Under the pieces are notes generated by a model that did no database searches, was not told where the DNA came from, and saw only the letters and a program-made list of their open reading frames with translations. A stretch of 34,599 nucleotides of DNA, from the NCBI GenBank assembly GCA_030066655.1, contig JASJBE010000047.1, positions 1 through 34,599 of the forward strand. The letters are read 5' to 3'. Shown here piece after piece: positions 1 through 34,599 of this stretch. The position numbers were made by a program, and so were the translations under genes. The DNA comes from Woeseiaceae bacterium (GTDB taxonomy: Bacteria; Pseudomonadota; Gammaproteobacteria; Steroidobacterales; Woeseiaceae). The number at the start of each line of letters is the position of its first letter. The first letter of the stretch is position 1.

Positions 1-419
1 TGTCGCAGGGCACGCTGGAAGTGCAGACCACGGTGCAGAAAGAGACCGTGACGACCAACGAAGACGGAGAGCAGGTCAAGGAACTTGTTCCGGCCGAGAC
101 GGTGATACCGGGCGAGCGCGTTGTCTACACGATCACGTTTCGCAACACCGGCGACGAGCCGGCCGACGACGTCATTATCACCAACCCGATTTCCGAGAGC
201 CTGACCTATGTCCAGGGTTCTGCGTTCGGCCCCGGTATGGAGCTGCAGTTCTCAGTGGACGGTCAGCGTTTCGCCGCGGCCGAAGACCTGGTGATTGAGA
301 AAGACGGCGAGATGCGTGCCGCCGCGCCGGAAGACTACTCGCACATTCGCTGGATCCTGCAGAGCGACCTCGAGTCAGGCGCCCAGGGGACCGTGCGTTT
401 CAGCGCGCAACTCAAATAG
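1..419 (+). CDS. Small exported DUF11-type protein, 5' end outside the window
   Basis: The reading frame is open at the left edge (codons run from base 3), so the N-terminus and probably a signal peptide lie upstream. About 139 residues are visible. The segment from VIPGERVVYTITFRNTGDEP to the TNPISESLTYVQGS stretch is typical of the DUF11 / conserved-repeat Ig-like fold: a beta sandwich with a 'temporary asymmetry' style N-T-G turn. The protein ends in a strand (GTVRFSAQLK) with no membrane anchor. No catalytic motif is seen. It precedes two more DUF11-type genes on the same strand, with 88 nt to the next start, so a shared surface role is inferred. An internal GTG at 21 is in frame but would leave no signal peptide, so I do not take it as the start. 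Exact function unknown. Confidence 0.75.
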   Translation, partial: SQGTLEVQTTVQKETVTTNEDGEQVKELVPAETVIPGERVVYTITFRNTGDEPADDVIITNPISESLTYVQGSAFGPGMELQFSVDGQRFAAAEDLVIEKDGEMRAAAPEDYSHIRWILQSDLESGAQGTVRFSAQLK

Positions 420-426
420 TGTTTCT

Positions 427-454
427 GGCCAGCCCGCCGCAGGTCGGGCCGGCC
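427..454 (+). other. Intergenic hairpin between the first two DUF11-type genes
   Basis: GGCC-A-GCCCG (427-436) pairs with CGGGC-C-GGCC (445-454) around the loop CCGCAGGT: a 9-bp stem with one internal mismatch. It lies just after the TAG of the first gene. No T-run follows, so it is not a standard intrinsic terminator. It may stabilise the upstream mRNA 3' end or reduce read-through. Confidence 0.45.
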
Positions 455-494
455 GAGTGATTTGAACCTGCACTTTGACAATGAAAGTACGGAC

Positions 495-500
495 AAGGAG
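495..500 (+). promoter_or_regulatory. Ribosome binding site fixing the start at 508
   Basis: AAGGAG lies 7 nt before ATG 508. It is the strongest Shine-Dalgarno match in the first 2 kb and excludes the earlier in-frame start at 475. Confidence 0.7.
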
Positions 501-507
501 TACCGTG

Positions 508-1653
508 ATGAAAGTAGTAACACAAAAACTGGCTACGCTGCTCAAGGTGAGCACGGCGACCGGTCTGCTGGTCTTCGGACAGCAGGCGATCGCTGTCGGC
601 ACCGATGCCGGCACGCCAATCGACAATACGGCGGTAATCACCTACTCGGTGAATGGCGCCACGCAGGACCCGCTGGATGCGATCGCACCGCAGTTCGTGG
701 TCGATCGTGTCGTGAACTTCACACTCGACACCGACAACGCGGCCCTGACGGACACCGCACCGGGTGAAACCGGGGCAATCGTCCTGTACACGCTGACGAA
801 CATCGGTAACTCGCCGATGGACTTCCGTCTGGTGGCGGACAATCTGGCGTCCGGCGACGATACCGACATGGAGCCAGGCCCGTTCGTGGCCTTCGTCGAC
901 ACGAATGCCAACGGCGTGCTCGACGCTGGCGAGTTCGACTTCGTCGACGCGCTGGCCGAGGGTGACACCGTCACGATCACGGTGCTGGCCGACGCGCCGG
1001 CCATTGTCGTGGACGGTCAGACTGCGCTTGTCGAACTGCAGGCGATCGCTGCGGATTCAGGCACGACGGTCAGCCCGGTCGCCCCCGGCACGCTGGGTGC
1101 GGATCTTGATGACACCGCCCCCGACACGATCGCTGGCGTCGAGACCGTATTCGACGAAGACGGTCCGGGCGTCGGCGGCGACGGTATCCAGGTGTTCGAC
1201 ACCGATGGTTACCAGTTTGACTTCACCGCGCTCGCGATCAGCAAGGGCTCAGCGGTTATCTCGGATCCGGTCAACGGAACGAGCTCACCGTTTGCGATCC
1301 CCGGCGCCATTGTCGAATACACCGTCGGTATTTCAAACCCGGGCACCTCATCGACGACCCTCCTGACCATTACGGACGACATCCAGGATGACCTGAACTT
1401 CCAGATCGCAGTCGCTGACTACGGCGCTTCGGGTGAGAACGTACGTATCGTCTTCACCGACGACAGCGCTGGCGGCACGGTCACAACGAGCTACTGCGTT
1501 GCAGAGGTGGGAGTTGACACCAACACCGACGGCTGCCGCGTCGATCCGACCGGCGGTGCCGGTGGCGTACCTCAGCTGATCATTACGGTCCCGAACCTGG
1601 ACCCGAATGATTCGGTTGACGTGCAGTTCCGCGCAGAGATCGACAACAGCTAG
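508..1653 (+). CDS. Secreted DUF11-type protein with an EF-hand-like calcium loop
   Basis: Start ATG 508 is chosen because AAGGAG (495-500) sits 7 nt upstream; the in-frame codon at 475 would put the ribosome site inside the gene. The 381-aa product begins with a signal peptide: basic MKVVTQK, a hydrophobic stretch, and QQAIA before the likely cut. The mature N-terminus (DNTAVITYSVNG) resembles the same region of the giant protein downstream, suggesting a shared domain. At least two Ig-like DUF11 stretches follow (around GETGAIVLYTLTNIGNSP and GAIVEYTVGISNPGTSSTT). Residues 131-142 (DTNANGVLDAGE) fit a 12-residue EF-hand loop with acidic or polar ligands at 1, 3, 5, 9 and 12. Two Cys near the C-terminus (SYC and DGC) could form a disulfide. 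There is no anchor or barrel; it is probably periplasmic or surface-associated. Specific function unknown. Confidence 0.8.
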   Translation: MKVVTQKLATLLKVSTATGLLVFGQQAIAVGTDAGTPIDNTAVITYSVNGATQDPLDAIAPQFVVDRVVNFTLDTDNAALTDTAPGETGAIVLYTLTNIGNSPMDFRLVADNLASGDDTDMEPGPFVAFVDTNANGVLDAGEFDFVDALAEGDTVTITVLADAPAIVVDGQTALVELQAIAADSGTTVSPVAPGTLGADLDDTAPDTIAGVETVFDEDGPGVGGDGIQVFDTDGYQFDFTALAISKGSAVISDPVNGTSSPFAIPGAIVEYTVGISNPGTSSTTLLTITDDIQDDLNFQIAVADYGASGENVRIVFTDDSAGGTVTTSYCVAEVGVDTNTDGCRVDPTGGAGGVPQLIITVPNLDPNDSVDVQFRAEIDNS

Positions 1654-1662
1654 ATCACTGAC

Positions 1663-1690
1663 GGAACGTCATCACGGTGCTTTATTCATT
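1663..1690 (+). promoter_or_regulatory. Weak sigma-E-like promoter candidate before the giant surface protein gene
   Basis: GGAAC (1663-1667) and TC (1686-1687) are separated so that AAC and TC are 18 nt apart, the same distance as in the better candidate before rseP. The -10 reads TCATT and lacks the usual final A, and the -35 lacks the TT after GGAAC. The match is short and could be chance. Confidence 0.2.
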
Positions 1691-1797
1691 GCGCAAGTTG
1701 GTACGCCTGATGTTTGCCATGGACGGCGAACTCGGGCGTGCTTTTGTGTCATCGGGACCACCCGGTGGCGGCGCCTCGCGCACTGAATTCGTCAAAT

Positions 1798-1825
1798 CTC
1801 GGGGGAAACAGACGTTTCCCCCGAG
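1798..1825 (+). other. Perfect 12-bp stem-loop before the giant surface protein gene
   Basis: CTCGGGGGAAAC (1798-1809) and GTTTCCCCCGAG (1814-1825) are perfectly complementary around an AGAC tetraloop. No T-run follows. It falls inside the longest possible N-terminal reading frame of the giant protein but upstream of the start that gives a normal signal peptide. It is therefore more likely part of a 5' untranslated region that tunes expression. Confidence 0.7.
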
Positions 1826-1850
1826 GCACGTCTGGGCTGAGCGCTCAAGC

Positions 1851-4800
1851 GTGGCGATTCGCACTGTTTGCGCCTTGCTGGTCGCCTCAGCGACCGGATT
1901 CAACCAGGCAATCGCGGCGCCCCCGGGTGCCGAAATCGAGAACCAGGCGAGCTTTTCCTACCTGACCGTGCAGGGACAGCCGGAGCTGCTCCAGAGCAAT
2001 ACCGTCCAGCTGACAACGGCGGTCATTCGCAGCCCCGCCAGCGTCGAACTGACGCGCGTGATCCAGAACGGTTCAGGCCTGTACCAGGAGACCGTCGGTC
2101 CGGCTGCCTGCGAGCAGAATGGCAGCTTCTCGGATCTCGCGGCCCCGACACTCGTCGGCGGCACGCTCATCGATCCGACGCTCGTGCAACAGATCAACGC
2201 CAGCGAGAGCTACAACCTCAGCGAACCGATCTTCCTGCGCCTGTCTGACAGCGACCAGAACCTGGATTACCAGGTGATCGAATACGCGACGGTCACGGTC
2301 AGCAACGCCATTACCGGCGATGCCGAAGTCATTCGCCTCACTGAGACCGGCCCGGATACCGGTGTGTTCGCAGGCTACGTGCCTAGCATCGGCGCCGCAG
2401 CAACGCCTGGCGACTGTCGTCTGCAGGCGGCGGCCAACAGCGACATCCGAGTGGCTTACACGGATCCCGCGGACCCAACCGACACGGCTCAGTCGATCGC
2501 CATCGTCGATCCGACTCAGCGTGTGTTCGAGACAACGACCGGCACGGTCGTGAGCGGAAGCCTTGTCGAACTGATCGATACGAATACCGGGTTGCCCGCC
2601 ACCGTCTTCGGCAACGACGGTGTCAGCCAGTTCCCGTCGTCGGTCATCAGCGGCGCTACGACGACCGACAGCGGCGGCACGGTATACGTGTTTGCGCCGG
2701 GCGAATTCCGTTTCCCGGTCGTGCCCGACGGTGACTATCGCATCGTAGTCACCCCACCGCCGCAGTTCACCGCGCCGTCGGTCATCAGCGCGAGCGCGAT
2801 TCAGAACCTGCCGGGTGCGCCCTACGACATCAACCCGGCGTCTTTCGGCCAAACCTTCAGCAAGCAGGGCGGCCTCTCGTTCGCCGTGGATATCCCGGTC
2901 GACCCGAATGCGTCGCAGCTCTTCATGCAGAAGCGAACGCAGGCAACCAGCGCCGCGCCGGGCGACTTCGTGCGTTACGAACTGTCGATCGAAAACAGCG
3001 GCACTGCCGGTGTCGCGAGCAGTCTGCGTGTCGTCGACCAGCTGCCTGCCGGAATGCGATACGTGCCCGGATCGACGCGCATCAATGGGGCGCTTGCCGC
3101 GGATCCGGCGATCACTGGCGATACCCAGACACTGGAATTCAGCCTCGACGCACTGTCCGCGTCAGAGAGCACAACGATTACTTACGTCGTCGAAGTCGTC
3201 GGCGGCAAGCGCGGTGACGATCTCGTCAACCGCGCGACGGCCTTCGCGGCCGGAGGCCTGACGTCCAACGAAGCGACCGTTGCCCTTCGCCTGACCGAAG
3301 ACCTGTTCCGCAGCACCGGTACGGTGATCGGCCGCGTCATCGAAGGTGACTGCTCCGCCGGGACCTTCACCGAGGAGCAGGGCGTTGCAGGCATTCGCGT
3401 CTACCTCGAAGATGGCCGTTACGCGGTCAGCGATGAGGGCGGGCGTTTCCATTTCGAAGGCCTGGATGCGGGTACCCACGTCGCGCAGCTTGATCGCTTC
3501 ACGGTGCCGGCCTATTTCGACGTTGTTGGCTGCAATGACAACGCCGACTATGCGGGCCGCCCGGACTCGCAGTTCGTCAAGCTCTCCAAGGGTGGCCTGA
3601 AGCAGGCGAACTTCTACCTGCGCCGCAAGCCGGCGCCGCAGGGCCGTATCGAGCTCGAACTCAAAAGCCAGGGCGGCGACACGGCCGAAGCCGTCAACTA
3701 CGAGTTGCTGATGAACGGCATCGGCAACGTGACGATCCGCAATATCGACCTGTTGGTCGTGCTGCCGCAGGGCATCAGTTTCGAACCGGGCAGCCTGAGG
3801 ATCGATGGTAATGACCTCGGTGACCCGAGGATCATGGGCCAGGCCGTCTCGATGGCCCTGCCGGACCGCCATGGCAACTGGTCGGGCAAGCTGACGTTCG
3901 CCGCCACGATAGCCCCGTCGGTGGTCGGCGAACTGGTCACCAAGGCAATCGCGACGTTCGACACGCCGATGGAGGCGAAACAGAAGACGCCGGTCGCAGA
4001 GACCCGCATGCAGCGCGAGCCGGCCGTCATGGAAAATGCCGGCTACGTGCTGGACCTCAAGTTCGATGTGCTGTCGGATGTGCTGTCGGATGAGGACAGG
4101 CTCAAGCTCGACCAGCTGATCAGCGACTGGCGGGGCGTTCGCGACGTGCGCATCAGCGCGATCGGCCACAGTGACAGCCAGCGCATTGCGCCGCGCAACC
4201 AACACGTCTTCGCCGACAACTATGCGTTGTCCCGAGCCCGGGCACTGGCCGCAGCGGCCTACCTGGGTGCGTCGTTGCGGGTCGCCGAGAATGGCATACA
4301 GGTCGATGGCCGCGGCCCCGATGACCCGGTCGCGACGAATGCGACAGCCGACGGTCGCCAGAAGAACCGTCGCGTTGAGCTGATCTTAAGCGGCGTGCGC
4401 CCGAGCAAACCGTCGTTCCTCGAAGTGACGAAGGCCGCGTCGGGCACGCAGACGGCGCCGACCACCGGCGCCGTGCCGGGCAGCGAGCTAATCGAGGACT
4501 CGCGCTTCAAAGTTGACCCCGATGCCGGATCACCGAGGTCGCAGGTCGAGGCCAACATCGAGACCCTGGACAAGGGCTACGGCTTCGTGCTGCCGGAGCA
4601 GGGCTTCAACCCGGCGATCCCGGCGACGAAGGTGTCGGTCAAGCACCGCCCCGGACAGAAAGTGCGGCTGACCGTCAACGATATCGCAGTGAGCCCGCTC
4701 GGTTTCGACGCCGTCGTCGAGAATGCCGCTGAGACACTGGCCGTCAGCCGCTGGCGCACCGTCGGACTCGAGGACGGTGAGAATCGTATTCGCGCCGACA

Positions 4801-7640
4801 TCCTGAACGCAGACGGCAGCGTCGCGAAAACGATCAGGCGTGACGTGTATTACGCCGGACCGCCCATTCGTGCCGAGGTCATCGAGGATCGTTCGAATCT
4901 TATCGCCGACGGCAAGACCAGGCCGGCGCTGGCGATCCGCCTGCTCGATCGCTCGGGCCAGCCGGCACGCCCGGGCATGACGGGCAATTTCAGCGTTCGC
5001 GATCCGTATCGCTCGTGGTTCGACGTGGAGGACGCGCGGACCAACGACCTGATTCGCATCGGCGATCGCAAGGCCCACTATCGCATCGGCAAAGACGGCA
5101 TCGCTTTCGTCGAGCTGGCGCCGACCACACGGGCCGGTGAGCTGATTGTCGACCTCGAGTTCGAGAATCAGCGCGCACAGGAGGTCCGCGGCTGGCTCGC
5201 GCCCGCCGATCGCGACTGGATCCTGGTCGGCTTCGCCGAGGGGACGGCGGCACACAGGACCTTGTCGGACAACATGAGTGCGGCGATGGACGCGGGCTTC
5301 GAGGACGGCTACGCCGACGAGGGCCGCGTTGCATTCTTCGCGAAGGGCCAGATCAAGGGTGAGTACCTGCTGACGCTGGCCTACGATTCGGACCGCCAGC
5401 GCGACAAGAGCCGGTTCGAGACCGTTGTGGATCCGAATGCCTACTATCCGCTGTACGCCGACGGCAGCGAGCAGCGTTTCGAGGCGGCCAGCCAGCGCAA
5501 GCTCTACGTGAAACTCGAGCGCGAGCAGTTCGTTGCGCTGTTCGGCGACTTCGATACCGGGCTCAGCGTCACCGAGCTGACCCGCTTCCAGCGCGTGTTC
5601 AACGGCTTCAAGGCAGAATATCGAGGCGACTCGATCGGCTACACCGTGTTTGCAGCCGAATCCGACCAGGCATTCAACCGCGATGAGATCCGGGGAGACG
5701 GCACGTCGGGCCTGTACCGCCTGTCGAGAGCTCCGATCGTCGCGAACAGCGAAACCGTCCGCATCGAGGTTCGTGATCGCTTCGATTCCGGCCGCGTGCT
5801 CAACACGCAGGCCATGACGCGCTTCCTCGACTACACCTTCGACCCCCTGAACGGGACCCTGTTCTTCAAGCAGCCCGTGCCAAGTCGGGACCTGGACTTC
5901 AACCCGGTGTTTATCGTCGTCGAATACGAATCGCAGACGAGCGCCGACGCAGACCTGGTCGCCGGTGGTCGCGTGTCGGCCGGCGGCAGAAACTTCGAAG
6001 TCGGAGCGACTTACATCACCGATGAGACTGAAGGCGCGGAGGCCGAACTCTCGGGCGTGGACCTGCGCTGGCAGGTGAACGCGAGTACGTTGGTCAAAGC
6101 CGAGTATGCGGCCAGCGAGGCGGTGCAGGGCGGCACGTCCAGGAGTGGTAGCGCCAGCAAGATCGAGGTTGAGCACAACTCGGAGCGTGCCGACATTCGC
6201 GCCTACATTCGTGAGGTCGAAGACGACTTCGGGCTGGGCTTCCAGTCGGCATCGGACAGCGGCGTTCGTCGTCTGGGCATCGAAGGCAAGGGCAAGATCT
6301 CCGAGTCGCTGACGCTCAAGGGCGAGGCCGCCTGGCAGCAACAACTGGCGACCGAGGACATCCGGAACCTGGCCAGGGCGACGCTGCGTTACGACCGCGG
6401 CGGATTCGACGCGAGCCTTGGACTGACGCGAGCCGAGGACAAGTTTGAGGACGGCGATCGTCGCGTCAGCGATCTTGCCGAGGTCGGCGTGTCACAGCAG
6501 TTCTTTGACAACCGCCTGCGCCTGAGAATCAGCGGTTCCACCGCGCTGGGCGACGCCGCCGAGAATGCCGACTACCCCGATAGGATCGTCGTTGGCGCCG
6601 ACTTCAGGCTGCGCGACAACGTGGAGCTCGTGAGCGAGTATGAGAAGGCGTCGGGCGAGAACATCGACGCGACGATGACCCGTGTCGGGCTTCGTGCATC
6701 GCCCTGGCGACGAGCTGAGCTCAATAGCTCCGTGACCAACGAGGTTACCGAGTTCGGTCCCAGGGTGTTTGCCAACGTTGGACTCGTGCAGGGCTTCAAG
6801 CTCAGCGATCGCTGGCTGCTGGATATCGGCGTTGACCAGAGCAACACGCTTACCGGGTCCGGCTTCAGGCAGTTCGACCCCGATACCGAACTCGTCAGCG
6901 GCTCGCTCAACGACGATTTCCTCGCCGCATTCGTCGGCGCAATGTACACCGGTGATGTCTGGAGCGCGACGTCACGGCTCGAGCTGCGCAATGCCGACTC
7001 CGAGGAGAGGAACTCGCTGCTGTTCGGCTGGTATCGGGAACCGCAGAAGGGGCACGGCTTGTCGGCCAGCCTGACGGTCTTCGACAGCGAACTGTCCACG
7101 GGCATACAGCAGACCGCGGCCGACCTGACCTTCGGCTGGGCGTGGCGCATGGCGGACAGCCGCTGGTCGTTCCTCGATCGTCTAGACCTCGTGTACGAGG
7201 ATGCCAGGGGCGACGGTTCCGCGTCGACGACCTGGCGAGTCATCAATAACTTCAACGCCAACCGGCGCATCAACGCGAAGACGCAGCTATCGCTGCAGTA
7301 CGCCTTCAAGTACGTGCGCGACGAATTCGATGCCGATGCGTTCACGGGCTACAGCGACCTGGCGGGCTTCGACCTGCGCCGCAGCATCAACGGTCGCTGG
7401 GACTTAGGCGTGAACGCGAGTGTGTTCAGCGCCTACGAATCCGGTACGCGCGACTACAGCGTCGGCGCCGACATCGGGCTCAACCTCGCGACGAACATGT
7501 GGCTGTCGCTCGGCTACAACGTGACCGGCTTCCACGATGACGACTTCGCTGCGGCGCGCTACTCGGCGCAGGGCCCGTATATCCGCTTCGCAATCAAGGC
7601 CGACCAGCGCACGTTGAAGGACATCGCGGGTATTCGATAA
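1851..7640 (+). CDS. Giant outer-membrane protein: DUF11 modules, OmpA-like domain, Ig-like segment, C-terminal beta-barrel-like region
   Basis: The start is uncertain. The frame is open from GTG 1677 (1,987 aa), but GTG 1851 gives 1,929 aa with a clean signal peptide (MAIRTVCALLVASATG, then AIA|A); neither has a strong ribosome site. Approximate modules in nucleotides: N-terminal strand-rich domain shared with the preceding gene (1920-2060); a segment with LTETGPDTGVFAGY (2280-2400); DUF11 (2915-3295); carboxypeptidase-regulatory/SdrD-like module (3318-3530); second DUF11-like stretch (3642-3970); OmpA-type peptidoglycan-binding domain (4038-4388) with a TADGRQKNRRVEL motif; invasin-like Ig segment (about 4890-5160); and a long run of alternating amphipathic strands (about 5300-7590) consistent with an outer-membrane barrel. 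The last residues are KDIAGIR rather than a terminal Phe. Inferred role: an outer-membrane anchor or scaffold tied to peptidoglycan. Family membership of the barrel is not recognised. Confidence 0.8.
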   Translation: MAIRTVCALLVASATGFNQAIAAPPGAEIENQASFSYLTVQGQPELLQSNTVQLTTAVIRSPASVELTRVIQNGSGLYQETVGPAACEQNGSFSDLAAPTLVGGTLIDPTLVQQINASESYNLSEPIFLRLSDSDQNLDYQVIEYATVTVSNAITGDAEVIRLTETGPDTGVFAGYVPSIGAAATPGDCRLQAAANSDIRVAYTDPADPTDTAQSIAIVDPTQRVFETTTGTVVSGSLVELIDTNTGLPATVFGNDGVSQFPSSVISGATTTDSGGTVYVFAPGEFRFPVVPDGDYRIVVTPPPQFTAPSVISASAIQNLPGAPYDINPASFGQTFSKQGGLSFAVDIPVDPNASQLFMQKRTQATSAAPGDFVRYELSIENSGTAGVASSLRVVDQLPAGMRYVPGSTRINGALAADPAITGDTQTLEFSLDALSASESTTITYVVEVVGGKRGDDLVNRATAFAAGGLTSNEATVALRLTEDLFRSTGTVIGRVIEGDCSAGTFTEEQGVAGIRVYLEDGRYAVSDEGGRFHFEGLDAGTHVAQLDRFTVPAYFDVVGCNDNADYAGRPDSQFVKLSKGGLKQANFYLRRKPAPQGRIELELKSQGGDTAEAVNYELLMNGIGNVTIRNIDLLVVLPQGISFEPGSLRIDGNDLGDPRIMGQAVSMALPDRHGNWSGKLTFAATIAPSVVGELVTKAIATFDTPMEAKQKTPVAETRMQREPAVMENAGYVLDLKFDVLSDVLSDEDRLKLDQLISDWRGVRDVRISAIGHSDSQRIAPRNQHVFADNYALSRARALAAAAYLGASLRVAENGIQVDGRGPDDPVATNATADGRQKNRRVELILSGVRPSKPSFLEVTKAASGTQTAPTTGAVPGSELIEDSRFKVDPDAGSPRSQVEANIETLDKGYGFVLPEQGFNPAIPATKVSVKHRPGQKVRLTVNDIAVSPLGFDAVVENAAETLAVSRWRTVGLEDGENRIRADILNADGSVAKTIRRDVYYAGPPIRAEVIEDRSNLIADGKTRPALAIRLLDRSGQPARPGMTGNFSVRDPYRSWFDVEDARTNDLIRIGDRKAHYRIGKDGIAFVELAPTTRAGELIVDLEFENQRAQEVRGWLAPADRDWILVGFAEGTAAHRTLSDNMSAAMDAGFEDGYADEGRVAFFAKGQIKGEYLLTLAYDSDRQRDKSRFETVVDPNAYYPLYADGSEQRFEAASQRKLYVKLEREQFVALFGDFDTGLSVTELTRFQRVFNGFKAEYRGDSIGYTVFAAESDQAFNRDEIRGDGTSGLYRLSRAPIVANSETVRIEVRDRFDSGRVLNTQAMTRFLDYTFDPLNGTLFFKQPVPSRDLDFNPVFIVVEYESQTSADADLVAGGRVSAGGRNFEVGATYITDETEGAEAELSGVDLRWQVNASTLVKAEYAASEAVQGGTSRSGSASKIEVEHNSERADIRAYIREVEDDFGLGFQSASDSGVRRLGIEGKGKISESLTLKGEAAWQQQLATEDIRNLARATLRYDRGGFDASLGLTRAEDKFEDGDRRVSDLAEVGVSQQFFDNRLRLRISGSTALGDAAENADYPDRIVVGADFRLRDNVELVSEYEKASGENIDATMTRVGLRASPWRRAELNSSVTNEVTEFGPRVFANVGLVQGFKLSDRWLLDIGVDQSNTLTGSGFRQFDPDTELVSGSLNDDFLAAFVGAMYTGDVWSATSRLELRNADSEERNSLLFGWYREPQKGHGLSASLTVFDSELSTGIQQTAADLTFGWAWRMADSRWSFLDRLDLVYEDARGDGSASTTWRVINNFNANRRINAKTQLSLQYAFKYVRDEFDADAFTGYSDLAGFDLRRSINGRWDLGVNASVFSAYESGTRDYSVGADIGLNLATNMWLSLGYNVTGFHDDDFAAARYSAQGPYIRFAIKADQRTLKDIAGIR
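4065..4088 (+). repeat. 12-bp perfect tandem duplication inside the OmpA-like domain
   Basis: GATGTGCTGTCG occurs twice in tandem (4065-4076 and 4077-4088), followed by GATG. It encodes DVLS-DVLS at the first strand and turn of the OmpA-like domain, where the family usually has one F-x-x-x-S-x-x-L motif. The second unit looks like a recent in-frame slippage insertion. Confidence 0.75.
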
Positions 7641-7660
7641 GGCTAAAGTATCGGCCAGTT

Positions 7661-7683
7661 CCGGAGCGCGCAAAGCGGTCCGG
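7661..7683 (+). terminator. Possible weak terminator after the giant surface protein gene
   Basis: CCGGA (7661-7665) pairs with TCCGG (7679-7683), with an inner CGC/GCG after one mismatch, followed by CTTTG. The T-run is poor, so termination would be weak or Rho-assisted. Confidence 0.35.
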
Positions 7684-7703
7684 CTTTGTGTAACCTTCCG
7701 ACC

Positions 7704-9623
7704 GTGATCACGCTGTCCGACTTCTTTGGCGATTCCAGCCCCCTGAAGACGCACCTGCCGGGCTTCCAGCCGCGGGCGGTGCAGGGCTTTATGGCCGACG
7801 CCGTGGCAGAGGCGATCGACGACTCGAGACGCCTGGTCGTCGAGGCCGGCACCGGGACCGGGAAGACCTTCGCCTACCTCGTGCCGGCGCTTTTGAGCGG
7901 CAAGAAAACGATTATTTCGACCGGAACGAAAGCGCTGCAGGACCAGCTGTATCACCGCGACCTGCCGCTGGTCGGCAAAGCCATCGGCCGTCCGGTCACG
8001 ACGGCGCTGCTCAAGGGGCGCGCCAACTACCTGTGTCTGCAACGTCTCGACCAGGTCGACTCGGTGGCGGCATCGCTTAGGCAAGATATTGTCGCCGTCA
8101 ACGAATGGCGCCACCGGACTCGCACCGGCGACCGGGCGGAGCTCGTCGACGTGACTGAGGATTCGTCGGTCTGGCCCATCGTCACATCGACGTCGGACAA
8201 CTGTCTCGGCCAGAAATGCCCGCTCTACAACGACTGTTTCGTCGTCAAGGCGCGCCGCGCGGCGCAGGAAGCCGATCTCGTCGTCGTCAACCATCACCTG
8301 CTGCTGGCCGATCTCGCGATGAAAGAGAGCGGCTTTGTTGAATTCCTGCCCGGTGCCGAGACGGTCATCGTAGACGAAGCACACCAGCTCCCGGACCTCG
8401 CGACGCAGTTCTTCGGCGTGTCGCTCGGTAGTCGCGAGCTCGAGCGCCTTGTCGAAGAGACCCGTGCGGCAGCGTTGGGACACGCGAACAGCGAATTCCT
8501 CGGGCGAATCGACGGCGCGGATACGGCGTTACGAAAACTGCGGGCGGCCGCGCCGAGGGACGAGGGCAGGCACCAGCTCGCCGACGTCGTCTATACGCTA
8601 AGGCCCGCGATGGACGAGCTGACGGACGCGCTGCACGGCCTCGTAGCCGGGCTCGAGGTCTTGGCGGATGCGTCGCCGGAGCTCGAGAAGGCGGCCGAGT
8701 TGAGCATGGCCTACCTCGAGAGGCTCGGCCATCTCGCCAACGAGGACGGGTGGGACGGCCTGCGCTGGCTGCAGGTGAACCCTCGCAGCCTGCGGCTGCA
8801 CCTGACGCCATTGGACGTGTCCGACACGCTGTCCTCGCTGCTGGGCAATGGTTACCAGTCGTGGATTCTGACATCGGCGACGCTCGCCGTCGGGGAAGAC
8901 TTTTCGCACTACCTGTCGCGCATCGGCCTTCAGGATGCGACGGCCCTGTCGTTTCAGAGCCCGTTTCCGATCGCGGACAACAGCCTGTTGTACCTGCCGC
9001 CCGACCTGCCGCAGCCGTCCAGCCGAGACCACACCACGAGCGTCATGGAGACGCTGGCCGACATGCTGAAGCTCGGCGTCGGCGGCGCTTTTTGCCTGTT
9101 CACCAGTCATCGGGCACTGCAGGCAGCCAGGCGCTGGTCACGAACCCACCGTCGGCAGTTCGGCGGCCGCAAGCTGCTCGTCCAGGGCGATGCGCCACGC
9201 GACGACTTGCTGCGGCGCTTCCGCGACGCCGGGGACGCCGTGTTGCTCGGTACCGGCAGTTTCTGGGAAGGCGTCGACGTCCGCGGTCGCGCGCTGTCGA
9301 TGGTCATCATCGACAAGCTGCCGTTCACATCGCCGGCCGATCCGCTGTTGATGGCGCGCCTCGAATACCTGAAGCGGGCCGGCGGTAATGGCTTCATGGA
9401 GCACCAGGTTCCGCAGGCGGTTCTGAGCTTGAAACAGGGCGCCGGTCGACTGCTGCGTGACCAGGAAGACTACGGCGTTGTCGTGTTGTGCGACCCGCGC
9501 CTGACGCAGAAGCGCTACGGCAGCATCTTCCTCGACGCGCTCAAGCCAATGCCGGTCACGGACTCGCTCAAAGACGTGGCGTCCTTTCTCGCGAAACGTG
9601 ACCGCGCCGGAGCGGTTGCGTGA
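7704..9623 (+). CDS. yoaA: ATP-dependent DNA helicase YoaA (DinG/XPD-like family)
   Basis: A superfamily 2 iron-sulfur helicase that unwinds DNA 5' to 3'; YoaA acts in DNA damage tolerance, in E. coli with the HolC subunit. With GTG 7704 as start the product is 639 aa, near the family length; an in-frame TTG at 7686 would add six residues. Visible motifs: Walker A EAGTGTGKT (residues 47-55); four cysteines fitting the [4Fe-4S] cluster (C111, C167, C172, C178); DEAH box at 224-227; and C-terminal helicase motifs including LGTGSFWEGVDVRG and a QGAGRLLRD stretch. The stop overlaps the tsaB start in GTGA, so the two are translationally coupled, a pairing common in gammaproteobacteria. No exonuclease domain is present, which fits YoaA or short DinG. 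Confidence 0.92.
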   Translation: MITLSDFFGDSSPLKTHLPGFQPRAVQGFMADAVAEAIDDSRRLVVEAGTGTGKTFAYLVPALLSGKKTIISTGTKALQDQLYHRDLPLVGKAIGRPVTTALLKGRANYLCLQRLDQVDSVAASLRQDIVAVNEWRHRTRTGDRAELVDVTEDSSVWPIVTSTSDNCLGQKCPLYNDCFVVKARRAAQEADLVVVNHHLLLADLAMKESGFVEFLPGAETVIVDEAHQLPDLATQFFGVSLGSRELERLVEETRAAALGHANSEFLGRIDGADTALRKLRAAAPRDEGRHQLADVVYTLRPAMDELTDALHGLVAGLEVLADASPELEKAAELSMAYLERLGHLANEDGWDGLRWLQVNPRSLRLHLTPLDVSDTLSSLLGNGYQSWILTSATLAVGEDFSHYLSRIGLQDATALSFQSPFPIADNSLLYLPPDLPQPSSRDHTTSVMETLADMLKLGVGGAFCLFTSHRALQAARRWSRTHRRQFGGRKLLVQGDAPRDDLLRRFRDAGDAVLLGTGSFWEGVDVRGRALSMVIIDKLPFTSPADPLLMARLEYLKRAGGNGFMEHQVPQAVLSLKQGAGRLLRDQEDYGVVVLCDPRLTQKRYGSIFLDALKPMPVTDSLKDVASFLAKRDRAGAVA

Positions 9624-10321
9624 ATTTCCTGGCAATTGACACGTCGTCAGTGGCCTGCTCGGTCGCGCTGTCGCTCGCCGATGAGATCGCGGAACGTCAT
9701 ACCGAACTGGCACGAGAACACACGCAGCTGCTGGTGCCGATGATCGAGGAGCTGCTCTCTGAGGGCGACGTTTCGCTTTCGGATCTCGACGCATTCGTGC
9801 TTGGCAATGGCCCGGGGTCTTTCATCGGCATGCGCATCTCGGCATCGCTCGTGCAGGGTATGGCATTCGGCGTGTCTCGGCCGGTCGTGCCGGTCTCCTC
9901 GTTGCTGGCCGTTGCGGAAGCCGCGTTCGCGGATGGCGACTGCGACGAGGTCGTCGTCGCCCAGGATGCGCACATGAACGAGGTGTACCTGGGCCGATTC
10001 GGCAGGGCGGACTCCGGCGAAATCACGGCTCTTGCGCCTGAGACGCTGCATTCGCTGTCAGTGATCGACGGACTGGGTGCGGACGGACTCGGTGCGTCGG
10101 CGCGCCGACTGGCGGCGGGCGCCGGATGGGAGCGGTACCCGGCGCTGTGGACGGCCAATGCCGATGCATTCGCCGAACTCTCGAGTCACAAGGCGCCGCG
10201 TGCACGCCACCTGTTTCCCTGTGCGAAGACGAGCTTTGATGCCGGTCTTGGCATCGATCCGGCCGACATTGAGCCGAGCTACCTGCGCCAGAAAGTGGCG
10301 ACGCCAACGTCCGGACCTTAA
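9620..10321 (+). CDS. tsaB: tRNA threonylcarbamoyladenosine synthesis protein TsaB
   Basis: TsaB is the inactive Gcp-like partner that forms a heterodimer with TsaD. With TsaE it transfers threonylcarbamoyl-AMP to A37 of ANN-decoding tRNAs in the cytoplasm. The 233-aa product has the ASKHA N-terminus (MNFLAIDTSSVACSVAL), an R-E-H-T-Q-L-L segment, and GPGSFIGMRIS, where most homologues have GPGSFTG. GTG 9620 overlaps the yoaA stop by 4 nt. The length matches the family (about 230 aa). The C-terminal half is less conserved, as expected. Confidence 0.93.
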   Translation: MNFLAIDTSSVACSVALSLADEIAERHTELAREHTQLLVPMIEELLSEGDVSLSDLDAFVLGNGPGSFIGMRISASLVQGMAFGVSRPVVPVSSLLAVAEAAFADGDCDEVVVAQDAHMNEVYLGRFGRADSGEITALAPETLHSLSVIDGLGADGLGASARRLAAGAGWERYPALWTANADAFAELSSHKAPRARHLFPCAKTSFDAGLGIDPADIEPSYLRQKVATPTSGP

Positions 10322-10326
10322 CCCTA

Positions 10327-10348
10327 CTGTAATATAGTGCTGATGTAA
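10327..10348 (+). promoter_or_regulatory. Possible PhoB box before phoB
   Basis: In the 65-nt gap before phoB, CTGTAAT (10327-10333) matches the pho-box half site CTGTCAT at 6 of 7 positions and is followed by AT-rich ATAG. The second half site is poor (TGCTGAT or CTGATGT). Autoregulation by PhoB is known for phoBR, but this site is only a partial match. Confidence 0.25.
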
Positions 10349-10386
10349 TCGCGGGATTCGGCGACTATCGCCAAGGCCAGCCACTT

Positions 10387-11079
10387 ATGACATCCAGCAA
10401 AATACTCATTATTGAAGACGAAGCTCCGATTCGGGAGATGATCGCATTCCACCTGTCCCGTGCGGGCTTCGAGACCCTGGAGGCGCCCGACTGTCGCAGT
10501 GCGCGCCAGTTGCTCGCAGACGAACGACCGTCACTGGCGCTGGTCGACTGGATGCTGCCTGACATGAGCGGGCTCGAACTCACGCGTGTGCTGAAGCGCG
10601 ACAGGGACAATGAGGACCTCGCGATCATTATGTTGACCGCCCGAGCCGATGAATACGACAAAGTGGCCGGACTCGAAGGCGGCGCCGACGACTACATCAC
10701 CAAGCCGTTCTCGCCGAGGGAGCTGGTCGCGCGAATCCAGGCCGTGCTGCGACGCTCCGGCGCCGGTGATAACGAGATCATCGAGGCCGGCGTCCTTGAG
10801 CTGGACACGGCGGGCCACCGCGTGACCGCGAATGGCACCGAGATTAAGCTCGGACCGACAGAGTATCGCTTGCTGCATTTCCTGATGACCCACGCTGATC
10901 GCGTCTACAGTCGAACCCAGTTACTCGACCGGGTCTGGGGCGCCAATGTGTACGTCGAGGAGCGAACGGTCGACGTGCACGTCAGGCGATTGCGCAAGGC
11001 GCTGCAAGAGGGCGATGCCGATGAGTACATTCAGACGGTGCGCGGAGCCGGTTATCGATTCTCGGTACGGCACGAGTAG
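10387..11079 (+). CDS. phoB: Phosphate regulon response regulator PhoB
   Basis: An OmpR/PhoB-type transcription factor that activates phosphate-starvation genes after phosphorylation by PhoR. The 230-aa product has an N-terminal receiver domain with acidic pocket E10-D11, phospho-acceptor D54 (in ALVDWMLPD), and the switch Lys in TKPFSPREL. A C-terminal winged-helix DNA-binding domain follows (EYRLLHFLMTH, RTQLLDRVWG, then ERTVDVHVRRLRKAL and YIQTVRGAGYRF). The helix ERTVDVHVRRLRKAL is diagnostic of PhoB within the OmpR group. phoR follows after 24 nt; no pst or phoU genes occur in the window. Confidence 0.95.
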   Translation: MTSSKILIIEDEAPIREMIAFHLSRAGFETLEAPDCRSARQLLADERPSLALVDWMLPDMSGLELTRVLKRDRDNEDLAIIMLTARADEYDKVAGLEGGADDYITKPFSPRELVARIQAVLRRSGAGDNEIIEAGVLELDTAGHRVTANGTEIKLGPTEYRLLHFLMTHADRVYSRTQLLDRVWGANVYVEERTVDVHVRRLRKALQEGDADEYIQTVRGAGYRFSVRHE

Positions 11080-11103
11080 CTAACGCGGCGCGTCCCTACA
11101 GTC

Positions 11104-12414
11104 ATGTCCAAATCTGCTCGAAAACTCCTCGTCGGACTCCTGCTGCTGATGGTGTCGGGTCTCGCGCTGGGTTCGCTTTACGGTGATCCTGTGACCGGTC
11201 TCCTCGTGGCGGCTTTCCTCGCACTGGTCTGGCAGGTCAGACAGTTGCTCGCGTACGACAGAGTAGTGCGAACCGGTGAGCCCGACCATTTCCAGCGCGG
11301 CGACGGAATCTGGCAACAGCTCTACTCACGGTACCGGTTCGAACACCAGAAAAGCGAGGTCTACAAGCGGCGCTACCGCGACCTCTTAGCCGAGATTCGG
11401 AAGTCCACGGACGCGATGCCTGACGCGGCCGTCGTGATCGACAGCGACAACCGGATCGTCACGTCCAACCGCGCTGCCAAGGAGCTTGTCGGGCTGCGCC
11501 CGAAGAAAGACAAGGGTGAGCGCATCGAAGACATTCTTCACCACCGGGATTTCTCCAAGCTCCTGAACGATTCAGACTTCAGCGCGGTCGTGGACCTGCC
11601 GTCGCCCTTGCGGCCCGGCCACTGGCTCAACTGTCGCATCGTGCCCTACGGTGTTGACCAGCGATTGGTCTTGATACGAGACATCACCGATCGGCTAAGG
11701 CTCAATAAGATGCGCCGCGACTTCGTCGCCAATGCGTCCCACGAGTTGCGCTCGCCTCTCACCGTGATCAGCGGTTACCTCGAGGGGCTGACGGACGAAG
11801 ACATCCCGCCCGATCTGCATGTGCCTTTCCACCAGATGCAGTCACAGGCGCGGCGTATGAACCAGGTCATCAACGAACTGCTCGAGCTGTCGCGCGTCGA
11901 GAGCGCAGGACAGGCGAGCTTCGACGACAGTGTCGACGTCGCCGGCTTGATGCACGCGGCCGCCAAGACCTACCGCAGTGAACCCGGCGCACCGAACATC
12001 GTCGTAGACGCGGACCCGACCGTACGACTGCTCGGCAATGCGACACAGATCGAGTCGGTGATCACCAATTTTGTGTCCAACGCCATTCGATACACACCCG
12101 TTGACGGCAAGATCGTTATGCAATGGTCGGCGAAGAAGAATGCGGCCAGGCTCGCGGTCACAGATACCGGCGAGGGAATACCCGCCAAGGATCTTCCGAG
12201 GCTCACCGAACGCTTCTTCCGGGTCGACCGGGGGCGTGCCCGGTCTGACGGCGGCGTAGGCCTCGGGCTCGCGATCGTCAAACACATTCTCAGCCGGCAT
12301 GACACGGAACTGCAGATCGAGAGTACGCCCGGTGTCGGCAGCACGTTCAGCTGCGTATTCGACCAGCACAGACTGGATCGCGTTTCCCAGGCTCAAAGCG
12401 ACGAGGTTGCCTAG
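11104..12414 (+). CDS. phoR: Phosphate regulon sensor histidine kinase PhoR
   Basis: A membrane histidine kinase that phosphorylates PhoB when phosphate is scarce and dephosphorylates it otherwise. The 436 residues hold two closely spaced N-terminal hydrophobic segments (about 8-25 and 30-42), a linker, a PAS domain (around STDAMPDAAVVIDSDNRIV, about 105-200), then the HisKA motif NASHELRSPLTV with H213, an N-box in NFVSNAIRYTP, a G1 box DTGEGIP and a G2 box GVGLGLAIVKHI. There is almost no periplasmic loop, as in other PhoR proteins, so it probably senses through the Pst/PhoU complex rather than phosphate itself. It ends without overlap; a 248-nt gap follows before dsbB. Confidence 0.95.
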   Translation: MSKSARKLLVGLLLLMVSGLALGSLYGDPVTGLLVAAFLALVWQVRQLLAYDRVVRTGEPDHFQRGDGIWQQLYSRYRFEHQKSEVYKRRYRDLLAEIRKSTDAMPDAAVVIDSDNRIVTSNRAAKELVGLRPKKDKGERIEDILHHRDFSKLLNDSDFSAVVDLPSPLRPGHWLNCRIVPYGVDQRLVLIRDITDRLRLNKMRRDFVANASHELRSPLTVISGYLEGLTDEDIPPDLHVPFHQMQSQARRMNQVINELLELSRVESAGQASFDDSVDVAGLMHAAAKTYRSEPGAPNIVVDADPTVRLLGNATQIESVITNFVSNAIRYTPVDGKIVMQWSAKKNAARLAVTDTGEGIPAKDLPRLTERFFRVDRGRARSDGGVGLGLAIVKHILSRHDTELQIESTPGVGSTFSCVFDQHRLDRVSQAQSDEVA

Positions 12415-12433
12415 CCGCGCGGTGAAAAGCTTT

Positions 12434-12453
12434 GCCTCGCACTCGCGTGAGGC
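12434..12453 (+). terminator. Hairpin after phoR
   Basis: GCCTCGC (12434-12440) pairs with GCGAGGC-like GTGAGGC (12447-12453, one G-T pair) around a 6-nt loop. It begins 19 nt after the phoR stop. No T-run follows on the plus strand, so it is a weak terminator at best. The rest of the gap to 12662 holds no convincing gene; TATAGT at 12570-12575 could be a -10 box for dsbB but has no matching -35. Confidence 0.35.
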
Positions 12454-12662
12454 TCATCAACATGCTGCCAGCCGTTGCGCACAGCGTAGCATCAGGACCC
12501 GGCAATCAAGGTTTTCTGAACATTCGTTCCGCTGCGCGGTCTCTGAAGCGAGTGGTGACCCGGTCAGGTATAGTTGCGACCAGGTAATTTGCAGGGCGCA
12601 GGGCAGGGATGTGCGCCATGCACGGACGGACTGATACCACTGCGAGTAAGTTTAGGGACGAT

Positions 12663-13160
12663 ATGAACAGCATCAGCACCAGGACTATCAACGCGGCCGG
12701 CTTCGCAGCCTGTGCGGGACTGATGGCATTCGCGCTGTACGCGGAACACGTTCTCATGCTGATGCCGTGCCCGCTCTGCAGTATCCAGCGGCTTGCGGTC
12801 ATCGTTCTCGGTATTTTCTTCCTGATAGCGGCGCTTCACGCGCCGAAAGGCGCTGGTCGATACGTATACGCCGGTCTCGTCGGTCTTGCCGCGGCCGGGG
12901 GTGCGGGCGTTGCGGGCTGGCATATCTACCTGCAGAATCTGCCGCCCGACGAGGTTCCGGGATGCGGTCCCGGCCTGAATTACATGGTCGAGAACTTCCC
13001 GTTCACGGACGTGTTGAAGATGGTATTCACGGGCTCCGGCGAGTGCGCGGAGATCAGCTGGCAATTCCTGGGGCTGTCGATGCCGTCATGGGTACTGATC
13101 AGCGTTGTCGTCCTCGGCAGCGTCGGTGTCTGGAATAACCTGCGGTCACCCTCAGCCTGA
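12663..13160 (+). CDS. dsbB: Disulfide bond formation protein DsbB
   Basis: An inner-membrane quinone-linked oxidase that regenerates the periplasmic thiol oxidase DsbA. With ATG 12663 the product is 165 aa and has four hydrophobic segments. The redox pairs are visible: C36-P-L-C39 in the first periplasmic loop, and C101 and C128 in the second, matching the spacing of E. coli DsbB. An Arg follows CPLCSIQR, near the quinone site. An in-frame start at 12609 would add 18 polar residues and has no family support; AGGGA lies a few bases before 12663. The gene converges on dapE with 25 nt between stops. DsbA is not in the window. Confidence 0.93.
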   Translation: MNSISTRTINAAGFAACAGLMAFALYAEHVLMLMPCPLCSIQRLAVIVLGIFFLIAALHAPKGAGRYVYAGLVGLAAAGGAGVAGWHIYLQNLPPDEVPGCGPGLNYMVENFPFTDVLKMVFTGSGECAEISWQFLGLSMPSWVLISVVVLGSVGVWNNLRSPSA

Positions 13161-13185
13161 CGGTATCACGCGATTTTCGCCTCGC

Positions 13186-14343
13186 TCATCCAAGCATACG
13201 CTTAAGGATCTTTTCGTACATCGTCGACAGCTGCGGCACGTCCGTGATAGCGATGTGCTCGTTTATCTTGTGAATCGACTTGTTCACCGGACCCAACTCG
13301 ACGACATCGGCGCCCGCCGGTGAAATGAAGCGGCCGTCGGATGTGCCGCCACCCGTCGATTGCTCCGTCTCTATCCCGGTTTCTTCGAGAACCACGGCGC
13401 TGACCGCGTCGATCAGCCGTCCCGGCTTCGTCAGGAACGGTTCGCCGGACAGGTGCCACCTGAGTTCGTAATCGATGTCATGGGCGTCAAGCACCGACTC
13501 GACCTTCTGTTGGAGCGACTCATGCGTCCATTCGGTCGAGTAGCGGAAGTTGAAGCGGGCGTACAGCTCACCCGGGGTCACGTTCGGCGCACCTATACCG
13601 GCCTTGAGTTCCACGAACTGGAAGCTCGTCGGCGGAAAGTAGTCGTTACCCTGGTCCCATTCAATGTCGTAGAGGGCGTGCAGAACGGGAGCGAAACGCT
13701 GGATCGGGTTGTCGGCGCTCTGCGGGTAGGCGACGTGGCCCTGGATGCCATTGACGGTCAGCATGCCGCTCAAGGACCCGCGCCGACCGATGCGTATGAC
13801 ATCGCCCAGCCGTTCGTGGCTGGACGGTTCGCCGAGCACGCACCAGTCGATGGATTCGCCGCGTTCCTTCAGGTGCTCCACGACCTTCAGCGTGCCGTTG
13901 CGTGCCGGTCCTTCCTCGTCGCTCGTAATCAACATCGCAATGCTGCCGTCGTGGTCAGGGCAGGCCGCGACGAAGCGCTCGATCGCCGTCACCATCGCCG
14001 CGATTCCGCTCTTCATGTCGGCGGCCCCGCGGCCGTAGAGCAAGCCATCGATCAGCGTAGGTTCGAACGGATCGGTGTTCCAGCCGGAGAGGTCGCCCGG
14101 CGGGACGACGTCGGTGTGACCCGCGAGGCACAAGACCGGCCCGTCAGTGCCTCTTCGTGCCCACAGGTTGGTCACGTCTTCGAACTGCAGGGTTTCGCAG
14201 GCAAAGCCCATGCGCTCGAGTCGCTCTATCAGCAGCGACTGGCAGCCGGCATCGTCCGGCGTCACCGAGGCGCGTCGAATGAGGTCGCAAAGCAGGTCTG
14301 TGGTTGGATCCTTGAGATCGCTGTTCGCTGTCGATTCCTTCAT
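13186..14343 (-). CDS. dapE: Succinyl-diaminopimelate desuccinylase DapE
   Basis: A zinc amidohydrolase (M20 family) that removes succinate from N-succinyl-LL-diaminopimelate in lysine and peptidoglycan precursor synthesis. Start ATG at 14343 gives 385 aa, close to the usual 375-380, with AAGGA about 14 nt upstream; the longer frame to 14460 adds 39 residues of no family resemblance. Metal and catalytic motifs: AGHTDVVPPGD, YGRGAADMKSG, TSDEEGPARNGT, GEPSS, STGGGTSDGRF, and the late His in NKSIHKINEH. It is the last gene of the map-glnD-dapD-arsC-like operon, and the arsC-like gene directly upstream mirrors the yffB-dapE pair of E. coli. Confidence 0.95.
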   Translation of the reverse strand: MKESTANSDLKDPTTDLLCDLIRRASVTPDDAGCQSLLIERLERMGFACETLQFEDVTNLWARRGTDGPVLCLAGHTDVVPPGDLSGWNTDPFEPTLIDGLLYGRGAADMKSGIAAMVTAIERFVAACPDHDGSIAMLITSDEEGPARNGTLKVVEHLKERGESIDWCVLGEPSSHERLGDVIRIGRRGSLSGMLTVNGIQGHVAYPQSADNPIQRFAPVLHALYDIEWDQGNDYFPPTSFQFVELKAGIGAPNVTPGELYARFNFRYSTEWTHESLQQKVESVLDAHDIDYELRWHLSGEPFLTKPGRLIDAVSAVVLEETGIETEQSTGGGTSDGRFISPAGADVVELGPVNKSIHKINEHIAITDVPQLSTMYEKILKRMLG

Positions 14344-14500
14344 GTCGCCGTTACATTTCCTTTTGTCAGCGTGGTTCGGTCGCGAAACCGGTCGAGCGGC
14401 CGCGCGATTGCGACCGAGACATCGCCGATAGTCTGCCCGACTTCCCGGTTCGGTGTCCAAGCTCTGCGATCACGCACGTCGTGTGACGATCGCGCGGCGC

Positions 14501-14857
14501 TCACGCCTTGCCGTCGAGGAAGTCCGAGAAGCGCTTTTCGGAGAATCCGATCGCGAAGAAACCCTGCGTCTCAAGCACAGGCCTTTTCAGCAGCGTGGGT
14601 TGGTCGAGCAGGGCAGCCATCGCCTTGTCCCGATTCATGTCGTTTCGGTCGACCTCCGGGATCTTACGCCATGACAGGCTGCGACGGTTGAGCAGCTTCT
14701 CCCAGCCGACCTGGTCCCCCCAGCGCTCCAGCATCTGGATGTCGAGGCCGTCGTCGCGCAGGTCGTGAAACCGGTGCTCGAGGTTTCTGTCTTTCAGAAA
14801 TTTGAGTGCCTTGCGGCAAGAGTCGCAGCTCTTGATGCCGTAAACGACCAGGGTCAT
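14501..14857 (-). CDS. ArsC/Spx-family protein (YffB-like reductase)
   Basis: A 118-aa thioredoxin-fold protein of the ArsC/Spx/YffB group. N-terminal VVYGIKSCDSCRKALKFL carries C-D-S-C; the C-terminal part has RPVLE, the hallmark region of the family. Unlike true arsenate reductases it sits next to dapE and dapD with no ars genes, so an arsenic role is unlikely. YffB proteins are small glutathione-dependent thiol reductases of poorly defined substrate. The conserved yffB-dapE neighbourhood hints at a link with diaminopimelate synthesis, but this is unproven. Spacing is about 40 nt on the dapD side and 157 nt to the dapE start. Confidence 0.85.
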   Translation of the reverse strand: MTLVVYGIKSCDSCRKALKFLKDRNLEHRFHDLRDDGLDIQMLERWGDQVGWEKLLNRRSLSWRKIPEVDRNDMNRDKAMAALLDQPTLLKRPVLETQGFFAIGFSEKRFSDFLDGKA

Positions 14858-14897
14858 GGGAGGCGGTCCTCACGGTGTTGCTGTCCAGGACGCTGGA

Positions 14898-15725
14898 TCA
14901 TTGCGCATTCCTCAACAAGTCATTGAGGCTCGTCTTGGCGCGCGTCTTTTCGTCCACTCGCTTGACGATGACCGCGCAATAGAGCGAGTAGCTGCCGTCC
15001 TTTGACGGCAGGCTGCCCGATACGACGACCGAGCCGGCGGGGATTCTGCCGTAACTGATCTCACCGGTTTCGCGGTCGTAGATGCGGGTGCTCTGCCCGA
15101 TATAGACGCCCATCGATATGACGGAGCCCTGTTCGACGACAACGCCTTCGACGACTTCGGAGCGGGCGCCGACGAAACAGTCGTCCTCGATGATCGTGGG
15201 ACCGGCCTGCAGGGGCTCGAGCACACCGCCGATACCGACACCGCCGGACAGGTGGACGTTTCGACCGATCTGGGCGCAACTGCCGACCGTCGCCCACGTA
15301 TCGACCATCGTGCTGCTGTCCACGTACGCACCGATGTTGACGTAGCTCGGCATCAGCACGACGTCGGGCGCAACATAGGCGCCACGGCGAACGATGGCAT
15401 CCGGTACGACGCGCACCTGGTCGCGGACAAAGTCGTCTTTCGAGTAGTTCGCATACTTCATGCCAACCTTGTCGTAGAAGCGTGAATGGCTGCCTTTGAT
15501 GACGTCGTTGTCGTTAAGCCTGAAGCTCAGCAGGACCGCTTTCTTGAGCCATTGATTGACCTGCCATTCGCCGTCCTTCTTCTCCGCGACTCGCGCGCGC
15601 CCCTGGTCGAGATCGTCGATGGCTTCATTCACGATCGCCTCAAGCTCAGTTCTCTCGGCGTCAGACGCCGTCTTGCCGCCCGCATCGAACGCTCTCTCGA
15701 TGATGTCAATCTTGTCTTTATTCAT
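14898..15725 (-). CDS. dapD: Tetrahydrodipicolinate N-succinyltransferase DapD
   Basis: Transfers succinyl from succinyl-CoA to tetrahydrodipicolinate, the first committed step of the succinylase branch of lysine/diaminopimelate synthesis; cytoplasmic trimer. The 275-aa product has an N-terminal helical domain (about 1-100, including [15 protein letters not shown]) and a left-handed beta-helix of hexapeptide repeats (about 105-240: [34 protein letters not shown], then [19 protein letters not shown]). Start ATG 15725 overlaps the glnD stop in ATGA. Its product feeds the pathway that DapE, two genes downstream, completes. Confidence 0.96.
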
Positions 15726-18388
15726 TTGTCCTGATCCAGGGCGCCGACCAGCGCTTCCTGCAGCGTGTGTTTCTGTTCTTCGGTCAACACCGAGCCGTCT
15801 TCGTTCTTCAGGTAAAAGACATCCTCCGCTCGCTCGCCGATCGTCATTATCTTAGCCGTCTCGATGTCGATGCCGTGTTTCATCAGGACCTCGCCGACCG
15901 TGCTCAGCAGCCCGGGTCGGTCCGATGCGTGCAGCTCCATGATCGTCTGGCCCGGCTGGCCGTGTTTGTTGAAGTCAACGACGGTCTTCGTCGAGAACAT
16001 CCGCACCGCCCGCGGTGCGGCCCGCGTCACGCTGGAGATGTTGTCGTCGTCCGCGGTTAGCACACGCGCCATCGATCGACGAATTTTCTGCATGCGCGCC
16101 TCGTCGATCTCGGTCAGCTTGTCCGTTTCCATAAAGACGAAGGTATCGAGGCTGTAACCGTTATTGAGCGGAACGATGCGCGCATCGACGATATTGAGAC
16201 CGAGCTCGTCGATGGCCGCCGTGGCGTGCGCAAACGTGTGCTTCTCGTGTTTAGTGTAGAGCGCCGCTTCGACGCCTTCCCCGTTCGCCTGACGCCTGAC
16301 GTCGACGAGTCCGACGTCAGATTCCATGTTCGATTCGGATAGCCACTCGGTGTGCCAGACGATCTCATTTGGCCGATGGCGGATAAAGTAGTCTGCCGTC
16401 ATGATCTGCCAGACGGCGTTGATGGCCTCGTCGCCGATGCCGCGAGCAATTAACTCGCTGCGTGCGGCGTTCTGCGACTCACTGACCACCTGCGCTCGCT
16501 CCAGTGGACCGTCGTCCTCTCGCTTGAGCTGGCGTGACGTCGCTTCGTAAAGGTCGCGGAACAGCGAGGCTTTCCACGAATTCCATAGCTTCGGGTTCGT
16601 ACCGCGAACGTCCGCGACAGTCAGCAGGTATAAGTAGTCCAGTCTCTCCTGCGTTCCGACCAGCTTAGCGAATTCTCCGATGACGTCGGGATCGCCGATA
16701 TCCTTCTTCTGCGCCGTCGACGATAGGATGAGATGGCTCTGCACCAGCCACGCGACCGTTGCGGCGTCGGTCGGGTCGAGGCCGTGCTCAAGGCAGAAGG
16801 CCTTCGCATCGACCGCGCCGAGTTCCGAGTGATCGCCGCCACGACCCTTGGCGATGTCGTGGAACAGTCCGCCGAGGTAGACAATCTCCGGCCTGTCCAA
16901 AGCCTGCATGATGCGACTGCAGTGAGGAAATTCATCATCGAAGCGCTGCAGCGAGAAGCGGCGCAGATTGCTGACGACGAACAGCGTGTGCTCGTCGACG
17001 GTGTAGGCGTGAAAGAGGTCGTACTGCATCCGCCCGACGATTCGGCCGAAGGCGGGAATGTACAGGCCCAGCACGCCGTAGAGGTTCATGCGGCGCAGCT
17101 CATGCGTGACGCCCTCAGGCGCCCTGAGCATATCGAGGAACAGGCGGTGGTTCTTCGGGCTCTGGCGAAATTCCTCGTCAATCAGCGGCAGGTTCCGCTT
17201 CAGAAGCCCGATCGTGTAGGCGCTGACGCCCTTGATGTCCGGGTTCTGCTGCAGCAGCAGGAACAGCTCCAGCAGCGCGGACGGATCCCGCGCGAAGACA
17301 TTGTCGTCGACCGTCTGCAGGTAGCCGTTCCTGACCTTGAAGCGCGCATTGAGCGGCACGGCCTCGGCATCGGGGTCTAACAGTATGGCCTCCTCGAAGA
17401 GCTGCAGCAGCATCTCGTTGATCCGGGACAGGTCCATGACGGTCCGGTAGTAGCGCTGCATCATCTGCTCGACGCCGAGCGTGTAGCTCGCATCCTCGTA
17501 GCCCAGCATCTTGGCGAGCTTGACCTGGTGATCGAACAGCAGCCGGTCCTCGTGGCGGCCCGTCAAAAGATGCAGCGCAAAACGCACTCGCCACAGGTAG
17601 GCGAGCCCCTTGTTCAGCAGGTTCACCTGACCGGGCGTCAGGAAGCCGTGTTGAATCAGCTCGTCCGGGGTGCGCGTGCCGAAGTGGCGTTTGGCGACCC
17701 AGCCGATCATCTGGATATCCCGAAGACCGCCCGGGCTGCCTTTGACGTTGGGTTCCAGGTTGTAACCGGTATCGTCGTAACGATGGTGTCGCGCAATCTG
17801 CTCTTTAAGTTTTTCGGCGAAGAACTCCGTCGAGGGCCACATCTTGTCAGGCGCGATGCCATCGTCCATCCGTTCGACGAGCTCGGCCGGACCGTCGATC
17901 AGGCGATGTTCCATCAACGTGGTCACGATCGTCAGGTCGCCGGTCGCGGCCTCGATGCACTCGTCCACGGTGCGCACGCTGTGGCCGATTTCGAGGCCGA
18001 TATCCCACAGTGCGGTGACAAAATCGGAGAGCCGGTCCTCGGCGCCGTCGGGGAGGGCATCGGGCAGCAGGATGAGGATGTCGACATCGGATGCCGGGTG
18101 CAGTTCGCCCCGTCCGTAGCCGCCGACGGCGACGAGGGCAATCTGCTCGCTTAAACTCCCCAGCCGGGAGCGCCACAGGTGGCTCAGGACCGAGTCGACG
18201 GCGCGCGCACGCGAATGAACGAGCTCAACGACGGACTCACCGTCACCGAAGCGCTGCGCCAGGTTCTCATCCGCCGCCGCCAGCGCCTCGCGCGCCGCGA
18301 GCCCCGACGCGTCGCCGATCGTCTCGGCCACCGCTTGTACGGCAGGATCGTGCCTGGGCCTGTCCGGAGTCTGTGCAGGTGCGACCAT
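15722..18388 (-). CDS. glnD: PII uridylyltransferase / uridylyl-removing enzyme GlnD
   Basis: The primary nitrogen sensor: it uridylylates PII proteins (GlnB/GlnK) when glutamine is low and removes UMP when glutamine is high. The 888-aa product shows the full order: nucleotidyltransferase motif GGYGRGEL followed by D101-V-D103; a helical GlnD linker; an HD hydrolase domain with [16 protein letters not shown] near residue 510; and two C-terminal ACT domains (around [20 protein letters not shown] and [19 protein letters not shown]) that bind glutamine. All key residues look intact. It is 3 nt downstream of map and overlaps dapD by 4 nt, so it is in one transcript with both. No glnB or amtB gene is in the window. 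Confidence 0.96.
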
Positions 18389-18391
18389 AAC

Positions 18392-19156
18392 TTACCTGTC
18401 TGCCGCCCCCAGGGTCAGGACCTCGTAGCCGGTCTCTGTCACCAGGATCGTGTGTTCCCACTGCGCCGACAGGCTGTGATCCTTGGTCACGACGGTCCAT
18501 CCGTCGGGCAGCAGGCGCACGCCGGCCTTGCCGGCGTTGACCATCGGCTCGACGGTCAGCGTCATGCCGGCCTTCAGCTGCATCCCGGTGCCGCGCGTCC
18601 CGTAGTGCAGGACCTGGGGATCTTCGTGGAACACACGGCCGATGCCGTGCCCGCAGTATTCTCGAACGACGGAGAAACGGTTTTTCTCGACGAACTGCTG
18701 GATCGACGCTCCGACGTCGCCTAGGTGCTTGCCGTCGCCGAGTTCCTCGATGCCGCGCCACATCGCCTGCAGCGTGATATCCGCCAGGCGCCGCGCCTGG
18801 ATATTTTCCCTGCCCACCATGAACATGCGACTCGTATCGCCGTGAAATCCGTCCTTGATCACGGTGATGTCGATATTGACCGCGTCGCCGGCTTTGAGAC
18901 GCTTTTCGCCGGGGATGCCGTGGCAGACGACGTGATTGACGGAGGTGCAGATGGATTTGGGGAACCCGCGGTAGTTCAACGGGGCGGGGATCGCGTCCTG
19001 CTCCTCGGTGATGAACTTGTGGCAGATCGCGTCGAGTTCGTCGGTCGTCACACCGGGTTTTACATAATCCCCAATCATATCGAGGACGTCGGCGGCCAGT
19101 TGTCCGGCGACTCGCATTTTCTGCTGCTCTTCGGGTGTCTTGATCGTAACGGTCAT
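18392..19156 (-). CDS. map: Type I methionine aminopeptidase
   Basis: Removes the initiator Met from nascent proteins with small second residues. The 254-aa product has the pita-bread fold with all metal ligands: D96, D107, H170, E203 and E234, plus the substrate His H79 (VNHVVCHGIPG). No N-terminal zinc finger, as expected for the short bacterial type Ia form. Start ATG 19156 agrees with family N-termini (IKTPEEQQKMRVAGQLAADV). It is the first gene of the minus-strand operon and is divergent from rpsB, the arrangement seen in E. coli. No clear -10/-35 pair for map was found on the minus strand in the 274-nt gap. Confidence 0.96.
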   Translation of the reverse strand: MTVTIKTPEEQQKMRVAGQLAADVLDMIGDYVKPGVTTDELDAICHKFITEEQDAIPAPLNYRGFPKSICTSVNHVVCHGIPGEKRLKAGDAVNIDITVIKDGFHGDTSRMFMVGRENIQARRLADITLQAMWRGIEELGDGKHLGDVGASIQQFVEKNRFSVVREYCGHGIGRVFHEDPQVLHYGTRGTGMQLKAGMTLTVEPMVNAGKAGVRLLPDGWTVVTKDHSLSAQWEHTILVTETGYEVLTLGAADR

Positions 19157-19218
19157 CGATGTCAGTTCAGTGGCAAAAGGTCACCGGCGCCGATTCGGGC
19201 GCTCGTATCTGTCTTCCA

Positions 19219-19233
19219 GTGACCATCGGTCAC
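19219..19233. promoter_or_regulatory. Perfect inverted repeat in the map-rpsB gap
   Basis: GTGACC-ATC-GGTCAC is a perfect 6-bp inverted repeat with a 3-nt centre. A further GGTCACC copy lies at 19179-19185, about 49 nt away. The site falls in the leader of map and about 60 nt upstream of the rpsB -35. It could be an operator or an mRNA hairpin; no known regulator is recognised. Confidence 0.35.
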
Positions 19234-19288
19234 CTGTGCGTTGCAGGGCGGTATTTCCGGTCTGTTTCTTGGAAGGGGTACGCGCACA

Positions 19289-19317
19289 TTGTTGGGCGCG
19301 ACTCGCTATGGTATAAA
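19289..19317 (+). promoter_or_regulatory. Sigma-70-type promoter of the rpsB operon
   Basis: TTGTTG (19289-19294), a 17-nt spacer, then TATAAA (19312-19317). A G+C-rich discriminator (GCGCGCGCCC) follows at the expected start point near 19324, typical of stringently controlled ribosomal genes. It would leave a leader of about 105 nt before rpsB. Confidence 0.75.
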
Positions 19318-19323
19318 GCGCGC

Positions 19324-19429
19324 GCCCTTGAGGCAATTAATCCACACGTATATCGACACAGCGCACTGGGTGCCCACCGAAAAAGGGTTTTGCGCTGGGG
19401 TATACGGAGGCCTAACCCGGAGAAATACC
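19324..19429 (+). promoter_or_regulatory. rpsB mRNA leader, possible S2 autoregulatory site
   Basis: AGCGCA (19360-19365) pairs with TGCGCT (19391-19396), enclosing GGGTGCCCACC and an A-rich loop; GGAG at 19419-19422 serves rpsB. In gammaproteobacteria the rpsB leader is known to be a conserved structure bound by S2. Whether this leader matches that family needs a covariance search. Confidence 0.45.
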
Positions 19430-20494
19430 ATGGCAGACGTAACTATGCGCCAGATGCTAGAGGCTGGCGTGCATTTTGGTCATCAGACCCGCTTCTGGAA
19501 CCCGAAGATGGCACCGTTCATCTTTGGCGAGCGTAACAAGATCCACATTATCAACCTCGAGAAGAGCCTTCCGATGGCTCGCGAGGCCAGCGCATTCATC
19601 AAAGCAACCGTCGCGGATGGCGGCACGATCCTGTTCGTCGGCACGAAACGTGCGGCGCGCGAGGCCATTCGCAATCACGCAGCCCGTTGCGGCATGCCGT
19701 ATGTCAGCCAGCGCTGGCTCGGCGGCATGCTGACCAACTACAAGACGATTCGCCAGTCCGTCAAGCGCCTGATAGCGCTCGAGGAGATGTCGGCCGAGAA
19801 TGCATTCGAAGGCCTGACCAAGAAGGAAATCCTCGGCCTGGAGCGTGAGCGCGACAAGCTCGAGCGCAGCCTGGGCGGCATCAAGGACATGAAGTCCCTG
19901 CCGGACGTCATGTTCGTCATCGACGTGGAGCACGAGGATATTGCAATCCGCGAAGCTCGCAAGCTGGGCATCCCGGTCGTCGCAGTCGTCGATACGAACT
20001 GCTCGCCGGAGGGCGTCGACTACGTCGTCCCCGGTAACGACGACGCGATGCGTGCCATCGAGCTGTACACCGCCGTCATTGCTGACTCGGTTCTCGACGG
20101 CAAGGCCTCGATCCCCGAGGTAGCGCTGGGCGAGGACGAGTTCGTCGAACTGGACGCCGAAGGCCGTCCGACCAAGGCGCCGCGCAAAAAGAAAGCGGCC
20201 AAGAAGACGACGAAGAAGGCTGCAGCGAAGAAGACGACCAAGGCCGCCGACAAGGCCGACAAGAGCGCCGACAAAGCCGCCGAAACCGCTGACGCAGCGG
20301 CAGACAAGGCCGAAGTGGCGAAACCGGCCGAAGAAGCGAAGCCGGCTAAAGATGACGAGCCAGCCAAAGAGGCGAAAGCAGAGAAAAAAGCGGCAAAAGC
20401 CGATGAGCCTGCCGCTGACGACGCTGGTGAGGACAAGGCTGCCAAGGCAGAAGACAAGGCAGACGACAAAGCTTCAGAAGCGGACGCCAAGTAA
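19430..20494 (+). CDS. rpsB: 30S ribosomal protein S2 with an unusual charged C-terminal tail
   Basis: S2 binds the 30S head-body hinge and is needed to recruit S1. ATG 19430 with GGAG (19419-19422) is the start; upstream in-frame codons lie in the leader. Residues 1 to about 245 are a complete S2 ([62 protein letters not shown]). The protein then runs on to 354 aa, against about 241 in E. coli. The extra 106 residues (249-354) are first Lys/Ala/Thr rich ([19 protein letters not shown]), histone H1-like, then a mixed Lys/Ala/Asp/Glu stretch with no hydrophobic residues. Such a tail should be disordered. Codon use stays GC-rich and there is no frameshift. tsf follows after 62 nt. Confidence 0.97.
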
Positions 20495-20510
20495 GCGCTT
20501 CTATCGTTGT

Positions 20511-20532
20511 ACGACGGGCCCGGACGACGGGC
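20511..20532 (+). other. Hairpin and 9-bp direct repeat between rpsB and tsf
   Basis: ACGACGGGC occurs at 20511-20519 and 20524-20532. GCCCG (20518-20522) pairs with CGGGC (20528-20532) around GACGA. It is not followed by a T-run, so a partial attenuator or mRNA stability element is more likely than a terminator. Confidence 0.4.
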
Positions 20533-20556
20533 ACACATATTTAGAGGAATAAAGTG

Positions 20557-21432
20557 ATGGCCATCAGTGCATCAATGGTAAAGGAACTGCGCGAGCGAAC
20601 CGGCGCGGGCATGATGGAGTGCAAAAAGGCACTCGTTGAGACGAACGGCGACCTGGACGCAGCGGTTGAACTGCTCCGCAAGTCCGGTCAGGCCAAGGCG
20701 GACAAAAAGTCCGGTCGCGTCGCGGCTGAGGGCCGCATCGTCGTCAAGAGCGATGGCGGCAAGGCGGTCATCGTCGAAATTAACTCCGAGACCGACTTCG
20801 TCGCGAAGGACGAGAACTTCGTTGCGTTCACCGACAGCATTGCTGACGCCGCTCTCGCATCGGGCACCACCGACATGCAGGCATTGTCTGCAGAGTCGCT
20901 CGCCGACGGTCGCCAGGTCGAAGCGGCCCGCACCGAGCTGGTTGCAAAAGTGGGTGAGAATATTTCCCTGCGCCGCGCCAGCACGATCGACAGCGCCGGT
21001 ACGATCGGCGCTTACACGCACGGCGCCAAGATTGGCGCGGTTGTGGCCGTCGAAGGCGGTGACGAGGAGCTGGCCAGGGATGTCGCTATGCACATCGCCG
21101 CAACCAATCCGATGTGCATCGACGAGAGCGGCGTACCGGCGGAAACGCTCGAAAACGAGCGCCGTATCCTGACCGAGCAGGCACAGGAAAGTGGCAAGCC
21201 GGCTGATATCATTGCCAAGATGGTCGAAGGCCGCGTCAACAAGTTCCTGAAGGAAATCACGCTGGTTGGCCAGCCTTTCGTCAAGGATCCGGACGTCACG
21301 GTCGGCAAACTGCTGTCCGGCGCCGGCGCGAAAGTGACGGACTTCGTACGTTTCGAGGTCGGTGAGGGCATCGAGAAGAAAGAAGACAATTTCGTCGAAG
21401 AAGTCATGGCGCAGGTGAAGGGCGCCAGCTAA
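20557..21432 (+). CDS. tsf: Elongation factor Ts
   Basis: Nucleotide exchange factor for EF-Tu in the cytoplasm. ATG 20557 is preferred over GTG 20554 because AGAGGA (20543-20548) is 8 nt upstream. The 291-aa product has the UBA-like N-terminal domain with the signature [16 protein letters not shown], the EF-Tu contact motif in [15 protein letters not shown], a core with [10 protein letters not shown], and a C-terminal module ([20 protein letters not shown]). Length is near the 283 aa of E. coli. It stands between rpsB and pyrH as in most gammaproteobacteria. Confidence 0.96.
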
Positions 21433-21447
21433 CCCGGAACTCCGGGT
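21432..21447 (+). other. Hairpin between tsf and pyrH
   Basis: ACCCGG-AACT-CCGGGT is a perfect 6-bp stem directly after the tsf stop. It ends 2 nt before the pyrH ribosome site GGGAG (21449-21453). It may modulate pyrH translation; no T-run is present. Confidence 0.4.
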
Positions 21448-21458
21448 CGGGAGTGACT

Positions 21459-22184
21459 ATGGTGGATGAGACAGCGATTCCTTATCGCCGCGTACTGCTC
21501 AAACTGAGTGGTGAGGCCCTCATGGGTGACCTCGACTACGGTATCCAACCCGAGGTCATCAAGCGCATCGCGAAAGAAATCGCCGTCGTCCGCGAGGCGG
21601 GTGTCGAAGTCGCCATTGTCATCGGCGGCGGCAATATCTTTCGCGGAGAGGGTCTCGCGCGGTCCGGTATGGATCGCGTCACCGGGGACCACATGGGAAT
21701 GCTCGCGACCGTCATGAACGCGCTGGCGATTCAGGATGCCCTGGAGTCCCAAAACGTCTTCGCCCGCGTCATGTCGGCTTTGCCGGTGAACTCCGTCTGT
21801 GAAGATTACATTCGCCGCCGCGCGATTCGTCATCTCGAGAAGGGGCGTGTGATCGTACTCGCCGCGGGCACTGGCAACCCGTTCTTCACGACGGACACGG
21901 CGGCCAGCCTGCGAGCCATCGAGATCGGTGCGGACATTCTGCTGAAGGCGACCAAGGTCGATGGCGTGTACGACAGCGACCCGGTCAGCAATCCCGACGC
22001 CAAACGTTATGATTCAGTGGACTTCGATACGGTGCTTTCCGACAAACTCCGGGTCATGGACGCAACGGCCATCGTCATGTGTCGTGACAACGGACTGCCG
22101 CTGCGCGTGTTTGACCTGACCAAAGAGAATGCGATCGTTCAGGCCATGACGGGCGAGAACGTCGGAACCGTCGTGACGGCCTGA
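21459..22184 (+). CDS. pyrH: UMP kinase
   Basis: Phosphorylates UMP to UDP in pyrimidine nucleotide synthesis; a hexameric amino-acid-kinase-fold enzyme regulated by GTP and UTP. ATG 21459 has GGGAG 5 nt upstream, better than the in-frame GTG at 21453. The 241-aa product shows [59 protein letters not shown] and [14 protein letters not shown], all standard. Third gene of the rpsB operon; followed by frr after 54 nt. Confidence 0.96.
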
Positions 22185-22238
22185 GTCAGACCAACAGGAA
22201 TTTGTACAAGCAGATACCCAGACAGAAGTGAGATAAGC

Positions 22239-22796
22239 ATGCTCGATGAGATCAAAAAGGACGCAGGGGAACGAATGTCCAAAAGCGTCGCATCGCTTAA
22301 ACAGGAGTTCACCAAGATCAGGACCGGCAGGGCACACACGAGCCTGCTGGATCACATCACCGTCGAATACTATGGCAGCCCGGTCCCGCTCAACCAGGTG
22401 TCGAATGTCGGCGTCGAGGACTCGCGCACGCTGACCATCACGCCCTGGGAGAAGGACATGGTCGGCCCGATTGAGAAGGCGATCATGAAATCCGATCTCG
22501 GGCTGAATCCTGCGACCGCCGGCACCGTCATTCGCGTGCCGCTGCCGCCGCTGACTGAAGAGCGCCGCAAGGACATGATCCGGGTCGTCCGCAACGAGGC
22601 CGAGGGCGGGCGCATCGCAATACGGAATATTCGCCGGGACGCCATCAGCGACATCAAAGACCTGATGAAGGAGAAGATGATCGGCGAGGACGATGAACGT
22701 CGCGCGGAGGACGAGATACAGGTCATTACGGACAAGTACGTCGCCGAGGTCGATAGTGCACTCGCCGAGAAAGAAAGCGAGTTAATGGAGGTCTGA
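22239..22796 (+). CDS. frr: Ribosome recycling factor
   Basis: Splits post-termination ribosomes together with EF-G. The 185-aa product is exactly the usual length and has the three-helix bundle and beta/alpha domain signatures: [49 protein letters not shown] and the C-terminal [12 protein letters not shown]. Start ATG 22239 has GTGAG about 7 nt upstream. In E. coli dxr follows frr; here uppS follows after 22 nt. Confidence 0.97.
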
Positions 22797-22818
22797 GCCT
22801 GGCGCTTAGAGACTGGCT

Positions 22819-23559
22819 TTGAGTACTCCGGATCCACGCATACCGCAACACGTCGCCGTCATCATGGACGGCAACGGTCGCTGGGCGCGTAAGCGTGCGC
22901 TGCCGCGGCATGTCGGGCATCGGTCCGGCGTAAAGTCAGTCCGCGAGATCGTCGAGACCGCCGCCAAGCGTGGCGTCAAGTACCTGACACTGTTCGCATT
23001 CAGCAGCGAGAACTTCAAGCGCCCACGCGACGAGGTCAGCATGCTGATGGCGCTTTTCCTCGAGTCGCTGCAGCGAGAGGTCGAGGAACTGCATAAGAAT
23101 AATGTGCGATTGCGCTGTGTCGGTGCACGCGACCGGCTGAACCTGGCGTTGACCGAGAAGATCAGTGCTGCAGAAGCCCTCACGGCGGACAACGACGGTC
23201 TTACCCTCGTGCTCGCCGTCGCGTACGGCGGGCGCTGGGACATCGTTAATTCGACCCGGCGCATCGCCGAGCGCGTGGCGGCCGGCGAGTTGGATCCTGA
23301 CGATATCGATGAGACGACGGTCGAGTCCGGGCTCGAGTTGCGCGATCTGCCGGATCCTGACCTGTTGATTCGAACCGGCGGCGAAAAACGCATCAGCAAC
23401 TTCCTGCTGTGGAACCTGGCGTATTCCGAGATGTGGTTCACAGACGTCCTGTGGCCCGACTTTCGGCAGCGTGATTTCGACGACGCGCTCGAGTTCTTCG
23501 GTAAGCGCCAGCGTCGTTTCGGCAGCACACCTGAGCAGCTGGAGGCTGTGAAGTGCTGA
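22819..23559 (+). CDS. uppS: Undecaprenyl diphosphate synthase
   Basis: A cis-prenyltransferase that extends farnesyl diphosphate with eight IPP units, making the lipid carrier for peptidoglycan and O-antigen. Start is TTG 22819; the next in-frame ATG falls inside the catalytic VIMDGNGRWA motif and is too late. The 246-aa product has the catalytic Asp in MDGNGRWARKR, the substrate motif HVGHRSGVKSV, FAFSSENFKRP, and RTGGEKRISNFLLWNLAYSE near the C-terminus. Weak ribosome site (AGAGA). The end overlaps cdsA by 7 nt. Confidence 0.95.
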   Translation: MSTPDPRIPQHVAVIMDGNGRWARKRALPRHVGHRSGVKSVREIVETAAKRGVKYLTLFAFSSENFKRPRDEVSMLMALFLESLQREVEELHKNNVRLRCVGARDRLNLALTEKISAAEALTADNDGLTLVLAVAYGGRWDIVNSTRRIAERVAAGELDPDDIDETTVESGLELRDLPDPDLLIRTGGEKRISNFLLWNLAYSEMWFTDVLWPDFRQRDFDDALEFFGKRQRRFGSTPEQLEAVKC

Positions 23560-24338
23560 AGGCCCGCATCATCACGGCCGTCATCGCCCTGGCTTTACTG
23601 ATGGTCGTACTCTTTGCCGTGCCTGCCCGGTTCGCTGAGGCTGCTATGGCCGCGGCTACGCTGGGCGGCGCCTGGGAGTGGTCGTCCCTGCTGAGACTCA
23701 ATTCCGTTCCGGAACGGGCGACGTTCGTCGGACTGGTCGGCATTTTGCTGGCCGTCGTCTACAGCTTCCTCGCCGCGTACGGCGGCGAAATATTGCTGGC
23801 TGGCGTCGTGTGGTGGGTCGCCGCGATGATCTGGGTCATGTCCTATCCGACGCCGGTACCGAAGCCGTTGGTGTGGTTCGGCGGCGTCCTCGTATTGGTC
23901 CCTTTCTTCGTCGCGCTGGTGACGCTGTATCGGGCAGGCGCTCTGACTCTGCTGTTTGCTCTGACCATCGTCTGGGCGGCCGACATCGGTGCTTATTTCG
24001 CCGGCAAGCAGTTTGGCAAGGTCAAGCTCGCGCCGAGCATCAGCCCGGGCAAGACGTGGGAGGGCGTTATCGGCGGCCTCGTCGCGGTTGCGCTGCTGTC
24101 GTTGGCCGGCAGCTACTATTTCGACGTGGGTTTGCTGCAGCTGCTGCCGTTCTGCCTCGCCGTCGCTTGCATCTCCGTCGTCGGCGACTTGACGGTCAGC
24201 ATCTTCAAGCGAAACGCCGGCGTCAAAGACAGCGGGACACTGTTTCCGGGCCACGGCGGTTTGCTCGATCGCGTCGACAGTATCGCGGCGGCGACGCCGG
24301 TCTTTGCGCTGGGCGTTGCATGGATGGGACTTTTATGA
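23553..24338 (+). CDS. cdsA: Phosphatidate cytidylyltransferase
   Basis: An inner-membrane enzyme that makes CDP-diacylglycerol, the precursor of all phospholipids. GTG 23553 has GGAGG (23541-23545) 7 nt upstream and overlaps uppS. The 261-aa product has about seven to eight hydrophobic segments and the complete family signature SIFKRNAGVKDSG followed by LFPGHGGLLDRVD near the C-terminus. In Pseudomonas-type order dxr would come next; here a 130-nt spacer leads directly to rseP. Confidence 0.95.
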   Translation: MLKARIITAVIALALLMVVLFAVPARFAEAAMAAATLGGAWEWSSLLRLNSVPERATFVGLVGILLAVVYSFLAAYGGEILLAGVVWWVAAMIWVMSYPTPVPKPLVWFGGVLVLVPFFVALVTLYRAGALTLLFALTIVWAADIGAYFAGKQFGKVKLAPSISPGKTWEGVIGGLVAVALLSLAGSYYFDVGLLQLLPFCLAVACISVVGDLTVSIFKRNAGVKDSGTLFPGHGGLLDRVDSIAAATPVFALGVAWMGLL

Positions 24339-24368
24339 ACGCGCGTTCAGTCAGCATTCATCTAAAAG

Positions 24369-24436
24369 CGCGTAGCGTACGCGGGAACTGTGCGTATAGG
24401 ACGCAGTCACAGGTTAAACACGTGGCGCTTACGCCA
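24369..24436 (+). repeat. Three consecutive short inverted repeats in the cdsA-rseP spacer
   Basis: CGCGTA-GCG-TACGCG (24369-24383), TGCGT-ATAGG-ACGCA (24391-24405) and TGGCG-CTTA-CGCCA (24423-24436). Three perfect 5-6 bp stems within 68 nt are notable in a spacer this short. They may fold in RNA or act as operators; the second spans the spacer of the sigma-E-like promoter. Confidence 0.45.
24384..24412 (+). promoter_or_regulatory. Sigma-E-like promoter before rseP
   Basis: GGAACTG (24384-24390) and TCACA (24407-24411), with AAC and TC 18 nt apart, fit the GGAACTT / TCNNA pattern of RpoE promoters at the spacing I recall for rpoH P3. In E. coli the rseP-bamA-skp-lpx genes respond to sigma-E, so the position makes sense. 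Transcription would start near 24418. Confidence 0.55.
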
Positions 24437-24453
24437 GCGAGCGATCATATGGA

Positions 24454-24458
24454 AGGAG
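24454..24458 (+). promoter_or_regulatory. Ribosome binding site of rseP
   Basis: AGGAG (in GGAAGGAGA) lies 10 nt before ATG 24469. A second ATG directly follows at 24472, 13 nt away, so 24469 is preferred. Confidence 0.55.
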
Positions 24459-24468
24459 ATCGGGGTCA

Positions 24469-25830
24469 ATGATGGATGTGCTTGGCAGCATTCTGGCGTT
24501 CGTCGTCGCTATTTCCGTGCTGGTGGCCGTGCACGAGTACGGCCACTACATCGTTGGCAAATGGTCAGGGATGAAGGTCTTACGGTTTTCGATCGGCTTC
24601 GGCAAACCGCTGTATAAGAAAGTAGCCGGGCCCGATCAGACCGAATATTGCATCTCGGCCATCCCGCTTGGCGGTTATGTACGTTTCCTGGACAGCCGTG
24701 AGGCTGAAATCGATTCGCGTGACGACGGGCGCGCGTTCGATCAGCGGCCGGTGCCGTTGCGGATAGCGACACTGCTGGCCGGACCGTTCTTCAATTTCGC
24801 CTTCGCGATCGTTGCATACTGGGCAATCTTTATCTACGGCGTTCCGACAGTGGTTCCCGCGGTAGGCTCAGTCGAACCGGAATCCTACGCGGCTGAAGCC
24901 GGCCTCGTGTCCGGCGACAAGATCATCGCCGTCGGTGATCGCGAGACTGCCGACTGGGAAGCGACCCTGCTCGCCATGCTCGACACGATGGTAGCCACCG
25001 GCTCGATCCCCCTGACGCTCGAAGACGATGACGGATTCCAGCGTCAGACCGCCATCGACGTCGGCGACGACGCGTCCCGACTCACCGAGCCCGGCCTGCT
25101 GTTCGACGGCCTTGGTTTCCGTCCGTGGGGTGTCTCGGATATTCCGCCGATCATCGGTGAACTGACGGAGGACAGCCCGGCGGGCTACGCGGGCTTGAGG
25201 TCCGGCGACCGGATCACGCGGATCGACGGCGTGGCTATCGGTAACTTCAGTGACCTCGTCGAGGCCGTCTCCTCGCGAGCCGATCAGTCGGTCGACGTGG
25301 TCTACGAGCGCGGCGGCGAGGCCTACGACACGGTGGTCAATATCGCGTCGATGGAGCGCGACGGACAAACGGTCGGTCGCCTCGGCGTGGCGGCAGGCGT
25401 CAGCGGGACAGATTACGTCTACCTGAAACAGTTTGGTCCGGTCGACAGCGTCGGTCGTGCGATCCAGCGAACCTGGGACTCGACGGTGTTCACGGTTCGG
25501 ATGCTGGCCCGAATGGTCACCGGCGACGTGTCCGTCAAGAACATCAGCGGGCCGATCAACATCGCGCAGTTCGCCGGCGATTCCGCCGAGCGGGGGTTGA
25601 GCAGCTTCCTGAGTTTTCTGGCGATCGTCAGCATCAGCCTCGGGGTGCTGAACCTGCTGCCGATTCCGATTCTGGATGGCGGCCAGATCGTCTACCAGAC
25701 GATCGAGGGCCTGAAGGGAAGTCCGCTGTCGGAGCGGGCGCAGATCGCGGGACAGCAATTCGGTATCCTTGCGCTGCTGCTACTGATGAGCTTTGCGTTC
25801 TACAACGACCTGGCAAGAATATTCGGATGA
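24469..25830 (+). CDS. rseP: Site-2 intramembrane zinc protease RseP
   Basis: Cleaves RseA within the membrane to release sigma-E under envelope stress, and clears remnant signal peptides. The 453-aa product has the catalytic HEYGH (residues 22-26) in the first membrane segment, two periplasmic PDZ domains (about 120-200 and 205-290; GYAGLRSGDRITRIDG is the carboxylate-binding part of the second), and the last ligand D403 in LLPIPILDGG within a late segment. E. coli has HEFGH; the Tyr change is conservative. The stop overlaps the bamA start in ATGA. RpoE and RseA genes are not in the window. Confidence 0.96.
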   Translation: MMDVLGSILAFVVAISVLVAVHEYGHYIVGKWSGMKVLRFSIGFGKPLYKKVAGPDQTEYCISAIPLGGYVRFLDSREAEIDSRDDGRAFDQRPVPLRIATLLAGPFFNFAFAIVAYWAIFIYGVPTVVPAVGSVEPESYAAEAGLVSGDKIIAVGDRETADWEATLLAMLDTMVATGSIPLTLEDDDGFQRQTAIDVGDDASRLTEPGLLFDGLGFRPWGVSDIPPIIGELTEDSPAGYAGLRSGDRITRIDGVAIGNFSDLVEAVSSRADQSVDVVYERGGEAYDTVVNIASMERDGQTVGRLGVAAGVSGTDYVYLKQFGPVDSVGRAIQRTWDSTVFTVRMLARMVTGDVSVKNISGPINIAQFAGDSAERGLSSFLSFLAIVSISLGVLNLLPIPILDGGQIVYQTIEGLKGSPLSERAQIAGQQFGILALLLLMSFAFYNDLARIFG

Positions 25831-28247
25831 GGGAAGATTCGGTTTTGAAGTCCAAAAAGACTTTTTCAGCCTTCTGGCACACGTTCGTCGCGATCATTGC
25901 CATCGCGCCTGCACTGGCGAGCGCGGCGTTCGAACCGTTCGTCGTTCGCGACATGCGCGTTGAAGGGCTGCAGCGAATTTCTGAAGGTACCGTCTTCAAT
26001 TACCTGCCTATCAACATCGGCGATCAGGTCGACGGCGTTCGAATCGGCGAGGCGATTTCTGCGCTGTATCGCCAGGGTCTGTTTGACGACATCGAGATGC
26101 GTCGCGAGGGCAACGCGCTCGTCATCGTCGTCAAGGAACGGCCGTCGATCGAGAGCTTCGAAATCGACGGCAACAAGGACATCAAGTCCGAGGACCTGTT
26201 CGACAGCCTGCGCAATGTCGGACTCGCCACCGGCAAGACCTTCGATCGCTCGGTTCTCGACAACGTCGAGATGTTCCTGCGGGAGCAGTACTACGATCGC
26301 GGCAAGTACGGTGTTCAGATCGAGAGTGAAGTCACCCCCCGACCGAATAACACCGTGTCGATCATGATCAACGTCAAGGAAGGGGCGAGGGCGAAGATCA
26401 GGCAAGTCAATATCGTCGGTAACGAGATGTTCACCGAAGCAGAGATCCGGGAGGGTTTCACGCTGGACACGGCCAACTGGTTGTCGTGGATTCGCCAGGA
26501 CGACCGGTACGAGAAGCAGGGACTGGAGGGCGACCTCGAGACGCTGGAGTCGTTTTACAAGGATCGTGGCTACGCGGACTTCAGCATAGAGTCGACCCAG
26601 GTCGCGATATCACCGAACAAGAAAGACATCTTTGTCACGATCACGATTCGCGAAGGCGAGAGATACACGATCTCCGACGTGAAGCTGGTCGGCGAGATGG
26701 TAATCCCGGAGGCCTTCCTGAGCGTACTGGTTCTCGCGCAGCCGGGTTCGACATTCAACCAGGGCCTGCTCACGCAGTCTGCAGAACTGATGCAGATTCG
26801 TCTCGGCGAACAGGGCTATGCGAACGCCGATATCCAGCCGGTCCCGGAACTGGATCACGAGACCAAGGAAGCGACGGTCCGGTTTTTCATCGATCCGAAG
26901 CAGCGTGTCTACGTGCGACGAATCAACTTCCAGGGCGTTGACCAGGTCGACGACGAGGTGCTTCGACGTGAGATGCGCCAGCTCGAGGGCGCTTACCTGT
27001 CCAATCGCCTCGTCGATCGATCCAAGGTGCGCCTGCAGCGACTTCCTTACATCGAGAGCGTGGAAGTCGAGAATACGCCCATACCGGGCAGCCCGGACCT
27101 CGTCGACGTCGACTTCGACCTCGAGTACCGTATGCCGGGCCAGTTCTCGGGCGGCGTCGGCTACTCCGAGTCGCAGAAGCTGATCCTGAACGGCAGTATC
27201 GTCCATACCAACTTCCTCGGCTCCGGCAACCGGGTCGCACTTGACCTCAATTCCGGGCGCTTCTCGAAGCTGTACAGTATTTCGCATTCGGATCCGTATA
27301 CGACGATGGATGGTGTGCGACGTACGGTCGGGCTTAACTTCCGCGACATCACGCAGTTCGTATCCGGTGCCTCCGATTTCTCGACGTCGACAGGTGCTCT
27401 GTCGGTGGAGTACGGCTACCCGATTGGTGAAGTGCAGTCGCTGTCTTTCGGACTGTCCTACCAGCGATCAGAGTTGTTGTCGTCGGCCGGTAGCACCCAG
27501 CAGGCGCAGGACTGGGTCCTGAACAACGGTAACTCCTTCATCGAGGATTCCGGCCTCGGCTTTGATGTCTTCGGCACCAAGTTCGACACGGTCGAACTAC
27601 TTGCCGGCTGGACCTACGACAGCCGCAACCGGGCGTTGTTCGCCACCCGAGGCACTCGCCAGTCGCTGTTCTTGTCGATGGCCGTGCCGGGCAGTGACGT
27701 CGAGTACTACACGGCCCGCTACGGATTCACCAAGTACGTCCCGCTGACGCGACGCTGGACCGTCAAACTGAACACCGATTTTGCGATGGGCGAGGGTCTC
27801 AACGAGACGACGGCTCTGCCTCCGTACAAACAGTTCTTTGGCGGTGGTCCTCAGTCCGTCCGGGGATTCCGCGAGTCCTGGCTCGGCCCGAGGGACACCA
27901 ACGGTAATCCGTACGGCGGCAACGTGTTGGTCGCGGGTCAGGTAGAGCTTATACTCCCGCTGCCCGAGAAGTTCTCCAGCCAGGCCAGAGCATCGCTGTT
28001 TTACGATTTCGGCAACGTGTTCAACACGGGCGAGGTCGCTTTCACGGACAACCTGGGCGCGCCGATTTCCTATGAACCGGACTTCGATGAGCTGAAAGTT
28101 TCCGTCGGCGTCGGCGTCGAATGGCTCGCGCCGCTCGGACTGTTCAGATTCAGCTACGCCTATCCACTTAACAAGTACGATGGCAACGACAGATTTTACG
28201 GGGACGACGTCGAGAGATTTCAATTCTCCATTGGACAAGCATTTTAA
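25827..28247 (+). CDS. bamA: Outer-membrane protein assembly factor BamA
   Basis: The central subunit of the BAM complex, which inserts beta-barrel proteins into the outer membrane. The 806-aa product has a signal peptide (VAIIAIAPALASA), five POTRA domains (about residues 33-430; the first begins FVVRDMRVEGLQRISEGTV), and a 16-strand barrel with the conserved GPQSVRGF loop motif. It ends in Phe (FSIGQAF), the C-terminal signature of outer-membrane proteins. Length is typical (810 aa in E. coli). The start is the ATGA overlap with rseP, giving translational coupling of the protease and the assembly factor. Confidence 0.97.
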   Translation: MREDSVLKSKKTFSAFWHTFVAIIAIAPALASAAFEPFVVRDMRVEGLQRISEGTVFNYLPINIGDQVDGVRIGEAISALYRQGLFDDIEMRREGNALVIVVKERPSIESFEIDGNKDIKSEDLFDSLRNVGLATGKTFDRSVLDNVEMFLREQYYDRGKYGVQIESEVTPRPNNTVSIMINVKEGARAKIRQVNIVGNEMFTEAEIREGFTLDTANWLSWIRQDDRYEKQGLEGDLETLESFYKDRGYADFSIESTQVAISPNKKDIFVTITIREGERYTISDVKLVGEMVIPEAFLSVLVLAQPGSTFNQGLLTQSAELMQIRLGEQGYANADIQPVPELDHETKEATVRFFIDPKQRVYVRRINFQGVDQVDDEVLRREMRQLEGAYLSNRLVDRSKVRLQRLPYIESVEVENTPIPGSPDLVDVDFDLEYRMPGQFSGGVGYSESQKLILNGSIVHTNFLGSGNRVALDLNSGRFSKLYSISHSDPYTTMDGVRRTVGLNFRDITQFVSGASDFSTSTGALSVEYGYPIGEVQSLSFGLSYQRSELLSSAGSTQQAQDWVLNNGNSFIEDSGLGFDVFGTKFDTVELLAGWTYDSRNRALFATRGTRQSLFLSMAVPGSDVEYYTARYGFTKYVPLTRRWTVKLNTDFAMGEGLNETTALPPYKQFFGGGPQSVRGFRESWLGPRDTNGNPYGGNVLVAGQVELILPLPEKFSSQARASLFYDFGNVFNTGEVAFTDNLGAPISYEPDFDELKVSVGVGVEWLAPLGLFRFSYAYPLNKYDGNDRFYGDDVERFQFSIGQAF

Positions 28248-28262
28248 GGAACGGAAACAAGC

Positions 28263-28802
28263 ATGACTTTTCTAAAGCAAGACCTGATCAAGATGATCGC
28301 AGCAGTGACACTCCTGTTTGCTTTCGCGCTGCCCGCGACGGCGCAGGAGATGAAGATCGGAGTGGTCAATATACCGGCCCTGATGGAGCGCATTCCGCAG
28401 ACGAAGGCAGCACTGGAGGCCCTCGAGGAAGAGTTTGCCCCGCGCCAGCGTGAGTTCATCGCCAAACAGAAGGAATACACGGATCTCGTCGAGAAGGTCC
28501 AGAAGGACGCCGCTGTCATGGGTGAGACCGAGCGGCGCAACGCCGAGACCAGCCTTCGCGAGCTGGGCCGCGACGTGACCCGCATCGAGTCGGAGTTCCG
28601 CGAAGACTTCAACCTGCGCAGGAACGAGGAACTCGCCAAGCTGCAGCGTTCGGTCCTGAAAGAGGTGACCGATTTCGCGCAGGCCGAAGGCTACGACCTC
28701 GTCGTCGGCGATGGTGTACTGTTCGCCAGTGCCGCCGTCAATATCACCGATGAAGTGCTGCGCGCTGTCGAGGCCAACTACCAGGCGACCGGTTCCCGCT
28801 AG
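28263..28802 (+). CDS. skp: Periplasmic chaperone Skp (OmpH family)
   Basis: A trimeric periplasmic holdase that carries unfolded outer-membrane proteins to BamA. The 179-aa product has a signal peptide (LIKMIAAVTLLFAFALPATA, then QE), the short beta segment MKIGVVNIPALMERIPQTK, and two long charged helices (about 45-145) that form the tentacles. A terminal strand region VVGDGVLFASAAVNITDEVL is typical of the family. AAGGA lies about 12 nt upstream. It lies 15 nt after bamA and 5 nt before lpxD. Confidence 0.93.
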   Translation: MTFLKQDLIKMIAAVTLLFAFALPATAQEMKIGVVNIPALMERIPQTKAALEALEEEFAPRQREFIAKQKEYTDLVEKVQKDAAVMGETERRNAETSLRELGRDVTRIESEFREDFNLRRNEELAKLQRSVLKEVTDFAQAEGYDLVVGDGVLFASAAVNITDEVLRAVEANYQATGSR

Positions 28803-28807
28803 CCGCC

Positions 28808-29821
28808 ATGGCGATAACGCTGGGAGAACTGGCGGACCACGTTGACTGCGAGCTCAGAGGATCTCGCGAGACAGTCATCGACTCGGTCGCGACGTTCTCC
28901 GGCGCCGGACCGAACGCGATCACGTTCCTGTCCAACGCCGCCTACAAACCGCAGCTGCCCGATACCCGGGCGGCGGCGGTCATCTTAAAGCCCGCCGATG
29001 CTGACGACTGTCCCGTCGCAGCGCTGCTTCATGACGATCCGTATGCCTGCTATGCCAGGGTCGCTTCGCTGATCTATCCGGCGCCGTCGCATCAGCCGGG
29101 TGTGCATCCGTCCGCGTTCGTTTCCGATGACGCCAAGGTCTCCGGGTCAGCGTACATCGGTCCGAATGCCGTCGTCGAAGACAACGCCGTCATCGAAGAC
29201 CGCTGCGAGATCGGCCCCGGGTCGTACGTCGGACCCGGCTGCGTGATCGGCGCCGGAACGCGACTCAAGGCCAACGTGACGTTCGTTCGTGCCGTCACGA
29301 TTGGTGAGCGTGGCCTGATTCATCCGGGCGCTGTGGTCGGCGGCGACGGCTTTGGCAATGCGATGACGCCAAACGGCTGGGTCAAGGTCCCGCAGGTCGG
29401 TGGCGTCCGGATCGGCGACGACGTCGAGATCGGCTGCAACGCGACCGTGGACTGCGGCGCGATCGAGGACACCGTGATCGGCAACGGCGTTCGTCTCGAC
29501 AACCTGGTCATGATCGCCCACAACTGTCGAATCGGTGATCACACGGCGATGGCGGCGTACACCGGCATCGCTGGCAGCACGACCATCGGTGCGCGCTGCC
29601 TGTTCGCGGGCAAATCGGGTGCCGTCGGCCATGTCACGATATGCGACGACGTTGTGGTCACGGGCAAGACGATGGTGACCAAGGATATCGACCAGCCGGG
29701 GCCTTACGCGTCGAGCTTTGCCGCCGAGCCCGCAAAGGAATGGGCGAAGAACGTCGCGCGAGTCAGGCGCCTGGGCAAGCTCTTCGATCGGGTCAGCAAG
29801 CTAGAGAAAGACAAGTCCTGA
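28808..29821 (+). CDS. lpxD: UDP-3-O-acylglucosamine N-acyltransferase LpxD
   Basis: The third step of lipid A synthesis: adds a hydroxyacyl chain from ACP to the 2-amino group. The 337-aa product has an N-terminal uridine-binding domain (ITLGELADHVDCEL; NAITFLSNAAYKPQL) and a left-handed beta-helix of hexapeptide repeats (about 100-290). The catalytic His is in MIAHNCRIGDHTAMAAYTG, and GKSGAVGHVTI follows. Trimer in the cytoplasm. Next is lpxA after 42 nt; fabZ, usually in between, is missing. Confidence 0.96.
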   Translation: MAITLGELADHVDCELRGSRETVIDSVATFSGAGPNAITFLSNAAYKPQLPDTRAAAVILKPADADDCPVAALLHDDPYACYARVASLIYPAPSHQPGVHPSAFVSDDAKVSGSAYIGPNAVVEDNAVIEDRCEIGPGSYVGPGCVIGAGTRLKANVTFVRAVTIGERGLIHPGAVVGGDGFGNAMTPNGWVKVPQVGGVRIGDDVEIGCNATVDCGAIEDTVIGNGVRLDNLVMIAHNCRIGDHTAMAAYTGIAGSTTIGARCLFAGKSGAVGHVTICDDVVVTGKTMVTKDIDQPGPYASSFAAEPAKEWAKNVARVRRLGKLFDRVSKLEKDKS

Positions 29822-29863
29822 CGGGCACGGTATCCTGCCGCTTTAGTTTGCCGGACCGCACTA

Positions 29864-30634
29864 TTGATTCACCCGACCGCAATTATTTCCGATTCCGCCA
29901 ATATTGCCGACGGCGCGGAAATCGGCGCCTACTCGATCATTGGCGATAACGTATCCGTCGGTACTGGCACAAAGATCGACAGCCATGTCGTCATCAACGG
30001 ACCGACGACAATCGGGCGTGACAATCACATCTACCAGTTCGCGTCGATCGGTGACGACCCGCAGGACAAGAAATACCGAGGCGAGCCGACCACGCTGTCA
30101 ATCGGCGACCGGAACACGATCCGCGAGTTCTGCACGATCAGCCGAGGCACCGTCGACGATGATGGCGAGACCAGCATCGGCAGCGACAACTGGATCATGG
30201 CGTACGTCCACATCGCTCATGACTGCCGAATCGGCAATCAGACCATCATGGCCAACAACGCGACGCTGGCCGGGCATGTTCACGTCGGTGACTGGGCGAT
30301 CTTCGGCGGCTTCACGGGCGTGCACCAGTTCTGCAAGATCGGCGCGCACGCATTCCTCGGCATGTTCTCCATCATCAGTCGTGACGTTCCCGCCTACACG
30401 ATGATTGCGGGCCAGCCTGCGGCGCCGAAAGGAATCAACAGCGAGGGGCTGAAACGGCGAGGGTTCGACCCGGAGCAGATCCGCAATATCAAGAACGCCT
30501 ATCGGACGGTGTACCGGCAGGGCAAGAAACTGTCGGAAGCGATTGACGAGATCGCAGCAATCGTCGACGAACAGCCGGAACTCGCCGTTTTTCTCGATTC
30601 ACTGCGTTCGTCGGATCGTGGCGTCATCCGCTAG
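29864..30634 (+). CDS. lpxA: UDP-N-acetylglucosamine O-acyltransferase LpxA
   Basis: The first step of lipid A synthesis: moves a hydroxyacyl group from ACP to the 3-OH of UDP-GlcNAc. TTG 29864 is the start, giving IHPTAIISDSANIADGAEIG, which matches family N-termini; no earlier start fits. The 256-aa product has hexapeptide repeats and the catalytic His in VHIAHDCRIGNQTIMANNA, then GVHQFCKIGAHAF and the C-terminal helices (RGFDPEQIRNIKNAYR). The TTG start may keep its level low, in line with the weak GTG start known for E. coli lpxA. Confidence 0.96.
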   Translation: MIHPTAIISDSANIADGAEIGAYSIIGDNVSVGTGTKIDSHVVINGPTTIGRDNHIYQFASIGDDPQDKKYRGEPTTLSIGDRNTIREFCTISRGTVDDDGETSIGSDNWIMAYVHIAHDCRIGNQTIMANNATLAGHVHVGDWAIFGGFTGVHQFCKIGAHAFLGMFSIISRDVPAYTMIAGQPAAPKGINSEGLKRRGFDPEQIRNIKNAYRTVYRQGKKLSEAIDEIAAIVDEQPELAVFLDSLRSSDRGVIR

Positions 30635-30640
30635 CAAGCT

Positions 30641-31786
30641 ATGAGTTTGCGAGTCGGTGTCGTTGCCGGCGAGGCGTCCGGGGACCTGCTGGGCGCCGGA
30701 CTGATCCGGGCCGTGAAGCAGCTCGCGCCGGATGCGGTCTTCGAGGGTGTCGCCGGTCCCGAGATGATCGCGGCGGGCTGCGAGGCCTGGGCCAACGCCG
30801 AGGAACTCGCCGTTATGGGCCTTATTGAGCCGCTTCGACACGTGCCTCGCCTGCTCAGGCTTCGTCGCTCCTTAAGAGAGCGCTGGCAGGCGAACCCGCC
30901 CGACGTTTTCATCGGCATCGACGCCCCGGACTTCAACCTCGCGCTGGAGCGCAGGCTACGCGAGTCCGGCATTGCGACGATGCACTACGTCAGTCCGACA
31001 ATCTGGGCATGGCGGCCGGGACGGGTCAGGACCGTCGCACGAGCCGTCGACTGCGTTCTGTGCATACTGCCGTTCGAGAAATCGCTGTATGACGAGGCAG
31101 GCGTCAGGGCCGAGTTCGTCGGGCACCCGAAGGCGGACACGCTGTCCCCGGTCGACGATCCCGGCGACGCAAGGCGCGAGCTGGGCATCGACGGCGAACC
31201 GCTGGTGGCCTTGCTCCCCGGCAGCCGGCATGGCGAGGTCAAGCGCCTCGTCGACGTGTTTGCCACGGCGGCGGCCCGCATCCACGCGTCTGACGATCGA
31301 GCCAGGTTCGTCATTCCCGTAGCAAGCGAATCCCTGCGTCCGCCGATACAGGCCGCTGTCGATGCCGCCGGGATCGCGGGAGTCACAACGCTGGTTTCAG
31401 GGCAGAGCATTCGCGTCATGGAGGCGGCCGACCTGGTCATCCTGGCGTCCGGTACCGCGGTACTCGAATCGGCGCTGCTCGGCAAGCCCTCGATTGCCGC
31501 GTACAAGCTGGCGCCGATCTCGGCGGCAATTGTCCGAACCTTCAGGCTCCTGAAACTCGACTACGTGACCCTGCCCAACAACCTGACCGAGGAGCCGATG
31601 ATCCCCGAGTTCCTGCAGGAAGACGCGACGCCAGAAGCGATCGCCGACGAGGCCATCAGGCTCCTGGGCGACGCGGCACGGCAAGCTGCGATCCGTTCGA
31701 GTTTTGCTAAACTGCATGACGAACTGGCGCTGGACGCCAGCAGACGCTCGGCAGAAGCGTTGATGAGAATAGCCGGACACGGATAG
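30641..31786 (+). CDS. lpxB: Lipid A disaccharide synthase LpxB
   Basis: A membrane-associated GT-B glycosyltransferase (family GT19) that joins UDP-diacylglucosamine and lipid X. The 381-aa product shows VVAGEASGDLLGAGLI at the N-terminus, VFIGIDAPDFNLALE, YVSPTIWAWRPGRV, FVGHPKAD, LLPGSRHGEVKRL, and the C-terminal LASGTAVLESALLGKPSIAA with a PNNLTEEPMIPEFLQ segment; all are family landmarks. Start ATG 30641 is 6 nt after lpxA, so the two enzymes are produced together. Confidence 0.96.
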   Translation: MSLRVGVVAGEASGDLLGAGLIRAVKQLAPDAVFEGVAGPEMIAAGCEAWANAEELAVMGLIEPLRHVPRLLRLRRSLRERWQANPPDVFIGIDAPDFNLALERRLRESGIATMHYVSPTIWAWRPGRVRTVARAVDCVLCILPFEKSLYDEAGVRAEFVGHPKADTLSPVDDPGDARRELGIDGEPLVALLPGSRHGEVKRLVDVFATAAARIHASDDRARFVIPVASESLRPPIQAAVDAAGIAGVTTLVSGQSIRVMEAADLVILASGTAVLESALLGKPSIAAYKLAPISAAIVRTFRLLKLDYVTLPNNLTEEPMIPEFLQEDATPEAIADEAIRLLGDAARQAAIRSSFAKLHDELALDASRRSAEALMRIAGHG

Positions 31787-31787
31787 C

Positions 31788-32441
31788 TTGCACGCCACTA
31801 CCACCCATTTAACCGAGGGACCCGTCGCGGGGGTCGATGAAGCCGGTCGCGGGCCGCTGGCCGGGCCCGTGGTCGCCGCGGCGGTTATCCTGCCGCGCAA
31901 GGCAAGCCTCCCCGGCCTGCGCGATTCCAAGAAGCTGTCGGCGAGCCAGCGCGAGGACCTGCTACCGCAAATTACGAGGACCGCGATCGCCGTTGGCGTC
32001 GGATGGGCCGACCCCGCGGAGGTCGATGCCATCAACATCCTCAACGCAACCCTGCTCGCCATGCGACGGTCGATCATAGGCCTGAGCGTCAAACCGACGA
32101 TGGCGTTAGTCGACGGCAACCGACTCCCGAATCTCGATTTTGACGATGGCGACATTCGAGGTGAGGCGATCATCGGCGGCGATGACAAGGTGCTCGCCAT
32201 CAGTGCAGCGTCCGTGGTCGCCAAGACGACCCGGGACCGCATGATGGCCGAACTCGATACGCTGTTCCCGGCCTACGGCTTTGCGTCCCACAAGGGCTAC
32301 GGCAGCAAGTTGCATCGCGAGCAGATCCAGCGCGAAGGCCCGTGTTCGGCGCATCGCTTTACGTTTCGCCCCGTGAGTGCCGAGTGGCCGGCGCTGTGTC
32401 GCTGGCGGGGAACGGCCGGCAGCCTGCGGGGGCTTTCGTGA
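31788..32441 (+). CDS. rnhB: Ribonuclease HII
   Basis: Removes ribonucleotides and RNA from RNA-DNA hybrids in DNA. Start is TTG 31788, one base after the lpxB stop; no better start is present before the catalytic [16 protein letters not shown] motif. The 217-aa product has the acidic residues in VDEAGRG, the Asp in MALVDGN, and [16 protein letters not shown]. Family length is about 200 aa; the C-terminal tail of about 15 residues after CRWRGT is extra. The stop overlaps the dnaE start in GTGA. Confidence 0.95.
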
Positions 32442-34599
32442 GTTCTTTCGTTCATCTGCACCTGCACAGCGAGTTCTCGCTCGTCGACAGTACGGTCCGG
32501 ATTCCGGCCCTCATCGACGCCTTAAAGGCCGACAACATGCCGGCGGTTGCGCTGACCGACAAGAACAACCTGTTCGCGCTCGTGAAGTTCTATCGCAAGG
32601 CCATGGCGGCCGGCATCAAGCCGATCGTCGGTGTCGATCTGAGCATCCTGAACCCGGATGACCCGCAGCGGCCGTTTTCGATGGTGCTGTTGTGCCAGAA
32701 CCGAGAAGGGTACCGGAGACTGTCGGAACTGGTGTCGCGCGCTTACCTCGAAGGACAGCTCAAGGGGCAGCCGATGGCGCAGCGTGAGTGGCTGACGCCG
32801 GAGTCCTGCCAGGACCTGATCGCGCTGTCCGGTGGCCTGCACGGTGACATCGGCCATGCACTGCAACTGGATCACCCGGACCTGGCGCGGGAACGGCTCG
32901 ACAACTGGCGTTCGGTCTTCGATGACCGTTTCTACCTCGAGCTGGTCAGGACCGGCCGGGCATCCGAGGATGCCTGCGTCCACTCGAGCCTGGCGCTTGC
33001 AGCGGAGGCCGGTGTACCCGTCGTCGCGACCAACGACGTGCGCTTTATCGACAGGGGTGACTTCGAGGCGCACGAAGCACGCGTTTGCATCCATGACGGC
33101 CGATCGCTCAGTGACCCGGACCGACCGAGGTACTACAGCGACCAGCAGTACCTGCGAACGACCGCCGAGATGCAGGCGCTGTTCTCCGACGTGCCGTCGG
33201 CGCTCGAAAATGCGCATGAGATTGCGCGACGCTGCAACCTCGATCTCGAGCTCGGCAAGAGCGTGCTGCCAGCCTTCCCGCGGCCGGGTGATTTGAGTGA
33301 GGCACAGTTCCTCGAGCAGGAGGCTCGGCAAGGGCTCGAAGCGGCGCTCGAGACCAAGTTTGACTCGGAGGGTGTCGCGGCAGCTGATCGCGAAGCATTG
33401 ACCGGCCCCTACGTCGAAAGACTGGAAACCGAGCTCGACGTCATCACGTCGATGGGGTTCCCGGGCTACTTCCTGATCGTCGCGGACTTCATTCGCTGGG
33501 CGAAGGAAAACTCTGTGCCGGTCGGGCCCGGGCGCGGGTCCGGTGCGGGCTCGCTGGTTGCCTGGGTGCTGGGCATTACCGACCTCGACCCTCTCGAGCA
33601 CGAGTTGCTGTTCGAACGATTCCTGAATCCCGAACGCGTCTCGATGCCCGACTTCGATATCGACTTCTGCATGGAAGGCCGTGACAGGGTCATCGATTAC
33701 GTTGCGGATCGCTACGGCCGTGAGCGCGTCTCGCAGATCATCACCTTCGGCACGATGGCGGCGAAGGCCGTCATTCGGGACACGGGCCGCGTCCTCGGGC
33801 AGCCGTACGGTTTTGTCGACCGCATCGCGAAGCTGATTCCGTTCGAGATCGGCATGACGCTCGACAAGGCGATGGATCAGTCGGAGGAACTGCGACAGAT
33901 CTACGAGGACGACGAGGAAGTCGCATCGATCATCGACCTCGCGCGTTCGCTCGAGGGCCTCGCCAGGAACGCCGGCAAGCACGCCGGCGGCGTAGTGATC
34001 TCACCGACCCGGCTGACCGATTTCTCGCCACTCTACTGTGAAGAGGGCGGCGTCAACGTTGTAACGCAGCTGGACAAGGACGACGTGGAGGCGATAGGCC
34101 TTGTCAAGTTCGACTTCCTCGGCCTCAAGACGCTGACGATTATCGACTGGGCCGAGCACATCGTTAACGAGTCAGGCGGCGAACACTTCGATATCGCGTC
34201 GATCCCGATGGCCGATCAGGAGACGTTCAAACTGCTGCAGAGGCAGCAGACCGCGGCCGTGTTCCAGCTCGAGTCCAGCGGCATGCGGGACCTGATCAAG
34301 CGTCTGCGCCCCGACCAGTTCGACGACCTCGTGGCGCTGGTCGCGCTGTTTCGGCCCGGGCCGCTGCAGTCCGGCATGGTGGACGATTTCATCAACCGGA
34401 AACACGCGACGGACAAGAGCGAAATCGACTACCTGCATCCCGAGCTCAAGCCGGTGCTCGAGGAAACCTACGGCGTTATCCTGTACCAGGAGCAGGTCAT
34501 GCAGATTGCGCAGGTGCTCGCGGGTTACACGCTGGGCGGCGCTGACCTGCTGCGGCGCGCCATGGGCAAGAAGAAGCCCGAGGAGATGGCCAAGCAGCG
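32438..34599 (+). CDS. dnaE: DNA polymerase III alpha subunit DnaE, 3' end outside the window
   Basis: The catalytic subunit of the replicative polymerase. GTG 32438 overlaps the rnhB stop by 4 nt. About 720 of the usual 1,160 residues are visible: a PHP domain ([25 protein letters not shown]), the palm with [18 protein letters not shown], catalytic D405 and D407 in [13 protein letters not shown], third Asp D559 in [11 protein letters not shown], then [14 protein letters not shown] and [12 protein letters not shown]. The PHP motif TDKNN in place of TDHGN suggests loss of a metal ligand, as in other gammaproteobacterial DnaE that rely on a separate proofreading subunit. The remaining part runs off the right edge. 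Confidence 0.97.

Follow-up and report, generated by a model that had tools for sequence, protein, structure and literature searches.

The A-B-C-D gene set of a Woeseiaceae bacterium carries DUF11 domains that are cut between proteins, and we propose, with a probability of roughly 0.45, that it encodes a strand-donation assembly, namely a chain with isopeptide links in which D would serve as the base and B as a non-covalent cap. In the DUF11 (CLIPPER) domain, the closing strand carries an Asn that is bonded to a Lys, with an Asp assisting. Judged by sequence, the DUF11 body at the C-terminus of A, B and C stops before its closing hairpin or strand. Detached, this hairpin mostly forms the start of A, C and D, directly behind the apparent signal peptide, but not that of B. 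The chain is predicted from these cut bodies and detached hairpins, together with the placement of Lys and Asp as opposed to Asn. The manner in which the proteins are cut, rather than the order of the OmpA domain, is the unexpected part of the finding.

Results

Gene set and gene order

The window (the whole 34,599-nucleotide stretch analysed) starts at a contig edge (C133) that falls within gene B, and three ORFs of the set lie on its plus strand (Table 1). A preliminary description had treated them as a three-gene set of DUF11 proteins. The ORFs are real, but the full set has a fourth gene: in relatives, gene A (328 aa) sits before B, and in this genome it is found at the end of a separate contig (C155), 119 bases short of the contig end. 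The first protein, described as short, owes its length to the cut at the contig start; at locus L006, whose D is 92% identical to that of the window, full-length B has 165 aa and, by eye, an apparent signal peptide. The third protein, put at roughly 1,930 aa, is longer when read from its GTG, a start that is not settled because the residues ahead of the apparent signal peptide show no conservation. B (31.1 bits) and D (38.4 bits) pass the Pfam DUF11 cut-off of 24.6, whereas C (18.8 bits) falls below it, as does A of L006 (22.4 bits); no relative of the A family was found among known structures at E up to 1.

Among the order-level loci, A-B-C-D was intact in 19 of 21; one of the others had C as two separate ORFs, and A went undetected at the second. 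The phylum search recovered A-B-C-D in 10 of 20 loci, and B, one or more weakly matching A/C-like genes and D in a further 7. Either this order or B with C-like gene(s) and D was found class-wide and also in another class of the phylum. At the order level, a D match at E ≤ 1e-20 was absent from 6 of the 34 genomes with a B match, and no D match was found at L057. The genes do occur together across loci, and the earlier suggestion that they are perhaps assembled jointly holds up. The operon contained no recognisable chaperone gene, and Pfam gave no PapD-like match among A, B, C and D. A sigma-54-activator-type gene lies upstream of A in this genome (by Pfam) and in L006. Control of A by sigma-54 was rejected: in none of the 26 loci compared with the sigma-54 consensus did the best sigma-54-like site upstream of A surpass those of shuffled sequences.

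Table 1. Positions in the window of the genes and of the domains and residues discussed.
Feature	Position	Strand	Remarks
Gene B	3..419	+	Cut by contig start; acceptor only, a single DUF11 body lacking both the closing and the N-terminal hairpin
Gene C	475..1653	+	Exported; detached N-terminal hairpin and incomplete C-terminal DUF11 body (donor and acceptor)
C detached N-terminal DUF11 hairpin	601..714	+	hhalign of C N-termini to DUF11 repeat end
C candidate bond Asn51	625-627	+	Asn at site in 44/44 C
C C-terminal DUF11 body without closing hairpin	1222..1650	+	Body model ends 1 residue from C-terminus
C candidate Lys257	1243-1245	+	Lys at site in 43/44 C
C candidate Asp301	1375-1377	+	Asp at site in 43/44 C
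Gene D	1677..7640	+	Proposed base protein; 1,987 codons from GTG, candidate start
D detached N-terminal hairpin (donor)	1923..2021	+	Repeat-model and hhalign comparisons
D candidate Asn89	1941-1943	+	Asn at site in 49/53 D
D rest of N-terminal domain	2022..2873	+	Invariant Cys145, Cys247
D complete DUF11 (CLIPPER) domain	2904..3296	+	Lys419, Asp454, Asn518 in cis
D CarboxypepD_reg/SdrD_B-like (Cna-B-like) domain	3309..3641	+	Under Pfam cut-off; invariant Cys559, Cys619
D second DUF11-like domain, degenerate	3639..4016	+	Bond triad absent at two sites checked
D OmpA peptidoglycan-binding-type domain	4029..4412 (residues 785-912)	+	Accessory in family
D two Ig-like domains ahead of barrel	4542..5204	+	Beta-rich, by model
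D CORE	5211..5936	+	Includes best conserved stretch of D; common to split relatives
D C-terminal barrel-like region	5937..7634 (residues 1421-1986)	+	Most of 32 predicted strands

Cut DUF11 bodies and detached hairpins

We built a DUF11 repeat model, with a body part and a hairpin part, from 15 giant arrays; the counts cover 33 A, 52 B, 44 C (including the first half of the broken C of L042) and 53 D proteins. Left out of the residue and hairpin counts were 47 rows under score or length limits, among them the A/C-like genes of L092–L096 and L138–L144, the split A of L087, all of L147 and the broken or cut D proteins of L079, L081 and L091.

The body match ended 0–3 residues from the C-terminus in 31 of 33 A proteins, 0–7 residues from it in 41 of 44 C and 0–5 residues from it in 35 of 52 B. 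The local match stopped 29–63 residues earlier in 2 A, 2 C and 17 B proteins, and one further C is the broken half. The hairpin part scored best at the N-terminus in 31/33 A (shuffled, 10/165), 39/44 C (20/220) and 44/53 D (10/265), as opposed to just 6/52 B (9/260). This hairpin signal is short and weak, with medians of 8.4 bits in A, 6.3 in C and 4.9 in D; at an E limit of 0.1 the D hairpin was found in only 38 of 53 and was missing, for example, in L092–L094 and most of L133–L144. In the hhalign comparison, the N-termini were picked by motif (14/19 A, 18/19 C and 21/21 D), which favours the result; residues 22–62 of A, aligned from all 19 A rows with no motif selection, nevertheless corresponded to repeat columns 109–142.

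Asn in the hairpin occurred together with Lys and Asp in the body in 31 of 33 A proteins and in 43 of 44 C proteins, whereas only 8 of 52 B proteins had both Lys and Asp at the bond sites; most B proteins are without the Asp. Some of the distant A/C-like proteins (L092–L096, L138–L144 and L147) are without the N-terminal hairpin; at L095 and L096, a hairpin after an internal body was seen by eye and was not called by the hidden Markov models. Extra acceptor-only proteins in some operons break a strict balance of donors and acceptors.

The chief rival to a chain is self-closure, as in a circular permutation: the hairpin of A and of C would close its own C-terminal body, an intramolecular bond would cyclise the two-domain monomer, and only B and D would pair in trans. 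Such an arrangement is consistent with A and C each having one donor and one acceptor, which balance inside the monomer while B and D balance mutually, and with the retention of B at some loci where A was undetected. However, donor and acceptor would probably sit at the far ends of an elongated chain, and at L095 and L096 the C-like proteins are longer and still have cut ends although more domains lie between them, which would make closing in cis harder. We consider self-closure less likely than strand donation, in which A and C would pair in trans.

The N-terminal arm of D

D combines a putative donor hairpin with a complete DUF11 domain, the triad of which is conserved at Lys in 46/53, at Asp in 51/53 and at Asn in 46/53 proteins; the donor Asn and the full cis triad were present together in 43 of the 53, and part of the residue pattern was missing in the other 10. 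The preliminary description had reported an N-terminal domain shared by the second and third proteins and suggested duplication; the shared region opens with an apparent detached DUF11 hairpin, and a shared donor hairpin explains the similarity better than plain domain duplication. Relatives of known structure for the DUF11 domain of D are 9ifr and 9flp. The cleaner match was 9ifr, with an alignment that ends before the Asn; for 9flp, a grappling-hook protein of Aureispira, the whole-sequence E of 2.8e-9 sums weak stretches, the best single one having an E of 1.3. The CarboxypepD_reg/SdrD_B-like domain passes the Pfam cut-off in the D homologue of L127.

OmpA domain

The mid-chain OmpA domain claimed for the third protein was recovered at residues 796–898 (32.6 bits versus a Pfam cut-off of 27.2), and it does lie before the barrel region and not C-terminal to it. 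This order, singled out earlier as odd, is not essential: OmpA had no match in 14 D proteins, including all nine at L127–L135, which are A-B-C-D loci from one family of another class in eight genomes, and in relatives the domain is absent, moved, doubled or encoded by a separate gene. It appears to be an accessory and not the essence of D, and such variation makes a pure tether between the outer membrane and peptidoglycan unlikely. A periplasmic spacer or tether joining the two, extended within the periplasm by A, B and C, would fit the conserved GH.D...NRRV pattern of the OmpA domain and the four invariant Cys of the N-terminal arm, which are compatible with periplasmic disulfides. The D proteins without an OmpA match argue against it, as does the description of DUF11/CLIPPER repeats as surface-adhesin stalks in PMC12617251, and of the alternatives considered here we hold it to be the most improbable.

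C-terminal region of D

The AlphaFold2 model of D contains 32 consecutive strands with short turns at about residues 1412–1973, compared with 12 in a classical autotransporter (type Va), and strand-like amphipathic alternation exceeded that of shuffles with a z of 7.6 in the C-terminal region versus 2.7 in the N-terminal half. The C-terminal barrel of the preliminary description is supported, not proved, by these predictions, and the region is predicted as barrel-like strands rather than soluble domains. The model of the whole protein has a mean pLDDT of 66 and a pTM of 0.43, with most of CORE below pLDDT 50, so that closure of the barrel is something we infer rather than read from the model. 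SprA, the translocon of the type 9 secretion system, is a very large outer-membrane barrel, as that of D is predicted to be. A PDB sequence search with the CORE-barrel region found no significant relative, its one match being unrelated and at chance level (E 0.61); a relationship to SprA is unsupported by that search, and for the same question the VIA list showed other barrels.

A large barrel could also make D the exporter of a two-partner-like system that secretes DUF11 adhesins, with a DUF11-CnaB module as docking signal. Related loci, for example L008, L145, L149 and L151–L154, split the chain in two: a DUF11-array protein, 1,305 to 2,958 aa where whole and with DUF11 or DUF11-CnaB usually at its end, is followed by a CORE-barrel gene, often with a 4-base overlap. 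In one subtype (6 loci, Pfam-checked at L008 only), another large gene lies directly upstream together with MotA/ExbB and two ExbD genes. However, the Pfam matches of D included no POTRA, ShlB-type or autotransporter family, no motor set was found near the window or the A-B-C-D loci apart from one weak MotA/ExbB-like match at L080, and the cut DUF11 domains are left unexplained. Such an exporting role of D is, in our view, improbable, and it would be compatible with strand-donation assembly.

Discussion

The observation made in the preliminary description is partly confirmed and its interpretation partly supported. Under strand donation, the hairpin of one subunit would, after export, complete the C-terminal body of the preceding subunit, and an autocatalytic Lys-Asn bond would then lock the two together; the product would be a chain B-(A/C)-D in head-to-tail order. 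As its base, D would be anchored in the outer membrane through the giant barrel, with OmpA attaching it to peptidoglycan as well in many species. B would form the non-covalent end cap, and the additional large DUF11 proteins that some operons encode, which have an acceptor end, might provide alternative, adhesin-like tips. The chain would presumably be displayed outside, possibly threading through the barrel. With OmpA in the periplasm, however, the simplest topology would place the N-terminal arm of D there too, which argues against outside display. More tentatively, we envisage that Gram-negative bacteria have a natural split-isopeptide fibre. Each exported subunit would carry a hairpin with a reactive Asn, about 10 residues into the mature protein, and a C-terminal acceptor with Lys and Asp; the subunits would click together covalently without sortase or chaperone, and the fibre would be capped by B (unable to bond) or by large adhesins and be rooted in a giant outer-membrane barrel donating the first hairpin.

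SpyTag/SpyCatcher, an engineered derivative of CnaB2, is a split isopeptide domain that joins two chains; in the A-B-C-D set, it is a CnaA-like DUF11 domain that would be split naturally, and repeatedly along an operon. In chaperone-usher pili, the tip subunit is without a donor. The subunits of these pili have an Ig-like fold that is incomplete, and they extend at the N-terminus into a donor (PMC9715654). The sequence arrangement of the A-B-C-D proteins would fit incomplete Ig-like subunits completed by an N-terminal donor, as in type 1 and P pili, but no usher family was matched in a Pfam scan of D (E up to 1) and no chaperone among A–D, the putative donor is a DUF11 hairpin with a predicted covalent Lys-Asn joint, and the base is a giant barrel, often with OmpA. 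In the thread filament of Sulfolobus acidocaldarius, strand donation is combined with what appears to be a covalent bond at the N-terminus of the subunit, and a cap missing one partner site has been proposed (PMC9715654); all three features are predicted here. Unlike our system, it is archaeal, its bond joins Asn57 to the N-terminal alpha-amino group between subunits n and n+2, and the cited passages of PMC9715654 do not mention DUF11.

The DUF11 structure 9IFR, from a fibrillar adhesin of Acinetobacter silvestris that also has an OmpA-like anchor, shows Lys715-Asp748-Asn806 in a domain spanning 712–812 (PMC12617251). D has a complete copy of the same domain family and triad, but the 9IFR domain is whole in one chain, whereas in A and C the Asn closing strand lies at the opposite end of the molecule or in another protein. 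In PMC11952670, where 'DUF11' and 'donor strand' both appear, DUF11 is part of a spore-appendage anchor. Among open-licence PubMed Central papers, the sole literature covered, no paper on such a system was found. If our proposal is true, Gram-negative bacteria would possess in A-B-C-D a widespread system for covalent assembly at the surface, perhaps one that requires no sortase and no usher. Proteins whose sole annotation is 'DUF11 domain-containing' would then acquire a function, and natural tag-catcher pairs would become available.

Gene organization and distribution

The window is one entire contig of the source genome (G000:C133) and opens with three same-strand ORFs, B, C and D. In a close relative, locus L006, whose D is 92% identical, B is complete at 165 aa and a further gene, A (328 aa), lies upstream of it. 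Because A precedes B in L006 and lies at the end of a separate contig, C155, in the source genome, we consider the unit to be A-B-C-D. Upstream of A, the source genome (locus L126, on G000:C155) carries a GAF plus sigma-54 activator gene at 2599-4998, and ORFs of similar size were found upstream of A in several relatives; no sigma-54 site scoring above shuffles was detected upstream of A. The sequence 3' of D (7686-34599) is a housekeeping stretch, as judged from Pfam matches of the ten ORFs checked.

Coordinates of the features discussed
Feature	Contig	Position	Strand	Remarks
B	G000:C133	3-419	same as C, D	ORF, 5' end truncated by contig start
C	G000:C133	475-1653	same as B, D	ORF
D	G000:C133	1677-7640	same as B, C	ORF, 1,987 codons counted from GTG
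DinG-like helicase	G000:C133	7686-9623		first in downstream stretch (Pfam)
GlnD, DapD-type succinyltransferase, Map, RpsB, Tsf, M50 protease	G000:C133			after DinG-like helicase (Pfam)
BamA-type Omp85	G000:C133	25827-28247		Pfam
LpxB	G000:C133			downstream stretch (Pfam)
A in source genome	G000:C155	5286-6272 of 6,391 bases		near end of a separate contig
L008, motor genes and split pair	G000:C12	1209-14546		MotA/ExbB, two ExbD, 498-aa gene, then split pair

Among 147 genomes of the order, a D match was present in 38 (E <= 1e-20; 30 of these >250 bits), a B match in 34 and an A match in 29, the G091 hit in the last set being its C gene. All 29 genomes with an A match also had a D match >250 bits, and 28 had B, the sole exception being G019, whose assembly is in about 450 contigs. 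No D match (E <= 1e-20) was found in six of the 34 B-matching genomes (G003, G024, G048, G058, G059 and G067), which counts against a strict A-B-C-D unit. The four genes were complete and in order in 19 of the 21 related loci of the order that we inspected closely; L042 has two overlapping ORFs in place of C, and A was not detected in L056. A further locus fetched with these, L057, is of the split type (a DUF11-array gene and a CORE gene) and lies outside the 21. In the wider class, 16 of 20 loci had B and D together with one or more A/C-like genes, the exceptions being L081 and L091, truncated by contig ends, L097, which is split, and L090, where the sole upstream neighbour of D is an unmatched 360-aa ORF. 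A phylum search sample of 20 loci (17 from another class, 3 from the same class) contained A-B-C-D in 10; in another 7, B and D were accompanied by one or two A/C-like genes with weak matches; the rest were a weaker case (L146), a locus at a contig end (L136) and a split locus (L145). Of the 398 phylum genomes, 38 had D (E <= 1e-60), nearly complete genomes of another class included. Among named records, A, part of C, and D are spread over several ORFs on a plasmid of Novosphingobium sp. THN1, an alphaproteobacterium.

DUF11 domains divided between proteins

From 15 giant arrays in related loci we took 123 complete DUF11 repeats, built a repeat model from them and split it into a body and a closing hairpin. 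For A, the body match ended 0-3 residues before the C-terminus (31 of 33 proteins), for B 0-5 residues (35 of 52) and for C 0-7 residues (41 of 44). In 2 A, 17 B and 2 C the local match stopped 29-63 residues earlier, and the one remaining C is a broken half. Since the body reaches the C-terminus in A, B and C, these proteins have no room for a closing hairpin. When proteins were scanned with the hairpin part, for which no A-D proteins had been used in training, the best score fell at the N-terminus in 31/33 A, 39/44 C, 44/53 D (first 420 residues scanned) and 6/52 B, with shuffled controls giving 10/165, 20/220, 10/265 and 9/260, respectively. When a fixed limit was applied to a second model, whose training set included some of the A-D proteins themselves, an N-terminal hairpin was called in 32/33 A, 44/44 C, 38/53 D and 0/52 B.

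With all 19 aligned A in the profile, residues 22-62 of A matched repeat columns 109-142 in a profile-profile (HMM-HMM) alignment (score 24.7, probability 63); A residues 216-328 matched columns 9-107, the hairpin not included. N-termini of A, C and D picked by motif aligned to columns 112-149 with scores of 19.3, 19.2 and 16.4, against 1.3 to 4.7 for control domains versus the repeat and -0.1 to 7.0 for the N-termini versus control domains. In A and C, the hairpin Asn lies, by eye, about 10 residues past the point where the signal peptide appears to end. DUF11a, the complete first DUF11 domain of D, carries in cis the Asn-x-Ala...Ser-Asn signature of the N-termini. L095 and L096 have longer C-like proteins, in which the hairpin at the start and the body at the end are retained around an internal body and, as judged by eye, a hairpin-like stretch after it. 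In L087 (3604-4599, reverse strand, oriented), A appears as two adjoining 163-aa ORFs, with the hairpin on one and the C-terminal body on the other.

Candidate isopeptide residues

DUF11 has recently been renamed CLIPPER; in its crystal structure 9IFR, Lys715, Asp748 and Asn806 form an isopeptide triad within a domain that extends from 712 to 812 (PMC12617251). A PDB profile search with DUF11a of D retrieved 9ifr (E 3.1e-5) and, as a sum of weak stretches, 9flp (E 2.8e-9), the grappling-hook protein of Aureispira. From position and motif, rather than superposition, it would follow that the triad Asn of 9IFR corresponds to the closing-hairpin Asn. The C-terminal body has Lys and Asp in 33/33 A and 43/44 C, the hairpin has Asn in 31/33 and 44/44, and all three occur together in 31/33 and 43/44; the Asn-x-Ala motif C-terminal of the body was found in 0/33 A and 2/44 C. 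The donor Asn is present in 49 of the 53 D proteins, 43 of which also have the cis triad. In B, Lys occurs with Asp in only 8 of 52, and Asn replaces Asp in 39. Some operons encode large additional DUF11 proteins (for example, 798 aa in L078, 849 aa in L083, 802 aa in L088 and 709 aa in L132). On inspection by eye, these have the same type of C-terminal end, in which Lys is visible together, in most cases, with Asp or Glu, and the region close to the N-terminus showed no donor hairpin.

Proposed assembly

A, C and D would thus be hairpin donors and B, A and C body acceptors, three against three, leaving B and D as chain ends. The simplest assembly would be a chain B-(A/C)-D whose joints each consist of one DUF11 domain made whole in trans, with an isopeptide bond locking those at A and C. 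In this chain A and C may come in either order, either of them may polymerise, and the chain may lie outside the cell. It is also possible that A and C, each predicted to have both hairpin and body, close on themselves, with the B-D joint kept. For the chain, the OmpA domain of D is expected to be periplasmic, and so the route outwards is a real question; our guess is D's own large barrel. Cysteines at residues 145, 247, 559 and 619 of D are kept in 21/21 aligned D, none being in the barrel, and perhaps form two disulfides in the N-terminal arm.

OmpA domains and split-form relatives

OmpA occupies the same place in 21 of 22 order-level D (window, L006, L007 and L038-L055), the exception being L056, where it is missing. 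It is also absent from D of L080, L081, L089, L127-L135 and L137, and D of the more distant L095, L096, L144, L146 and L147 gave no OmpA hit. The domain lies N-terminal of the CnaB-like domain in L088 and L092-L094, and occurs in two copies in L142. In L145 and on plasmid L147 of Acinetobacter haemolyticus, it is encoded by a separate gene directly downstream; in the latter, the OmpA-family gene (11166-12248) comes right after the D-like gene, within a DUF11 cluster. Because OmpA is absent, moved, doubled or separate in relatives, we infer that peptidoglycan anchoring is a recurrent extra and not the core of the system.

In the split form of CORE-BARREL, the C-terminal part of D, the upstream gene encodes a DUF11 array, usually ending in DUF11 or DUF11-CnaB, and the downstream gene 0-3 OmpA and CORE, with BARREL matches in many. 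The source genome has one split pair (L008), in which the first protein (1,631 aa) is of DUF11/SdrD_B type and the second (1,711 aa) has three OmpA plus CORE. The preceding 498-aa gene matched no clear Pfam family, and the L008 motor set (MotA/ExbB and two ExbD) was also recognised by sequence, in the same order, in L151, L152, L154, L155 and L166. Near the A-B-C-D loci no motor set was found, the sole hit being a weak MotA/ExbB-like match in L080. The motor set adjoining split pairs is a hint of energised members in the wider family, and the L008 paralogue may be a motor-driven member.

Among open-licence PubMed Central papers, no account of the A-B-C-D system was found in connection with DUF11 (combined with Sphingomonas, operon, OmpA, barrel or donor strand) or with intermolecular isopeptides and a donor strand. 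The nearest precedent found for strand donation with a covalent link is an archaeal thread, whose link chemistry is unlike that proposed for A-D (PMC9715654). We regard the A-B-C-D system as a proposed form of strand-donation fibre, with a chance that it represents a separate kind.
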